In this document: positions 1 through 64,000 of the stretch, piece by piece
Position numbering within the stretch: the first letter of the stretch is position 1
How the letters are laid out: each line of letters opens with the position of its first letter
From: Candidatus Sulfurimonas marisnigri
GTDB taxonomy: Bacteria > Campylobacterota > Campylobacteria > Campylobacterales > Sulfurimonadaceae
Length of the DNA: 64,000 nucleotides
NCBI RefSeq assembly: GCF_015265475.1
Contig: NZ_CP054493.1
Span: 1,860,001-1,924,000 of the forward strand
Direction: 5' to 3'
Notes under the pieces: generated by a model
The model's input: the letters and a program-made list of their open reading frames with translations, nothing else
Database searches by the model: none
What the model was told of the DNA's origin: nothing
Made by a program: the position numbers and the translations under genes

Positions 1-390
1 AACAGCAGTTAAAAAAGATAAAAACATTATACCTGCTAAATTAAAACCAGACTCTAATGCAACGATAGCACCGGTAAAAGCAAATATACTAAGTCCTATA
101 CTGTCACTAATTATAAAAACTAAATTATCTGTCAGTGTAGTGTTTTTATGTAGTTTGAATATATATGCAGTAATAATTGTAATAATTACAATAGTAATAG
201 GATACGTCTTGAGAAATATATATGGCATTCTGTCAACCAGCAAATCTCTAACAACTCCACCGCCAAAAGCGGTAATGAATGCTATTACTAGAATTCCTAA
301 AATATCATACTTGGCTTTTGCTGCTAAGATATAGCCAGATAGAGCAAAAGCTATTGTGCCAATAATATCCAAAAACACTGTGTACTGCAA
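1..390 (-). CDS. TRIC/UPF0126 family cation channel, 5' part only
   Basis: This is the N-terminal part of a hydrophobic membrane protein that runs off the left window edge. The minus frame stays open for about 130 codons. It shows the family's glycine-rich signatures: FGGGVVRDLL after the second membrane segment, and a second copy of the fold with FAFTGAIVALESG. The bacterial members (YicG-like, UPF0126) are trimeric cation channels made of two three-helix repeats; the cargo here is unknown. I chose TTG at 390 because AAGG lies eight bases before it; GTG at 399 is in the same frame but has no room for a ribosome binding site. It lies 26 bases after the metK stop and could be co-transcribed. 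Confidence 0.8.
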   Translation of the reverse strand, partial: MQYTVFLDIIGTIAFALSGYILAAKAKYDILGILVIAFITAFGGGVVRDLLVDRMPYIFLKTYPITIVIITIITAYIFKLHKNTTLTDNLVFIISDSIGLSIFAFTGAIVALESGFNLAGIMFLSFLTAV

Positions 391-416
391 AATTGACACC
401 TTGAGCTATGTTTAAT

Positions 417-1616
417 TTATTTTAGAGCCTCGAATTTTTCCAGCTCATCAAGTTTTTCCCATGGGTAATCACTTTGACCAACTTGTCCGCGAGCCGCCAC
501 GTCTGCATAAAGAAAAGTCTCTTCGCTAGGTTTATCCAGAGCAAATTTCTTTGTAATCCAATTTGGTGTCAAAGAGAAGTTATCTTGTATAAAAGTAGAT
601 AACTTATCATCGTCAAGTCCATCTATAACAGTTCCACATGTATCAACTGCTACAGAAGTTGGTTTTGCAACACCAATAGCATATGAAAGTTGAACTATAG
701 CTTTTTTAGCCAAACCTGCTGCTACAATATGTTTAGCAATATAACGCCCTGCATAAAGTCCACTTCTGTCAACTTTTGTATAATCTTTTGAGCTTTGAGC
801 ACCTCCGCCGATTGGTGCATATCCGCCAAAACTATCAACTATCAGCTTTCTACCAGTTAAGCCGCTATCGTGAAGCGGAGAGTGAGAAACATACTTCCCT
901 GTTGGGTTAATGTGAATAATACAGTCATGAGGATTAAAAAGATTTTTAGGCAAACCTGTGTCAATAATAAGATCTAAGATAAGCTCACGCACAGTCTCAA
1001 TATTCATAGTAGATACACATGGAGCTGAAACTACGATTGTATGAATCTTTTTTGGTTCACACTCTTCAAAGTTTGCTTTTATACCGTAATCCATAGTCAC
1101 CTGAGTTTTAATATCAACACCTAGTTTGTGCGGATGAGCAAGGGCGTAGTGATAAACTTTTTCCATCAGCATTCTTGCATAAGTGATTGCACTTGGCATA
1201 AAGTTATTTGTCTCTACATCAGCATAACCGAACATAATACCTTGATCTCCAGCACCAGTCTCACCATCATCTTGGTCAACACCTTGATTGATATCCGGGC
1301 TTTGACGATTTAAAAGCACTTGCACATCTACATCTTCAGGGTATAGACACTCTTGATGTGTAAAGTTTTTATTACCGTCATAACCAATTTTTATAAGAGC
1401 ATTAATTGCGATTTTTTTATAATCTTCAGTAGAGACTTTAGTCTTTGATGTAACCTCACCACCGATTATAACGTGTTTACCTGCAACAAATACTTCAGAT
1501 GCAACTCTAGATTTTGGATCACCGATAATAAGTTTATCAACTATACTATCTGCAATAATATCTGCAACTTTATCCGGGTGTCCAGGACTGACTACTTCAC
1601 TTGTGAATAAATACAT
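417..1616 (-). CDS. metK: S-adenosylmethionine synthetase
   Basis: The enzyme makes S-adenosylmethionine from methionine and ATP in the cytoplasm. The 399 residues match the usual family length. Visible motifs are GHPDKVAD near the N-terminus, GAGDQGIMFGYA (the methionine/ATP loop), DSFGGYAPIGGGAQSSKD (the P-loop-like glycine-rich segment, with QSS where many homologues have FSG) and DRSGLYAGRYIAKH. AAGGAAA precedes the ATG. It sits 74 bases downstream of lsrK on the same strand, behind an inverted repeat. SAM recycling is the source of AI-2, so the neighbourhood with AI-2 kinase and isomerase genes makes metabolic sense. Confidence 0.97.
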   Translation of the reverse strand: MYLFTSEVVSPGHPDKVADIIADSIVDKLIIGDPKSRVASEVFVAGKHVIIGGEVTSKTKVSTEDYKKIAINALIKIGYDGNKNFTHQECLYPEDVDVQVLLNRQSPDINQGVDQDDGETGAGDQGIMFGYADVETNNFMPSAITYARMLMEKVYHYALAHPHKLGVDIKTQVTMDYGIKANFEECEPKKIHTIVVSAPCVSTMNIETVRELILDLIIDTGLPKNLFNPHDCIIHINPTGKYVSHSPLHDSGLTGRKLIVDSFGGYAPIGGGAQSSKDYTKVDRSGLYAGRYIAKHIVAAGLAKKAIVQLSYAIGVAKPTSVAVDTCGTVIDGLDDDKLSTFIQDNFSLTPNWITKKFALDKPSEETFLYADVAARGQVGQSDYPWEKLDELEKFEALK

Positions 1617-1637
1617 TCTTTTCCTTGAATTATTATC

Positions 1638-1663
1638 AGTCTATTTAAAATTTTAAACAGACT
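1638..1663. promoter_or_regulatory. Inverted repeat in the lsrK-metK spacer
   Basis: AGTCT and AGACT flank the self-complementary core TTTAAAATTTTAAA, giving a 26-base inverted repeat with one mismatched pair. It lies 22 to 47 bases before the metK ATG. It may be the end of the lsrK transcript or a structure in the metK leader. No T-run follows on the minus strand, so a simple intrinsic terminator is not well supported. No SAM riboswitch fits in the 74-base gap. Confidence 0.4.
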
Positions 1664-1690
1664 AGTTCAGAAAACACCTTCTAATTTTGG

Positions 1691-3253
1691 CTACAAACCA
1701 GGTGCTTTCCACATTGAAGACGTGATATTATCATCAACCAACTTTAATTGTGCTTCATAAGCTCTTTGCCATTTTAATTTTATATTATCATACACTTTTT
1801 TATTTTCTAAGTTTGGCTCGTAAACTTTTTCCCAAACAACTAACTCTTTGGCGATACTTTTTATGCTTTCATATATACCAGCACCGACTCCAGCAGCCAT
1901 TGAAGCACCTAAGGCAGTAGCCTCAGTAACGCGAGGAATCTTCACTCTGCATCCAGTCACATCTGCAACTATTTGAGACCAAAGTTCCCCTTTGCTAGCA
2001 CCGCCGGCAAAAACTATTTCATCAATTTCAATGTTTGTAAACTCTCTAATCTTATCAAGATTTATGCTAGAAACTATAGCAGCGTTTTCTTGCAAACTTC
2101 TAAACATTGATGCGCGGTTACAAACTTCTGGGTCAATACTAAGGTTCAAAAAACTGGGAGCTGCATGGTACCATTTCCCATACTTCATACTATCTGAAAA
2201 TATTGGTAAAATTCCGTACGAGCCGACTGGAACATCTTTAGCTTTTTGCTCTAAAACTGTGTAGACATCCAAACCCTTCTCTTTTGCTTCAAGTTTTTCC
2301 ATATCACAAAAAGCATCTCTGAACCATCTCATAACAAGTCCGCTGAAAAATGTAATCCCCTCAGCTTGGGACTGATTAGGTATAACATGTGGATTTACTC
2401 TTATGCTCATATCCTCTGGCATTTTAGCATCACTCTTTATATTTACAACCTGCTGCCAGAACGAACCGCCAAGAATTGCCACCTGTCCAAGTTCAACAAC
2501 ACCTAAACCAGCAGAGCCAAGCTGAACATCGCCGCCACCCATAACTACTTTTGTATCTGTTGATAATCCTGTTACATGTGAAGCCTCTTTTGTAACACTC
2601 CCCATAAGAGTTCCGACTTCCAAAGTTTTAGGAAATATATCATCTTTTATTCCAACTCTTTTAGCCATCACAGGTACCCAGTCACGATTTTTCAAAGAGA
2701 ATATCCCTGTTGTTCCACCGTTACTTGGGTCAGTCGCAATCACTCCACTGAGTTTCGCCAAAATCCAATCACCAATCATTGATATTTTTGACACTTTTTC
2801 ATAAAGTTCAGGTCTGTTGTTTTTAAGCCACATTATCCGCGGAATCGCACCCAAAGCAAAAGTTTGTCCAGACTCTTGGTAAAACTCCTCTTCAATTCCT
2901 GCAAAATTTTCTTTTAGATACTTAACCTCTTTGTCAGCCCTTGCATCAACATTTGCAACAGCCCATAACTCTCTGCCATCTTTATCATAAAGGACAATAC
3001 CCTCTCTCATACTTGTAGCACTTAGAGCCAGGATATTTTCACCATTTAAATTTGCACTAGCCAACGACTCTTTTATACAGCTACATGTAAGAAGCCAATT
3101 TTTATCAAAATCAAAACTCATGCTATTTGGCACATTTGGCTCTTGCAAATGGCTCCACTCTTTTTGAGCAGAACTTATCTGGTTCCCTTTGGTATCAAAT
3201 ATTACCGCCCTTATGCTTCCTGTTCCGGCATCAATTGCCATTAAGTAGCTCAA
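1691..3253 (-). CDS. lsrK: Autoinducer-2 kinase
   Basis: This FGGY-family sugar kinase is assigned to LsrK rather than xylulokinase or glycerol kinase. LsrK phosphorylates the AI-2 precursor DPD in the cytoplasm, which traps it. The 520 residues start with the family signature IDAGTGSIRAVIFD. They carry SATSMREGIVLYD, GGGDVQLGSAGLG and FAGGASKGELWSQI, and end with SSMWKAPGL, which closely resembles the end of the enterobacterial protein as I recall it. Length and overall layout agree with Escherichia coli LsrK. The start is four bases after the stop of an lsrG-like gene, so the two are probably translated together. No lsrACDB transporter, lsrR or luxS is in the window. Confidence 0.9.
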   Translation of the reverse strand: MSYLMAIDAGTGSIRAVIFDTKGNQISSAQKEWSHLQEPNVPNSMSFDFDKNWLLTCSCIKESLASANLNGENILALSATSMREGIVLYDKDGRELWAVANVDARADKEVKYLKENFAGIEEEFYQESGQTFALGAIPRIMWLKNNRPELYEKVSKISMIGDWILAKLSGVIATDPSNGGTTGIFSLKNRDWVPVMAKRVGIKDDIFPKTLEVGTLMGSVTKEASHVTGLSTDTKVVMGGGDVQLGSAGLGVVELGQVAILGGSFWQQVVNIKSDAKMPEDMSIRVNPHVIPNQSQAEGITFFSGLVMRWFRDAFCDMEKLEAKEKGLDVYTVLEQKAKDVPVGSYGILPIFSDSMKYGKWYHAAPSFLNLSIDPEVCNRASMFRSLQENAAIVSSINLDKIREFTNIEIDEIVFAGGASKGELWSQIVADVTGCRVKIPRVTEATALGASMAAGVGAGIYESIKSIAKELVVWEKVYEPNLENKKVYDNIKLKWQRAYEAQLKLVDDNITSSMWKAPGL

Positions 3254-3257
3254 ATTA

Positions 3258-3545
3258 TTAGCCTAAAACTTCTAATTCATCACTGTATTTTTTTTCACAA
3301 TATGGCTCGAAAGAAGATTTATAAATTGCGTAATGTTCAGTTGACTTATGTCCATCAAGAGCAGCTTCATCTCTCCATGATTCAACAGCCATAAATTTTC
3401 TAGGGTTATTTTCATATACAAAAATATCATAAAATATACAGCCATCCTCTACTTTTGATGGTGCTACCATAGCTATTAAAAGCTCTTTCATTTTAGCTTC
3501 GTCACCCTCTTTTGCGATAAAAGTTACTCTTTTAGTTATACTCAT
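3258..3545 (-). CDS. lsrG: ABM-domain protein, probable phospho-AI-2 isomerase (LsrG-like)
   Basis: The 95 residues form one antibiotic-biosynthesis-monooxygenase (dimeric alpha/beta barrel) domain, with the typical EDGCIFYDIFVYENNP strand and the HKSTEHYAIYKSSFEPY helix. LsrG has this fold and length and converts phospho-DPD to a non-signalling isomer. The LsrG call rests on the fold together with the position directly upstream of lsrK; the domain alone is also found in YgiN-type quinol oxygenases. AAGGAAC lies nine bases before the ATG. It heads the minus-strand string lsrG, lsrK, metK. Confidence 0.7.
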   Translation of the reverse strand: MSITKRVTFIAKEGDEAKMKELLIAMVAPSKVEDGCIFYDIFVYENNPRKFMAVESWRDEAALDGHKSTEHYAIYKSSFEPYCEKKYSDELEVLG

Positions 3546-3611
3546 AATACTGTTCCTTAATTTTGTTTAATATTTAATCGCAGAGATTATATCAAATTAA
3601 AGCAATTACAA

Positions 3612-3617
3612 TATAAT
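3612..3617 (+). promoter_or_regulatory. Candidate -10 box for glnD
   Basis: A consensus TATAAT sits 149 bases before the glnD start codon. No clear -35 box is seen at the right distance, as is common in Campylobacterota. Transcription from here would start near 3624 and give a leader of about 140 bases that contains all the inverted repeats described below. Confidence 0.4.
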
Positions 3618-3631
3618 AGTAAAAAAATAAA

Positions 3632-3647
3632 ATTGCACTAGTGCAAT
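3632..3647. promoter_or_regulatory. Perfect 16-base palindrome upstream of glnD
   Basis: ATTGCACTAGTGCAAT is perfectly self-complementary with eight-base half sites. It falls about 8 to 24 bases after the inferred glnD start point and 86 bases before the lsrG start codon on the other strand. It could be an operator for a dimeric regulator acting on either gene, or a short hairpin in the glnD leader. Confidence 0.45.
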
Positions 3648-3682
3648 GGGCTTTCTGCCGAAGAAAACCAAATGTTAATGCA

Positions 3683-3706
3683 GACAAAGGAATTACTTCC
3701 TTTGTC
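3683..3706 (+). promoter_or_regulatory. Perfect hairpin in the glnD leader
   Basis: The ten-base arms GACAAAGGAA (3683-3692) and TTCCTTTGTC (3697-3706) are exact reverse complements around the four-base loop TTAC. No T-run follows, so this is not an ordinary terminator. It stands just before the switching hairpins at 3716-3758 and is probably part of the same structured leader. Confidence 0.55.
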
Positions 3707-3715
3707 GTAACAATA

Positions 3716-3758
3716 AAAATGAGGGGCTCCCTTCATTTTGTGAAACAAAATTAAGGGA
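3716..3758 (+). promoter_or_regulatory. Mutually exclusive hairpins controlling the glnD ribosome binding site
   Basis: Three segments can pair in two ways. Segment A, AAAATGAGGG (3716-3725), pairs with B, CCCTTCATTTT (3729-3739), with one bulged base. The segment TCCCTTCATTTTGT (3728-3741) can instead pair with C, ACAAAATTAAGGGA (3745-3758), around a GAA loop with 13 of 14 bases matched. Segment C contains AAGGGA, the ribosome binding site seven bases before the TTG start of glnD. The B:C form would hide that site and the A:B form would free it. This is the layout of a translational riboswitch or protein-responsive leader; the signal is unknown. Confidence 0.55.
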
Positions 3759-3765
3759 TATCACT

Positions 3766-6276
3766 TTGGACATAGTGCTACAGATTGAAGATATTATAGA
3801 AAAAAATGGCAGTGATTTTGAGCTTTCAAAACTTTTTAAAGCCTATATAAATGAGTATAAAACATCTCTGCCTGAACTGTTTGAAAAAACTCAAGGTAAA
3901 GATTTTTTGGTTCGTCATACAAAAAAACTAGACTCAATCATCTCAATGATGTACAAAACTGTTTTAAGACGTGTTTTTGGAAACTACATACCTATGCGTA
4001 ACTCGATACCAATAGCCATAATAGCTCTTGGAAGTTACGGAAGAGAACAGTTGTGTATTCATAGCGATATTGACCTGCTTATAGTTTATGAAAAAGTTGA
4101 CGGATTTAACAGTCAACTCATAATAGAAAAACTTTTTTACCTAGCACTTGATTCTGGGCTAAAACTAGGTCATAGAGTTCACGAGATCAGTGATCTATTT
4201 GGAGCAAGCAACGAAGATATAACAATCAGAACATCACTTATGGAATCAAGATTTATTACAGGTTCTAACTTTGCTTGGCATACAGCAACAAAAGAACTAA
4301 ATAAAATCAGGCTTCACAACCAAAAAGAGTTTATACTTGCAAAGATTGAAGAGGCGCAAATAAGACGTAAAAAATATCCAAACTCTATGCAGCCAAATAT
4401 CAAAGAGAGTGTGGGTGGACTTCGTGATTCTAATCTTATTTTTTGGGTTGCTCAAACAATCTATGGAATAACCAGCTTAAAAGACTTAACCGGAGTTGTC
4501 TATTCAGAAGATGAGTACAGAGATTATAGAATTGCTCTAGAACTACTGTTTAGAGTAAGAAGTGCCTTACATCTTATTGCTGGAAAGCAGGAGGATAGGC
4601 TCCTATTGGAACATATTCCACAAGTGAGTCGTATGCTTGGATTTAATAATCAACAGAAAATGGCGACTAAAGTTCTCGAAGCGCAATGGCGAATCAGTAA
4701 CTTCACCCAAATCTTTGTTAAAAAAATGGTCCGTGTTTTCATCTCTGACATATCATATGTGAGAAAGTTTAGAAAAAACCGAATATGCAGGGGCATATAT
4801 GCACTTGATAACAGACTGTTCGCTTCATACAACTTAGAGATACAGCCCATAAACTCACTCTTAGAGATCTTAGTATCACTACCAGATAATTTCCACCACT
4901 TTGATGCCGGGTTTTTAAATCAATTAACTTATACAAAAATATCCCATCCACTGAATTTAAAGACCTACTCACTCTTAAAAGAGCTCTTAAAGAAACAGCA
5001 CATGTACTGCTTTTTAAAGCTATTTTATGATGCTGGAATACTTCACCATCTATTTTTAAACTTTAAAAAAGTTCTTCACATGCCACAGTTTGACGGATAC
5101 CATCAGTATCCCGTAGATATACACTCTATTAAATGCGTTCAAGCATTAGAGAGTATAAAAGAGCCGTTTATTCAGAGTCTCTATGATGAGTTTAATGATG
5201 ATGAAAAACTGCTTCTGAAAATAGTAACCCTTTTTCACGATACAGGCAAAGGTCGCAAGCAAGACCATAGTGAAGTTGGAGCGAAACTAATAGTCCCTTT
5301 TATGAAAAAACTAAAAATAAAAGATGAACTAATTGAGAGAGCAATAACATTAGTTAAACAACATGTGACTATGAGCAGTGTTGCTTTTAAACAAAATATT
5401 CACAATGAAAAAGTTCTATATAAATTTATGTCAAGTGTCAAAGATGTTAAAAATTTAAAACTTCTATATGTATTAACTTATGCAGATATAAATGGAGTTG
5501 GCGACGATGTATACAACAATTTCAGCTCTAAACTACTTCGTGACTTATATAACAGTGCTTTAGAAGTAGCACAAAATTTCGGAAGAATAACAGATGCGAC
5601 TAAAAGAATGAATATAGAAAAACGTGTGCAAAAAGTTCCAGAGTTTTTAGAGCTTCCAAAACCCCTACAAAAAAAACTTCTTCGTGTTGAGTCAAATCTT
5701 TTCTTTTTTAAGCACACTCCGTTAGACATAATTAAAATTGCAAAAAAAGCTAATAATACCAAAGAGTATGCATACTCAATACATACAAAATCATCTCTTA
5801 GTATAGAAATATATAGAAAAATACCACTGAACATTGGTTATCTCTTAGCAACTCTAAGTCATCTTGATGTTGCCTCTATGGAAATTTTCACACTCTTTGA
5901 CGGGGTTAAATATTTCAAAATTGAGTTTATTCATAACGTAAGCGGAAATGAAGCGATTGAACTAGAGGAAATAGTTAAAAATGCTTTTGACATGAGCCTA
6001 CATGTAGAGTTGAAAAATGTAAACATATCTAAAGATGAGATTAACATCGACTGTGAGCACTCCCTCACACATGCAGAACTCGCTGTCAACACACAAAATC
6101 AAAGAGGTCTGTTAGCATATATAATGGACTGTTTTGAACAGCTTCATATAAATATAGTAACAGCAAAAATTCACAGCACTAAGCATAGGGTTAGAGATAG
6201 CTTCTTAATGGAGAAACAAAACGTTATATGCAATAATGTCGAAAAAATTTATCAATTATTAACAAAAGGCAAGTAA
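3766..6276 (+). CDS. glnD: PII uridylyltransferase/uridylyl-removing enzyme
   Basis: GlnD senses glutamine and modifies or demodifies the PII protein, setting nitrogen assimilation. At 836 residues it is of normal size. The nucleotidyltransferase motif GSYGRE is at residues 89-94 with the catalytic DID at 101-103. An HD domain for deuridylylation has His491-Asp492 within FHDTGKGRKQDH. Two ACT-like regions form the C-terminal third, the last beginning near AELAVNTQNQRGLLAY. The start is TTG with AAGGGA seven bases before it, a site that lies inside a predicted switching hairpin. The stop codon is directly followed by the glmS ATG, so both nitrogen-flow enzymes are likely in one transcript. Confidence 0.95.
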   Translation: MDIVLQIEDIIEKNGSDFELSKLFKAYINEYKTSLPELFEKTQGKDFLVRHTKKLDSIISMMYKTVLRRVFGNYIPMRNSIPIAIIALGSYGREQLCIHSDIDLLIVYEKVDGFNSQLIIEKLFYLALDSGLKLGHRVHEISDLFGASNEDITIRTSLMESRFITGSNFAWHTATKELNKIRLHNQKEFILAKIEEAQIRRKKYPNSMQPNIKESVGGLRDSNLIFWVAQTIYGITSLKDLTGVVYSEDEYRDYRIALELLFRVRSALHLIAGKQEDRLLLEHIPQVSRMLGFNNQQKMATKVLEAQWRISNFTQIFVKKMVRVFISDISYVRKFRKNRICRGIYALDNRLFASYNLEIQPINSLLEILVSLPDNFHHFDAGFLNQLTYTKISHPLNLKTYSLLKELLKKQHMYCFLKLFYDAGILHHLFLNFKKVLHMPQFDGYHQYPVDIHSIKCVQALESIKEPFIQSLYDEFNDDEKLLLKIVTLFHDTGKGRKQDHSEVGAKLIVPFMKKLKIKDELIERAITLVKQHVTMSSVAFKQNIHNEKVLYKFMSSVKDVKNLKLLYVLTYADINGVGDDVYNNFSSKLLRDLYNSALEVAQNFGRITDATKRMNIEKRVQKVPEFLELPKPLQKKLLRVESNLFFFKHTPLDIIKIAKKANNTKEYAYSIHTKSSLSIEIYRKIPLNIGYLLATLSHLDVASMEIFTLFDGVKYFKIEFIHNVSGNEAIELEEIVKNAFDMSLHVELKNVNISKDEINIDCEHSLTHAELAVNTQNQRGLLAYIMDCFEQLHINIVTAKIHSTKHRVRDSFLMEKQNVICNNVEKIYQLLTKGK

Positions 6277-8091
6277 ATGTGTGGAATTGTAGGCTATTTA
6301 GGGGAAAAGAACACAAAAGAGATTTTATTAGATGGTCTTAAAGAGCTAGAGTATCGTGGTTATGATTCAGCTGGAATTGCAGTGCTTGAAGATGGTAATT
6401 TTTCTAACTATAAAGCTATTGGTAAGCTGGTAAACCTTGAAGAGAAAACGAAAAACTATTCTACAAAAGGCCTTGCTGCTGGAATTGGTCATACAAGATG
6501 GGCCACACATGGAAAACCAACAGAAATAAATGCTCATCCACACCTAGGGGAGAGCTCTTATGTTGTTCATAATGGAATCATAGAGAACTATACTGAGCTA
6601 AAAAAAGAGCTTATAAACAGTGGTGTAAAATTTTTAAGCCAAACAGATACTGAAGTTATAGTTCACCAGTTTGAGAAGAATCTAAAATCATCAAAGAGTG
6701 CTTTTGAAGCTTTCTCTAAAACTATAGATGAGTTAAGTGGTGCTTACGCAATTTTACTTGTGACAAAATCTGAACCAAACACAATATTTTATGCAAAACA
6801 TGGCTCACCGATGTTGGTTGGAAAAAACAGTGAAAATGAGAAGTATTTTGCCTCATCAGACACCCCCCTTATTGGGCACTGCACAGATGTCAACTACTTT
6901 GAAGATGGTGATTACGGATATGTGACATGTGATGAGATTGCTATTTTTGACCAACAAGGAACTAAAAAAGAGCCTCAATTCTCAAAACTTTCACAAAACA
7001 AACTATCTGCTCAAAAAGATGGATTTAGATTCTTTATGGAAAAAGAGATTTACGAGCAAACAAGTGTAGTTTCAGATACATTAATGGGGAGATTGAGTGA
7101 TGAGGAGATTATATTTGATGAGATTGATAAAAACCTTTTTGACGGTATAAATGAGATAAAACTTTGTGCATGTGGTACTTCATATCACGCTGCAATGACT
7201 GCATCATACCTTTTTGAGCGTTACGCAAAAATAAAAACTTCACTGGAGATAGCAAGTGAGTTTAGATATAGAGAGCCTATTATGACTAAAGATACTCTCT
7301 TTGTTGTTATTTCTCAAAGTGGAGAGACTGCCGACACACTAGAGACTCTGAAAATGGCAAAAAAAGCTGGTCTAAAAACATTAGTTATTTGTAATGTAGA
7401 CAACTCTTCTATGGTTAGATTAGCAGATTCAACAATACTAACAAGAGCCGGGATAGAAAAAGGGGTCGCTTCAACAAAAGCTTTCGCTACTCAGGTAACT
7501 GTATTTTGGATGCTAACTCTATATATAGCAAAATTTAAAAATTCTCTTAGTACACAAGAGATATCAAGACAAATAAAACTCTTGAGAGAAGTTCCATCAC
7601 ATTTAAAAGTTACAGATGAAATGCATGAGCGAATAAAGAGATTATCTAAGAGATATCTTCATGGTCATGGTTTTTTCTTTATCGGTCGAGATGTGTTTTT
7701 TCCTCTTGCTCTTGAGGGTGCACTTAAACTTAAAGAGATTTCATATCTTCATGCAGAGGGTTACCCTTCTGGGGAGATGAAGCACGGCCCAATAGCACTT
7801 GCAGATCCAGAATTATTTACCATTGCACTGCTTCCAGAACATCTTCATTATGAAAAATCTAAAAGTAATGTGGAGGAACTTAGTGCAAGGGATTCTACTA
7901 TTTGTGCAATTAGTTCTAAAGAGTTTGATAAAGCTGATGACTTCATTAAAATCTCTACATGTAAAGACTATATGTTAGAGTTTTTTGAGATGATGATAGT
8001 GGTTCAAATTTTATCTTTAGAGATATCTATAAGATTAGGAAATGATGTAGATATGCCAAGAAATCTGGCAAAAAGTGTTACAGTTGAATAA
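6277..8091 (+). CDS. glmS: Glutamine--fructose-6-phosphate aminotransferase (isomerizing)
   Basis: This cytoplasmic enzyme makes glucosamine-6-phosphate, the first step to peptidoglycan and lipid A sugars. The N-terminal MCGIVGYLG places the nucleophilic cysteine right after the removed methionine. GHTRWATHGKPTEINAHPH is the class II amidotransferase core. Two SIS domains follow, with CGTSYHAAMTASY, SQSGETADTLETL and EGALKLKEISYLHAEGY. The end DMPRNLAKSVTVE is the typical C-terminus. The 604 residues match the family. It abuts glnD with no gap, so translation is probably coupled. No glmS ribozyme is present or expected in this group. Confidence 0.97.
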   Translation: MCGIVGYLGEKNTKEILLDGLKELEYRGYDSAGIAVLEDGNFSNYKAIGKLVNLEEKTKNYSTKGLAAGIGHTRWATHGKPTEINAHPHLGESSYVVHNGIIENYTELKKELINSGVKFLSQTDTEVIVHQFEKNLKSSKSAFEAFSKTIDELSGAYAILLVTKSEPNTIFYAKHGSPMLVGKNSENEKYFASSDTPLIGHCTDVNYFEDGDYGYVTCDEIAIFDQQGTKKEPQFSKLSQNKLSAQKDGFRFFMEKEIYEQTSVVSDTLMGRLSDEEIIFDEIDKNLFDGINEIKLCACGTSYHAAMTASYLFERYAKIKTSLEIASEFRYREPIMTKDTLFVVISQSGETADTLETLKMAKKAGLKTLVICNVDNSSMVRLADSTILTRAGIEKGVASTKAFATQVTVFWMLTLYIAKFKNSLSTQEISRQIKLLREVPSHLKVTDEMHERIKRLSKRYLHGHGFFFIGRDVFFPLALEGALKLKEISYLHAEGYPSGEMKHGPIALADPELFTIALLPEHLHYEKSKSNVEELSARDSTICAISSKEFDKADDFIKISTCKDYMLEFFEMMIVVQILSLEISIRLGNDVDMPRNLAKSVTVE

Positions 8092-8132
8092 TTAACTAAT
8101 AATTCATATTAAATTTATATACTCTTGGATAA

Positions 8133-8138
8133 TATAAT
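8133..8138 (+). promoter_or_regulatory. Candidate -10 box for the haem-type diguanylate cyclase gene
   Basis: TATAAT lies 31 bases before the ATG at 8170, within the AT-rich gap after glmS. No convincing -35 element is visible. The gap holds no terminator-like hairpin with a T-run, so read-through from glmS is also possible. Confidence 0.35.
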
Positions 8139-8169
8139 ACAAAATAAACTATTTCTAAAGTGATTTAAT

Positions 8170-10044
8170 ATGAATGCAAAAACTAAACTTCTCATAATTG
8201 TGGCTCTTATGCTACTTGCACTAATGACAGCTACGATTATCAATGTAGCTCTAAACTTTAGAAGCTATAGCCTTAAGGGTGCAATTGAGAAGTCGAACTT
8301 GACTGCAAATATCGTTAGAGATGGACTTACAGCTCATATGGTAAATGGGATAATGCCTCAAAGACAATATTTTTTAGACCAGATATCAAACAATGACAAG
8401 ATTAAATCATTATGGTTATTTAGAAGCGAGAATGTCAAAAAACAGTATGGCGAAGGGTTTGTAAATGAGACCATTAGAGATGATATTGATAAAGAAGTTT
8501 TAGCAACTGGAAAAATGGTACGAAAAATCATAGAGCATGCTGATGAAATTATTCTGAGAGTAACTATCCCTTACAACGCTAATAGTACTGGTGTTCAAGA
8601 CAACTGTCTCAACTGTCATGATGTTAAGTATGGCGATACTCTTGGTGCGATTAGTATGGAGTTTGATGTTAGTGATTTGAGAACAAGCGGTCTTCTCACT
8701 ATGTTAAAAATATTTGCAATTAATTTAATATTTTTAATAATAGCACTATATTTAATTAGACACTATGTGACACCTTATACAAGGCTTTTTACAAACTTAC
8801 AAGCTGGGATTAAAAAAGCATACAGTGGAGACTTTACCCATAATTTTAGTACTACAATAGGTGGGGATGCTAAAAATATTGTAGATAGAATGAACTCACT
8901 CTTTAGTAAAATGCAAGAGACATTCGGAAACATTAAATACAACCTTGCAACTTTTATACCTCAAGGGAGTGTTTCGAGCGGAAGCATCTCAAGTGGTGAT
9001 CCGCTTCATGAAGCTAAGACTATCATAAACGAGCTATCAGATATTTATAAATTTAAAAAGACTATTGAGCTTGATGCTTCAAAAGAAGCTGTATACACAA
9101 GACTAGTAGATATAATAAAACTAAAATACCATGTGGGACATTTTGCATTTTTTGAAATAAATAGCATAACATCGGAGAGATATTTATTTTTTACTACAGA
9201 GGGAGATAATAGTATCTGCTTCAACAGAGATAATAATGATTCATCAGTGTGTAGAGCATTCAGAACAAATAGTGTAACAATATCTACAGAGTTTCCAAAC
9301 CTTTGTCAGGCATGTGTAAATAGTAATGTCAACTATGTGTGTATACCATTTACTATAAATCAAGACATATCTCTGGTAGTTTCAATGACTTCGGATAATA
9401 TAGATGAAGTAGAGAAGATGAAAACTCATGTCTCAAGTATTAAGCACTACCTTGAGGCTGCTAAACCGGTTATAGAAAGTCAGATTCTTATGGAAAAACT
9501 AAGAGATTCATCTCTGCGTGATGGGATGACAGGACTATACAACAGAAGATTTTTAGAAGAGTTCATAGATAAACTTATGAGTCAAGCTGAAAGAAACCAA
9601 CATACATATAGTGTTATGATGATCGATATTGACTTCTTCAAAATGGTTAATGATGAATATGGTCATGATATAGGGGATATGGTAATTGTTGCTCTTTCAA
9701 AAGTGTTAAAAGAGAATATTAGAGAAGCAGATTTGGCTATACGCTATGGTGGGGAAGAGTTTGTTGTAATGCTTCAAAATTCTACTCTAGAGGGCACGAT
9801 GGCTGTTGCTAAAAAAATACACTCAGCTTTTTCTTCTCTATCATTTGATGTAAATAACGAAAAGCTAAAGAAGACTATAAGTATCGGAATTGCTAAACTG
9901 CCTACTGATGGTGACACTATTTGGAAATGTATTAAATTTGCTGACATTGCTTTATACAAAGCAAAAAATACAGGCAGAAATAAAATAGTTGAATACAAAG
10001 ACGAAATGAATGAGATGAATGAGAATGACGAAAAATTTTATTAG
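8170..10044 (+). CDS. Membrane diguanylate cyclase with periplasmic c-haem motif
   Basis: A likely c-di-GMP synthase. Residues 8-28 form a membrane anchor, followed by a periplasmic domain that contains CLNCH at 146-150, a c-type haem attachment motif, in a DUF3365-like setting. A second membrane span is near 178-196, with a HAMP-like stretch after it. The middle region resembles a GAF domain and is rich in cysteine (CFN, VCRAF, CQAC, VCIPF). The C-terminal GGDEF domain has GGEEF at 527-531, with the inhibitory-site motif READ exactly five residues before it, so it should be active and product-inhibited. A haem plus cysteine-rich domain suggests sensing of redox state or a gas. It is separated from mrp by a terminator. 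Confidence 0.85.
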   Translation: MNAKTKLLIIVALMLLALMTATIINVALNFRSYSLKGAIEKSNLTANIVRDGLTAHMVNGIMPQRQYFLDQISNNDKIKSLWLFRSENVKKQYGEGFVNETIRDDIDKEVLATGKMVRKIIEHADEIILRVTIPYNANSTGVQDNCLNCHDVKYGDTLGAISMEFDVSDLRTSGLLTMLKIFAINLIFLIIALYLIRHYVTPYTRLFTNLQAGIKKAYSGDFTHNFSTTIGGDAKNIVDRMNSLFSKMQETFGNIKYNLATFIPQGSVSSGSISSGDPLHEAKTIINELSDIYKFKKTIELDASKEAVYTRLVDIIKLKYHVGHFAFFEINSITSERYLFFTTEGDNSICFNRDNNDSSVCRAFRTNSVTISTEFPNLCQACVNSNVNYVCIPFTINQDISLVVSMTSDNIDEVEKMKTHVSSIKHYLEAAKPVIESQILMEKLRDSSLRDGMTGLYNRRFLEEFIDKLMSQAERNQHTYSVMMIDIDFFKMVNDEYGHDIGDMVIVALSKVLKENIREADLAIRYGGEEFVVMLQNSTLEGTMAVAKKIHSAFSSLSFDVNNEKLKKTISIGIAKLPTDGDTIWKCIKFADIALYKAKNTGRNKIVEYKDEMNEMNENDEKFY

Positions 10045-10066
10045 AATATAATCTTTTAACAGAATA

Positions 10067-10105
10067 AATAGGCTACGCAAATATGCGTTGCCTATTTTAT
10101 TTTTC
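10067..10105. terminator. Bidirectional intrinsic terminator
   Basis: AATAGGC and GCCTATT pair, then one T/T mismatch, then ACGCA and TGCGT pair around the loop AATA. TTATTTTT follows on the plus strand, and an A-rich stretch precedes it for use on the minus strand. It lies between the convergent ends of the diguanylate cyclase gene and mrp and can serve both. Confidence 0.8.
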
Positions 10106-11214
10106 TACTTACTACTACAAGCAGATACACCTGGAGGTGTAGTAGGCTGAACACTCTCATTACTAGCGCCACCACTTGCATTCACTGCTTCAATAGTAGC
10201 CCAAATAGACTCAGCAGCACGCATATATCTTTTTGCACTCTCAGAAGTTGGGTCAACAAAAGTAACCGGCTTACCTTCATCTCCACCAGTTCTAATACTT
10301 GGTTCAATTGGAATTTCAGCAATTATTTTAGTATCAAACTCCTCAGCCATTGGACCAGATGTTCCTTTACCGAAGATATCATATTCTACTCCAGTATCTG
10401 GAGCTATAAAGCCGCTCATATTTTCAACAATTCCTGCAATAGGAATGTCTAATTTTCTAAACATATCTAATGAACGACGAGAGTCATCAAGAGAAACAGA
10501 CTGAGGTGTAGTTACAGTAAGACCAGCTGTAACAGGTACACTTTGAGCTAAAGAAAGTTGTGCATCACCAGTTCCAGGAGGCATATCAATAACTAATACA
10601 TCAAGTTCACTCCAAAGGATATCTCTTAAAAATTGCTCTATTGCTTTCATTATCATTGCACCACGCCACATGAGCGACTGGCCATCATCCATAAGCGACC
10701 CCATAGACATCATCTCAATTCCGTAGGCTTTAATAGGAAGAACTTTATTTCCTATAACTTCAGGTTTAATACCAGCAACACCCATCATACGAGGAATATT
10801 TGGACCATAAATGTCGGCATCCAATAGACCTACTTTTTTACCTTGTGCTGCAAGAGCAATAGCAATATTTACTGATGTAGTCGACTTGCCAACTCCACCC
10901 TTACCTGAACTTATCATTAAAAAGTTTTTAACATGTGGAGCTAAGTTTTTACTTTTTGGTGTTGCTGCCTCTGGTATTTTAGGAGCATTTATATTTACAA
11001 TTATATTTGTTGCACCTACAGATTTAAGCTCATCTGTCGCTTCATCTTTAATTTGCTGTGCAACTTCTGGAGCACTTGATGTTATATCTACATTAAAACT
11101 CACATCATTACCATTTATTTCTACATTATTAACAAAACCAAAAGTTACAATATCCTTAGTAAAACCTGGATACATAACTTTTGATAATGCTGAATTTACA
11201 ATTTCATTAGTCAT
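10105..11214 (-). CDS. mrp: Mrp/ApbC iron-sulfur cluster carrier ATPase
   Basis: Mrp (ApbC, NBP35-like) is a cytoplasmic P-loop ATPase that carries Fe-S clusters to target proteins. The N-terminal 80 residues form an MIP18/DUF59-type domain. The deviant Walker A motif SSGKGGVGKS is at 102-111, and VIDMPPGTGDAQLSL is the Walker B region. The 369 residues are normal for the family. It is transcribed away from the upstream thiC, whose product needs an Fe-S cluster; the 130-base gap holds inverted repeats but no clean terminator, so co-expression is possible but unproven. ATTAAGGAATAA precedes the ATG. Confidence 0.95.
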   Translation of the reverse strand: MTNEIVNSALSKVMYPGFTKDIVTFGFVNNVEINGNDVSFNVDITSSAPEVAQQIKDEATDELKSVGATNIIVNINAPKIPEAATPKSKNLAPHVKNFLMISSGKGGVGKSTTSVNIAIALAAQGKKVGLLDADIYGPNIPRMMGVAGIKPEVIGNKVLPIKAYGIEMMSMGSLMDDGQSLMWRGAMIMKAIEQFLRDILWSELDVLVIDMPPGTGDAQLSLAQSVPVTAGLTVTTPQSVSLDDSRRSLDMFRKLDIPIAGIVENMSGFIAPDTGVEYDIFGKGTSGPMAEEFDTKIIAEIPIEPSIRTGGDEGKPVTFVDPTSESAKRYMRAAESIWATIEAVNASGGASNESVQPTTPPGVSACSSK

Positions 11215-11298
11215 TATATATTATTCCTTAATTTGATTTTATTACGACTAAAGCTTTGCCTCTTTAAGGCAAGACTTTATTTGTTAGAAGCATAGCAT

Positions 11299-11331
11299 AT
11301 TTAAATAAGACAAAAATTGTCCTGTTTAAAT
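11299..11331 (-). terminator. Possible hairpin after thiC
   Basis: ATTTAAA and TTTAAAT form outer arms and GACAA and TTGTC form an inner stem, 12 bases after the thiC stop. A second short stem, TTGCCT with AGGCAA, lies about 50 bases further on. Neither is followed by a strong T-run on the minus strand, so this is at best a weak terminator. Confidence 0.35.
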
Positions 11332-11343
11332 TAATTTATTTTT

Positions 11344-12804
<1,461 letters not shown>

Positions 12805-12935
12805 TTAATATAATATTAAGTTGATTGTTTGCTTTTATTTTTTATATAATAATTGAATATTGAGAGGCAAATTTAAGATAAAAAAAGCTATTTAGATGTA
12901 TACTTTCGTAACACTTTTTAATTATAGGAGTTTTA

Positions 12936-14057
12936 TTGCTTAACTTAACGCTTATATTACTTGCTGCAGGTAGTTCTACACGCTTTGAACTTGATGTTAA
13001 AAAGCAGTGGCTGAGAGTTGGACAGAAGCCTTTATGGCAGTTTGTAGCTGATAAGTGTGAAGATACTAAACACTTTGAAAAAATAATCGTAACCTCTTCA
13101 AGAGAAGATATTGAGTTTATGAAAAACTACTCAGACTTTACCTTTATAGAGGGTGGGTCAACCAGAGGAGAGTCTCTACAAAATTCTCTTAGTGAAGTTA
13201 CTACTGAATATGTTCTTGTTAGTGATATAGCCAGATCATGTATCAATAAAGAGTTCTTGGAACGAATCATATCTCACATTGGCAATAGTGATTGTATTGT
13301 CCCTTATCTGCCGATCAATGATACTATTGTTTATGAAGACAATACTATAGATAGAGATAAAGTAAAAATAATTCAAACTCCACAGCTATCACTTACTTCA
13401 GCTCTTAAAAATGCACTTGAGCTGCCACAGGAGTTTACAGATGAGAGCAGTGCAATAGTTGCAAACGGTGGCTCTAGAGAATTTATACTAGGTGAGTTAA
13501 ATGCTCATAAAATAACTCATCTTCAAGATCTAAAAAAGCTAACTTGTCTTTCGCCACCATCAGATGATACACTAAGTGGAACCGGCTTTGATGTTCACGC
13601 CTTTGACAACAAAGGCAATATGTATCTAGGTGGAGTAAAGATAGAGTCCGACTATGGGTTTAAAGCTCATAGCGATGGTGATGTGGCAATTCATGCACTT
13701 ATAGATGCTCTTTTAGGTGCCGCAGGAATGGGAGATATAGGAATGATGTTTCCCGACAACGATGACGTATATAAAGGTATTGACTCTAAAGAGTTATTAA
13801 AAATAGTTATTACTAAAATATACAATTTTGGTTTTATTATTATAAATGTAGATTTAACAATAGCAGCAGAAAAACCTAAGATTGGTAATTATAAATTGGC
13901 AATGAGAAAAACGCTTAGCTCTATATTAAATATAGAACCTAGCAGAGTAAATATAAAAGCAACAACAACCGAAAAACTAGGCTTTATAGGCAGAGGCGAA
14001 GGTGTTGGAGTTATTGCAAATGCAAATTTAAAATATTTTGATTGGACAAAAGTTTAA
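12936..14057 (+). CDS. ispDF: Bifunctional IspD/IspF isoprenoid enzyme
   Basis: This fused protein catalyses two steps of the MEP pathway. The N-terminal cytidylyltransferase (about residues 1-205) has LLAAGSSTRF and KQWLRVGQKPLWQF. The C-terminal 2-C-methyl-D-erythritol 2,4-cyclodiphosphate synthase (about 210-373) has GTGFDVHAFD, HSDGDVAIHALIDALLGAA, GDIGMMFPD and the TTTEKLGFIGRGEG end. The fusion is the usual form in Campylobacterota. The start is TTG with ATAGGAG six bases before it. The stop is followed three bases later by the response regulator gene. Confidence 0.95.
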   Translation: MLNLTLILLAAGSSTRFELDVKKQWLRVGQKPLWQFVADKCEDTKHFEKIIVTSSREDIEFMKNYSDFTFIEGGSTRGESLQNSLSEVTTEYVLVSDIARSCINKEFLERIISHIGNSDCIVPYLPINDTIVYEDNTIDRDKVKIIQTPQLSLTSALKNALELPQEFTDESSAIVANGGSREFILGELNAHKITHLQDLKKLTCLSPPSDDTLSGTGFDVHAFDNKGNMYLGGVKIESDYGFKAHSDGDVAIHALIDALLGAAGMGDIGMMFPDNDDVYKGIDSKELLKIVITKIYNFGFIIINVDLTIAAEKPKIGNYKLAMRKTLSSILNIEPSRVNIKATTTEKLGFIGRGEGVGVIANANLKYFDWTKV

Positions 14058-14060
14058 AAA

Positions 14061-14948
14061 ATGAAAATACTAATTATAGAAAACGAAGTTTATTTAGCAC
14101 AAAGTATCGCAACAAAATTAAGTGAACTCGGACATGTATGTGAAATGTGTACATCAACAAGAGATGCGATTAAAAGTAATAACTATGATGTTGTTCTACT
14201 CTCTACAAACATCAATGGTCAAGACTTCAATCCAGTTATTGAAACATTTAAGAACTCCATTATTATTTTAATGGTTTCATATATCAGTAATGACACGGTT
14301 TCTAAACCTCTTTCAGCTGGTGCAAAAGATTATATTTTAAAACCATTTATGATTGAAGAATTAATTAGAAAGATAAATCATTATCAAGATTATGAAAAGC
14401 TAAAAAAAGAGAATAAGTCATATGAGAAGTATTTAGCTCATTCTTTCTTGACATTAACTGAAGAATATAGCTTTGATAACCTTGATCTTCCTCTTTTCAT
14501 ATCTTCATCTTATCAAAAAATTGCAGACTCTTTTGCCTTTAAGTATGCAAAATATCAAAACCTGCCAATACACTTCATAACGCTAACTGATATAAAGGCT
14601 ATGGATGAAATTGAATCTATAACAGAGAATTCTTTAATATATACAATAGATTTTCAAACTATAAAAAAGAGTGACAGAAAAGCTTTTTACAAACTAATTA
14701 AAGGTAAGAAGATAATAGTCTCTTCCACAGACAGAATAGAAGATGAAGATTTAAAAGTTCTAGATATAAAGAGTGAAAACAATATTTTCGACCAGGGTGA
14801 AATACTACCTATTGAGGAGTATGTTAAGTTTATTGTTTTAAACAATCAGCATAAGTTTCCAGATACTGAATTATCAAAAAAATTAGGTATAAGCCGTAAA
14901 AGCTTATGGGAAAAAAGAAAAAAATATGACATCATTAAGAAAAAATAA
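14061..14948 (+). CDS. HP1021/Cj1608-type orphan response regulator
   Basis: An atypical response regulator, recognised by its place between ispDF and the sulfurylase-like gene, the same order as in Campylobacter jejuni (Cj1607-Cj1610). The Helicobacter homologue HP1021 binds the replication origin and many promoters. The N-terminal receiver has the acidic Glu7/Glu9 pair and a conserved KPF, but the phosphoacceptor aspartate is Ser48 (DVVLLS), so ordinary phosphorylation is not expected. A CEMC pair sits at Cys27-Cys30. The middle region is unassigned. The C-terminus ends in a Fis-like helix-turn-helix, LSKKLGISRKSLWEKRKKYD. It overlaps the next gene by 23 bases. Confidence 0.85.
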   Translation: MKILIIENEVYLAQSIATKLSELGHVCEMCTSTRDAIKSNNYDVVLLSTNINGQDFNPVIETFKNSIIILMVSYISNDTVSKPLSAGAKDYILKPFMIEELIRKINHYQDYEKLKKENKSYEKYLAHSFLTLTEEYSFDNLDLPLFISSSYQKIADSFAFKYAKYQNLPIHFITLTDIKAMDEIESITENSLIYTIDFQTIKKSDRKAFYKLIKGKKIIVSSTDRIEDEDLKVLDIKSENNIFDQGEILPIEEYVKFIVLNNQHKFPDTELSKKLGISRKSLWEKRKKYDIIKKK

Positions 14949-16116
14949 AACTCTTCTAATAGATAGCGAGGCAGCTTCTGCGCTTGAGCTTTTAAAAGAT
15001 GGCTTACTATCTCCTGCTACATCTTTAATGAACTCATTTCAATGCAAAGATATTCTAAAAACAAGCCTCATTGATGGAAAGTCATTTCCTTTTCCTTTTA
15101 TACTTGCTCCTTCTGGAAAGATAAATGAAGAGGTCTTGAAATCACTAGACGCTGGTGAAGAAATTGACATTCTTTTTGATGATAAACTTTTTGCTACTTT
15201 GATAGTTGAGGAAGTGTTTTATCTAGATCCAAGTGATAGAATAAAACATATATATGGTACTGACGATGTTAATCATCCAGGTGTAATGGCTACCATGAAA
15301 AGACTCGGCTCTTTGGCAGTAAGCGGTAAGTATCAACTAATAAACGGCTCAAGAAATAAAAATAAGCAAATTATTGAAAAAGCTAAAAAACAAATAGATG
15401 CGAAACATACAACAGCTCTTGTAATGGCAGCTAATCCCCTTCACCGTGCTCATGAAAGACTTATTCGCCAAGCACTAGACAACACTGATTTACTTGTTAT
15501 ATTTTTACTTAAACCATATACTGAGTCAAATTTAAGTTATGAGATTAGGAAAGAGTCTCTAGAGTTTTTTATAAATAATTTTTTAACAAAAAACAATGTT
15601 GTTGTAGTTACCTTAGAGAATAGTTATATTTTTGCCGGCTATAATGAGATAATTATTGATGCTATTGTTGCAAAAAACTACGGCTGTAATAGACTTACAG
15701 TAGGTAGAAACCATGCTGGACTTGGTATGTTTTCAGACTCTAATTCCAATAAGTCAATAATTGATAAAGTTATTGGTATTGAAATAGAAATAACAGTAGC
15801 AAGCGAGTATGTTTACTGTGATAAATGTACGACTCTTGTTAGTAAAAACACATGTCCTCATGGACAGCATCATCAAATCTCTTATCATGCTGACTCGATT
15901 TTAGAACTTTTAGAACTTGGAATTTTACCACCTACTATACTTATTAGAAAAGAGATTTCAGCCTTTATTCTCTCTAAACTATTTCCAAATAGGTTTAAAA
16001 ATTTAGAAAAGCTCTACTATGACATACTACCAGTCGCAGGTCTTTTAGAAGAGCACACTGAAAAAGATTTTTATTTAGAGCTAATGAAACTCTATCAAAC
16101 AACATCACTTACCTAG
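14926..16116 (+). CDS. Divergent ATP-sulfurylase homologue
   Basis: The 396 residues have the layout of bacterial and archaeal sulfate adenylyltransferase: an N-terminal PUA-like part, then NPLHRAHE at 170-177 (the HxxH nucleotide motif) and GRNHAG at 260-265. CDKC at 298-301 with CPHG from 310 forms the usual metal-binding element. Two conserved features are altered: QTR before NPxHRAH is replaced by VMAA, and the ISGT/R element near the end is ISYHAD. It may therefore act on another substrate. Campylobacter has the same gene in the same place (Cj1609). The long overlap with the regulator gene suggests translational coupling; a downstream start cannot be excluded. Confidence 0.8.
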   Translation: MTSLRKNKTLLIDSEAASALELLKDGLLSPATSLMNSFQCKDILKTSLIDGKSFPFPFILAPSGKINEEVLKSLDAGEEIDILFDDKLFATLIVEEVFYLDPSDRIKHIYGTDDVNHPGVMATMKRLGSLAVSGKYQLINGSRNKNKQIIEKAKKQIDAKHTTALVMAANPLHRAHERLIRQALDNTDLLVIFLLKPYTESNLSYEIRKESLEFFINNFLTKNNVVVVTLENSYIFAGYNEIIIDAIVAKNYGCNRLTVGRNHAGLGMFSDSNSNKSIIDKVIGIEIEITVASEYVYCDKCTTLVSKNTCPHGQHHQISYHADSILELLELGILPPTILIRKEISAFILSKLFPNRFKNLEKLYYDILPVAGLLEEHTEKDFYLELMKLYQTTSLT

Positions 16117-16123
16117 GAATAAT

Positions 16124-16630
16124 ATGAATTGGTTTTTTATAACTTTAGGATATAGCGGGCTTGCTCCAAAAGCCCCTGGAACGGTTGGAACCTTAGTGGC
16201 ATTACCTATAGGAATGCTTATACTTATCTACTTTAGTGCACAAACTCTATTTCTGGCTACTGTTCTTATCAGTATAATCGCAATAAAAGAGATAAACAAA
16301 TACGAAGCTAAAAGTGCAATACACGACGATAAACGTATTGTAATAGATGAATTAGCTGGGATGTGGTTTGCACTAAGTGTTGCGCCTGCAATCAGTATTG
16401 GATTAAACGAAGTAAGTGATTTACAAAATGGTTTTTTACTACAGAGTCTACTATCATTTTTGCTTTTCAGATATTTTGATATAGTAAAACCATCTATTAT
16501 AGGCAGAATAGACCGTGAAGCTAAAGGTGGTATCGGTGTTATGGGTGATGATATAGTCGCCGGTTTTGTAGCAGGTATTTTAAGTGCTGTTATTTGGCAA
16601 GGGTGGGTGCAACTTCAAAGTTTTATATAA
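16124..16630 (+). CDS. pgpA: Phosphatidylglycerophosphatase A
   Basis: PgpA dephosphorylates phosphatidylglycerophosphate to phosphatidylglycerol at the inner membrane. The 168 residues show the signatures GYSGLAPKAPGTVGTL, DDKRIVIDELAGMWFA, FRYFDIVKPSIIGRIDR and GGIGVMGDDIVAG, with about four hydrophobic segments. It starts seven bases after the sulfurylase-like stop and closes the conserved ispDF string. The start ATG has AGGAATAAT just before it. Confidence 0.95.
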   Translation: MNWFFITLGYSGLAPKAPGTVGTLVALPIGMLILIYFSAQTLFLATVLISIIAIKEINKYEAKSAIHDDKRIVIDELAGMWFALSVAPAISIGLNEVSDLQNGFLLQSLLSFLLFRYFDIVKPSIIGRIDREAKGGIGVMGDDIVAGFVAGILSAVIWQGWVQLQSFI

Positions 16631-16631
16631 T

Positions 16632-17234
16632 ATGAAATATATCATTAAAACAATTAGTTTACTACTATCTATTGTTTTATTCTCAGGCTGTGTAACTAAA
16701 TCGCTATGGGAAGATAAACATACATATTATGAATCAGTTCAAAGCTTTAATTTAGCAGAGGATAAATTAATTATTATTGGAAAAGAATATCATTATATTT
16801 TTACAATTGATAATAAAATAAAAAAACTGCTAATGTCCAAAAATAAAGAAGGCATTAGCTTTGAAACAGGCACTTTTCATATAGATAAAGAAAATAAAGT
16901 AGAAGGAAATGTCTATATAAATTATCAAGAAAAAGAACAACTTGATTACTTAAAGAGCTTAGGCTTTTCACAAAATAAAAAGACTAATGAATTTAAACTT
17001 GAATTAGAAGGCACTAGGTATTTGCCTAAGCATGATTTTCACTTTGAAGGAACTTTTTCTAAAGAATATAAAATAAAATTTTTAGAAAAGTACAGTAAAT
17101 ATAATAGGACAACTCAAATACTTTTATCCCCATTAACTGTTGCTACAGATGGAGTGCTAATTGTTGCAGGTCTTTCAGCTCTAATAGTTGTCTATGAAGT
17201 TTCATTACTAACAGGAGACTCACCATTTAATTAA
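16632..17234 (+). CDS. Predicted lipoprotein of unknown function
   Basis: I do not recognise the family. With the start at 16632 the protein is 200 residues and begins with a clear lipoprotein signal: a lysine, a hydrophobic stretch and the lipobox LFSGC, with Cys20 as the lipidation site. A longer frame from 16584 would overlap pgpA and bury the signal, so I reject it. The mature part is rich in lysine and beta-prone residues, and a hydrophobic segment near the C-terminus (TDGVLIVAGLSALIVVYEV) may be a membrane span. It begins one base after the pgpA stop, probably in the same transcript. Confidence 0.75.
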   Translation: MKYIIKTISLLLSIVLFSGCVTKSLWEDKHTYYESVQSFNLAEDKLIIIGKEYHYIFTIDNKIKKLLMSKNKEGISFETGTFHIDKENKVEGNVYINYQEKEQLDYLKSLGFSQNKKTNEFKLELEGTRYLPKHDFHFEGTFSKEYKIKFLEKYSKYNRTTQILLSPLTVATDGVLIVAGLSALIVVYEVSLLTGDSPFN

Positions 17235-17244
17235 ATGAAAAGAG

Positions 17245-17310
17245 TGCTGCAGTTGCAAGGGCTGAAGGAGGAAGGATACTTAAGTATCTGACGACTGAAG
17301 CAACGCAGCA
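17245..17310. repeat. Long interrupted inverted repeat between convergent genes
   Basis: Outer arms TGCTGC-a-GTTGC (17245-17256) and GCAACGCAGCA (17300-17310) pair with one bulge. The exact palindrome GATACTTAAGTATC (17275-17288) is nested inside. The GC-richer content stands out from the AT-rich surroundings. It lies between the lipoprotein gene and the end of the minus-strand operon, with no T-run directly after either arm. It may be a small structured RNA, an inverted-repeat element or a rho-dependent 3' end. Confidence 0.5.
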
Positions 17311-17331
17311 AATGCATCGCTATTTTGATTT

Positions 17332-17841
17332 TTAAACAAACATAGGGTCGTCTGTTGGTTCTATCTCCTCGAAATCTTCTGTTATCTGATTAAACATTCT
17401 CATAGTTTTTTTAGCCTTGTTAGTATGCTCATCAAATATCGACTTAGATGCAGGAAAAGCTTCACTGAGCTCTGTATATATTAAAATACGTCCATTTATA
17501 TGTTTATCTATCTCATTAAAAGCATCTTTAAGATACTGTTGTTTTGTCGTGTGTCTAAAAAGAGCCCTAACCATTTTAATACGCTCTTTAATAGGTATAG
17601 ATTCATCAATAGCCTCAGAAACTCTTTTAATATCAAGTCTTGATAGATAAACTCCGCTTACAGCAGGAGCCAGAAGTTTAGATGTTAAAGCATCGACAAA
17701 CTGAGGTACGGGCTCATCATCTACTTTATCTCCAGCGTCTCTATCTTCTGCTTCAGCACCTTTTGCTAGATCAGTTACACAACTCTCTTTTACAAACTTA
17801 TCAAACTCTGCTCTTAAATCACTAAAATCATTTGTATTCAT
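17332..17841 (-). CDS. Uncharacterised protein, last gene of the TorD/ferredoxin operon
   Basis: I do not recognise this 169-residue protein. It looks soluble, with no signal peptide or membrane segment. The N-terminal 50 residues are acidic and charged (AEAEDRDAGDKVDDEP), and the rest is predicted mostly helical. The single cysteine makes a metal-binding role unlikely. It begins 19 bases after the AroE-like gene, with AAGGAAAATAAC before the ATG, so it belongs to the four-gene minus-strand set that starts with the TorD-like chaperone. Confidence 0.7.
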   Translation of the reverse strand: MNTNDFSDLRAEFDKFVKESCVTDLAKGAEAEDRDAGDKVDDEPVPQFVDALTSKLLAPAVSGVYLSRLDIKRVSEAIDESIPIKERIKMVRALFRHTTKQQYLKDAFNEIDKHINGRILIYTELSEAFPASKSIFDEHTNKAKKTMRMFNQITEDFEEIEPTDDPMFV

Positions 17842-17860
17842 TGTTATTTTCCTTATTTTT

Positions 17861-18658
17861 TTAAAATCTCATATCAGGTTTATCATAATCAAGATGTTTT
17901 TTTAACTTGAAGTACTCAAAAACAGCTTCACTAAACTCATCCAGTAACTCATCAAAGCCAATATAACTGTCTTCAAGCACATGTGTTCTTGCTTTAAGAG
18001 ATGAAAACTGCTTTTTTGGTTTCATATCAATATTTATCAGACTAAGGTTATTAACCATTTCGAAATTCTGGATATCTGAAAAGTCAATAACTGCGTCATA
18101 TTTTGAAAAGTCAACACTCATCCCATCAGCTATTCGGTTAATATCTGCATCCACTATTTCCATATCAGTTGTGAAACTCATCAAAGATTCTAAATCATCA
18201 TTAAAATAACTAACCTCAAAGCCTTGAGTATTAAAAGCAAAAGCTTTAGCATAATGATTAATCCCAATAAGTGCAATTTTTTTCACATCTCTATTTTTTA
18301 AAAACTCTTTTAAAACATTTATACTTAAAATATCTCCAATAAGTTTTTCACCATCGCGTATTAACATATCACACATGCCAGAGTGCTTTACTATATCAGA
18401 GCTTTCATCCAGGATTTCAACCACATTAGTAACATACTCATTAGATATAAGAGTACCATTTACATGTGATTTTTTCATATTAGAAACTGTAAAATAAAAA
18501 TCATCTTCGCGGATGTTCATTGGAATCATCATTGCATCTTTATTCTTAGCTTTAAATACTTTATTGAGTTTTGCAGAAATACTACTCTGTCCTGCAAATT
18601 CTCCAATAAATCCGTAAAGTTTAGTTTGATGAGAAATCTCATTACTATCGTTCATCAT
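17861..18658 (-). CDS. Degenerate shikimate-dehydrogenase-like protein
   Basis: The 265 residues follow the order of shikimate dehydrogenase (AroE): an opening KLYGFIGEF where AroE has YGVIGNP, then HVNGTLISNEY at the place of the GxNVTIPHK motif, LDESSDIVKHSG at LDExxxxAxxIGA, and EKLIGDILS at GxLxGxNTDG. A nucleotide-fold segment KKIALIGINHYAKAFAF follows. The catalytic lysine and aspartate of those motifs are not conserved, so it is unlikely to act on shikimate. The alignment is by eye and not certain. It lies between a polyferredoxin gene and an unknown gene, in a set headed by a TorD-like chaperone, which points to a role in metalloenzyme assembly or electron transfer. Confidence 0.55.
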   Translation of the reverse strand: MMNDSNEISHQTKLYGFIGEFAGQSSISAKLNKVFKAKNKDAMMIPMNIREDDFYFTVSNMKKSHVNGTLISNEYVTNVVEILDESSDIVKHSGMCDMLIRDGEKLIGDILSINVLKEFLKNRDVKKIALIGINHYAKAFAFNTQGFEVSYFNDDLESLMSFTTDMEIVDADINRIADGMSVDFSKYDAVIDFSDIQNFEMVNNLSLINIDMKPKKQFSSLKARTHVLEDSYIGFDELLDEFSEAVFEYFKLKKHLDYDKPDMRF

Positions 18659-18673
18659 TTTAAATATCCTATA

Positions 18674-19780
18674 TTACATATCATCTGTTATACCCCAAAG
18701 TTCACGAGCTTCTTCATCTTCTGCTTTACATCTATAACATAACTTATCTGCCGTGTTTGTACTAAAAATAACATTACATTCATTACATCTTCTTACATTA
18801 AACTTGATTAAGCTTTGCACAGCAGGTTCAAAAAACTCTTTTACATTATATGATGGTGAAAGAGTTATAGCATCTGGCTCACATACATCATGACAGATGT
18901 GGCATTTAATACAAAGAAATGGGTCAAAATCTATTTTAGAGTTTTTGATATCTGAAGTAAGTGCTCCACTTGGACATACTCTATAACACATTTGACATGC
19001 TGTACACTTTTCACTATCAAGCAGCTTCATTGAAGTAAATGTAATTTCATCTGCTTCAATTACATGATACTGGGATGGCTTTTTGACTCTTTTTATAGCT
19101 GTAAAAAACAGTTTTCTTCTGTCTGGTATTCGTTTTTGTTTTAAAAGGGCTATATCACTCTTTTGCAAAGTATGCTCAATTAACTCATCTGTTGCTTTTT
19201 GTATCTCTTTTTCAAATGCATGTTTAGTTTTTGCTACAGCTTTAAGATTAACACTGCTTAAGAACTCTCTTCTATTACTTGTCACATCTTGAATGGAATC
19301 AGATTTTTCATACCTAACATCTTCAACTTTAATAAGTGCCGGATTCTCCATAGCTTCTAATATATAAGAGGCCTCTTCGTAGTTTTTTTCTATTTGAGGT
19401 TTGCATTTATGCGCTATATCACAACCATCGCAGTGACCCATATCAAAAACTATCTCTTTTTTAAGTACTGCCATTGAAATAATGTTTTCTATATTCAAAG
19501 CTGCTATACATGGAACATTCTTTTTACATGATATTAAATTATCGTCATCTTCTATAAATTTAAAGAAGAAATCTGTTGAACTAAAATCATCTAAGGAGAG
19601 TGCTTCATTTGGACAAACTGCACCACATGCACCACATGCAACACATGCAGAAAAGTTGATACTTGGCAGTGGGTTATCTGCTACAACTATTGCCCCTGTT
19701 GGACATATAGTTTCACATCTATTGCACTCACTATCTTTTGATAATGAACGAACACAAAGACCCGCACTTAGTTGTATCAT
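18674..19780 (-). CDS. Polyferredoxin with several 4Fe-4S clusters
   Basis: A 368-residue soluble iron-sulfur protein. The N-terminal half has CNRCETICP and CVACGACGAVCP, a complete dicluster set, then further cysteines (CKK, CIAAL, CDGCDIAHKC) that may hold another centre. The C-terminal half repeats the theme with CTACQMCYRVCP and CIKCHICHDVCEP. A CNEC/CYRC pair near the end looks like a zinc ribbon. There is no membrane span or Tat signal, so it should act in the cytoplasm. It starts three bases after the TorD-like stop. The arrangement resembles accessory genes of formate dehydrogenase or other molybdoenzymes in this group, but no catalytic subunit is adjacent. Confidence 0.85.
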   Translation of the reverse strand: MIQLSAGLCVRSLSKDSECNRCETICPTGAIVVADNPLPSINFSACVACGACGAVCPNEALSLDDFSSTDFFFKFIEDDDNLISCKKNVPCIAALNIENIISMAVLKKEIVFDMGHCDGCDIAHKCKPQIEKNYEEASYILEAMENPALIKVEDVRYEKSDSIQDVTSNRREFLSSVNLKAVAKTKHAFEKEIQKATDELIEHTLQKSDIALLKQKRIPDRRKLFFTAIKRVKKPSQYHVIEADEITFTSMKLLDSEKCTACQMCYRVCPSGALTSDIKNSKIDFDPFLCIKCHICHDVCEPDAITLSPSYNVKEFFEPAVQSLIKFNVRRCNECNVIFSTNTADKLCYRCKAEDEEARELWGITDDM

Positions 19781-19783
19781 TTG

Positions 19784-20398
19784 TTAACTTAGCTCTTTGG
19801 ATAAATATTCATTATCACTTAGTAAAAATTCCAAAGCCATCTCGGCAGCATCGTAATAAAGAGGTGTTCGTGCTTCAAACTTCATATTTATCAGATACAT
19901 TGGTGCCCATTGCAGAAGATGTTTATTTAAAAATTCTCTCTGAACCTCTTTAAGCTCAAGAACTGCATTGGTATCATTGTCTTCTAAAGCTTTTAACTCT
20001 GCCTCAATCAAATGATGCATAAATTCCAACTCAATACCAATGTGGTCTGCTGACACAGTACGAGAGACTTCATAATCAACCATAAAATCATAAGCGCTGT
20101 AGATGTCCGTAACAGGGTTCGCTCCACCTGTCTCTATTTTCTGATCTTCTCTAGTATAAAAAGTTTCGTATGGTATAAGATGCAGAATAGACAAATTAAC
20201 AAAGTCAGGGTTTAAATACTCTTGCAAAAGTTTACTTGCTTCTATCTCTCTAAGTGGCTTCCACTCTTTTAAAGTTGGGAAAAATTCTAAAATATTTTCA
20301 TCATCTTTAATTGTTTTCAACATCTCAGTATCTAGCTCTTGAAGTAGTACACGAGATAGTAATGCGTAAATATTTGTTCTGGCTTTTGTATTTTGCAT
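19784..20398 (-). CDS. TorD/DmsD-family molybdoenzyme chaperone
   Basis: The 204 residues are all-helical in appearance, with the TorD-type features YALLSRVLLQ near the N-terminus, LIPYETFYTRE in the middle and SADHIGIELEFMHHLIEAE further on, which corresponds to the DHLxxELxFM signature. Such chaperones bind the Tat signal of a molybdoenzyme and hold it while cofactor is loaded. It is the first gene of a minus-strand set of four. Its client is not next to it; napA at 44482 is a Tat-exported molybdoenzyme but has its own NapD, so another enzyme outside the window is more likely. Confidence 0.85.
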   Translation of the reverse strand: MQNTKARTNIYALLSRVLLQELDTEMLKTIKDDENILEFFPTLKEWKPLREIEASKLLQEYLNPDFVNLSILHLIPYETFYTREDQKIETGGANPVTDIYSAYDFMVDYEVSRTVSADHIGIELEFMHHLIEAELKALEDNDTNAVLELKEVQREFLNKHLLQWAPMYLINMKFEARTPLYYDAAEMALEFLLSDNEYLSKELS

Positions 20399-20468
20399 AA
20401 TTTTAAGTTCTTTATATTGATTTTTTAAGAGATTATTTTATCTAAAGAATCTGAATATATGGTTAGAT

Positions 20469-21716
20469 TTATTTTTTGTCTAATAAGTCCAACTCATTTT
20501 CATGATAAAGTGACATTGATGGAAATGCAAACTCTATAGAATTTTTTTCAAAGATTTCCATTATTTTAAACATTACATCTTGCTTTACTTCCAGCCATTC
20601 AGACCAGACAACTGACTTTGAAAAAGAGTAAACTAATATATTAATACTTGAACCACTAAACTCATCAAGATATACTAAAAGTGTCTTCTTTACACCCTGC
20701 TCATCATCCTTTGAAGTAACTATTCTTGTTTTTTTACGCTCTTGCATGCTGTGATCAAATTTTGTATTTTGTGTTGCTATTCCTTGATGCTGATCTAACA
20801 TCTTATAAATATCTGAAAGTGCATTTTTAATATCTTGAGGCTTAGAATTATACTTAATACCTAAATTCATTTTAATTCGTCTACCCAAAGAGCGTTTATT
20901 CCAATTTCTAACATCTTTGTTGGCTAAAACTGCATTTGGTATAGCTATTAGAGCATTGTCAAAAGTTCTAAGTTTTGTAACTCTCAAACCTATTTCTACC
21001 ACAGTACCCTCTTTCCCATCAACCTCAATCCAATCGCCTTGAGAAAACACATCACTAAATAATATAGAAAGTGTTCCAAAAAAGTTTGCTAACGAGTCTT
21101 TGGCTGCTAAGGCGACAGCAAGTCCGCCTATACCAAGTCCAGATACAACTGCTGTTAGCTCAACCCCAGCTAAGTGCAATACGATTAACGATCCAATAAT
21201 CCAAATAAGAATATTTAATATTCTAACACCAACATTAATAACTTCATTTTTTATTTTTTTTTCTTTGGCATTAATGCTTTCTAGTTTTATATTAGATATC
21301 GTATTTATTACTCTAAATACGATAAATGTGAGTACAAAGCTGTAAGCTATATTAAAGTAGGTTCCAAAATCTTCAATACTTGAAAAATCATTATAAACAT
21401 ATAATGTTAGTTCTATATTTATTAAAATCATCATAACTTCTGATGATTTTCTTATGCTATTTAAAATATCTTTTGAGTAGCTTTTTAGTGACTTTACTTT
21501 AGAAATATTGCTTTGTATTAAATCAAAGATAACTTTACGGATAAAATATATTACTAAGAATAGTGCAATGATTATACTTATCTTCATTACACTCAAACCA
21601 TAAGGAGTTAAAACTTTATCAATAAATGAAACTGATGCTAAAGATGTAAAACTATCTTTAGCATAAAGTGGAAGATAAAAGAATATGGTGAATAATATAT
21701 AAAGCTTCTTAACCAT
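20469..21716 (-). CDS. MscS-family mechanosensitive channel
   Basis: An inner-membrane channel that opens on membrane tension. The 415 residues begin with a probable signal peptide ending near LYAKDS, then about four hydrophobic spans. The pore-lining helix is recognisable as GLGIGGLAVALAAKDSLANFFG, and the beta domain follows with VFSQGDWIEVDGKEGTVVEIGLRVTKLRTFDN. The size is intermediate between E. coli MscS and the larger YbdG-type channels. It starts eight bases after gdhA ends, so both may share a transcript. Confidence 0.92.
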   Translation of the reverse strand: MVKKLYILFTIFFYLPLYAKDSFTSLASVSFIDKVLTPYGLSVMKISIIIALFLVIYFIRKVIFDLIQSNISKVKSLKSYSKDILNSIRKSSEVMMILINIELTLYVYNDFSSIEDFGTYFNIAYSFVLTFIVFRVINTISNIKLESINAKEKKIKNEVINVGVRILNILIWIIGSLIVLHLAGVELTAVVSGLGIGGLAVALAAKDSLANFFGTLSILFSDVFSQGDWIEVDGKEGTVVEIGLRVTKLRTFDNALIAIPNAVLANKDVRNWNKRSLGRRIKMNLGIKYNSKPQDIKNALSDIYKMLDQHQGIATQNTKFDHSMQERKKTRIVTSKDDEQGVKKTLLVYLDEFSGSSINILVYSFSKSVVWSEWLEVKQDVMFKIMEIFEKNSIEFAFPSMSLYHENELDLLDKK

Positions 21717-21724
21717 AATTCCTC

Positions 21725-23080
21725 TTAAATTCCCTCAGCAATCATAGCATCAGCAACTCTTTTAAATCCTGCAATATTTGCTCCATCAACATAGTTACCC
21801 TCAACTCCATAATCTTTTGCTGTTAGGGATACTCTTTTGCATATCTGTTGCATTGTCTCTTTTAATTTATCGTCAACTTTTTCAAAACTCCATTTTGACA
21901 TTGAAGCATTTTGAGCCATTTCAAACTCGCTAACTGCAACACCACCTGCATTTGCAGCTTTTGCTGGAGCAAAACATAGTTTATGAGCTAAAAAAGCATC
22001 TACGGCATCTGGTGTAGATGGCATATTTGCACCCTCTGTTACACTAATACATCCATTTGATATTAGGTTCTGAGCATCTATCTCAGTCAGTTCATTTTGT
22101 GTTGCACATGGAAATGCTGCATAACATGGTATATCCCAAACAGCATGTCCACCTTTTGGATACTCAGAAACTGGTATATATTTAGCCTCTGGATGTGCTA
22201 CAATATATTCCTCCAAAGAGGCTCTTTTTTCTAATTTCAACTCTTTTAGAAGACATAAATCAACTCCACGCGGATCATATATTGTCCCTTTTGAATCTGT
22301 ACATGTAACTGGAATCGCTCCAATCTGTTGAAGCTTTTCAATTGCATGAAGTGCTACATTTCCAGCCCCACTAATTGTACAAATTTTTCCTTCTAGACTC
22401 TCTTTACCTTCCATGTCTAACATTGTTTCAGTAAAATAAACTGCCCCGTAACCTGTAGCTTCCGGTCTCATAAGTGATCCGCCAAACATAAAAGGTTTAC
22501 CAGTTAAAACACCCTCATAAGATGATGTAATCTTCTTGTATTCGCCAAAAAGGTAACCTATCTCTCTAGCACCAACACCAATATCTCCGGCTGGAATATC
22601 CATTCTTGGTCCTATATATTTATGCAATTCTGTCATAAAAGCTGAACAAAATTTCATAACTTCAAAATCACTTTTACCCTTAGGGTCAAAATCACTTCCC
22701 CCCTTACCTCCACCAATAGGTAAGCCAGTAAGAGAATTTTTAAGAATTTGCTCAAATCCTAAAAACTTTAAAATTCCCTCATTTACAGTTGGGTGGAAAC
22801 GTAAACCACCTTTATATGGTCCTAGTGAATTATTGAATTGTACTCTGTAACCAGTATTTACTTGAATGTTTTGGTTGTCATCCATCCATACTACTTTAAA
22901 TTTTATTATCCTATCTGGAACAACAAGTCGCTCTAAAATAGCATGTCTCGCATATCTCTCATCTGACTCTAATAATGGAGAAATAGAACAAATAACCTCT
23001 TCCATCGCTTGATAAAAAACTCTATCTTGCTCACAATCTGCTCTTTCGAATTTTTTAATATCGTCTTCTGCTATTGACAT
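21725..23080 (-). CDS. gdhA: NADP-type glutamate dehydrogenase
   Basis: This enzyme makes glutamate from 2-oxoglutarate and ammonia. The 451 residues match the hexameric bacterial type. Key segments are QFNNSLGPYKGGLRFHP, LPIGGGKGGSDFDPKGKS (the catalytic lysine region), DIPAGDIGVGAREIGYLFGEYK and the nucleotide-fold TISGAGNVALHAIEKL. It is one of three nitrogen-flow genes in the window, with glnD and glmS. AAGGAAATAT lies directly before the ATG. Confidence 0.96.
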   Translation of the reverse strand: MSIAEDDIKKFERADCEQDRVFYQAMEEVICSISPLLESDERYARHAILERLVVPDRIIKFKVVWMDDNQNIQVNTGYRVQFNNSLGPYKGGLRFHPTVNEGILKFLGFEQILKNSLTGLPIGGGKGGSDFDPKGKSDFEVMKFCSAFMTELHKYIGPRMDIPAGDIGVGAREIGYLFGEYKKITSSYEGVLTGKPFMFGGSLMRPEATGYGAVYFTETMLDMEGKESLEGKICTISGAGNVALHAIEKLQQIGAIPVTCTDSKGTIYDPRGVDLCLLKELKLEKRASLEEYIVAHPEAKYIPVSEYPKGGHAVWDIPCYAAFPCATQNELTEIDAQNLISNGCISVTEGANMPSTPDAVDAFLAHKLCFAPAKAANAGGVAVSEFEMAQNASMSKWSFEKVDDKLKETMQQICKRVSLTAKDYGVEGNYVDGANIAGFKRVADAMIAEGI

Positions 23081-23130
23081 ATATTTCCTTCGTATAATAA
23101 ATTTATAAAAACATCTTACTTAAAAAAGAA

Positions 23131-23136
23131 TATAAT
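23131..23136 (+). promoter_or_regulatory. Candidate -10 box before the CopD-like gene
   Basis: TATAAT within GAATATAATTTATG, in the 100-base space between the divergent gdhA and CopD-like genes. Transcription would begin near 23143, giving a leader of only about 28 to 40 bases. Confidence 0.4.
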
Positions 23137-23170
23137 TTATGTTAAAATTCACCAAAAACAAGGACAAATC

Positions 23171-23587
23171 ATAACTTATACATTGGTTCACACAATTCAT
23201 ATATTTTCTGTATTCATTTATGGTGGTTTTTTATTTATTGACGTTTTATTTATATCTAAAATGAAACAGACTTTAACTGATAAAGAGTATGTAAAAGCAA
23301 GAGAAGCGATTATGGTCAATGTCAGAAAAGTTGTTCCTTATGCTTTAATGATTGCAGTAGCCAGCGGTTTATACATGATAACTCAAGTTTTAGGAAAAAT
23401 TGAAGATAGCGGCATGACATATTTTCAAATACTTTTAAGCATCAAAGCCTTTTTTGCCTCTTGGCTTGGTGTTAGAGGAGTTAATCAAAAACTATTCAAT
23501 ATAAACCCTTGGGTATTTAAGAGTCATTTGTTTCCGTTTAGTCTAGTTGTAGTAGTGATACTTATCTCTCAACTTATGTATATTTAA
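23171..23587 (+). CDS. Small CopD/DUF2269-like membrane protein
   Basis: A hydrophobic protein of about 138 residues with four predicted membrane spans. The first has the VHTIHIFSVFIYGGFLF pattern seen in CopD-like and DUF2269-like proteins, in which histidines may bind haem or metal. The start is uncertain. The first ordinary start, TTG at 23183, stands 18 bases after the only ribosome binding site (AAGGA, 23160-23164) and would cut into the first helix. ATA at 23171 is six bases after AAGGA and gives an N-terminus ITYTLVHTIHIF that fits the family better. I give the longer form and flag the non-standard start. Confidence 0.65.
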   Translation: MTYTLVHTIHIFSVFIYGGFLFIDVLFISKMKQTLTDKEYVKAREAIMVNVRKVVPYALMIAVASGLYMITQVLGKIEDSGMTYFQILLSIKAFFASWLGVRGVNQKLFNINPWVFKSHLFPFSLVVVVILISQLMYI

Positions 23588-23664
23588 AAATAAGATCTAG
23601 AATTTAATAAATAAAATACTATTTTTTATGTAACATTATATTTAAAAAAAACAAAGGATTTTTT

Positions 23665-25563
23665 ATGTTTAGCAAAACAAGTATTCAAAAGCAAATGCTT
23701 TACTTTGTAACTCTTGTATCAGTAACTATTTTCGGAGCTACTATTTTTGTGTTTTTTGCATTCCATTATGTTGAGTTAAAATACGATCATCTTCAAAATA
23801 GCACAATGGAAGGTGAACTATTAACTTTAAATATAGAAAAAAACATTAACTATATAAGTAGAACAACAAGAGAAATTATGCTTGGTGGAGACTACAATAA
23901 AAACATTAACAAACTAAATGATAAAACTGAAAGTATAAAAAGTAGTTTTATTGAACTAGAGAAGCTAATGGCTGATGATAAATCGTTGGATGTTGTAAAC
24001 AAAGCAAAAGAAACAACTATAATTTTTTTAAACAACACTCTCAATATGATGAAGTCTTTATCTTCTGATAATATTAAAAATAATAAAGAAGCTATATATG
24101 CAAAGTACAAAAAAGATTTGACTCCTTATGCTAATGAATCAAGAGAATCATTTAAACAACTTGAAGACCTAAAAACAGATGAGTTAACTTTTGAGTTTAA
24201 AGAAATAAATGACTTAATTGTTTTTTTTAAATACTTTGTATTTGTATTAGGTACCGTAGTTGGGTCAGTTGTCTTAGTACTATCAACTTTTATTAGAAAG
24301 TCAATTATTAGCGGCATAAAAGATTTTACCTCTTTAATTAGTTATGTAGCAAAAGGTGACTTTTCTCATAAGGCAACTAATACCAATAAAGAAACAGAAC
24401 TTGGTATTATGGGAAGTGAAGTAACGAATCTTATTACTCATACACAAGACCTAATCAATGAAATAAACAGAACAATTACCGATGCCTCAAAAGGTGACTT
24501 TTCACATAAAATCTCATCCGCTGGGATGGGTGGTGAATTTGTTAAGGCAATTGATAGTGTTGCTACTAGTATCGATTTTATGAAATCTCAAAATGATAAA
24601 GCCAAAAAAGACACCTTTAACTCTAAAATCAGTGTTAAAAGTGTTCAGGTAACAGAATCACTCTCTATTATTACATCCAGTTTAGGCAAGAATATTAATG
24701 AGTTAGAGACTATAACTTCTGCTACTAAAGAAGCAGCAAGTTTAGCCAGCAGTTCTCGTAACGATATTACAGAAATAACAAGTGAACTAAACCAGTTAAG
24801 TGAACAGGTCAATATTAACAATCGCAGTATTATTGAAATAGCCAATCAGACAAATGAAATAACTTCTGTCATTGAACTTATAACAGATATAGCAGATCAG
24901 ACAAACCTTCTTGCTCTAAATGCAGCTATTGAAGCAGCACGAGCTGGTGAGCATGGTCGTGGTTTTGCAGTTGTAGCTGATGAAGTGCGAAAACTCGCAG
25001 AGAGAACACATAAGGCAACGGGAGAGATTTCTGTATCGATAAAATCTTTGCAGCAAGATATGAATGATATTCAAACTAGTTCAGACAATATGAAAGTAAC
25101 TGTAGAGGGGTCAACTAAAAAAATCAGTGGCTTTGAAGAAACACTTATAAACTTAAGTGAAAACTCTAAAAAAATTGTTGACTATTCATATGAGATGGAG
25201 AGCAGCGTATTTGTAGTGTTAGCAAAATTAGATCATATTTTATATAAATCTCGTGCTTACAACTCTCTGCTTTCATTAAAAGAGATTTTAACCCCAAGTA
25301 CATCTCATCAGTGTAGATTTGGAAAGTGGTATGATGATAAGGGCAAAAGTAGATTTTCTAATACTGCCTCTTATTCTAAAATAGCAACTCCGCATTCTAT
25401 TGTTCACGATTATGCAAATAAAAATCTAACTTACATACAAGAGAATGCTCAAGAGAACACAATTTCAAACTCTGAAGAAATAATAAATAACTTTGAAATG
25501 ATGGAAAAATCTTCTACTGAATTATTTACCTTACTAGACAATATGTTAGAAGAGTCAAAATAA
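23665..25563 (+). CDS. Methyl-accepting chemotaxis protein with C-terminal CZB domain
   Basis: A 632-residue chemoreceptor. The first membrane span is at about 10-32, then a helical periplasmic domain of about 150 residues, then a second span near 188-210. Two HAMP-like units follow, each marked by KGDFSHK. The signalling tip [43 protein letters not shown] is complete in sequence (quoted here only by its ends: [10 protein letters not shown] and VRKLAERT). The last 100 residues form a chemoreceptor zinc-binding domain with [11 protein letters not shown] and HSIVHDY, which supply the Cys and His ligands. It should feed the CheAY/CheV/CheW system at the far end of the window. Confidence 0.92.
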
Positions 25564-25568
25564 CTCTT

Positions 25569-25937
25569 CTACTCCCAATCATCATATTTTGATTCGGTGT
25601 GTTTATCTTTTTTATAGCGTCTAGCATTTTTATTTTTTTCAAGTTGATTTGAACTATATAAAATATCAGTTTTGATATCTTCTATATCCTTGTCTGATCC
25701 CTTGTAACTTATCATTTTTTTAATTAACTTCTGCAAATCTTGCAAATCACCCTTATATAGTGCTATTTCGTCAACTCTTTGTAAAACCTTTAAAGAATTT
25801 TCAATCTTCTTATCGTACCCTGCATGTGATAGTTCTGGAGTATTCATTAAGTAAGACAGAGTACTTTTATGAAACCTCTCAATCGCTCTTATATATCGAA
25901 GTCTTTGTGCGTTATCTACTGCTTTTTCAGATGCCAT
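25569..25937 (-). CDS. Uncharacterised small helical protein
   Basis: I do not recognise this 122-residue protein. It is charged, predicted all-helical and has no signal peptide, membrane span or cysteine. The C-terminus is strongly basic then acidic (KNKNARRYKKDK). It converges on the chemoreceptor gene with a five-base gap. No operon partner is evident; the divergent rhodanese gene begins 65 bases away. Confidence 0.6.
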   Translation of the reverse strand: MASEKAVDNAQRLRYIRAIERFHKSTLSYLMNTPELSHAGYDKKIENSLKVLQRVDEIALYKGDLQDLQKLIKKMISYKGSDKDIEDIKTDILYSSNQLEKNKNARRYKKDKHTESKYDDWE

Positions 25938-26002
25938 TTTTAACCTATTATTTATTTATAGATATAATTATACATTAAATTCAAACCTACATGGAGAAAA
26001 TA

Positions 26003-26395
26003 TTGAAAAAAATATTGTTATCACTTTTAGTTCTATCAGCATCGCTTTTTGCTACTGTTACAAATGAAAACCCTTCTAAGCAGCTTGTTGATTCGAGCAT
26101 ACCTATTGTTGACATAAGAACACCTGGGGAGTGGAAAGAGACAGGGTTGCTAAAACGCTCTATCCCGATTATGCTTTTTGATGAAAAAGGAAATTATGAT
26201 CTTAAAGTTTTTTTAGATCAGTTAAACAAAGCAGTTGACACAAAAAAACAATTTGCTATCATCTGTAGAACAGGGAGCAGAACAAAAGTTTTAGCTGACT
26301 TTCTTTCTAGAAAAATGAATTATGATGTTATAAATTTAACAAATGGAATATCTTACGCCAAATATATACGTTTACCAATTATTCCATATAAGTAA
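26003..26395 (+). CDS. Exported rhodanese-domain protein
   Basis: A single-domain rhodanese of about 130 residues with an N-terminal signal peptide (KKILLSLLVLSASLFA). The active-site loop reads CRTGSRT, with cysteine present, so sulfur transfer is possible; VDIRTPGEWKETG is the usual N-terminal rhodanese motif. I favour TTG at 26003 because GGAG lies six bases before it; the ATG at 25991 would itself overlap that ribosome binding site and has none of its own. A periplasmic rhodanese fits a sulfur-oxidising life style. Confidence 0.85.
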   Translation: MKKILLSLLVLSASLFATVTNENPSKQLVDSSIPIVDIRTPGEWKETGLLKRSIPIMLFDEKGNYDLKVFLDQLNKAVDTKKQFAIICRTGSRTKVLADFLSRKMNYDVINLTNGISYAKYIRLPIIPYK

Positions 26396-26397
26396 GT

Positions 26398-26511
26398 ATG
26401 GAATTTTTAAAATTTCTTTTTTACTTTACCACTAGGACGATGGTTGTTTTTGCAGCTATCGCTTTATTTGTGTTTCTTCTGTGGGGAGCTTTATACCTCA
26501 TCTTTATTTAA
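26398..26511 (+). CDS. Putative 37-residue membrane protein
   Basis: A short frame begins two bases after the rhodanese stop, which would allow translational coupling. It encodes MEFLKFLFYF, then TTRTMVVF, then one strongly hydrophobic helix ending LLWGALYLIFI. It has no ribosome binding site of its own. Its last 21 bases overlap the 3' end of the convergent RND pump gene. I cannot name a family. The single span directly after a periplasmic enzyme gene makes it a plausible small membrane partner. Confidence 0.45.
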   Translation: MEFLKFLFYFTTRTMVVFAAIALFVFLLWGALYLIFI

Positions 26512-29500
26512 CTCATTTATTGGATTAATACCATTTACCATAGCGTAAAGTGTTGGTAAATAAAGCAAATTCAAGACAGTCCCCCAAATCAAGCCAAAAC
26601 CAATTGAGATGGCTATTGGTTGCAAAATAACTGCTTGTCCCGTTGCATAAAATATAAGCGTAAACAGACCTAAAAATGTAGTAATAGTAGTAATTAAAAT
26701 TGGTCTTAGTCTTAGTTTAGCACGCTTAAAAAACTGTTCCGAGTTATGTGTTCCATGTAAAAAATCCAACATAATAATCCCATCATTAATTACAACGCCC
26801 GCTAGTCCCAAGATACCTATTATTGATGGCATCGTCAGGTTGATTCCCAAAAGCTTATGCCCAAGTAAGGCCCCTAAAACTGAAAGGGGGATAACACTCA
26901 TAACCATAAGAGCATATTTTATTTTTGAAAATATCAAGAGCAATGATAAAAGAATTAAAAACACAGCTAATACAACCGCTTTTTTCATATCTTCTTTTAA
27001 CTGTTTAGATTTCTCTTTTTCACCGAGAAGATTAACTTCAATACCAGAGTTTGAAATCTCATCTAGAGTAGTATCAAGTTTATTAAGTATCTCTTGGGGT
27101 GTAATTTTACGCTTGTCAATATTGGCAAACATAGTTTTAACTATACTACCATTTAATTTATCAATCTTCTCATAATCTCTTATTTTTATAATATCTGCTA
27201 CATCAGTTAATTTTACATAACGACCATCTGATATAGGTATGTCAAAATCTACTAAGGTTTTAACTTTGTCCTTGTCTATATCTTCTGTTTTTATCTCCAT
27301 AATTCCATTTTTATTAAATGTAGTAGCTTGTCGTCGCTCTAAAAAATAACCACTTAATATCTTTGCGATGGATGCTTCACTAAGTCCTAACCTCTCACCA
27401 TATGGGTTTATCTTAATTTTATACTCCATTTTTCCATAGCGAATATTGTCACTAAAATTTAAAACACCCTCTATTTTTGATAATTCTGCCTCTAATCTTT
27501 TAATAGCATTGTCCAAAGTTTTATCATCACTTCCTGATAAGTTTATTTGAATATCACTTCTAATCAAGCCTGGCTTACTCTCCATAACACCAAGCTCAAC
27601 CATGCTATATTTCTCTTTGTATGGCATTATAATTTCTTTAACCCTAGGCGAGAGTTCAAATGTTTTTTTCTCCCTAATCCTCTCAGGATTATTAAAATCA
27701 AAAGTAAAATTAAGAACAGGGTTTATATATTGATTTATAAAATTTGTCTCAGCCCTATCATAGAGTTCCATTGTAATAAAAAAAACATTATTGTTGCGTT
27801 CAGTTTCACCGGAGAGGCTTCTTCTAAATCCACTTGTAGCCGTGATAGACTTTAATGAGAACTCCTTTGAGTGTTGCATCATCTTTGCCTCTATCTCTTT
27901 TGCAATTTCAAATGTATCACCAATTGGGGTATTAATATCCATTTTTCCTGATATATATAGATAGTTACCATCAAAATTTGGAAAAAACTGGAATTTCATA
28001 GATTTTGCTGTAAAAACAGTTAAAATAGGAATAATTACCAGAAACAAAAGCACAAATATTTTTTTATATGTAATAAAAAAGTGAAGTGTTTTTGCATAAG
28101 AATTTTGAAAAGGTTTCCAATCAATTAGATTATTGCTTTTTTTTAAAAACTCCTTAGCATGAAGGGGTAAAAAGAAAAAACTCTCTATTAGTGAGCCTAA
28201 TAATATCATGACAACTACTATAGGCACAAGAATCAAAAATAGTGCTATATCTCCAGTTAGCATAAACATAGGTAAAAATGCGGCAGCGGTTGTAATAGTA
28301 GCTAGCGATACAGGCAATATCATCTCTTTTACACCTAGCAATACAGCCTCTTTTATCTCCATGTCATCATCAATATGACGTTGAATATTTTCACCTACAA
28401 CAATAGCATCATCTACGACTATACCAATAACTATTAATGCTCCTAGTAGAGATACAATATTTATGGAGTACCCCAAATAATATATAAAGAGTAATCCTAT
28501 AATAAAAGAGAATGGGATGCCAAGTGCTACTATAAATGCTATACGAAGATTAATCAGAATATACATAGATATAAAAACCAAAATTAGACCAAACATCAAG
28601 TTTGATATTACAGTGTTTAAACGATCTCCTACTGGCTTGGAGCTATCTTGGTATAGGTTAAAGATAACCCCCTCATAGCTTGCTCTTAACTCTTCAACAT
28701 AGCTATACATTTGCTTAGACATCTCTATAGCATTTCCTTCTTCACCCTTAGATATAACAAGTGACAGGGTTGGATTATTGTTAAAAGTTGAGAGCGTATT
28801 TGTTTGTGGAAAGTGTATTTTAACATCAGCAATATCACCAAGTTTTACATTTTTATCTCCAATTGAGAGTATGGATTCTTTCCACCCCTCTACATTTGCT
28901 TTACCGCTGACAGTTGAGACATAGACAAATTCACCTCTCTCTTCTATATTTCCAATAGGAAAAATATAAGAAAGCTCAGAGATAGCACTTAGTACGCTTG
29001 AATGATTTAGCTTATACATTGAAATTGCTTTAGAGTCAATCTGAATTAGAACTTCTTCATTAGAGTCACCTCTAATTGATACATCGCTGATATTTTTTAT
29101 TCTTGAAATTTTTGATTTTATATCTTGTGCAATATTGGTCAACTCACCTTTTGTATGTTTTTTAGATGAGATGGAGAGCCTAATAAGAGATCTGTGTCTA
29201 TCTATAAGTATTGCAATCGGGTCAACCATATCAGATGGGAGATATTGCTTAGATGATGCAATAGAGTCTTGTACCTTATTGAGTATATTTATCTTATCAC
29301 TCTTTTCATTTAGTGTTAAAACTATTGAAAATGCCCCAGGAATGATAGTAGTCTCTGTTTTATCAATGCCATTAAGATTACTAAGCGCATCTTCAATGTC
29401 ACGGACAGCCATCTTGTCCATATTTGTAGCACTACTGCCGGCATAGCTTCCAGATACTGATATTTTGTCTAGTTCGACAGTTGGAAACATCTCTTTAGGA

Positions 29501-29598
29501 ATATTAATATAAGCATTAACACCTAAATATAATAAAAAGACTAACAGCATATAGTTTAGACGACTATTGTTGACAAAATACTCTATAATTTTATTCAT
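26491..29598 (-). CDS. RND-family efflux permease
   Basis: An inner-membrane proton-driven transporter of the HAE1/AcrB group, 1035 residues. It has the usual twelve-span duplicated plan: one span at the N-terminus, a large periplasmic loop, then a block of spans with LGALIVIGIVVDDAIVVGENIQRHI carrying the proton-relay aspartates, and the same again in the second half (GILGLAGVVINDGIIMLDFLHG). Unusually, neither a membrane fusion protein nor an outer-membrane channel gene adjoins it. The only neighbour is a 157-residue unknown gene ten bases upstream. Substrate cannot be inferred. Confidence 0.9.
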   Translation of the reverse strand: MNKIIEYFVNNSRLNYMLLVFLLYLGVNAYINIPKEMFPTVELDKISVSGSYAGSSATNMDKMAVRDIEDALSNLNGIDKTETTIIPGAFSIVLTLNEKSDKINILNKVQDSIASSKQYLPSDMVDPIAILIDRHRSLIRLSISSKKHTKGELTNIAQDIKSKISRIKNISDVSIRGDSNEEVLIQIDSKAISMYKLNHSSVLSAISELSYIFPIGNIEERGEFVYVSTVSGKANVEGWKESILSIGDKNVKLGDIADVKIHFPQTNTLSTFNNNPTLSLVISKGEEGNAIEMSKQMYSYVEELRASYEGVIFNLYQDSSKPVGDRLNTVISNLMFGLILVFISMYILINLRIAFIVALGIPFSFIIGLLFIYYLGYSINIVSLLGALIVIGIVVDDAIVVGENIQRHIDDDMEIKEAVLLGVKEMILPVSLATITTAAAFLPMFMLTGDIALFLILVPIVVVMILLGSLIESFFFLPLHAKEFLKKSNNLIDWKPFQNSYAKTLHFFITYKKIFVLLFLVIIPILTVFTAKSMKFQFFPNFDGNYLYISGKMDINTPIGDTFEIAKEIEAKMMQHSKEFSLKSITATSGFRRSLSGETERNNNVFFITMELYDRAETNFINQYINPVLNFTFDFNNPERIREKKTFELSPRVKEIIMPYKEKYSMVELGVMESKPGLIRSDIQINLSGSDDKTLDNAIKRLEAELSKIEGVLNFSDNIRYGKMEYKIKINPYGERLGLSEASIAKILSGYFLERRQATTFNKNGIMEIKTEDIDKDKVKTLVDFDIPISDGRYVKLTDVADIIKIRDYEKIDKLNGSIVKTMFANIDKRKITPQEILNKLDTTLDEISNSGIEVNLLGEKEKSKQLKEDMKKAVVLAVFLILLSLLLIFSKIKYALMVMSVIPLSVLGALLGHKLLGINLTMPSIIGILGLAGVVINDGIIMLDFLHGTHNSEQFFKRAKLRLRPILITTITTFLGLFTLIFYATGQAVILQPIAISIGFGLIWGTVLNLLYLPTLYAMVNGINPINELNKDEV

Positions 29599-29608
29599 TT
29601 ATAAACAC

Positions 29609-30082
29609 CTATAGAAGAGACTTGATAACGTTACTTACACCTTGGTGTAAATTATAGTTTGCTATCGGGAAGTCTAGATTTTCATCTTCAAGATTTACTG
29701 TATATCTTGCTAAATAATCACCTAGTATTTTCAAATCTATATTTTTGTACTCTTTACATGTAGCGATATCAAGCTTAGTTCTAACCAGTTCATTGACCTC
29801 ATTTGATTTTTGAATTGTAAAAGCCAATGTTTTTAGGCTTACAAAGTTATTCCACTCTAAAAACAGTTCTGGGGTAAGTTCTAATTTGGCTTTTCCTTCA
29901 GGGTTAAAGAGCATATTTGAGTCTCTCAAAGGTATTAAAACACTTAAAATTGATTCACTAAACGGTATAACTTTATCACTCCAAAAAGGAGACTCATTTC
30001 TCCTACTCAACTCACTACTCAAAGTATCTAAAATAGTTTGTAATTGTGCATTTTTAAAAAGTTCATAGCTTTCGTTGTTCAT
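29609..30082 (-). CDS. Uncharacterised protein upstream of the RND permease
   Basis: A 157-residue soluble protein that I do not recognise. It is predicted helical, has a single cysteine and no signal peptide. Its stop is ten bases before the RND permease start, so the two are probably co-transcribed, which is the only clue to function. It is not a membrane fusion protein: it lacks a lipoprotein or signal sequence and the beta-barrel or lipoyl features. AAGAGAAATACA precedes the ATG. Confidence 0.65.
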   Translation of the reverse strand: MNNESYELFKNAQLQTILDTLSSELSRRNESPFWSDKVIPFSESILSVLIPLRDSNMLFNPEGKAKLELTPELFLEWNNFVSLKTLAFTIQKSNEVNELVRTKLDIATCKEYKNIDLKILGDYLARYTVNLEDENLDFPIANYNLHQGVSNVIKSLL

Positions 30083-30129
30083 TGTATTTCTCTTTTAAAT
30101 TTATTTACTATATTATAGAATCTTTTTAG

Positions 30130-30135
30130 TATAAT
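30130..30135 (+). promoter_or_regulatory. Candidate -10 box before the DUF445 gene
   Basis: TATAAT followed at once by TTCGC, 26 bases before the TTG start. The same TAnAAT-to-CGC pattern recurs before cspA and the ABC-F gene in this window. Confidence 0.45.
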
Positions 30136-30160
30136 TTCGCTTTTACATTGGAGATGTATT

Positions 30161-30871
30161 TTGAAATTTAATAAAAGCTTTATAACAAACATTATAGCTG
30201 CACTATTGGTAGCTTTATCATATATACTAGAGAGTGAGTGCAGTTCACTTCTACTATATACAGGTCTTTTCGCTCTTTCTGGTGCGCTTACAAATCAACT
30301 TGCTATTCACATGTTGTTTGAGCGTGTACCACTACTTTATGGCTCAGGAGTAATACCAGCAAGATTTGAATCATTTAAGGAGTCTATAAAAACCCTTATG
30401 ATGAGTCAGTTTTTCACCCAAGAACAGTTGGATAACTTCTTTAAAAGTGAAGAGAAAAAAATAGAGCTAGCACCAATCATAGAAGAGACAGACTTTAGCC
30501 CGGCATTTGACGCTCTTAGTAAAACAGTTATGGAGTCATCTTTTGGAGGGATGCTTGGCATGTTTGGTGGAGAGAGTGCGCTGGAAGGTCTGCGTGAACC
30601 ATTTTCTTTAAAAATGAAAAGCGCAGTTATTAAAATCGTAAAAAGTGAGGCTTTTAACAATACTCTGCAAACTCATATGCAAAACTCATCTTTAAGCAGT
30701 GATATGATTAACTCTATCGAAGAAGTTATTGATAGCAGATTAGATGAGCTAACTCCACAAATTGTTAAGGAGATAGTTCAAAAACTAATACATGAACATC
30801 TCTCATGGCTCGTTGTGTGGGGTGGTGTTTTTGGTGGATTAATTGGATTGATAAGTTCGTTTATATTTTAA
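30161..30871 (+). CDS. DUF445-family membrane protein
   Basis: A 236-residue protein with hydrophobic segments at both ends (about 8-60 and 212-236) and a helical soluble middle. The motif GALTNQLAIHMLFERVPLLYGSGVIPARFE is the DUF445 hallmark (quoted here as GALTNQLAIHMLF and YGSGVIPARF). The function of the family is unknown. TTG is the start, with GGAG seven bases before it. It ends near the S4-domain gene on the opposite strand, separated by a structured repeat. Confidence 0.85.
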   Translation: MKFNKSFITNIIAALLVALSYILESECSSLLLYTGLFALSGALTNQLAIHMLFERVPLLYGSGVIPARFESFKESIKTLMMSQFFTQEQLDNFFKSEEKKIELAPIIEETDFSPAFDALSKTVMESSFGGMLGMFGGESALEGLREPFSLKMKSAVIKIVKSEAFNNTLQTHMQNSSLSSDMINSIEEVIDSRLDELTPQIVKEIVQKLIHEHLSWLVVWGGVFGGLIGLISSFIF

Positions 30872-30889
30872 TACCAATCAGAACCTGTG

Positions 30890-30947
30890 CTTGTACTCTC
30901 TGTTAGAAAGTCCGCTTGACACACTTGTGTCAGAAGACAGAGGCAAG
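30890..30947. repeat. Nested inverted repeat between convergent genes
   Basis: Three sets of arms nest inside each other: CTTG (30890) with CAAG (30944), CTCTGT (30898) with ACAGAG (30937), and TGACACA (30917) with TGTGTCA (30926). The result is a long hairpin with internal loops. It fills the gap between the DUF445 stop and the S4-domain stop, and its base content differs from the flanking sequence. No T-run follows on either strand. A small RNA or an inverted-repeat element are both possible. Confidence 0.5.
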
Positions 30948-30953
30948 TCCTAC

Positions 30954-31157
30954 TTAAACAACTTCAATAATTACATCAGCTATTTCTATAGTATCGCCAC
31001 TACGGATTTTAGCTCTTTTTCTTAGCTCAAATTCACCATTCCTCTTTACATATCCATCCCCAACCAGTATCTTAGCTTGTGCTCCGCTATCAACTAAGTC
31101 TAAAACTTTTAGCAGCTTAAAAAGCTCTATATAATCATCTTCTAACTCATACTTCAT
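30954..31157 (-). CDS. S4-domain RNA-binding protein (YbcJ-like)
   Basis: The 67 residues form a single S4 fold: IELFKLLKVLDLVDSGAQAK, then VGDGYVKRNGEFELRKRAKI, then SGDTIEIADVIIEVV. YbcJ-type proteins of this length bind RNA and are often linked to ribosome function, but the target is unknown. AAAAGGATAA stands directly before the ATG. No operon partner is evident. Confidence 0.85.
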   Translation of the reverse strand: MKYELEDDYIELFKLLKVLDLVDSGAQAKILVGDGYVKRNGEFELRKRAKIRSGDTIEIADVIIEVV

Positions 31158-31305
31158 AAATTATCCTTTTGTAAGTGCAATAATATCAAATAATTAGCTA
31201 TTTTATAAAAGCAATGTTTAAATTTCAAGGCACAACAATGAAAATTATGAAAAAAGAGAATTTATACTACCACCTAACTGTATCTGCCAGGCCACATGTA
31301 CTAGC

Positions 31306-31848
31306 TTAAGCCTCTTTGTTTATAATAGAAAAGCCTAAATCATACATAGCTTTGTCTACCATCTCTATGGCTTTTGCCATTGTTTTTTGAGAGATATCCG
31401 GAAGCTTACCACCCCACATAGTCTCGGCTTCTTTAAAGCCGGCAATCATCCCCTCTCTTCCCGCTCGAAGCATATCTTCATCACCTCCTGAGCCGTTAAT
31501 TACAAAGTTTGCAATACGCTCAGAGGTTTGTGTAATTCCAAAAAAACCATCTTCGCTTACAAGTGCTGAAGCTTCTTTTTGAGAGAGTTCTGCTATAGGT
31601 TTTCCATCGTATCCAATATTACTCAAAAAACTTTGAAAATCTTTGTAATCTTGTCCAAAACTATCACTAGAACCTAAAATTGAACCCTGAATAGAAGTTG
31701 AGTTAAAAGCAACTGCATTAGCATTTTGCTGAATCTGTTCTCTTATCTCCTTTACCTCGTCCTTTGATAATTTTTCTGTAAAAAGAGGTTTAATGGCCGA
31801 TGGCTTACTTGCACTATTTAAAGTAGCCACATTAGATGAAATTTGCAT
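31306..31848 (-). CDS. Uncharacterised protein, possibly cell-surface or flagellar related
   Basis: A 180-residue soluble protein without signal peptide or cysteine. The N-terminus is serine- and asparagine-rich (MQISSNVATLNSAS), which is common in flagellar rod and hook-associated proteins. The C-terminal half has REGMIAGFKEAETMWGGKLPDIS and a helix ending in MVDKAMYDLGF, a pattern I associate with DUF5610-like proteins in related genomes. That link is from memory and weak. It is a single-gene unit, with AAGGATTTG before the ATG. Confidence 0.55.
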   Translation of the reverse strand: MQISSNVATLNSASKPSAIKPLFTEKLSKDEVKEIREQIQQNANAVAFNSTSIQGSILGSSDSFGQDYKDFQSFLSNIGYDGKPIAELSQKEASALVSEDGFFGITQTSERIANFVINGSGGDEDMLRAGREGMIAGFKEAETMWGGKLPDISQKTMAKAIEMVDKAMYDLGFSIINKEA

Positions 31849-31995
31849 AACAAATCCTTTATAATTATTTACAATACACTAGCTTACACTAATACTTATT
31901 AAGTACAAATATCGACATATTAGTAACTTAAATTAATTATTCAATTTTTTTGTAATTTATTTTGTTATTTATTTTGTGAATTTAAAATTTTAAGT

Positions 31996-32001
31996 TATAA
32001 T
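31996..32001 (+). promoter_or_regulatory. Candidate -10 box for cspA
   Basis: TATAAT followed by ATTCGCG. A start point near 32008 gives a leader of about 114 bases. That long leader carries CACTTCA and TGAAGTG (about 32083-32097), a short hairpin before the ribosome binding site AGAGGT. Long structured leaders are typical of cold-shock genes, where they sense temperature. The 273-base gap upstream of cspA holds nothing else that I can recognise. Confidence 0.5.
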
Positions 32002-32121
32002 ATTCGCGATGTAAGAATTGCGTGTGAGATCATCTATTAGTATATTCTGCTAGACAAACGACTCTCTCCATTTTCAGACTCCACTTCAATGAAGTGAATT
32101 TTTACCAAAGAGGTACAACAT

Positions 32122-32340
32122 ATGGCAGAATTGCTAGACGGATCAGTTAAATGGTTCAACGAAGAAAAAGGTTACGGTTTTATTCAACAAGATAATGGTG
32201 GGAGTGATATTTTTGTTCACTTTCGTCAAGTAAACAGAACAGGTCAAGGACGTGTTTCTCTAGCTGAAGGTCAAAAAGTGACTTATGAAGTTGGCGAAGG
32301 TCAAAAAGGCCCTCAAGCCGAGAACGTAACACCTCTATAG
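32122..32340 (+). CDS. cspA: Cold-shock protein
   Basis: A 72-residue single cold-shock domain that binds single-stranded nucleic acid and acts as an RNA chaperone. Both RNP motifs are present: [13 protein letters not shown] and DIFVHFRQV. The length and the ending [10 protein letters not shown] are typical. A strong terminator follows directly, so it is a single-gene transcript. Confidence 0.97.
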
Positions 32341-32350
32341 GTCTTGCGCT

Positions 32351-32392
32351 GTAGACTCCAACATATGTTGGCAGTCTACTACTCTTTTTTTT
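32351..32392 (+). terminator. Intrinsic terminator of cspA
   Basis: GTAGACT pairs with AGTCTAC and CCAACAT pairs with ATGTTGG, with one unpaired base on the 3' side between the two helices, followed by ACTCTTTTTTTT. The stem and T-run are both strong. It starts 11 bases after the cspA stop. Confidence 0.92.
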
Positions 32393-32422
32393 ATCTATCC
32401 TAAAAACTTAACATAAAGTTAT

Positions 32423-33529
32423 CTATTTTTCTAAAACCTTTATGCACTCACGAGCTATTTCTAACTCTTCATCAGTATTTATAACTAATATTTTAATTGA
32501 ACCTGCTAAATGGTTGTCTAAAACTTTATCTCTGATATACTGAGAATTTTCACCTATACCGCCTGTGAAAACTATAGCATCTACTCTACCCAAAAGAGCC
32601 ATATACGAGCCAATATATTTTTTAATTCTTCTTATCATCATATTTAGTGCTAATTTTGATTTTTCGCTATCACTCTCTATTATACTTCTTACATCATTAC
32701 TGCCGCAAATACCAAGTAAGCCAGATTTTTTGTTTAAAAGATTATCCACCTCATCAACACCCATCCCCAGTTCTCTTTGCATGTAAATGATAATAGCAGG
32801 GTCTACATCACCGCTTCTAGTTCCCATAATTAGCCCCTCTAGTGGAGTAAAACCCATAGAGGTATCTATACTTTTTCCATTTTGTATTGCACACGCACTT
32901 GCACCATTTCCAAGATGAAGAGTTATTATGTTTAGCTCATCAACACTCTTTTTAAATATTTTTGCTGTCTCTTTTAATACATAAGAGTGTGATGTTCCAT
33001 GAAAACCGTATCGCCTTATCTTATGTTTTTCATACATCTCATAATCCAATGCATACAGGTAAGCCTCTTTTGGCATAGTTGAGTGAAATGCTGTATCAAA
33101 AACAGCTATTTGCTTAACAAACGGTGCTTTTTTTCTACTAATAGTAATCCCCTCTAAATTTGCTGGGTTATGCAGTGGGGCTAGAGGTATAAGTTCTCTT
33201 ATCTTATTTATAACATATTCATCTATAAGAGTTGATTTTTTAAACTCTTCTCCACCATGGACAACTCTGTGCCCTATTGCATCTAATGATGAAAAGTCTT
33301 TAATTATATTGTTTTGGGACAAAAGTATTATTATGTTTTTTAAACCTTCATGATGATTATCTATAACTGAGGTAATTACAACCTTTTTTTCATTATGTTT
33401 AAATATTGTCGAGGAACTAAACTCTCCTATTTTTTCAACCAAAACACTAGCTAAAACTAATTCTGTATTCATGTCAAAAAGCTGAAATTTAATAGATGAA
33501 CTTCCAGAGTTTATTACTGCTATTTTCAC
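32423..33529 (-). CDS. ackA: Acetate kinase
   Basis: AckA interconverts acetyl phosphate plus ADP with acetate plus ATP. The 368 residues show the N-terminal VINSGSSSIKFQLF, then GHRVVHGGEEF, FDTAFHSTMP, RYGFHGTSH and the signature MGTRSGDVDPAI, with FTGGIGENS near the end. It is somewhat shorter than the usual 395-400 residues. It overlaps the pta stop by four bases, so the pair is translationally coupled. Confidence 0.96.
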   Translation of the reverse strand: MKIAVINSGSSSIKFQLFDMNTELVLASVLVEKIGEFSSSTIFKHNEKKVVITSVIDNHHEGLKNIIILLSQNNIIKDFSSLDAIGHRVVHGGEEFKKSTLIDEYVINKIRELIPLAPLHNPANLEGITISRKKAPFVKQIAVFDTAFHSTMPKEAYLYALDYEMYEKHKIRRYGFHGTSHSYVLKETAKIFKKSVDELNIITLHLGNGASACAIQNGKSIDTSMGFTPLEGLIMGTRSGDVDPAIIIYMQRELGMGVDEVDNLLNKKSGLLGICGSNDVRSIIESDSEKSKLALNMMIRRIKKYIGSYMALLGRVDAIVFTGGIGENSQYIRDKVLDNHLAGSIKILVINTDEELEIARECIKVLEK

Positions 33530-35610
33530 TTTACCTGCCCTGCTTGAATGGCTGTAATTGCTACGGTATTTACGATATCATCAACCGAGCATCCTCTACT
33601 TAAATCATTAATAGGTTTATTCAGACCTTGAAGTATTGGACCTATTGCTACAGCTCCGCTTGAACGCTGAACAGCCTTATATGTGTTATTTCCAGTGTTT
33701 AAATCAGGGAAAATAAAAACTGTAGCCTTTCCTGCAACTTTTGAATTTGGAAGCTTGCTGGCTGCCACATCTGCATCTATAGCTGCATCATACTGAATAG
33801 GACCCTCAACCAAAATGTCTGGATGCAAAGATTTAAAAATTCCAGTTGCCTCTTTTACCTTGTCTACATCTGCGCCTGTTCCACTCTCACCTGTTGAGTA
33901 TGACAACATTGCAACTTTAGGATCAATGCCAAAGGCTTCTGCTGTCTTAGAAGATGAATATGCGATTTGTGCCAAAGCTTCGGCATCTGGATCTTGATTT
34001 ACAGCACAATCTCCATAGACTAAAACCTTGGTTTTTAAACACATAAAAAAGACACTAGAGACTATCGAAGTATCTGGTGTTGTTTTTATGATTTGAAGAG
34101 CAGGTCTAATAGTCTCACCAGTTGAGTGAATAGCACCACTCACCATCCCATCTGCATATCCCAAGTGAACCATCATTGTTGCGAAGTAATTAACATGTTG
34201 CATTGCATCTCTAGCCGCAAGCTTACTTAAACCCTTTGCTTCTCTTTGTTTAAAAAAGGCATCTGTAAACTCATCCAAAAGTTTTGAGTTCTTATAATCA
34301 ATTATAGTAGCACCACTTAAATCAACACCTAGTCTCATATAGTTTTCTCTTACTTCTTTCTCATTACCAAGGAGTATTACATCTGCAACCCCACGACGGA
34401 TAATTATCTCTGCCGCTCGCAGTATTCTCTCATCTTTACTCTCTGGTAAAACAATTCTTTTTTTATTAGAGCGTGCCATCTCAAAAAGTTTGTACTCAAA
34501 CATTACCGGTGTCATTGTTGTACTGTAAGTACTAGTAATTCTTCTCTCTATTGACTCTATATCTGTATTTGCATTGAACATACCAAGGACAAGAGCTATT
34601 TTTCTCTCACTTGTAACTCTGATTCTTGCAGAAACTTTTGATATATTTCTAGCTGTTTCATATGTATTTGTGTCAATACTTATGATTGGAATATTAAAGC
34701 CATCTAATCCATCGAGTAATTTTTTAATATTTGGATGAGCCTTCATGCTAAATGGAAAGATTATTCCAGATACATTTGGATAGTTATTAGAGTAAAGAGA
34801 ACCAAAAAGTCCAAGAATAATATCAGATCTATCTGCTGGAACTATCACTAAGTCATCCTCTTCAAGGTATTGTAGAAAATTATCCAAAGTCAGTGCCGCA
34901 ACTTTTACATCTCTTATTATTCTTGTATGGTCCTTCTCTCTCATAGAAACACTCTTTGCACCAAGTCCTTCTATAACATCTTGAATTGTCAACATGTCAA
35001 GTTCTGCTACCTCTTTTAAAAGATAACAATTTTTATCGCCACTCTTAAGTGTCGATTGCAAGCTTTTATGTTGCTCACTATCAAGTCTATTTATAAATGT
35101 TGCAAAATGAACACACCCTTCACTTTTAAGATTTTCTTTCTCTATAAGCATATTTTCATATACATCTAAAACAGTGCTGTTTTTTGCATTGATAATATTT
35201 ATTACCGCTGAACCAAAATTTTGTGCTATTTTTATATTTAAATCATAGTTTATTGTTGTTGTTAAAAAAGAGCGACGAACCCCTTCACAAAGGACAAAGT
35301 CATACTTGTCTTCAAGTTTTTTAAATTTTTGAATAAGCTGGTTTATTAGCTCATTAGTTCTATGTTGTGATATCATTTTTTCAACATAGTCTATGTCAAA
35401 TCCATAGCTATCTTCATAGTCCATATCAATGTTGTAACGCTTTAAAATAAAGTTTATATCATTATCTTTTTTATCTTTTTTAAATATTATGGGACGGAAA
35501 AAAGCAACGCGGTCAATGTTTCTTTTTAATATTTCCATAATTCCCATAGAAACAAAAATAGTCCCTGCATCTTTTTCTTGTGCCGATATGTAGAGTGATT
35601 TTATCTTCAT
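33526..35610 (-). CDS. pta: Phosphate acetyltransferase, long form
   Basis: Pta converts acetyl-CoA and phosphate to acetyl phosphate. The 694 residues are the long type: an N-terminal P-loop-like BioD-type region (about 1-200), a DRTGG domain in the middle, and the catalytic PTA_PTB domain from about residue 375. Catalytic-domain motifs include RIVLPESKDERILRAAE, DGMVSGAIHSTGETIRPALQ, STGESGTGADVDKV and FPDLNTGNNTYKAVQRS. With ackA it allows acetate use or overflow. Confidence 0.95.
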   Translation of the reverse strand: MKIKSLYISAQEKDAGTIFVSMGIMEILKRNIDRVAFFRPIIFKKDKKDNDINFILKRYNIDMDYEDSYGFDIDYVEKMISQHRTNELINQLIQKFKKLEDKYDFVLCEGVRRSFLTTTINYDLNIKIAQNFGSAVINIINAKNSTVLDVYENMLIEKENLKSEGCVHFATFINRLDSEQHKSLQSTLKSGDKNCYLLKEVAELDMLTIQDVIEGLGAKSVSMREKDHTRIIRDVKVAALTLDNFLQYLEEDDLVIVPADRSDIILGLFGSLYSNNYPNVSGIIFPFSMKAHPNIKKLLDGLDGFNIPIISIDTNTYETARNISKVSARIRVTSERKIALVLGMFNANTDIESIERRITSTYSTTMTPVMFEYKLFEMARSNKKRIVLPESKDERILRAAEIIIRRGVADVILLGNEKEVRENYMRLGVDLSGATIIDYKNSKLLDEFTDAFFKQREAKGLSKLAARDAMQHVNYFATMMVHLGYADGMVSGAIHSTGETIRPALQIIKTTPDTSIVSSVFFMCLKTKVLVYGDCAVNQDPDAEALAQIAYSSSKTAEAFGIDPKVAMLSYSTGESGTGADVDKVKEATGIFKSLHPDILVEGPIQYDAAIDADVAASKLPNSKVAGKATVFIFPDLNTGNNTYKAVQRSSGAVAIGPILQGLNKPINDLSRGCSVDDIVNTVAITAIQAGQVK

Positions 35611-35703
35611 TAAAAAACCTTAAATAATATATTTGAATAATACAAATTTATATGTTAATACCTGCTGTATTGTGGTAGGATTACAAAAAAACTTGGAAGT
35701 CTT

Positions 35704-36141
35704 ATGAGCTGTATATGTGGGAATAAAAAAGATTATAATGAGTGTTGTGGAGCAATAATAAATAGCAATATAAAAGCCTCCTCCGCAGAAGAACTTATGC
35801 GTAGCAGATATAGTGCTTATGTAAAAGGAGACAGCAACTACCTTATTAAAACATTAGTTGCTAATAATAGACATGCAGATGATGCAGAGCTTATTGAAGA
35901 GTTTAGCAACTCTGTAAAGTGGCTGAAACTTGACGTGCTACATGTAGAGCAAAATATTGTTGAATTTAAGGCTTATTATAAAGATATAGATTCCATAAAA
36001 GTCTTACATGAAAAAAGTAACTTTATTTTTAAAAATGGAATGTGGCTATATGTAGACGGTGAACTTTTCAACTCAAAAGTAGAGCGAAATGAGAGCTGTC
36101 CTTGCGGAAGTGCAAAAAAGTTTAAAAAATGTTGTGGCTAA
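35704..36141 (+). CDS. YchJ-like SEC-C motif protein
   Basis: A 145-residue protein of the UPF0225/YchJ type. A cysteine cluster opens it (SCICGNKKDYNECCG), then the SAEELMRSRYSAYVKGDSNYLI segment and an NTF2-like middle, and it closes with a SEC-C motif, CPCGSAKKFKKCCG, that binds zinc. The function of the family is unknown. It is divergent from pta and its end touches the convergent GNAT gene. Confidence 0.88.
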   Translation: MSCICGNKKDYNECCGAIINSNIKASSAEELMRSRYSAYVKGDSNYLIKTLVANNRHADDAELIEEFSNSVKWLKLDVLHVEQNIVEFKAYYKDIDSIKVLHEKSNFIFKNGMWLYVDGELFNSKVERNESCPCGSAKKFKKCCG

Positions 36142-36554
36142 ACACTTTTTAAAAAGACAAAACTTTTTTTTATAAAACCATATTTTTCATAAAATAGATG
36201 TGCCTTTTCTTTCTCAACTCCTGAAGATAAGACTATATTTTTACACATGCCCATCTTTGCATAATCGTGCAGATATTCAAGCATCATTTTTGCATACCCC
36301 TTATTTCTATGCTTCACATCTGTAACCAAATCATATACATATAGATGTCTTTTATGGTAAAGGTTGGTAGAAACGGCGACACCAGTATATGTTATGAGTT
36401 CATCTACATCAAATATGCCAATCATCTTATAATCAATACTTCTCATGTCATATATTAAGTCTTCAAACTCTTTATAAGTGAGTTCCGTTCTAAGTTGACA
36501 AACCACCTCATAAGCAGTATATAATTCTTTTAAATCTAGTTCTCTTATTTGCAT
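36138..36554 (-). CDS. GNAT-family N-acetyltransferase
   Basis: The 138 residues fit one GNAT fold. The acetyl-CoA binding region is DLVTDVKHRNKGYAKMMLEYLHDYA, with the R/N-K-G-Y-A pattern of motif A, and HLFYEKYGFIKKS closes the fold. The acceptor cannot be predicted. Its stop overlaps the YchJ-like stop by four bases, and it is divergent from mqo. Confidence 0.85.
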   Translation of the reverse strand: MQIRELDLKELYTAYEVVCQLRTELTYKEFEDLIYDMRSIDYKMIGIFDVDELITYTGVAVSTNLYHKRHLYVYDLVTDVKHRNKGYAKMMLEYLHDYAKMGMCKNIVLSSGVEKEKAHLFYEKYGFIKKSFVFLKSV

Positions 36555-36616
36555 TCTGGCATTTTATAATAAATTTGCTACAATTCCAATAATTATATTT
36601 AAAATAAGGAATTATT

Positions 36617-38116
36617 ATGGCAACTAAGAACTTTGAAGTTATTATTGTAGGTGCTGGCGTTTCTGGGACAGCATTAGCATACGAGATTGCAAGATATACT
36701 GACATTAAGTCTGTTGGTATTATTGAGAAGTATGGAGATATAGCAACTTTAAATTCTAGTGCTAAGGGAAATTCTCAGACAATGCATGTCGGGGATATTG
36801 AAACTAACTATACTTTGGAAAAAGCAGCGGTTACAAAACGTACTGCTAAGATGGTTGAGAAATACTGCCTACAACACCATTATCAAAATGAGATAATATA
36901 TTCACACCAAAAAATGGCTTTGGGTGTGGGCGAAAAAGAGGTTGAGTTTCTACTTCACCGCTATGAAGAGTTCTCTGAACTGTTTCCATATTTAGAGGTA
37001 TGGAGCAAGGAAAGACTTAAAGAGTTGGAACCTCGTGTTGTTTTTGATGAAGATGGGAATGAGAGAAAAGAAAATATAGTTGCTATTGGCACTAGGGACC
37101 AGTGGACAACCGTTGAATTTGGGAAACTTTCAAAATCTTTCATTGAAAATGCAAAAAAAGAATCAGATGTAGATGTAGAACTCTTTTTAAATACTCAAGT
37201 TTTAGATATAGAAAAAAGTAAAAAGCGTGGTTATATTGTTAAAACTGCAAACGATACTTACTATGCTGACTTTGTAGTTGTAGACGCCGGAGCTCACTCT
37301 CTGTTTTTAGCACATAGAATGGGTTTTGGCCTAGAACTAGGTTGTTTGCCGGTTGCAGGTAGTTTTTATATGACCGAACAAAAGCTGTTAAACGGTAAAG
37401 TTTATATGGTTCAAAATCCTAAACTCCCATTTGCAGCTCTTCATGGTGACCCTGATGTTCTAGCTGATGGAAACACACGCTTTGGTCCAACTGCCTTAGT
37501 TCTCCCAAAGCTAGAGCGTTACAAAAGTGGTACATATATGGACTTTTGGAAAACTCTTAGATTTGACACAAAAATTGCTACTGCATTGTGGAAACTGCTA
37601 AAAGAGAGTGATATCCGTAACTATCTTTTTAGAAATTTTCTTTATGAGATTCCATTTTTCAATAAGTATCTATTTTTAAGAGATGCTAGAAAAATTGTGC
37701 CTGGGCTTAAGCTTGATGAATTCAATTATGCTCCTGGTTTTGGTGGTGTTCGTCCACAAGTTTTAGATAAAGAGCAACAAAAATTGATGCTAGGCGAGGC
37801 TTCTATCTTTACAGGTGAGGGTCTAATTTTCAACATGACGCCATCTCCGGGTGCAACTTCATGTTTGGGCAATGCTGAGAGAGATTTGAAATATATTTGT
37901 AAATATATTGGTAAAAACTTCGATGAAGAAAAATTCAATGATGAGCTTACGGAGGGTGAATACTGTGCACTTCCAGAGCCTATTGCATCTCAAAAAGCCA
38001 TTGTTAATCTAATCCGCGCAGAGATTGCAAGAACGGATGAAAAATATTTTAAAGATATGAATCAAAATAAACCTGATGATACTTTTTGGAATAAACCACA
38101 TAGTAAACTTAAGTAA
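36617..38116 (+). CDS. mqo: Malate:quinone oxidoreductase
   Basis: A membrane-associated FAD enzyme that oxidises malate to oxaloacetate and passes electrons to quinone, replacing NAD malate dehydrogenase in the citric acid cycle. The 499 residues start with the FAD-binding VIIVGAGVSGTALAYEIARY, followed by LNSSAKGNSQTMHVGDIETNYT, which corresponds to the Mqo N-terminal region. RFGPTALVLPKLERY and GEGLIFNMTPSPGATSCL are further matches. It belongs to the type common in Campylobacterota. AAGGAATTATT precedes the ATG. Confidence 0.87.
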   Translation: MATKNFEVIIVGAGVSGTALAYEIARYTDIKSVGIIEKYGDIATLNSSAKGNSQTMHVGDIETNYTLEKAAVTKRTAKMVEKYCLQHHYQNEIIYSHQKMALGVGEKEVEFLLHRYEEFSELFPYLEVWSKERLKELEPRVVFDEDGNERKENIVAIGTRDQWTTVEFGKLSKSFIENAKKESDVDVELFLNTQVLDIEKSKKRGYIVKTANDTYYADFVVVDAGAHSLFLAHRMGFGLELGCLPVAGSFYMTEQKLLNGKVYMVQNPKLPFAALHGDPDVLADGNTRFGPTALVLPKLERYKSGTYMDFWKTLRFDTKIATALWKLLKESDIRNYLFRNFLYEIPFFNKYLFLRDARKIVPGLKLDEFNYAPGFGGVRPQVLDKEQQKLMLGEASIFTGEGLIFNMTPSPGATSCLGNAERDLKYICKYIGKNFDEEKFNDELTEGEYCALPEPIASQKAIVNLIRAEIARTDEKYFKDMNQNKPDDTFWNKPHSKLK

Positions 38117-38154
38117 TAGATAGCTATTAAATCAAGCTTTAAACAACTTTCAGC

Positions 38155-38192
38155 TACAATCGCGAAAAACAATAGGCACATCCCTTGTGCCT
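38155..38192 (+). promoter_or_regulatory. Candidate promoter and leader hairpin of the ABC-F gene
   Basis: TACAAT at 38155-38160 is followed by CGCG and can be a -10 box. AGGCACA (38174-38180) and TGTGCCT (38186-38192) then form a perfect seven-base stem with loop TCCCT. The hairpin stands 17 bases before the start codon, just ahead of the ribosome binding site GCGAGAGA, and no T-run follows. Its position in a short leader suggests a translational or stability role. Confidence 0.45.
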
Positions 38193-38209
38193 AAGCGAGA
38201 GATATAATC

Positions 38210-39814
38210 ATGGTATATGTAAATAATTTAATAATGCGCTTTGGAAATAGAGTTCTATTTCAAGACATAAATCTTAAACTAGATCGTCATAAAAGATATG
38301 GACTTATCGGTGCAAATGGCGCTGGTAAAACAACTTTCTTAAAAATTCTTTGTGGTCAAATCGATGAATATGAAGGCGATATCAGTATTGAAAATGGTGC
38401 TAAAGTTGGAGTTCTAGGGCAAAATCAGTTTGCTTTTGAAGAGTATACAATTATGGATGCTGTTTTATACGGTAACAAAAGACTTTACGATGCAATCAAA
38501 GAGAAAGAGTTACTTTATGCAACTGGTGACTTTGAAGATGATGCTGTTAATGACCGTCTTGCTGAGCTAGAAGTTATCTCTGTTGAAGAAGACCCTACCT
38601 ATGAGTATGATGTAAATATTGCTAAAATTTTAGAGAATGTTGGTATTCCTGCAAGCAAACACTATGACCTTATGTCAAGCCTAGATAGTGCAGATAAATT
38701 CAAAGTTTTACTAGCACAGGTTTTATATCCAAAACCTGATGTTTTATTTCTTGATGAGCCTACCAACAACCTTGATATTGAGACTATTAGCTGGTTAGAA
38801 AATGAACTTCAACGCCATGAAGGCACTATGGTTGTAATCTCACACGATAGACACTTTTTAAATGCTGTTGTTACTAATATACTTGATGTTGATTACCAAA
38901 AAATTCGTGAGTTTACAGGTACATATGATGACTGGTATATTGCGGCTAACGTAATAGCGAAACAACAAGAGCTTGGTAATGCTAAAAAAGAGAAAGAGAA
39001 AGAGGAGTTAGAAGCTTTTGTTCGTCGATTTTCAGCAAATGCCTCAAAAGCTAAACAGGCAACATCAAGACAGAGAAAACTTGATAAACTTGTTATTGAT
39101 GATATTAAACCCTCTTCTAGAAGAGACCCTAGCATTGTTTTTAAAGCAAAAAGAGTTATGGGTGATGAAGCTCTAAATCTTGTTAACATAAATCACTCTT
39201 ATGGTGACAATGAAGTTCTAAAAGACATAAACCTAAAATTCGATCCAGATGAAAAAGTTGCACTTATAGGTCCAAATGGTGCAGGTAAAACAACATTGGT
39301 AAAAATTATTATGGAAGAGATGAAACCAACAAGTGGTGAAGTTCACTGGGGTGCAACAGTTGAAAACAGTTACTTTCCACAAGACACAGCAGATACGATT
39401 AAGGGAAAAGGAACTCTTTATGATTGGCTAAGAGGATTTGACCCTAAGCGTGATATTGCTGAGATTAGAAACTGCCTTGGTCGTATGCTTTTTAATGGTG
39501 AGCAGCAAGAAAAATCTGTAGTAAGTATCTCTGGTGGTGAAAAACACAGAATGATGCTTAGTAAGATGATGCTTGAGGGTGGAAACTTTTTAGTTTTAGA
39601 TGAGCCTTCGAATCATCTTGACCTAGAGGCTATTATTGCACTTGGTGAAGCACTATTAAACTTCAAAGGGAATGTTATCTGTGTATCTCATGACCGTGAG
39701 CTACTAGACGCTTTTGCTAATCGTATTATCGAAATACATGCGGATGGAAGCTTAACAGACTTCAAAGGTTCTTATGAAGAGTATGCTGAGGCCAAAGTAA
39801 GTGGACGTATATAA
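38210..39814 (+). CDS. ABC-F family ATPase (YbiT/Uup-like)
   Basis: A soluble protein with two fused ABC domains and no membrane segment, 534 residues. The first has Walker A GANGAGKTT and Walker B VLFLDEPTNNLD; the second has GPNGAGKTT, SISGGEKHRMMLSKMM and VLDEPSNHLDLEA. The charged linker between them (ELGNAKKEKEKEELEAFVRR) is the P-site tRNA interaction motif of the family. ABC-F proteins act on ribosomes; the YbiT group is the likely match. Its last 14 bases overlap the next gene. Confidence 0.92.
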   Translation: MVYVNNLIMRFGNRVLFQDINLKLDRHKRYGLIGANGAGKTTFLKILCGQIDEYEGDISIENGAKVGVLGQNQFAFEEYTIMDAVLYGNKRLYDAIKEKELLYATGDFEDDAVNDRLAELEVISVEEDPTYEYDVNIAKILENVGIPASKHYDLMSSLDSADKFKVLLAQVLYPKPDVLFLDEPTNNLDIETISWLENELQRHEGTMVVISHDRHFLNAVVTNILDVDYQKIREFTGTYDDWYIAANVIAKQQELGNAKKEKEKEELEAFVRRFSANASKAKQATSRQRKLDKLVIDDIKPSSRRDPSIVFKAKRVMGDEALNLVNINHSYGDNEVLKDINLKFDPDEKVALIGPNGAGKTTLVKIIMEEMKPTSGEVHWGATVENSYFPQDTADTIKGKGTLYDWLRGFDPKRDIAEIRNCLGRMLFNGEQQEKSVVSISGGEKHRMMLSKMMLEGGNFLVLDEPSNHLDLEAIIALGEALLNFKGNVICVSHDRELLDAFANRIIEIHADGSLTDFKGSYEEYAEAKVSGRI

Positions 39815-40637
39815 AGATTTTTTAGGGCTGGGAATTGCAGGTAACTTTGCACTTCACCTAGCTCAAGCCGGTGAACTAGAAGACTTCAAAGATATTATAA
39901 CAGCCGATGAAGCAGCTCCTAAAGGGATGTTCCCTTTTCACCTTCCTCTACATGTAGAAAAAGCAAAAGCAATTTTAAACACCTACCCTCTCTCAAGCAC
40001 TACCATTAAACTTCCAAATAAAGATGTCAATATTCAGGCTGAGCCAGAAATTGGACTTACATGTAGACTTGAATATATAGATAACAAACTCTCTAAAATT
40101 ATTCCAACCCATTTTGGTGCCTATAACGACTGCTCCATAAGAGTAAAAGGTGCAAGTAAGATTAGTGACAAAAAAAACTGGGGCGAAGCATCTAAAGGAA
40201 TTAGTGACAACTTAATTGCCATTGACAAATTTAGCGCTGGCGGAGTTATGGACAACTACTCAATATGCAGTTTTTTAAGAAGAGATGGTGAAGTTCACTC
40301 TTATGGTGAAGATGTAGAACTAACCGGTTATAGCTACTTTTACGAGAAGCTTCTTGACTGGATGACTAATCAAATAAATACTCAAGAAGATTTTGGTCCG
40401 CTGGAAAATTTGAGTGAGTATATATCTACATGTAACAATCCAAAAGAAGCAATTATAAGCATCGGGGCTACTAGATACACCCCTTATGGAGAGTGTACAT
40501 TTTTAAAAACTGGAGATGAAGTAGTTATTGTTGTTTACAATGCCAAAAGCACTTCACATGCAGAAGTCTTAAAAAGTGTTAAAAACAGCTCCTACGATAA
40601 AGCTAACATGAGTGTTTTAGCTCAAAAGGTTTTGTAG
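39801..40637 (+). CDS. DUF5718-like protein
   Basis: A 278-residue soluble protein of unknown function, which I match from memory to DUF5718. It opens with VYKDFLGLGIAGNFALHLAQAGE and has IGATRYTPYGECTFLKTGDEV near the end. The latter is reminiscent of fumarylacetoacetate-hydrolase-like folds, but I see no complete active site. The start is GTG, inside the end of the ABC-F gene, so translation is probably coupled. The DUF1653 gene starts two bases after it. Confidence 0.65.
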   Translation: MDVYKDFLGLGIAGNFALHLAQAGELEDFKDIITADEAAPKGMFPFHLPLHVEKAKAILNTYPLSSTTIKLPNKDVNIQAEPEIGLTCRLEYIDNKLSKIIPTHFGAYNDCSIRVKGASKISDKKNWGEASKGISDNLIAIDKFSAGGVMDNYSICSFLRRDGEVHSYGEDVELTGYSYFYEKLLDWMTNQINTQEDFGPLENLSEYISTCNNPKEAIISIGATRYTPYGECTFLKTGDEVVIVVYNAKSTSHAEVLKSVKNSSYDKANMSVLAQKVL

Positions 40638-40638
40638 T

Positions 40639-40854
40639 ATGAAAACAGGTATCTATGAACATTATAAGGGTAACCGCTATGAAGTCATAGATACCCTCAG
40701 ACATAGTGAGACAGAGGTGCTTATGGTTCTTTACCGCACAATGTATGGAGATGAAGATCTATGGGCTCGACCATACAATATGTTTTTTGAAGAAGTAGAA
40801 GTAGATAACAAATTAGTTCCTCGGTTCAAATATATAGGAAAAAAAAGTGTCTAG
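40639..40854 (+). CDS. DUF1653 protein
   Basis: The 71 residues are a single DUF1653 domain: YEHYKGNRYEVIDTLRHSETEVLMVLY, then DLWARPYNMFFEEVEV (given in part). The family is small, soluble and without known role. It lies between the DUF5718-like gene (one-base gap) and the SUI1-like gene (eight-base overlap), so it sits within a four-gene string headed by the ABC-F ATPase. Confidence 0.85.
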   Translation: MKTGIYEHYKGNRYEVIDTLRHSETEVLMVLYRTMYGDEDLWARPYNMFFEEVEVDNKLVPRFKYIGKKSV

Positions 40855-41191
40855 AGGCAAAAAACTAGATATCTTTATCGGTGCAGATATTGATGATAGC
40901 TGGTCAGAAATTCAATCGCCAAGAAAAACAACTATCTCTAATGAAATTTTAGAGCCATCAAAACACTTCTTATTTTTTAAAAAAGAAAAACGCCGTGGTA
41001 AAACTGTGACTCTTGTTGGTGAGTTTCATCTTCCCTCAAATGATTCTGAAGCTACTCTGAAAATTTTGAAGAAAAAGCTTGGTTGTGGTGGAACTTTTAA
41101 AGATGGGTGGATGGAGCTTCAAGGCGAGTTAAAAGATAAGCTTAGAGCTCTACTAGCAGCAGAAAAGTTTAGGTTTAAGAATGGGCACTAA
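40847..41191 (+). CDS. SUI1/eIF1-family translation factor (YciH-like)
   Basis: The C-terminal half of this 114-residue protein is an SUI1 domain: GKTVTLVGEFHL, then LKILKKKLGCGGTFKDGWMELQG (given in part). Bacterial YciH binds the small ribosomal subunit and can bias initiation. The N-terminal 45 residues are charged and specific to this group. It ends a string that begins with the ribosome-acting ABC-F ATPase. Its stop overlaps the end of the convergent diguanylate cyclase gene by four bases. Confidence 0.85.
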   Translation: MSRGKKLDIFIGADIDDSWSEIQSPRKTTISNEILEPSKHFLFFKKEKRRGKTVTLVGEFHLPSNDSEATLKILKKKLGCGGTFKDGWMELQGELKDKLRALLAAEKFRFKNGH

Positions 41192-42486
41192 GCGCTAAAC
41201 TCTTTTTTCTTTTCACTCTTAACTTCAACATTTTTCTCTTCACTCTTAACTTTAACAGTTTTTGCTTCACTAATATCTGTAGTAATATTATATCGGTCTC
41301 TTCCACTATCTTTTGCTTTGTAGAGCATCTCATCAGCGCGAGATAAAAGTATCTCATCATTTAAAGCTTCATCAGCAATGCAACAAACAACACCAATAGA
41401 AATAGTTACAAACTCATTTGCCTTAGAAGCTGAATGTTTGATTTCTCTGCCTCTAACGGAGTCACAAATATCTCTAGCTAAATTTGCACTATTAGATTCA
41501 TCTGTCTCTGTAAGTAAAATTCCAAACTCTTCTCCGCCAAGCCTAAATACAAAATCTCCAGGTCTTTTGAGTGTGTCTTGTAGTACTTTTGCAACACTTT
41601 TAAGAGCAAAATCTCCCTCAATATGCCCATAAGTGTCATTATATTGCTTAAAGAAGTCAATATCGAGCATCATAAAAGTTATATGTGTATGATTTCTTTT
41701 TGCCCGCTTTAGTTCTCTGTCGTAGACAAGGTTAAAATATCTTCTATTATAGAGATTTGTTAAAGAGTCTGTATATGAAACATTTTCCAGCTTTTTATTA
41801 GCTACCTTTAGTCTCTTTGTTGCAATCTCTAATGCTGTCTGGTCTTTTTGAATACTTTTAAATACATAATACGATATTAACATTACACCGAAAATTACAA
41901 TGCTAAGTATAAAACTAACTTCAAGCAGTAAACTATCATAAACTTCTAGAAATTTCTTTCTCTCATACTTAGCAACACCTACTTCATAAGCAATTAGTTT
42001 ATTTAGTACTTTGTGAATATGTGAAATCTTTTTTTCTAAACTTAATATAGATATATCTTTAATATTGTGTCCATCAGATAAAGCTTTTAATATTTTATAA
42101 AAATATTGATTAGTTGAGTTAACTTCAAGTGCCGTGTACTCAACATATCCAAACTCTTTATCTCTTTTAAAATGAGATTCATATTTTTTCCACTCTCTAT
42201 TAATACTATTAACTGAGTTTTGAATCTTTGATTCAACTTCACTTCGAGTAATTTCAGAGTTTTTAGCTCTGTATATTGTATGTGCCAAATCAGAATGATA
42301 TATTTGTAAAATTGAATTAAGTTCAATCACCGGAACTAGTGAGCCGAAATACAGGGAATCCAAGTTTTTTTTCATTGAATTTAGATTTATTGTACCCATG
42401 ATGCCTAGGAAGAATAGACCAACTGCTATGAGTATAAAAATAAATAATAGTTTACTTCTAAGCTTTAAAGCTTCTATAAAATTCAT
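41188..42486 (-). CDS. Membrane diguanylate cyclase with four-helix sensor
   Basis: A 432-residue c-di-GMP synthase. A membrane span at about 12-33 is followed by a helical periplasmic domain of about 155 residues like the four-helix sensors of chemoreceptors, and a second span lies near 190-212. The GGDEF domain begins with DSLTNLYNRRYF and carries GGEEF near residue 330. RPGD stands five residues before it, the inhibitory site. The last 20 residues repeat K-V-K-S-E-type units (VKVKSEEKNVEVKSEKKK). It is divergent from the Crp-family gene near the nap operon. Confidence 0.9.
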   Translation of the reverse strand: MNFIEALKLRSKLLFIFILIAVGLFFLGIMGTINLNSMKKNLDSLYFGSLVPVIELNSILQIYHSDLAHTIYRAKNSEITRSEVESKIQNSVNSINREWKKYESHFKRDKEFGYVEYTALEVNSTNQYFYKILKALSDGHNIKDISILSLEKKISHIHKVLNKLIAYEVGVAKYERKKFLEVYDSLLLEVSFILSIVIFGVMLISYYVFKSIQKDQTALEIATKRLKVANKKLENVSYTDSLTNLYNRRYFNLVYDRELKRAKRNHTHITFMMLDIDFFKQYNDTYGHIEGDFALKSVAKVLQDTLKRPGDFVFRLGGEEFGILLTETDESNSANLARDICDSVRGREIKHSASKANEFVTISIGVVCCIADEALNDEILLSRADEMLYKAKDSGRDRYNITTDISEAKTVKVKSEEKNVEVKSEKKKEFSA

Positions 42487-42540
42487 CTCTCTCCCTGTTA
42501 AACATCATTAAACTAAAGCAAACACTATTCCAAATATAAA

Positions 42541-42555
42541 ATTTCTATTAGAAAT
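42541..42555. promoter_or_regulatory. Palindrome between divergent genes
   Basis: ATTTCTATTAGAAAT has exact seven-base arms around a central T. It lies between the diguanylate cyclase gene and the Crp-family gene and could be an operator for either. It does not resemble the Fnr-like site before napA. Confidence 0.35.
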
Positions 42556-42643
42556 ATAAGACTTTTAGATAAAATACATTATGTTTAAGATTTCCAAGAA
42601 AATTGTAACAATTACTATAATTTTAAGAAGTGAGTGAAAAGTT

Positions 42644-43312
42644 ATGAATGAAAAGTTATATCATATAAAACAACTCTTTTTTTTTGATTCACTTAACAGT
42701 GAGATGTTAAATATAATTGATAGTATCTCGAGGGTGGTTAAATATCCAAAAAACTCAATCCTTTATTATGAAAATGATACTAACAATAAAATATTTTTTT
42801 TAGTATCTGGACTTTTAAAAGTTTACAAAATAGATAAGTTTGAAAATGAAATCTTTCTTTACAATATACATAAAAATTCTCTTATTTCCGAACTTACCAC
42901 TCTAGACAATAATATAATTCATTGTTTTTCTAATGCTGAATTTATGGAAGATAGTACTATACTTGAAGTTGATTTTTTAGAGTTTAAAGCACAGTTCTTA
43001 TCTAAAAACATACTAAACACTGAGTTTATAAATGAGATACTCTCAAAAACGCAGCAACTTCACTGTGTTGTAAACAGGGAGTTGGTATTTGATGCAACTG
43101 CAAAAGTTGCTTTTACCCTGTGTGATGATTTGGAAATGTTTAATACACTTAAAAGGACTGAAGTATCTTTTATGTTGCATATTCAACCAGAGACACTCTC
43201 TAGAGTTTTAAAAAAGTTAAAAAGAAGTTCTATCATCAATATTGAAAACTCTATAGTCACCATTCTTGATAAAAAGCTACTTCAAAATATATATAATGGT
43301 GGATTACTATGA
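42644..43312 (+). CDS. Crp/Fnr-family transcription regulator
   Basis: A 222-residue regulator. The N-terminal 120 residues form a cyclic-nucleotide-type beta roll (FFLVSGLLKVYKID). The C-terminus is a winged helix-turn-helix with FMLHIQPETLSRVLKKLKRSSII, where the QPETLSRVLKKL recognition helix is typical. There is no N-terminal cysteine cluster, so it is not an oxygen-sensing Fnr in the E. coli sense. It overlaps the next gene, a nitrate-type membrane sensor, by four bases, and both stand before napA. It is the best local candidate to bind the Fnr-like palindrome at 44389. Confidence 0.9.
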   Translation: MNEKLYHIKQLFFFDSLNSEMLNIIDSISRVVKYPKNSILYYENDTNNKIFFLVSGLLKVYKIDKFENEIFLYNIHKNSLISELTTLDNNIIHCFSNAEFMEDSTILEVDFLEFKAQFLSKNILNTEFINEILSKTQQLHCVVNRELVFDATAKVAFTLCDDLEMFNTLKRTEVSFMLHIQPETLSRVLKKLKRSSIINIENSIVTILDKKLLQNIYNGGLL

Positions 43313-44319
43313 TTAAAACAACAAAAATGAGTACAAAAATCAAACTATTAGGCTCTATGCTAACAGTTCTAATGATTAGTGTAATAGGAACTACTATATA
43401 CCTCAACCAGCAAAATACGAAAGATGCCCTTGTTGTAAATATTGTTGGAAAACAAAGAATGTTAACTCAAAAAATTGCTAAAAATATTTTTTATATATAT
43501 CATAGTTCTAATAAAGATTTTACTGAACTAGATTCGGCTGCTAATGAGTTTATTAATGGTCTGAAGATTTTAGAACATGGGGATAAAGATAAAGAGATTT
43601 TAGCTGTTAATACATATAGTATCTCTACGCAACTTAAAAATGTCAATAAACTTTGGGTTAACTTTTATGAAAATATTCAAAAGTTTAAACTTCTCAATAA
43701 TTCAAAATTTAGTATAAGTAAAGAGCTTGAAAAAGTCGTTAATTCTATATATGAACAAAACACCATCCTTCTTGATAATGTTGATAAACTAGTAACTATG
43801 TATACAAACCACAGTGAAGAGAAAACTAATTTCATAAAAACTTTCCAATACTTATCGGGAATTACATTCTTAATTTTACTTATATACTCACTAACAAAGT
43901 TAAGAGCGATGGAGTCACATGTAGATTCTTTTATACAGCACTCCAAAACACTCATAAATAATGAAAATATATCCAAGATTACACCAATAAAAATCAAACC
44001 TGAAAGCGAGAGTGAGATAGCTGAAGTTGGTGATACTATTAATTGTTTTATTCAAAAAATAAACTCTGCTATCGAACACTCCGACGAGGCTCTGAGACAA
44101 TCACAGTATGCATCTTCCAAACTAGAGGAGCTTACTGATGAGTTTGACACTATCATAAATGAACTGCAAGATAATTCATTAGCATCTAAACACCTCAACA
44201 ATAGCGAGGACATTGTCATTGAATCAACAGAGGTTTTAATAAACTCAACTCATAAACTTTCAAACCTAAAAAAAGAGTTAGAGAAACTTACTAAAAGTTG
44301 TCAAATAGTTAAACCATAA
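43309..44319 (+). CDS. PilJ/NIT-type membrane sensor without kinase domain
   Basis: A 336-residue membrane protein. Spans at about 12-32 and 182-200 flank a periplasmic helical domain that contains VGKQRMLTQKIAK at residues 46-58. This is the P-box-like motif of PilJ and NarX/NarQ type sensors of nitrate and nitrite. After the second span there is only a HAMP-like linker and a coiled coil (EALRQSQYASSKLEELTDEF); no histidine kinase, GGDEF or chemoreceptor tip is present. It overlaps the Crp-family gene (ATGA) and precedes napA, so the pair probably couples nitrate sensing to nap expression by direct contact or by an unknown partner. Confidence 0.8.
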   Translation: MIKTTKMSTKIKLLGSMLTVLMISVIGTTIYLNQQNTKDALVVNIVGKQRMLTQKIAKNIFYIYHSSNKDFTELDSAANEFINGLKILEHGDKDKEILAVNTYSISTQLKNVNKLWVNFYENIQKFKLLNNSKFSISKELEKVVNSIYEQNTILLDNVDKLVTMYTNHSEEKTNFIKTFQYLSGITFLILLIYSLTKLRAMESHVDSFIQHSKTLINNENISKITPIKIKPESESEIAEVGDTINCFIQKINSAIEHSDEALRQSQYASSKLEELTDEFDTIINELQDNSLASKHLNNSEDIVIESTEVLINSTHKLSNLKKELEKLTKSCQIVKP

Positions 44320-44341
44320 ATACCCTCCCCTGCCAACGACC

Positions 44342-44370
44342 TAAGCTGTAAACATATAAGTTTTAGCTTA
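44342..44370 (+). terminator. Hairpin after the sensor gene
   Basis: TAAGCT (44342-44347) and AGCTTA (44365-44370) form the outer stem, extended by partial pairing of TAAAC with GTTTT. It lies 23 bases after the sensor stop. No strong T-run follows, so it is a weak terminator at best, but it separates the regulator pair from the nap promoter. Confidence 0.4.
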
Positions 44371-44388
44371 ATTATAATCACTAAGCTA

Positions 44389-44402
44389 TTGACATAAGTC
44401 AA
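44389..44402. promoter_or_regulatory. Fnr/Crp-like operator of the nap operon
   Basis: TTGACATAAGTCAA is an exact inverted repeat with five-base half sites and a four-base spacer, like the Fnr consensus TTGAT-N4-ATCAA. Its centre is at 44395.5. With the -10 box TATACT at 44425-44430, transcription would start near 44437, which puts the site at -41.5, the class II activator position. Confidence 0.7.
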
Positions 44403-44424
44403 GTAATTTATAAAAATTATGTGT

Positions 44425-44430
44425 TATACT
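44425..44430 (+). promoter_or_regulatory. Candidate -10 box of the nap operon
   Basis: TATACT within GTGTTATACTTC. It is placed as expected for a promoter whose -35 function is supplied by an activator at the TTGACATAAGTCAA site. The leader to the napA ATG would be about 45 bases. Confidence 0.55.
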
Positions 44431-44481
44431 TCTTTTTGTTAATTTATACATAACAAAAAATATTATCTAACAGGAGAGAAT

Positions 44482-47325
44482 ATGACACTTTCTAGAAGAG
44501 AATTTCTTAAGAGTTCAGCGGCGGCATCTGCGGCAGCGGCAGTTGGTATGAATGTACCGGCAAATTTGCAAGCAGCAGCTACTCAAGCTGAAGGTGACTG
44601 GAGATGGGACAAGGCAGCTTGTCGTTTCTGTGGTACGGGTTGTGGTATTATGATGGCTACTAAAAATGGTAAGATTGTAGCTGTTAAAGGTGACCCTGCG
44701 GCACCAGTTAATCGTGGTCTAAACTGTATTAAGGGTTACTTTAATGCAAAGATTATGTACGGTGCCGACAGGCTAACCAAGCCATTACTTAGAATGGATG
44801 CAAATGGCAACTTTGACAAAAAAGGTAAATTTGCACCTATATCTTGGGAAAGAGCTTTTGATGAGATGGCAATAAACATCAAAAAAGCACTTAAGCATGC
44901 TGGACCTGAAGGAGTTGGTATTTTTGCTTCTGGGCAATATACAATTATGGAAGGTTATGCAGCTCAAAAAATGATGAAAGCTGGCTTTAGATCAAATGCT
45001 ATTGATCCAAATGCACGTCACTGTATGGCATCGGCTGTTGTTGGTTTTTACCAAACATTTGGTGTTGATGAACCTTCTGGCTGTTATGATGATATTGAAC
45101 TTACTGACACAATAGTTACATGGGGTTCAAATATGGCAGAGATGCACCCTATTTTATGGTCTCGCGTTACTGACAGAAAACTTTCAGACCCTGAGAGAGT
45201 AAAAGTTATAAGTATTCAAACTTATACTCACAGAACTTCAGATTTAGCTGATACGGAAATCATATTCTCTCCAAATACAGATATAGCTCTATGGAACTAC
45301 ATTGCAAGAGAAATCGTAATGAGAGATGAAGCTGAAGGTATTATAGATTGGGATTTTGTTAAGAAACATATGATTTTTGCAGCTGGTCCAGTAAACATTG
45401 GTTATGGTATGAGAAGGGCTGGTGAGAAATCAATATCTCCTGTAAACTCTGATGGTAGTGCCGGTCAATATTCTGCTTTAGAGATGCAAACAATCAATAA
45501 AGAGATGAAAACAACTGTTTCTGCAAAAGAGGGACCTGCTTTAGAGCCTTTTGGTTATAAAGCTGGCGACACTATGAATCATACTGCTGGTACATTAGGT
45601 CACTGGGAAATTTCATTTGAAGAGTATAAAAAATCTTTAGAACCATACACATTAGAATATACTGCAAGTCTTACAAAGGGTGATCCGGATGAGTCCCTTG
45701 AGAGCTTCAAAGCAAAACTTCAAGAGTTAGCTAACTTGTATATTGAAAAGGGGCGAAAAGTAGTATCTTTTTGGACAATGGGAATGAATCAACATACTCG
45801 TGGTACTTGGGTTAATACACTTGCTTACAATGTTCACTTTTTGTTAAATAAACAAGCTAATCCTGGTGAGGGAGCATTTAGTTTGACTGGTCAGCCTTCT
45901 GCTTGTGGAACAGCTCGCGAGGTTGGTACATTTACACATAGACTTCCAGCGGATATGATGGTTGCAAATCCTAAACATAGAGCTATCGCTGAAGAAAAAT
46001 GGAGGGTTCCAAATGGGACAATAAATGGTGTTGGTAAACAACATATTATGAAAATCCACCGTGATATCCAAGATGGCTTAATTAAATTTGCTTGGGTAAA
46101 TGTTTGTAATCCATATCAAGATTCAGGATCCGCAACTCACTGGTTAAAAGCAGCCCGTGAAATGGATAACTTTATTGTTACCTCTGATGGATATCCTGGT
46201 ATATCTGCAAAAGTATCTGACCTTATCCTTCCAACGGCTATGATTTATGAAAAATGGGGAGCATACGGAAATGCTGAACGCCGTACTCAACATTGGAGAC
46301 AACAAGTTCTTCCTGTTGGTGATGCAATGTCTGATACTTGGCAATGGGTTGAACTCTCTAAGAGATTTACTGTTAAAGATTTATGGGGTGCGCAAGCGCC
46401 ATCTGGTCCGAGAAAAGATGCGCTTCCTAGTGTTATAGAGCAAGCAAAGGCTATGGGTTACAGCGAAGATACAACAATGTTTGATATTTTATTTGCAAAT
46501 AAAGTTGCTAAAACTTATAAACTTGACCAAAATGACCCAATTCAAAAAGGGTATGACAACTCTGAGGGTTATGGAGACAGCAGAAATGTTGTTGGTTCTG
46601 ATGGGAAAGTATTTAAAGGATATGGTTTCTTTATACAAAAATATCTTTGGGAAGAGTATGCTGCGTTTACACGTGGGCATGGACATGACCTTGCACCATT
46701 TGATATGTACCATAAAGTTCGTGGTCTTAAATGGCCTGTTGTTGATGGAAAAGAGACAGCATGGAGATTTAATGCTAAGTATGACCCATATGCAGCAAAA
46801 GCAACTAAAGAGAGTGGTAACTCACATGCATTCTACGGAACGCTTGCAAAAGCACTCCAAAGTGGTAACCTAGGCGGAAAAGATAAAGATTCTAAGAAAA
46901 AATCACTGGCAAATAAAGCCAAGATATTTGCTCGTCCGTACATGGATCCTCCAGAAATGCCAGATGCAGAGTACGATATTTGGTTAAATACAGGTCGTGT
47001 TCTTGAACATTGGCACTCAGGTACTATGACTATGCGTGTTCCTGAACTATATCGTGCAGTTCCTGAAGCGCTATGTTATATGCATCCGAGTGATGCAAAG
47101 AATAAAGACCTTAAACAAGGTGGTTTATGCTGGATAGAGTCCCGTCGTGGCAAAGTTAAAGCCAGAGTTGAAACTCGTGGTAGAAATAGACCACCAAAAG
47201 GGTTAGTATTTGTACCTTGGTTTGATGAAAAGGTATTTATCAACAAAGTTTGTCTAGATGCAACATGTCCTATGTCAAAACAGACAGACTTTAAAAAATG
47301 TGCTGTAAAAATTTACAAAGCATAA
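44482..47325 (+). CDS. napA: Periplasmic nitrate reductase catalytic subunit
   Basis: NapA reduces nitrate to nitrite in the periplasm using a Mo-bisMGD cofactor and one 4Fe-4S cluster. The 947 residues start with a Tat signal, [17 protein letters not shown]. The cluster motif [11 protein letters not shown] follows, with the fourth cysteine in [10 protein letters not shown]. The molybdenum ligand is the cysteine in [16 protein letters not shown]. The larger size compared with the E. coli enzyme (828) is usual for Campylobacterota. AGGAGAG lies six bases before the ATG. It is the first gene of the nap operon and follows an Fnr-like operator. Confidence 0.97.
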
Positions 47326-47341
47326 GAGGTTATACTAAAAA

Positions 47342-48130
47342 ATGAAAACTGAGGCAGTTAGCGATAGAAGAAAGTTTATCCTTAATATGGCTAGAAGTGC
47401 TGGTATAACAGCACTTGGTGGTTTTATTTGGAGTGCATATGTTGATGAAGTTACAGCTTCACAACTTTTACTCCGTCCACCTGGAGCTATAAAAGAAGAA
47501 GATTTTCTAAAAACATGTATAAAGTGTGGGCTATGCGTTTTAGCTTGTCCTTACGATACACTATTGCTTGCTAAACCAGGTGACAATAAACCTCTGGGAA
47601 CTCCATATTTTATCCCTAGAGATATACCTTGTTACATGTGTACAGATATTCCGTGTGTTCCTGTTTGTCCTACGGGAGCACTTAATGAGTCAAGTGTTAC
47701 AACAGATAAGAAGCTGGATATAAACGCTGCCGATATGGGGCTAGCTGTTATAGACAGTGAGAGTTGTATAGCTTTTTGGGGTATCCAATGTGATGCGTGT
47801 TATAGAGCTTGCCCATTGTTGGGTGAGGCTATATCAATAGTATATGAAAAAAATGAGAGAACTGGTAAACATGCCTTTATGAAGCCAGTTGTCCATGCCA
47901 ATATCTGTACCGGCTGTGGTTTATGTGAAAGAGCTTGTGTTACAGAAAAAGCATCTATATTTATACTTCCAAGAGAAGTTGCTATGGGAAAAGCTGGCGA
48001 TTACTATATTAAAGGCTGGGATAAAGAGGACGAAAAGCGTTTAGAAAATGCAATGGAAATCAAAACGAAAACTGAAATAAGTAAAGAGAGTGCTATTGAT
48101 TCTTTAAATAGCGAAGAGGAGTTGTACTAA
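47342..48130 (+). CDS. napG: NapG, periplasmic polyferredoxin for nitrate reductase
   Basis: NapG is exported by Tat and, with membrane-bound NapH, passes electrons from menaquinol towards NapB/NapA. The 262 residues open with the Tat motif DRRKFILNMARSAG. Four 4Fe-4S sets are visible: CIKCGLCVLACP, CYMCTDIPCVPVCP, CIAFWGIQCDACYRACP and CTGCGLCERAC. It starts 16 bases after napA, and its stop overlaps the napH ATG by one base. Confidence 0.96.
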   Translation: MKTEAVSDRRKFILNMARSAGITALGGFIWSAYVDEVTASQLLLRPPGAIKEEDFLKTCIKCGLCVLACPYDTLLLAKPGDNKPLGTPYFIPRDIPCYMCTDIPCVPVCPTGALNESSVTTDKKLDINAADMGLAVIDSESCIAFWGIQCDACYRACPLLGEAISIVYEKNERTGKHAFMKPVVHANICTGCGLCERACVTEKASIFILPREVAMGKAGDYYIKGWDKEDEKRLENAMEIKTKTEISKESAIDSLNSEEELY

Positions 48131-48957
48131 TGGCTACGCTATGGAATAACTACCGATATCTATTTTTTAGAAGATTTACACAATTAAGTATATTGGTTTT
48201 ATACTTTTTGGCTAATGCTTGGGGGTGGAGTGTTCTAAAGGGTAACCTTAGTTCATCTCTGCTTTTGAATACCGTTCCTTTAAGTGATCCTTATGCAGCA
48301 CTACAAATGCTTGCAGCGGGTGCCGTTTTAAGTGCAGATTTACTTCTAGGTGCATTTATAGTTACTATATTTTATCTGCTAATTGGCGGTCGCGTCTTTT
48401 GCAGCTGGGTCTGTCCGGTTAATATAGTTACAGATGCGGCAGCGCTTCTAAGAAGAAAACTTGGCGTTGATGCTATTTCAAGAAGACAGCCAGCTTCGCG
48501 AAACATGCGATACTGGGTTTTAGTATTAAGCTTGATAATCTCAGCTATTATGGGTATTACAGCCTTTGAGTTTATATCACCAATATCTATGCTTCATAGA
48601 GGTATAGTATTTGGTTTAGGTTTTGGTTGGGCAGCAATGCTCATAATATTTCTTTTTGACTTATTCGTCTTAAAGAATGGTTGGTGCGGACATGTATGTC
48701 CACTTGGTGGATTCTATTCACTATTAGGCAACTTTAGTCTAATAAGAGTAAGTCATTCCGAAGAGAATTGTACTTTATGTATGAAATGCAAAACTGTTTG
48801 CCCTGAGCACCAAGTACTACACATGGTTGGCAAAGAGAGTTTACCTGTCCTATCAGGTGAGTGTACAAATTGTGCTAGATGTATTGAAGTTTGTGATGAT
48901 GATGCTCTTAATTTTTCAATACGAAACCTAGCAAAAAATAAAACAACGGGAGAGTAA
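48130..48957 (+). CDS. napH: NapH, membrane quinol-oxidising ferredoxin
   Basis: An inner-membrane protein of 275 residues with four predicted spans. Two short cysteine motifs, CSWVCP and CGHVCP, lie at the cytoplasmic ends of helices as in NapH. Two 4Fe-4S motifs follow at the C-terminus, CTLCMKCKTVCP and CTNCARCIEVC. NapGH takes the place of NapC, which is absent here as in other Campylobacterota. The ATG overlaps the napG stop. Confidence 0.96.
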   Translation: MATLWNNYRYLFFRRFTQLSILVLYFLANAWGWSVLKGNLSSSLLLNTVPLSDPYAALQMLAAGAVLSADLLLGAFIVTIFYLLIGGRVFCSWVCPVNIVTDAAALLRRKLGVDAISRRQPASRNMRYWVLVLSLIISAIMGITAFEFISPISMLHRGIVFGLGFGWAAMLIIFLFDLFVLKNGWCGHVCPLGGFYSLLGNFSLIRVSHSEENCTLCMKCKTVCPEHQVLHMVGKESLPVLSGECTNCARCIEVCDDDALNFSIRNLAKNKTTGE

Positions 48958-48958
48958 A

Positions 48959-49669
48959 ATGAAAGCAATAAGAAAGATAACAATTGGTTTGGTTGCTACT
49001 ACACTACTAATAGTTGGTTGTGGAGATAAAACTAAAGCTGCTTCAGCAGGTGATGCTGAAGCACTTAAAGTTGTAACTGAAGAGTCTTTAGGTCTAAGAA
49101 AAACTGACATATATACAGAAGCAGGTACTGCCGCTGAGAAAACTGAGTATAGAACAGCTGCAGCTGGTGGAAGTTTAAAAATCAAAAGAGCATTTCAAGA
49201 TGCTCCACCAATGATTCCGCATGATACTGATGGAATGCTACCTATTAAGATTGGTGACAATCAGTGTACAGGTTGTCATATGCCTGATGTTGCTGAGTAT
49301 ATGGATCCAAAGCCAACGCCTATTCCTGTATCTCATTTTACAGACTTTAGACCCAAGCACGGTGTTGTAGATGGTATATTCAAAAAAGCTGTAGACAACT
49401 ACAAAAATGAAGTTGCTATAAAAGAAACAGAGAAGCTTCAAGGTTCAAGATTTAATTGTACCTTATGTCATGCTCCTCAATCTCAAGGGAATTTAGCGGT
49501 TGAAAATACTTTCGAAGCTAAGTTTACTTCTAAAGATGGTGCGAGTAAGTCAAGTTGGGCTGGAACTACTTTAACAGACTCCCTGGACACAATTAAGGGT
49601 GAAAGCTTTGTAACAGATGAAAACATTGCAAACAAAGATTCTGCTGCTGGTTATTTAAACGAGCACTAA
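48959..49669 (+). CDS. napB: NapB, dihaem cytochrome c subunit
   Basis: NapB hands electrons to NapA. The 236 residues carry two c-haem motifs, CTGCH and CTLCH, spaced as in NapB, with the VSHFTDFRPKHG segment between that supplies axial histidines. The N-terminus is a signal sequence that also reads as a lipobox-like LIVGCG, so membrane attachment is possible. It is longer than enterobacterial NapB because of an extra N-terminal stretch after the signal. It starts one base after the napH stop. Confidence 0.93.
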   Translation: MKAIRKITIGLVATTLLIVGCGDKTKAASAGDAEALKVVTEESLGLRKTDIYTEAGTAAEKTEYRTAAAGGSLKIKRAFQDAPPMIPHDTDGMLPIKIGDNQCTGCHMPDVAEYMDPKPTPIPVSHFTDFRPKHGVVDGIFKKAVDNYKNEVAIKETEKLQGSRFNCTLCHAPQSQGNLAVENTFEAKFTSKDGASKSSWAGTTLTDSLDTIKGESFVTDENIANKDSAAGYLNEH

Positions 49670-50155
49670 ATGAACAATAGAAGAGAGCTTTTTAGCTCTC
49701 TTGTTTCTTCTTTAAACACAAAGAACAATCAAGAGAAACTGATAAGACCGCCTTACTTTGGTGATGAATCTCTTTTTCATAATGAGTGTAGCAAATGTGA
49801 CGCAAAATGCGCCACTGTTTGTGAAGAAGAAATAATTAAAATTGAAGATGACAGAACTCCATATTTAGACTTTTCTTTGAGCGGATGCACATACTGTGAC
49901 GAGTGTGCAAAAGCTTGTGAGTTTGGTGTTCTACATGTAGAAGATAAAAAGCTGATTAATATACATGTAACTATTAATAAAAGTACATGTCTTAGTTGGA
50001 ATCATACTATGTGTTTCTCTTGTAAAGACCCATGCTTGGATGATGCAATAGATTTTAAAGCGATGTTTATGCCTGAAATTAATGATAAATGTACATCTTG
50101 TGGATTCTGTATAAATAAATGTCCAACAAATGCAATAGATATAAAGGTGCTGTAG
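49670..50155 (+). CDS. napF: NapF, cytoplasmic ferredoxin-type accessory protein
   Basis: The 161 residues hold four cysteine sets: CSKCDAKCATVC, CTYCDECAKAC, CLSWNHTMCFSCKDPC and CTSCGFCINKCP. NapF helps to supply the Fe-S cluster of NapA or its electrons before export. MNNRRELFSSL at the N-terminus is the NapF-type opening without a functional Tat signal. It starts directly after the napB stop. Confidence 0.92.
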   Translation: MNNRRELFSSLVSSLNTKNNQEKLIRPPYFGDESLFHNECSKCDAKCATVCEEEIIKIEDDRTPYLDFSLSGCTYCDECAKACEFGVLHVEDKKLINIHVTINKSTCLSWNHTMCFSCKDPCLDDAIDFKAMFMPEINDKCTSCGFCINKCPTNAIDIKVL

Positions 50156-51105
50156 TGAATAAAATCATACTTATAGGTATTTTGCTGACATCTCTGTTTG
50201 GAGCAGACATAAAACAGCCTACTGGACACTTTATCTCCAGTGGCAATGTTGTTGATTTGGTATATAAAGAGGGCAAAGTTTACAGTGGCACAGATGCTGG
50301 GACGGTTGATATATTTGATTTTAAAAGTAAAAAACTTCTAAAGCAAATAAAACTAGAGCAGATAAAAGATTTTACAGGTGATGATGTTGATTCTAAAGTT
50401 TTTTCTGTTGATATTATTGATGATAAAATACTTATTCTTTCACAAACAAAACAAGGGTATAGAAGAGTCCATATTCATCAAAACAACAAAACAGAGCTTT
50501 TAATTGATTTTTCAAAAGCTCTCACTATTGCAAAAGCTAAATTTTTAAATAAAAGCACAATTTTATTGGGACTCCTTAGTAGTGAACTTATTTCATATGA
50601 CATGACAACTGCTAAGCAAAATTGGTCCATTCAAGTAAGTGGCGCTAAGTTCTCTGACTTTTGTTTAAACGAGGAGAAGAGTGAGGTAGTAGTTGCAGAT
50701 GAGAGTGGTAATCTAAAGATCCACAGCATAAAAAATGGCAAATTTATAAGAGTTCTGGAGGGACAAAATCTAGATAATGTTTTTCAGGTTGATTATAAAA
50801 ATAAAATTATCGCTACAGCAGGTCAAGATAGAAGAGTTGTGATATATACTACTTCATCAAACCAGGCATATTATAAACAGTCAAATTTCTTAGTGTACAG
50901 TGTTGGTCTATCGCCAAGTGGCAACAGAGTGGCTTATGCCAGTGATGAAAACAACAATGTAACTCTATTTAACACTGCGACTAAATCAACTTTAGGAATA
51001 TTTGGTGGAAACAAAATCACACTATCAAATATAGTATTCGTCAATGAGAATGATTTTTTAGTCTCAAGTAATGACAAAATTATTAATCTATACAGTGTAA
51101 AATAA
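50155..51105 (+). CDS. napL: NapL, exported WD40-like protein of the nap operon
   Basis: NapL is found only in Campylobacterota nap operons and its role is unknown. The 316-residue form begins at GTG 50155, whose G is shared with the napF stop TAG (TAGTG), with AAAGG nine bases before. This start gives a signal peptide (IILIGILLTSLFGA) at the N-terminus. A longer frame from 50119 lies inside napF and would bury that signal. The rest is a beta propeller of WD40-type repeats, for example VVADESGNLKIHSIKNGKFI and IIATAGQDRRVVIYTT. Confidence 0.9.
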   Translation: MNKIILIGILLTSLFGADIKQPTGHFISSGNVVDLVYKEGKVYSGTDAGTVDIFDFKSKKLLKQIKLEQIKDFTGDDVDSKVFSVDIIDDKILILSQTKQGYRRVHIHQNNKTELLIDFSKALTIAKAKFLNKSTILLGLLSSELISYDMTTAKQNWSIQVSGAKFSDFCLNEEKSEVVVADESGNLKIHSIKNGKFIRVLEGQNLDNVFQVDYKNKIIATAGQDRRVVIYTTSSNQAYYKQSNFLVYSVGLSPSGNRVAYASDENNNVTLFNTATKSTLGIFGGNKITLSNIVFVNENDFLVSSNDKIINLYSVK

Positions 51106-51119
51106 ATCAGGAGTAATAA

Positions 51120-51563
51120 ATGGATTATAACAAAAGTGAATTTCTAATAGAAACAGAAGTTCCCCAAGATGAGCTTATTATTTCAAGAACTGATCTTAAT
51201 GGAAACATTACATATGTAAATGATGTCTTTTGTAAAATAAGTGGCTACAAACCAGAAGAGCTTTTAGGAAAACAGCACAATATTGTTAGGCACCCTGATA
51301 TGCCAAGTGTTGTTTTCAAAGATTTATGGGAGACGATTAAAAGTAAAAAACAGTGGACCGGTGTTGTAAAAAACATGCGTAAAGATGGTGGTTACTACTG
51401 GGTTCAGGCAATTGTTTCTGGAGTTTATAATGAAGGGGTTTTGGTTGAGTATAAATCACTAAGAACTCCTATAAGCTACGCTGAAAAATTAAAACATCAG
51501 AAGTTATATGATAAAATCCGTCAAGAAAACGGCGAAAAAATAAGAAAAATAATATATCAATAA
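51120..51563 (+). CDS. Aer/CetB-type PAS domain protein within the nap operon
   Basis: A 147-residue soluble protein consisting of one PAS domain of the energy-taxis type. Typical segments are SRTDLNGNITYVNDVFCKISGYKPEEL (given in part), NIVRHPDMPSVVFKDLWETI and KDGGYYWVQAIV. Domains of this kind in Aer and CetB bind FAD and report redox state to a chemoreceptor. Here there is no output domain. It lies between napL (14-base gap) and napD (18-base gap), with AGGAGTAATA before its ATG. Confidence 0.88.
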   Translation: MDYNKSEFLIETEVPQDELIISRTDLNGNITYVNDVFCKISGYKPEELLGKQHNIVRHPDMPSVVFKDLWETIKSKKQWTGVVKNMRKDGGYYWVQAIVSGVYNEGVLVEYKSLRTPISYAEKLKHQKLYDKIRQENGEKIRKIIYQ

Positions 51564-51581
51564 ATTATAAAAGGAAATAAA

Positions 51582-51971
51582 ATGAATGTATCAAGCATAG
51601 TAGTTCAAACAGTACCAAAATATCTAGAAGAGGTTGTTCAGAGTCTAAAAGATTGTGAAGTATGTGATTATCATATGCATGATGAAAAAGGTAGAATCAT
51701 AATTACAATAGAGGGTAGTGGTGTTTCTGAGGAGCTGGAAAAACTTAGAGTTATAGAAAACATTCCACATGTAGTTGCCGCTGATATGCAGATGGCATAT
51801 AGTGAGGATGAGCTAGATGCACATATGGAAGTAATTGCTAATGGTGACGCTGTTCCTAAAATACTAAATGACGATAGCGCTAGAGTATCAGATATTACAT
51901 ATAATGGTGATTTAAAGAAAAAAGATGATTTAATTACATTTACTAAAAAATTTGATGAAACTAAGAGATAA
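51582..51971 (+). CDS. napD: NapD, NapA signal-peptide chaperone
   Basis: NapD binds the Tat signal of NapA and prevents early export. The first 80 residues have the NapD fold, with SSIVVQTVPKYLEEVVQSL and GRIIITIEGSG and then IPHVVAADMQMAY. The remaining 45 residues are an acidic and lysine-rich extension not seen in the short enterobacterial form. AAGGAAATAAA precedes the ATG. It is followed three bases after its stop by an unknown gene. Confidence 0.92.
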   Translation: MNVSSIVVQTVPKYLEEVVQSLKDCEVCDYHMHDEKGRIIITIEGSGVSEELEKLRVIENIPHVVAADMQMAYSEDELDAHMEVIANGDAVPKILNDDSARVSDITYNGDLKKKDDLITFTKKFDETKR

Positions 51972-51974
51972 GAG

Positions 51975-52274
51975 ATGTCTGCAATATTTAAATCAATAAT
52001 AAAAATGGCTGATGGTAGTAATGAAGATTGGTATATAGAACTTACAGATATTGCCGATGAGAGAGTGGAAATTTGTAAAGATTTGCAAGAGTACTCTAAA
52101 AAAATTGAAGAACTTGGTCGTGATTATGGTGGAAATATTGAAGAAGTCAGATGGAGTAAAGATGACAATGTGCCTCCACATATTATGGATATTGTTAGAT
52201 TTGAGATGTCTAAACTTCAAAAAGATATTGAGGAAGAGACAGGTAAGTCACTTTTCGGTGAAGAGGATAAATAA
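51975..52274 (+). CDS. Uncharacterised nap-linked protein A
   Basis: A 99-residue soluble, acidic protein I do not recognise. It has MADGSNEDWYIELTDIADERVEIC, a long central helix with KIEELGRDYGGNIEEVRWSKDD (both given in part), and only one cysteine. No signal or membrane segment is present. It starts three bases after napD and its stop overlaps the next ATG (TAATG), so it is clearly part of the nap transcript. Confidence 0.7.
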   Translation: MSAIFKSIIKMADGSNEDWYIELTDIADERVEICKDLQEYSKKIEELGRDYGGNIEEVRWSKDDNVPPHIMDIVRFEMSKLQKDIEEETGKSLFGEEDK

Positions 52275-52702
52275 TGGAGGCTAAAGCTATAAAGACAGAC
52301 AAATATTTTAATCCAAGTGAAATTTCAAAACACCTTGAAAATGTAGAGTATATTATAATGGCAGCTCCTGCACCAAGTAGTTTTAAAAACACTCCAATTC
52401 AATTTACAATCTTTTTAAATACAGATGAGAAGCTACCACAAGATGTTAAAGATGCTATTTTAGATAAGTTTTTAGATGAAAACTCAATAAAGAGTCCAAT
52501 AGAGGTAATGAGCCAGTTAATGCCTGTTGGATTTTCAATGAGTTCACAAGACACTCCAATGCCACTGCTTTTAGTATCACCAGAAGATCAAAGAAGTATA
52601 CCCTACTCCGTAATGCATGTAATGGACTTTCTAGCCGATTCTGACAACTTTTATGAAGCAAAAACACATAAGCTTACAGGATGGACGTATTCATATAATT
52701 AG
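52274..52702 (+). CDS. Uncharacterised nap-linked protein B
   Basis: A 142-residue soluble protein with no recognised domain, signal or cysteine. It appears to mix helices and strands (PIQFTIFLNTDEKLPQDV, PLLLVSPEDQRSIPYSVM). It is the last gene of the nap operon and shares one base with the preceding gene. Its final 29 bases overlap the 3' end of the convergent pepP. Confidence 0.7.
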   Translation: MEAKAIKTDKYFNPSEISKHLENVEYIIMAAPAPSSFKNTPIQFTIFLNTDEKLPQDVKDAILDKFLDENSIKSPIEVMSQLMPVGFSMSSQDTPMPLLLVSPEDQRSIPYSVMHVMDFLADSDNFYEAKTHKLTGWTYSYN

Positions 52703-53978
52703 ATGAAGATATAGATTCTATCTCTTCTATTGTTTTTGCAATACCTATGGAGAGGTTTTTGTAGCCATTTTGAGTAACTAGAATGTCATCTTCAATTCTA
52801 ATCCCAATACCTCGATACTCTTTGGGCACATTTTTATCATCTTTGTCTATATATAATCCAGGCTCTATAGTTAAAACCATACCTTTTTTAAGTGGTATTT
52901 CTTTCTTTTTATCATCCAAGTAAGGAGCCGTATCGTGAACATCCAGGCCCATCCAATGACCTATTCCATGCGGATAATATTTTTTGTGTTTCTTATTTTT
53001 AATTAGCTCTTTGTAGTCACCCTTTAAAATACCAAGTTTAACCATCCCTTTTGTTAACAATATCTCCGCTTTAGCTTGCAAATCACTTCGTTTCACATTT
53101 GGCTTAATCATCTCTATTATCTCAAGCTGAGTATTCAAGATTAAACTATACAACTCTTTTTGTGCTTTTGTAAATACACCACTTACAGGAATAGTTCTTG
53201 TAATGTCACTTGCATAGTATTCATACTCACATCCTGCATCTATTAAGATAAGTTCTCCATCAACTAGCGGTTGATTATTATCTATATAATGAAGCGTATT
53301 AGCACTGTTTCCACATGCTACTATAGATGTATATGCATCACTGTATGCTCCATTTTTTTTAAATTCATACTCTATTTCTGCTTGAAGTTCAAACTCATTT
53401 TTACCTATTTTCTTACTACGCATTGCCCGATTATGAGCTTCTGTAGTTATAGCTACTGCTCTGTTTATTAAATTTATCTCAGAAGTAGATTTTACAAGTC
53501 TCATTTTTTGTACATGTAAAACTATATTATCAAAAGTTTTAATCTCTTTTGATAATTTTAAAACCTTTTTTAATCTTTTATCTTTAGAATCTAAATCATA
53601 ATATAAATATTTTTTATTCGCTAAATACTCTTTTATACTCTTTTTAAAATAATCAGTAGTGTAAATTTCATCAACAAAAAATCTTTTTTTTGCCTCTTTA
53701 ACGCCTAGTCTTTTCCCGTTCCAAAGCTCTAACTGTTCATCTTTTTTTTGTAGAAATATAACTGTTTTAACACTCTCTTTTTCTTTAATAAAGACTAAAC
53801 TTGCATTGTCTTCTCTAAAGCCTGTAAGATAATAAAAGTCACTATTTTGCCTATATGGATATTCTGTGTCGTTTGATCTAGTCTTACATGTAGCGCTAAA
53901 TATAACACCTACTGAACTATTATAAAGTTTTTTGGCTAACTTATCTCTTCTTTTTTTATACTCATTCTCTGTTATCAC
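52674..53978 (-). CDS. pepP: Xaa-Pro aminopeptidase (aminopeptidase P)
   Basis: A cytoplasmic metallopeptidase that removes N-terminal residues before proline. The 434 residues have the N-terminal AMP_N domain (RRDKLAKKLYNSSVGVIF, NSDFYYLTGF) and a pita-bread catalytic domain with the metal ligands in LIDAGCEYEYYASDITRT, YYPHGIGHWMGLDVHD, TIEPGLYID and GIRIEDDILVT. It overlaps the upstream lipoprotein gene stop by four bases and so ends the che/mla transcript. Confidence 0.95.
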   Translation of the reverse strand: MITENEYKKRRDKLAKKLYNSSVGVIFSATCKTRSNDTEYPYRQNSDFYYLTGFREDNASLVFIKEKESVKTVIFLQKKDEQLELWNGKRLGVKEAKKRFFVDEIYTTDYFKKSIKEYLANKKYLYYDLDSKDKRLKKVLKLSKEIKTFDNIVLHVQKMRLVKSTSEINLINRAVAITTEAHNRAMRSKKIGKNEFELQAEIEYEFKKNGAYSDAYTSIVACGNSANTLHYIDNNQPLVDGELILIDAGCEYEYYASDITRTIPVSGVFTKAQKELYSLILNTQLEIIEMIKPNVKRSDLQAKAEILLTKGMVKLGILKGDYKELIKNKKHKKYYPHGIGHWMGLDVHDTAPYLDDKKKEIPLKKGMVLTIEPGLYIDKDDKNVPKEYRGIGIRIEDDILVTQNGYKNLSIGIAKTIEEIESISSSNYMNTSIL

Positions 53979-54571
53979 TTACAAACTCCATTAAGCCACT
54001 CTAAACTTTGTTCTAATACATTAGATAATGAAGCGTTCAACGCTTCCACTCCGCCATCTGCATTAAGAGTAGTTGAATTAACTTTAGACTTAAATGTTTT
54101 AGCTGAAAGTACTTCTCTTGTTTTTAAATCAATAAGTGTTAAACTTATTACAACATTAGCATATGATTCTTTTAAGTCTTCGCTGTAATACTGCATAAAA
54201 TCTTCTATATTTATCTCTAAAATCAAATCTCCATTACTTCTAGATTTTGATATTTGAACATTTTTAAAGAGATTACTATCTCTTACTTTTTCATATATTT
54301 GTAAAGTTATAGCATGGTTTGGTGTTTCACTCCATTGAGACTCCGTATATGAAAAGATTTTATTTTCATCTTGCCCGTAATTCATTTTTAAAGACATAAG
54401 CACACTAGAACTAAATGCTTGTGACACCTTTAATGATTTATCTAGATAACCATCTGCTCTGCTATTTGTATTTATATTCTTAGCCACTACCCGGTACTCT
54501 GTAACAGAAGGTTTCGTTGTGGTACAACCTGAGAGTAAAAACAAACTTGCAATCATTAAAATTAGTTTCAT
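53975..54571 (-). CDS. ABC transport auxiliary lipoprotein (PqiC/DUF330-like)
   Basis: A 198-residue lipoprotein with the lipobox LLSGC and Cys16 as lipidation site. The YRV segment after the signal and the paired-strand layout with DLKTREVLSAKTF fit the ABC-type auxiliary lipoproteins that accompany MlaD/MCE proteins. It begins three bases after mlaD and likely joins the periplasmic part of the phospholipid transporter to the outer membrane. Confidence 0.78.
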   Translation of the reverse strand: MKLILMIASLFLLSGCTTTKPSVTEYRVVAKNINTNSRADGYLDKSLKVSQAFSSSVLMSLKMNYGQDENKIFSYTESQWSETPNHAITLQIYEKVRDSNLFKNVQISKSRSNGDLILEINIEDFMQYYSEDLKESYANVVISLTLIDLKTREVLSAKTFKSKVNSTTLNADGGVEALNASLSNVLEQSLEWLNGVCK

Positions 54572-54574
54572 ATA

Positions 54575-55537
54575 TTAATCCTCACCTGGTCCTTTTTTTA
54601 TTTTTTCCTGCGTAAATATCATATCTCCTGGACTTCTTTCATACTGGTTAATAGCTTCTTCTATCTTTACAATAAGCTGTTGCATTGATAAAAAAGTATT
54701 GTTCATAGTTGGAACTACGTCACTTGTAATCTCTTTTAAATTAAAATCACCACTCGACACTGCTTTTTTAAATACATCCATTGAGTCTTGAATACCAATA
54801 TAGCTATTTTTAATTGAATGAAAAGAACCTGATATTTTATTTTCCCATTCTACACTGTTTTCTAAAAATATATCTATGCGCGGCATTATTTCATCTAGCT
54901 TTTTCGTACTACTGTTAAGATTTTTCATAGCTGATTGAAAATCATTTATTGTTTTATCGTCTAACAATAGATTCATTTTATCCATAAACTTAGCACTGTT
55001 TTTCAGTAAAAGTGAAACTTGAATCTGATTTTCACCATCGAGTAACTCTTGAGTTTTCATTAATGTTGTTGATAAATTATCCGAAAAATTTCCAAATGAT
55101 GACTCAAGCTGATTAAACAGTGAAGGAATAGTTTTTATTACTGGATAATCTTCTCCTTCTTTAGCTTCTAAAGGCTCTGCATTGCTATCATCAAAACTAA
55201 GATTAATATAACTTAAACCTGTTATACCATGCGAATTCAATTTGGCAACAGTTGATGACTTTATAGGTGTGGTTTTTAAAACACTGATTAACACCTCTAC
55301 TTTTTGAGAGTTTTTTTGGTTAATGCTAAGTTTTACAACCTTTCCAACACCAACGCCTCTGTACTTTACTGATGCATCAACATTAAGACCTAATACAGAT
55401 TCATCAAAGTATATAAGATATTTTTGCTTCTCATCTTCAGACGATGGCTTTAAAAGCCAGTACGTAAACCCAAGCATCATAGCCAAACTAAAAAGTACTA
55501 AAAAACCAATTAAACTATAATTTACTCTATTATTCAT
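54575..55537 (-). CDS. mlaD: MlaD/MCE-domain substrate-binding protein
   Basis: A membrane-anchored MCE protein of the phospholipid transporter. A span at about 8-28 is followed by the MCE domain (DASVKYRGVGVGKVVKLSI, GITGLSYINLSF) and a long helical region of about 170 residues. I chose ATG at 55537, giving MNNRVNYS at the N-terminus and an eight-base overlap with mlaF; a longer frame from 55570 would run deep into mlaF and displace the anchor. Confidence 0.9.
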   Translation of the reverse strand: MNNRVNYSLIGFLVLFSLAMMLGFTYWLLKPSSEDEKQKYLIYFDESVLGLNVDASVKYRGVGVGKVVKLSINQKNSQKVEVLISVLKTTPIKSSTVAKLNSHGITGLSYINLSFDDSNAEPLEAKEGEDYPVIKTIPSLFNQLESSFGNFSDNLSTTLMKTQELLDGENQIQVSLLLKNSAKFMDKMNLLLDDKTINDFQSAMKNLNSSTKKLDEIMPRIDIFLENSVEWENKISGSFHSIKNSYIGIQDSMDVFKKAVSSGDFNLKEITSDVVPTMNNTFLSMQQLIVKIEEAINQYERSPGDMIFTQEKIKKGPGED

Positions 55538-56273
55538 TATGATTCCCAAAAAATATCTGTATAAACTCACTCTCTACAGACTTTATACTATCTAAACTTC
55601 CCTCATAAACTATCTTTTTATTGTCAATAATTGCGACAGAATCAAGTGTATCATAAATAGAATGTAAGTCGTGTGAAACCATTACAATTGTTAATCCCAA
55701 CAGCTCTCTAAGCTTTAAAATTAAAGAATCAAATTCTCTTGCTGAAATAGGGTCCAATCCGCTAGTAGGTTCGTCTAAAAAAAGAAGTTTTGGATCCATT
55801 GCTAAGGAACGAGCTAAAGCTGCTTTTTTCTTCATCCCTCCACTTATTTGAGATGGATACAAATCTGCATCCTGTAGTTTCAATCCGACTATATTTATCT
55901 TAAACTCAACTATCTCATTAATCATCTTTGCAGACAAGTCTGTATACTCTATTAAAGGAATAGCAATGTTGTCTCTTAGGCTTAAAGATGAAAAGAGTGC
56001 TCCGCCCTGAAATAAAACTCCCCATTTTCGTCTTAATTGCTGGGCATCTTGATGTTTAATTTGATGTAATTTATGTCCCAAAACTTCAATATGTCCACTG
56101 TAGTTATTTTGCAGCATTACCATTTCACGAAGAAGAGTAGTCTTTCCACATCCACTTGGACCCAAAAGGCCATAAATCTCACCCTCTTTCACACTTAGAC
56201 TTACTCCGTCATGCACCAATCTATCATCAAAAATAGTTCTAATATCTCTGAGCTCAATAAGGTTACTCATCAT
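55530..56273 (-). CDS. mlaF: MlaF-type ABC ATPase
   Basis: The cytoplasmic ATPase of the phospholipid transporter, 247 residues. Walker A is GPSGCGKTT, the signature is QISGGMKKKAALARSLA and Walker B is LLFLDEPTSGLDP. The ISGGMKKR/K-type signature is typical of MlaF. It overlaps mlaE by four bases upstream and mlaD by eight bases downstream. Confidence 0.95.
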   Translation of the reverse strand: MMSNLIELRDIRTIFDDRLVHDGVSLSVKEGEIYGLLGPSGCGKTTLLREMVMLQNNYSGHIEVLGHKLHQIKHQDAQQLRRKWGVLFQGGALFSSLSLRDNIAIPLIEYTDLSAKMINEIVEFKINIVGLKLQDADLYPSQISGGMKKKAALARSLAMDPKLLFLDEPTSGLDPISAREFDSLILKLRELLGLTIVMVSHDLHSIYDTLDSVAIIDNKKIVYEGSLDSIKSVESEFIQIFFGNHNE

Positions 56274-57391
56274 ATCCCCAAATTAGTGAATGCTATTGAG
56301 AATACTGCATCACAAATAATGACAGCAAAAATAGATTCTACAACACTTTTAGTTGTATTAAATCCTATACTTTGAGTATCATTTTTAACCATTAAACCTC
56401 TATAAAGTCCTATAGTTGCAATAAAAAAAGCAAAGAAAGGTCCTTTAACAATTCCAATAAAAAAGTGTTTTACAGCTATAACATCACTAAATCTGTCTAA
56501 AAATAGATTTACTGTGATATCCAAATCTACATTTGCCACGAACATCCCACCTAAAATGGCCATTACATCTGATAAAAAGATAAGTATTGGCATCGCTATC
56601 ATTAAAGCAATTACACGAGGGAGCACTAAAAACTTATATGGGTCAAAACCCATAGTTCTCATAGCGTCAAGTTCCTCAGTAATTTTCATAGCACCGATCT
56701 GAGCTGTAAAAGCAGAACCGCTTCTTCCCGCAATTACTATAGCTGTAATAAGTGGTGATATCTCTCTTAGTATCGACAATCCAAGTATATCTACTATAAA
56801 TACATTTGCCCCGAACAATTTCAATTGAAATGCTGACTGGTACGCCACTACTATACCTATTAAAAAGCTAGTGATTGCTACAATGCCAACTGCTTTTATA
56901 GCACTTTCGTTTATCTCAAAAGCAATCTCTTTATATCTTATATTTTTAACTGAAAAAAAATAATAGAGTATATTTGCAAATAACTCACCCATAAAAGCCA
57001 TAAAAAGTAAAACTCCTTTGTAGCTTTTATAAATTTGAAATCCTATTTTCTCTATGATACTTATATCTTTAATAAGTGGAATTTCAGTCGTATTTTGTTT
57101 TTGATATTTTATTAATTCTAATATTTCTAATATTTCTCTATTATTGCAAAGCAGATTGTTTTGTATGTTTTTTGAGGAGAGTTCAGTTTGTAAATTGTAT
57201 ATAAAAATAGAAGCGGCACTATCTAAAAATGAAAGATTTAAAAAGTCTATATCTACGGTTTCAACACCATTAAGATCTATTGAAGATATCTGTTTTTGAC
57301 ATTTTGAAATATTGTAAAGGGTCAACTCTCCTATGAATCTAAGGGAGAGTCTACTATCTGCATGTTCAATTTCAAAAGATGAGTGATACAT
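56270..57391 (-). CDS. mlaE: MlaE-type permease with N-terminal STAS domain
   Basis: The 373 residues combine an N-terminal STAS-like domain (about 1-105; VDIDFLNLSFLDSAASIFIY) with an MlaE permease of five or six spans. The permease motifs are GIVVAYQSAFQLKLFGA, REISPLITAIVIAGRSGSAF and GAMKITEELDAMRTMGFDP. STAS is the fold of MlaB, so the fused form replaces a separate mlaB gene. It starts ten bases after cheW, linking lipid transport to the chemotaxis transcript. Confidence 0.92.
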   Translation of the reverse strand: MYHSSFEIEHADSRLSLRFIGELTLYNISKCQKQISSIDLNGVETVDIDFLNLSFLDSAASIFIYNLQTELSSKNIQNNLLCNNREILEILELIKYQKQNTTEIPLIKDISIIEKIGFQIYKSYKGVLLFMAFMGELFANILYYFFSVKNIRYKEIAFEINESAIKAVGIVAITSFLIGIVVAYQSAFQLKLFGANVFIVDILGLSILREISPLITAIVIAGRSGSAFTAQIGAMKITEELDAMRTMGFDPYKFLVLPRVIALMIAMPILIFLSDVMAILGGMFVANVDLDITVNLFLDRFSDVIAVKHFFIGIVKGPFFAFFIATIGLYRGLMVKNDTQSIGFNTTKSVVESIFAVIICDAVFSIAFTNLGI

Positions 57392-57401
57392 GTAAAAACT
57401 A

Positions 57402-57896
57402 CTAAAAATCTCTTTCTAGCAGTTTATTCACTTTAAGGATAGTAATAATTCTATCCTCTTGTTTACCAACTCCATCAATAGCTGTATCGTCACCACTCAT
57501 TGTATCTGGTGCTGGACCAATATCTAACTTTTTAATTCTTATTGCCATGGTAAGTCTATCGATTACAAAGCCTGCAATATCATGCCCGTCTCTCATAACA
57601 ATAAAACGAGTCTCGTCAGTGTGTTTTTTAGGGCTTAGTCCAAATTTTGTACGAAGATCTATTAGTGGTATAACTGCGCCACGCATATTAAATACACCAA
57701 CAACATGCTTTGGAACTTGGGGGACTCTAGTCCACGGAAAAGGCTTAATGATTTCTTGAATTGCTAAAATTGGAATAGCATACTCCTCATCACCAATTAC
57801 AAATCCGACCAGTTGAACTACCTCATCTGTAATTATTCCTGAATCATTTTGTTGTGCACTTTGCTTATCAATTATCTGTTTTAATTTATCACTCAT
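57402..57896 (-). CDS. cheW: Chemotaxis coupling protein CheW
   Basis: CheW joins chemoreceptors to the kinase CheA. The 164 residues are one CheW domain: VVQLVGFVIGDEEYAIPILAIQEI (given in part), PKHVVGVFNMRGAVIPLIDLRTKFG and GFVIDRLTMAIRI. A lysine- and glutamine-rich N-terminus of about 25 residues precedes it. It shares one base with the cheA stop. Confidence 0.96.
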   Translation of the reverse strand: MSDKLKQIIDKQSAQQNDSGIITDEVVQLVGFVIGDEEYAIPILAIQEIIKPFPWTRVPQVPKHVVGVFNMRGAVIPLIDLRTKFGLSPKKHTDETRFIVMRDGHDIAGFVIDRLTMAIRIKKLDIGPAPDTMSGDDTAIDGVGKQEDRIITILKVNKLLERDF

Positions 57897-60319
57897 TATA
57901 AAAACTCCGATTTAAAATTAACATTTCTTTGAACTACACTTGATAGGTAGTCAGCAGAGTATGGTTTAGTAATATATTCAACCATTCCAGATTCAACACC
58001 GCGCATACGATCAGATTTGCCAGTACGTGACGTTACAGCTATGAGAGGCAGATTTTTATAACGATTATATTTTTTAATCTCATTAGCAAGAGTGTATCCG
58101 TCCATTCTAGGCATTTCAATATCTACCAACATTGCATCAAAATTATGATCACCCTGCTTTAAAATATTTAGTGCTTCTTGCCCATCGCCTGCTTCAACTA
58201 AAGTTATTCCTAATGGTTCAAGTGCTTTTCTCATAATCGTTCTATCTGTTTTAGAATCATCAACAATCATGACAGTATAATCACTTCTTTTTGTCTTCTC
58301 TTGTGTTAACAGAGCCGCATTTGATGCACTATCATTTGTGATTGTTGATTTTACTTTTTTAGCTATATCCATAAGTGCTATAACATCGACAATAAGAGTA
58401 ACACCACCATCACCACGAATAGTTGCACCAGCTACACCTTCTATACCTTTTAGGAAATCACCAAGTGATTTAATAACTATCTCCTCTTGTCCAACAAGAG
58501 TGTCTACTATAAGACCTAGCTTACTAGTTCCTAAACCTAGAACAACAACATAAGCGTGCTCACTTGAATCCAATATACGTTCAACCTCAAAAATATCTCC
58601 AATATGAACCAAGGAGAGAACATCATCACGAAGTCTCATTACAGAGCGACCTTCAACTGTGTAAATTTCATCTTTTGAAATTCTAACAGTTTCTAAAACT
58701 GATGCTAAAGGGATAGCATAATGTTCCTCTTGAACACCAACCAGTAGTGCTTGAATAATAGCCAAAGTAAGAGGAATTTTCAACTTAATAGATGTTCCAA
58801 TTCCCATCTCACTATCAATATCTATAATACCGTTCACTTTCTCAATATTAGTTTTTACAACGTCCATCCCAACGCCACGGCCAGAGACATTTGTAACTGT
58901 AGCTGCTGTAGAAAATCCAGGCCTCATAATAAGACCAAAGGCCTCTTTATCACTCATATTATCAGCTTCTTTTTCGGTAATAAGACCTTTTTCTAGGGCC
59001 TTATTTTTTAAAACTTCTGAATCAAGCCCCTTACCATCATCATCGATTTGAATAATGATTTGGTTACCTTCATTATATGCAGTTAACTTGATAGTTCCTT
59101 GTTCATCTTTCCCCTGTTCAGCACGAATTGATGGAATTTCAATACCGTGGTCACATGAGTTTCTTATAATATGAACTAAAGGATCACCAACTTCTTCAAC
59201 AATAGATTTGTCAAGCTCAGTATCTTCACCAGAGATATCAAGTTCAATTTTTTTGTTTAATTCACGAGTTAAATCGCGAATCATTCTTGGAAACTTATTA
59301 AAAACTTTACCAATTGGAAGCATTCTTGTTTTCATAACAGCTATTTGCAAGTCTGTTGTCACAAGAGAAACAATAGAAACGACTTGATTTAACTCCTCAA
59401 GAAACTCCTCTCCCTCATAGCGCTCCTCTACATCATCATTAATCTTAATAAGTCTGTTCTTAGCAAGAACCAGTTCGCCGATTAAATTCATCAGGTGATC
59501 AAGTCTGTTTACGTCAACGCGTATTGTTTGCTCAACAGTTGTCGCTTTTTTTGCAGGTGCTGCTGCTTTTGTATCGTCTACTGGTTCAGCTTTTGTTCTG
59601 GATACTGAAGAAGGAGTTACATGTACAGGAGCTGTTACAACTGGCTGAGGAATTACTTCTTCTTCTAAAGTATCTTCATCAGTAGGATCTAGAGATGGAA
59701 CACTCTCTCCGGCTGCTATTTTAGCTTCTCTCTTAATCTTATCTTCAATCTGTCTTGCATTGAGAAGCCTCTCTATCTCTGCTTCGAGTTCATCTGCATC
59801 CATACTATCGTAATCTGGCTCGTCACCAGAAGCTTCCGGCACTACCACTGGAGATACTTCTTCAATAATTGGAGTAACTTCTTCTACTACAGGAGCAACT
59901 TCTTGTGCTGCTGGTGGAGCTTTAACTTTTCCCTCTCCTCCACTGACTTTATCAAGTCTAGCAACACATTCAGCTACATCTATGCCAGCATCTTGACTTG
60001 TATCACGAATAGTTTCAAGGAGTGCCTTCATTAAATCTATTGATTGTAAAATAACATCCATAACGTCTGCATCTATTAATAAGTCACCATGTCTAGCTTT
60101 ATTTAATACATCTTCCATATGGTGAGTCAAATGTGTAAGAACATCAAAGTTTAAAAATGATGATGCACCTTTAACAGTATGAGCAACACGAAATATACCA
60201 TTTAAAAGTTCTAAATCGTTGGGTCTACTCTCTAATTCTACCAAATCATGATCTAATTGTTCAATCAGCTCAAAAGACTCAACTAAAAAATCCTGTAGTA
60301 TCTCCTGAAATTCATCCAT
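57896..60319 (-). CDS. cheA: Chemotaxis kinase CheA with C-terminal receiver (CheAY)
   Basis: The 807 residues contain, in order, an HPt domain with the phospho-accepting His47 in VAHTVKGASSF, a proline/glutamate-rich linker of about 120 residues, a dimerisation domain (RVDVNRLDHLMNLIGELVLAKNRL, given in part) and an ATPase domain. The ATPase shows HIIRNSCDHGIE, DDGKGLD and GRGVGMDVV. A CheW-like domain follows, and the protein ends in a receiver domain with the phospho-aspartate in LVDIEMPRMDGY. The fused receiver is the standard form in Campylobacterota and may act as a phosphate sink. It starts two bases after cheV. Confidence 0.96.
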   Translation of the reverse strand: MDEFQEILQDFLVESFELIEQLDHDLVELESRPNDLELLNGIFRVAHTVKGASSFLNFDVLTHLTHHMEDVLNKARHGDLLIDADVMDVILQSIDLMKALLETIRDTSQDAGIDVAECVARLDKVSGGEGKVKAPPAAQEVAPVVEEVTPIIEEVSPVVVPEASGDEPDYDSMDADELEAEIERLLNARQIEDKIKREAKIAAGESVPSLDPTDEDTLEEEVIPQPVVTAPVHVTPSSVSRTKAEPVDDTKAAAPAKKATTVEQTIRVDVNRLDHLMNLIGELVLAKNRLIKINDDVEERYEGEEFLEELNQVVSIVSLVTTDLQIAVMKTRMLPIGKVFNKFPRMIRDLTRELNKKIELDISGEDTELDKSIVEEVGDPLVHIIRNSCDHGIEIPSIRAEQGKDEQGTIKLTAYNEGNQIIIQIDDDGKGLDSEVLKNKALEKGLITEKEADNMSDKEAFGLIMRPGFSTAATVTNVSGRGVGMDVVKTNIEKVNGIIDIDSEMGIGTSIKLKIPLTLAIIQALLVGVQEEHYAIPLASVLETVRISKDEIYTVEGRSVMRLRDDVLSLVHIGDIFEVERILDSSEHAYVVVLGLGTSKLGLIVDTLVGQEEIVIKSLGDFLKGIEGVAGATIRGDGGVTLIVDVIALMDIAKKVKSTITNDSASNAALLTQEKTKRSDYTVMIVDDSKTDRTIMRKALEPLGITLVEAGDGQEALNILKQGDHNFDAMLVDIEMPRMDGYTLANEIKKYNRYKNLPLIAVTSRTGKSDRMRGVESGMVEYITKPYSADYLSSVVQRNVNFKSEFL

Positions 60320-60321
60320 AT

Positions 60322-61272
60322 TTACGCTCCTGTTTTCATATGTGCACGTATTATCCGTGACACTTCTTCATAAAATGTTTTAGCTTTAAACTTAACTAAA
60401 TAACCTTCTCCGCCAGCTTCCTTACCCCTAGCTTCACTAAAGTGATCACTAATAGATGAGTTAAATACAATTGGAATACCTTTAAATCTGGCGTCATCTC
60501 TGACATTTGCTGCAAAGTGAAAACCATCCATTTTTGGCATCTCAACATCAGAAATAATTATTTTAAGGTTATTTGACACATCTTCCCCATACATTTTGTA
60601 TAGCTCATCAAGCTTTTCAAGACCCTCTTCTCCATCTCCAGCTTCCATAACTTTAAAGCCCATCTTAACAACTGCTTCTTTCACTATTCTTCTTGCTGTT
60701 GGACTATCATCTAAAATGAGTGCTAATCCGGAAAATTTTTCTATCTCATCAGGAAGGCTTTGTGTATCAGGTGCATATAGTCCCAAATCTTCAACAACAC
60801 TCTCTAGGTCCAAAATAAGAAGTACATTATCCCCTTCTATTCTAGTTACACCTGTTATCTTACTTCCTTCAAGCGATCCAGATTCACCCACAAAAGATGC
60901 TGGTTCAATATCTGACCAATTAATTCGTCGTATTCTTTTAGCATCATGAACTATAAAGCCAATTAAAACGTTGTTAAACTCTGTAATAATTACTCTTGAG
61001 TTTTTTTCAGATTCCTCAGGTACTATAATTCCCATCCATTTTGCTAAATTAACAACGGGAATCACAACATCTCTTAAATCGAAAATTCCTTCTATATAAT
61101 CTGGTGTTCCTGGCAATTCTGTTAAATGTGGTATTTTAATTATTTCTCGAACTTTTGATACATTGATGCCATAAATTCCCTCATATACTTGGTCGTCTTC
61201 TTGCTTGAAAATGCGAAAGTCAACAAGCTCCATCTCATTAGAGCCAACTTTCAGTGATTCATCTCTTGTCAT
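60322..61272 (-). CDS. cheV: CheV, CheW-receiver hybrid
   Basis: CheV couples receptors to CheA and can be phosphorylated. The first 165 residues are a CheW domain (YGINVSKVREIIKIPHLTEL), and the rest is a receiver with the acidic LILDDSPTARR start, phospho-aspartate in IIISDVEMPKMDGF and the conserved lysine in YLVKFK. It heads the cheV-cheA-cheW block, in the same order as Campylobacter jejuni. AGGGAATTGAAAT precedes the ATG. Confidence 0.95.
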   Translation of the reverse strand: MTRDESLKVGSNEMELVDFRIFKQEDDQVYEGIYGINVSKVREIIKIPHLTELPGTPDYIEGIFDLRDVVIPVVNLAKWMGIIVPEESEKNSRVIITEFNNVLIGFIVHDAKRIRRINWSDIEPASFVGESGSLEGSKITGVTRIEGDNVLLILDLESVVEDLGLYAPDTQSLPDEIEKFSGLALILDDSPTARRIVKEAVVKMGFKVMEAGDGEEGLEKLDELYKMYGEDVSNNLKIIISDVEMPKMDGFHFAANVRDDARFKGIPIVFNSSISDHFSEARGKEAGGEGYLVKFKAKTFYEEVSRIIRAHMKTGA

Positions 61273-61275
61273 ATT

Positions 61276-62013
61276 TCAATTCCCTTTAGAGAAAATTTTC
61301 TCTTGCAATAACTCTAGTTCTTTTGGTGATTTTACAATAAAATATCTTTGATTGCAAGCAAAAGCTCCTAAGTTTATGTATGTAAACTTCTCATATATAA
61401 TAGTTCTGTTTTGATGAAAATGCCCCTCTATAAAGAAGTCACAACTGTACTTTTTATCTAACCTTCCTGATATATATTTAGTAAAACCCTTAAACTCTTT
61501 ACAATCATTTTTTTTACTTAAATGTTTATCTAGTGTTTTTAATATGTAGTGCCGAGATAAAGTATCTATAATATTTAAGATATACACAATGGTAGGGTTT
61601 CTAATCATCGATGTATAAACTCTGTATCCATAATCAGACTCTATATCTCCATGAGCAAGCAAGATTCTTTTATTATTATAAATACATGTAACTGGTTGTT
61701 TTGAGATTGGGAACAGTTTTACATGTGGAAATATTTTCTTTAGATTGAAGTCGTGATTTCCTTCTAGATATATAACTTCTATCTCTTTAGAGATTTCATC
61801 TATAAACTTTACAACTTCACTATTTAGTTTTTGAGTATAAAAAACTCCGCCAAATAGAGCATCAAATATATCACCCATGAAGATCAGTTGGGTAGGTTTC
61901 AATTCTTTTAAGTGTATATCTTTTATGAAGTTTAAAAGTTCCGGTCGCTTATTTGAGTAGTGTGCATCTGAAACAATAAATGCACCCTCTAAAATTTCTA
62001 TACTATGGGACAT
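61276..62013 (-). CDS. LpxH-like metallophosphoesterase
   Basis: The 245 residues form a calcineurin-like phosphoesterase with the motifs SDAHY, GDIFDALFGG, EGNHDFN, AHGD and EGHFHQNR, the order seen in UDP-2,3-diacylglucosamine hydrolase (LpxH). That enzyme cleaves the pyrophosphate during lipid A assembly at the inner membrane. The group is divergent from E. coli LpxH, so the specific reaction is inferred. It overlaps argC by 11 bases and precedes cheV by three. Confidence 0.8.
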   Translation of the reverse strand: MSHSIEILEGAFIVSDAHYSNKRPELLNFIKDIHLKELKPTQLIFMGDIFDALFGGVFYTQKLNSEVVKFIDEISKEIEVIYLEGNHDFNLKKIFPHVKLFPISKQPVTCIYNNKRILLAHGDIESDYGYRVYTSMIRNPTIVYILNIIDTLSRHYILKTLDKHLSKKNDCKEFKGFTKYISGRLDKKYSCDFFIEGHFHQNRTIIYEKFTYINLGAFACNQRYFIVKSPKELELLQEKIFSKGN

Positions 62014-63007
62014 AAGCTATATTTGGAATTCCAGCTGATTCATCAATTCCCATCATAATATTTGCGTTAACTACTGCTTGGGATGAAGCCCCTCTCATTA
62101 GGTTGTCAATTGCACTAGATATAAAAAGAACATTCCCTTTTTGTTTTACATATATATCACAAAAGTTTGTGCCAGATACACTCTTCATATCCACAGGATT
62201 TTTACATACTCTTACATGTAACTCATCTTTATAGAACTCTTCTAATACCTTAAAAGCATCGAAATCACTACTTACTTGTATATATATAGAGCTTATCATA
62301 CCTCGCGTTACAGGTACTAAATGCGGAACAAAACTAACATCATCAAAATCTACATATAGCTTTTGCGCAATCTCCGGAGCATGTCTGTGCATAAGGGGGT
62401 TGTATGCGAATAAGTTCTCATTTACATTTACAAAGTGTGTTACATCACTAAGCTTTTTTCCTGCTCCGCTTACGCCTGTTTTTGCATCTATAATAATAGG
62501 GGTATTTTTCAGTCGCTTATCCATAAAGGGTAAAACTCCTAAAATTGCAGAAGTTGGAAAGCATCCAGGGTTGGCTACAAGTTTTGCACTCTTTAAGGCT
62601 TCACGATTAATCTCAGGGAGTCCATAGACTGCATGTGATAGATTTTTGACATCTGTGTGAGGACAATAAAACTCTTCATATAAACCTTGTGTAAGTCTAT
62701 AGTCAGCAGATAAGTCAACCACTTTAACACCTTTTTCTATAAGTGCTTTCACATAAGCCATAGCAGTCTGATGAGGCACAGCTAAAAATACAAGTTCGCA
62801 TTCTTGTGCTAACTCATCAATATCAGCTTTTAAAACCTTACACTCATAAACTCCACTCAGGGATGGGTGAAGTTCACTCAGCATGACCCCACCCTCAGAG
62901 TTTGCAACATAAGAGAGTTGAAATTTTGGATGCTTAATAAGTATTTTAACAAGTTCAAGTCCTGTATACCCGCTAGCTCCAATTATTCCGACATTAATAA
63001 CACTCAA
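62003..63007 (-). CDS. argC: N-acetyl-gamma-glutamyl-phosphate reductase
   Basis: ArgC carries out the NADPH-dependent third step of arginine synthesis. The 334 residues have the nucleotide motif GIIGASGYTGLELVKIL, the catalytic cysteine in ANPGCFPTSAILG, GVSGAGKKL and the HRHAPEIAQKL segment with the active-site histidine. It overlaps greA by 14 bases at its start and the phosphoesterase gene by 11 at its end, so it lies in a tight co-transcribed set of unrelated functions. Confidence 0.96.
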   Translation of the reverse strand: MSVINVGIIGASGYTGLELVKILIKHPKFQLSYVANSEGGVMLSELHPSLSGVYECKVLKADIDELAQECELVFLAVPHQTAMAYVKALIEKGVKVVDLSADYRLTQGLYEEFYCPHTDVKNLSHAVYGLPEINREALKSAKLVANPGCFPTSAILGVLPFMDKRLKNTPIIIDAKTGVSGAGKKLSDVTHFVNVNENLFAYNPLMHRHAPEIAQKLYVDFDDVSFVPHLVPVTRGMISSIYIQVSSDFDAFKVLEEFYKDELHVRVCKNPVDMKSVSGTNFCDIYVKQKGNVLFISSAIDNLMRGASSQAVVNANIMMGIDESAGIPNIAYVP

Positions 63008-63491
63008 AAACTATCTCCTGATATTTAACCTCGTTTATCTCAAACTCTTTTTCACCGCCTGGCAATCTAACTTTTACCTCATCACCCTCTGCTTTACCTA
63101 ATAACTGCTTTGCTAAAGGTGAACCAAAGGAGATCAGCCCCATATCAGGATTGCTCTCACATCCACCAACTATAGTATATGTTATTTCTTCATCTGTATT
63201 CATATCTGTCATCATAATTGTTGAACCAAAACTAATACTAGAGTGTGTAAGTTCAGAAGGGTCAACAATTTTTGCACATCCTATAATGTCGGCAAGGTCT
63301 TGTAATCGTCCATCAATTTGTCTTTGCTGCTCTTTTGCCGCATGATATTCTGCATTTTCTTTTAAATCACCATGCTCTAATGCTTCTTCTATATCTTTGA
63401 CAACTTGAGGTCTTTTTACCTCTTTTAAGTTTTTAACCTCTGCTTGGAGTTTCTCATATCCAAACAAAGTCATAGGTTCAACTCTTTCCAT
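62994..63491 (-). CDS. greA: Transcript cleavage factor GreA
   Basis: GreA rescues backtracked RNA polymerase. The 165 residues have the N-terminal coiled coil with GYEKLQAEVKNLKEVKRPQV and EALEHGDLKENAEYHAAKEQQ (each given in part), whose tip holds the acidic pair. The FKBP-like C-terminal domain follows with GSTIMMTDMNTDEEITYTIVG and SFGSPLAKQLLGKAEGDEV. The same gene order as Campylobacter (che, phosphoesterase, greA) supports the call. Confidence 0.96.
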   Translation of the reverse strand: MERVEPMTLFGYEKLQAEVKNLKEVKRPQVVKDIEEALEHGDLKENAEYHAAKEQQRQIDGRLQDLADIIGCAKIVDPSELTHSSISFGSTIMMTDMNTDEEITYTIVGGCESNPDMGLISFGSPLAKQLLGKAEGDEVKVRLPGGEKEFEINEVKYQEIVFECY

Positions 63492-63510
63492 AATTATTCT
63501 CTTTTAGTGT

Positions 63511-64000
63511 TTATTTTTTATCAAACTTAATATCATTACCGATACTTACAGCTTCTTTTATATCTTCTATATTTTTATCTATCAACTTTATTGAGTATGG
63601 TTTTTCTTTATGGACAACTCTTATATCTTTAAGCTTTACACTGCTGCCATCATACTCAAAAATTGCTTCTGGTGTTAAGTTTTTAAAGTTTCTTTTGAAG
63701 TTTATATGCTCTTTTTTACTTATTTTTATAGAAACATCTTGTTCAAAATCTAACTTTCCTTCAAAAGATAAACTTGCAGAAAAATAACCTTTTCTTTTGT
63801 TATATTTAAATTTCGTAAGGATTGGTTTTCCCCAAGTTATTTCAAGAGCTTGTTTCAAGACTCTATCTTCAAGATGTTTTCTAGTTGATGGTTTTGGAAT
63901 AGTATGCATCTCCTTCTCAACCAATTTTGAAACCAAACTATTAAAACTTAAACCATTATGATGTCCTGCTCTTGCACATCTCACATAGTGATTACTCTCT
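63511..64000 (-). CDS. Uncharacterised protein, 3' part only
   Basis: The minus frame is open from 63511 to the right edge, so the true start is probably outside the window; GTG at 63984 is possible but has no good ribosome binding site. About 163 residues are visible. They contain RCARAGHHNGLSFN, then a lysine-rich beta-strand region (GYFSASLSFEGKLDFEQDVSIKI, given in part). I see no catalytic motif and do not recognise the family. It stands 19 bases upstream of greA on the same strand. Confidence 0.6.
   Translation of the reverse strand, partial: ESNHYVRCARAGHHNGLSFNSLVSKLVEKEMHTIPKPSTRKHLEDRVLKQALEITWGKPILTKFKYNKRKGYFSASLSFEGKLDFEQDVSIKISKKEHINFKRNFKNLTPEAIFEYDGSSVKLKDIRVVHKEKPYSIKLIDKNIEDIKEAVSIGNDIKFDKK

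Follow-up and report, generated by a model that had tools for sequence, protein, structure and literature searches.

Short intergenic repeats of the MITE-like kind, such as BOX, RUP, Correia and ERIC, are about 100–200 bp long, non-coding and structured, are inserted in a lineage-specific manner and can sit in the leaders of genes. Translational riboswitches control access to the Shine-Dalgarno (SD) sequence by an anti-sequestor/sequestor geometry, and in Campylobacterota intervening sequences occur within rRNA genes. The leader of glnD in Candidatus Sulfurimonas marisnigri, contained in a window of 64,000 nucleotides (the whole stretch of DNA analysed; NZ_CP054493.1, positions 1,860,001 to 1,924,000), carries a copy of a dispersed structured repeat of the Campylobacterota, which extends from 3629 to about 3750 of the window and consists of a core of three hairpins (H1–H3) and a module of three segments (a, b and c). 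The repeat family resembles the MITE-like repeats in size, non-coding structure, lineage-specific insertion and leader location, but it is orientation-biased, its b arm is matched to the adjacent ribosome binding site, and neither terminal inverted repeats nor target-site duplications are clearly recognizable at the glnD, hypB and rplI junctions, the flanks of which are of low complexity. With translational riboswitches it shares, at the level of structure, the alternative pairing of b with a or with c, the latter holding the SD, whereas it shows neither a coherent regulon nor a hint of a ligand, gives no credible family match in Rfam at gathering and permissive thresholds, and has copies in antisense and within rRNA. 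REP/BIME elements with their RAYT-type (Y1) transposases likewise form dozens of short hairpins, placed in tandem or inverted to one another, and share a GTAG tetranucleotide, which in the repeat-family consensus lies just 5′ of H3; unlike these, the family has a three-hairpin core, an SD-linked 3′ module and a sense position before start codons, and its host genome here lacks a Y1 transposase (PF01797). The rRNA intervening sequences are matched by a head-to-head pair of units inside the 23S rRNA gene of one genome (L125, G012 C1:465504-465657), while most copies lie in the leaders of protein genes. For Sulfurimonas gotlandica the RepRanger paper (PMC12306157) provides counts, and the literature search returned no published description of the family.

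The original prediction for this locus, made from the letters of the window, was a leader of glnD in which mutually exclusive hairpins hide or free the ribosome binding site. A repeat search of the window recovers its three inverted repeats exactly, with arms at 3728-3741/3745-3758 (14 nt, 93% complementary, 3-nt loop), 3683-3692/3697-3706 (10 nt, 100% complementary) and 3716-3726/3729-3739 (11 nt, 91% complementary). The motif AAGGGA is separated from the TTG at 3766 by seven bases. Two extra hairpins further upstream, missed in that prediction, are part of the same element, so that the region is composed as follows.

3612..3617, plus strand: TATAAT, probably the -10 box of the promoter of glnD, which most congeners also have upstream of the gene; the position of the transcription start would follow from it.
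3629..3752, plus strand: copy of the repeat, with a net insertion of about 124 bp (empty sites in congeners; model R1).
3633..3646, plus strand: H1, palindromic hairpin TTGCACTAGTGCAA (covariation in 29 copies; model R2).
3649..3669, plus strand: H2, hairpin with the conserved loop region CTGCCGAAG (covariation; model R2).
3670..3682, plus strand: conserved unpaired linker, family consensus AGYGTTARCGTAG, diverged in the glnD copy (model R2).
3683..3706, plus strand: H3, the third hairpin of the original prediction (98.9% of cells paired).
3716..3725, plus strand: segment a, which would leave the SD free when paired with b (a:b column count not significant).
3728..3741, plus strand: segment b, able to pair with a or c (inverted repeats, within-copy matching, covariation).
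3745..3758, plus strand: segment c, which holds the glnD SD AAGGGA at 3753-3758 (covariation; resembles the native ribosome binding region of congeners).
3766..6276, plus strand: glnD with TTG start, aligned with TTG, ATG or GTG in 29 congeners.

Folding in silico confirms a structured leader: the region 3622-3790 (−45.8 kcal/mol, z −4.16) is more stable than all 200 dinucleotide shuffles, and the fold of the shorter segment 3660-3790 (−30.2 kcal/mol, z −2.65) is equalled by one of 200. Its recurrence in about a hundred further copies places the arrangement far beyond chance. With −14.9 kcal/mol for the SD-closed and −13.1 kcal/mol for the SD-open state, the latter being 1.8 kcal/mol higher, the glnD copy is predicted to be nearly bistable and to lean towards the closed form. 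Several other features of the leader were considered and discarded. The single terminator-like match is a 5-bp stem within a/b, and no U-run follows the b:c hairpin. A 12-codon open reading frame, read from the letters at 3672-3710 and running across H3, has a start base which is absent from other copies. Pairing of H1 with the glnD start in the fold of the whole leader is counted as chance, because the glnD coding bases involved also occur in relatives without the element. A search of the region for tRNA and tmRNA genes found none.

Comparison with congeneric glnD loci depicts a different picture from the one originally drawn. None of the 29 other Sulfurimonas glnD loci examined carries the repeat unit in its leader. 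In 25 of these 29 the -10 box is located 30–35 nt from the start codon, compared to 154 nt here (3612 to 3766), which corresponds to an insertion of about 124 bp. Judged by its absence from the sampled congeners, the insertion between promoter and ribosome binding site would be lineage-specific. In one relative (L021) a copy is found near glnD in the opposite orientation, ahead of a divergent gene. A lack of covariation of the pairing segments in related species, named beforehand as refuting the leader, thus applies at glnD in the sense that the relatives possess no leader of this kind; covariation is found instead among repeat copies at other genes. Likewise, the TTG start had been taken to fit tight translational control, yet most glnD genes of Sulfurimonas start with TTG (23 of 30 loci including the one in the window, with ATG in five and GTG in two), and it is therefore no sign of control by this leader.

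A plain BLAST search of the host genome with 3600-3800 yields nine further places, one of them 79% identical over 128 bases. Two models were employed, R1 for the full unit and R2 for its first 79 positions only. R1 finds 23 copies in the host genome at E≤0.02 in a single-genome search, 18 at E≤0.01 with the filters for large searches, and matches in 126 of 135 congeneric genomes. R2, and thus H1–H3 alone, is found in 58 of 63 genomes, with a maximum of 49 copies per genome; among sampled genomes of the phylum it is present in 50 of 298, and in 11 of 58 genera. The glnD copy itself scores 157 bits with R1 (over 3629-3768) and 97.9 bits with R2; it was a training sequence of both models, though the repeat had initially come to light in the BLAST search. 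Among named genomes, a pattern scan detects the element in Sulfurimonas, Sulfuricurvum and Sulfurospirillum and in single records named Sulfurovum and Nitratifractor, and the core pattern is also present in an IMG/VR contig from the viral collection (L363). Two copies in the host genome (L059, L060) are of a long form with the same additional segment of 44 nt between H2 and H3.

The core is supported by strong covariation. In 29 copies 95.7% of the cells in H1–H3 are paired, both sides have changed in 17 of 21 pairs and none of 500 shuffles is as good, compared to about 49% or less of paired cells for slid structures. Among the copies found by the model, loop CTGCCGAAG and linker AGYGTTARCGTAG are well kept; the cross-genus pattern scan is no independent proof of their conservation, because it required those letters. 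The glnD copy shows the same order of H1, H2, linker and H3 with covarying stems, and several copies per genome occur at non-homologous loci.

The competing pairing around the SD, as had been proposed for glnD, is a property of the 3′ module of the family. In b:c 92.7% of the cells are paired and covariation exceeds that of all 500 shuffles, while for a:b the column-wise test gives no significant covariation, which might be due to register shifts. The within-copy duplex energies of both b:c and a:b are better than all 5000 permutations each, a test which can be inflated by relatedness of the copies. At rplL (L420) the b arm carries five T opposite five A of the local c, and at dnaK (L398, L406) a longer b goes with a longer c, which also occurs in a relative that lacks the element (L405). 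Averaged over 97 copies, the SD is unpaired with a probability of 0.64, or 0.52 with the upstream part shuffled, compared to 0.06 for the glnD copy; according to these calculations the family would mostly favor a:b and an open SD, and the glnD copy would be unusual in leaning closed. Whether c is a part of the unit is answered differently by different loci. Internal units of tandem arrays (L195, L207) carry c without a start codon, and across b, c and GGGATA the glnD copy is identical over 31 bases to another place (L005) in the host genome. On the other hand, the same c-like sequence is present at hypB loci that lack the element, and c-like sequences also occur at rplL and dnaK loci lacking it, although some of these may be remnants of lost copies. 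Since c resembles the native ribosome binding site, the 3′ edge of the repeat at glnD is uncertain by about 10 nt. The same a/b/c module is also found before starts behind a second dispersed unit, CTTTAGTCGCC..GCGGCGCAAGCGGAG followed by a hairpin, in the host genome (L066, L068, L070, L065) and at dnaK loci (L384-L406).

As R2 was built without SD or start codon, the position of the copies before starts is not built into the search. In 116 of 154 distinct copies (about 75%) an SD and start codon follow within 110 nt downstream in sense, compared to 17 in antisense. The distance from H3 to the start in sense is mostly 53–64 nt; in a smaller group of 24–30 nt a and b are absent, and copies lacking both precede genes as well, e.g. 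clpX. Names were assigned from N-terminal sequences, and the genes preceded by copies are presumably hypA, hypB, luxS, clpX, nifU, dnaK, rplL, rplI and flgG. An unrelated palindromic repeat of the GGATCAAGTCCAGAATGAC type occupies the same spot just 5′ of the ribosome binding site at hypB (L372) and dnaK (L394, L396). Antisense copies apparently lie in the rpsL/rpsG and hisH/hisA intervals (flanks read by eye), and further copies of the repeat end right before 16S rRNA (L180-L182, L221) and upstream of a tRNA gene (L174, L219, L227; tRNA read by eye). Together with the pair in 23S rRNA, these copies imply that the core needs no SD. In Sulfurospirillum the link to the SD is not evident, with three sense and five antisense starts among 15 copies.

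The glnD leader thus probably holds a lineage-specific insertion of a Campylobacterota repeat that brings competing a:b and b:c pairing to the SD. In Sulfurimonas, where the core is usually joined by a, b and c, the transcript could form a:b first during RNA synthesis, and the default would therefore probably be an accessible SD; if a were unavailable or the RNA had re-equilibrated, b:c would form and translation would be lowered. A leader dedicated to glnD and responsive to nitrogen, as originally predicted, is exceedingly improbable and largely refuted by the comparative data, although its alternative pairing with the SD is real: the same element precedes unrelated genes and is missing from every one of the congeneric glnD leaders, which leaves both the specificity for glnD and the sensing of a nitrogen signal unsupported. 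What stands of the regulatory reading are the competing pairings around the SD. The wider possibility that the copies are dispersed translational switches of riboswitch or protein-responsive type, with H1–H3 as sensor, a/b/c as expression platform and a regulon gaining and losing members, would agree with the conserved unpaired loop and linker, the strong covariation, the platform with its mutually exclusive pairing and the tandem H1–H3 units ahead of one platform. It is nevertheless improbable, as the downstream genes are incoherent (hyp, luxS, clpX, nifU, dnaK, ribosomal, flagellar, rRNA, tRNA) and the sites include housekeeping genes unrelated to one another, leaders of rRNA and tRNA, antisense positions and an insertion in 23S rRNA, with no hint of a ligand and no conservation at glnD. 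Elements before the same gene are on average 77% identical across species, compared to 49% at four-fold sites; this figure may reflect family similarity, because elements before different genes are already 71% identical, and overall same-gene elements are hardly more alike. In favor of such switches, the element far exceeds four-fold sites in conservation at some genes, e.g. at a peptidyl-prolyl isomerase gene (0.89–0.91 compared to about 0.5), and the high locus-specific similarity there and at clpX and hypA suggests retention.

That the element is nothing but a selfish palindromic repeat of the MITE or REP kind, with no regulatory role, is unlikely but deserves to be taken seriously. Its position before starts would then result from tolerated insertions that keep the SD, and b:c would arise incidentally from the site or the mechanism of insertion. 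Empty sites, lineage-specific and, within a genome, near-identical copies, units in tandem or head to head, remnants in decay at rplL and the other palindromic repeats at the same hypB and dnaK spots are all consistent with this; the strong sense bias, the fixed distance to the start and the fact that b follows c copy by copy argue against it, and no transposase is tied to the element. Y1 was rejected as the driver, since the host genome lacks it and its association with copy number across 135 genomes is weak (7.9 versus 5.8 copies, p 0.04). A mobile, orientation-biased translational switch, which would insert by ribosome binding sites, carry an arm complementary to the SD region found there and let H1–H3 govern a bistable SD hairpin at genes like glnD, is a doubtful conjecture.

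With the inserted repeat as the preferred reading, translational tuning of glnD by this copy is plausible. Since its two states are nearly equal, translation of glnD is likely lowered or more variable relative to the sister species, an effect that would require no dedicated nitrogen signal. The repeat is real and not specific to glnD, and it represents a family with an SD-matched arm for which no earlier description was found. Leaders of this type are not to be read as gene-specific riboswitches in annotation. Present in a fixed geometry before starts and with an arm matched to each ribosome binding region, the copies of the family provide a ready series of natural experiments on the rewiring of translation by mobile repeats.
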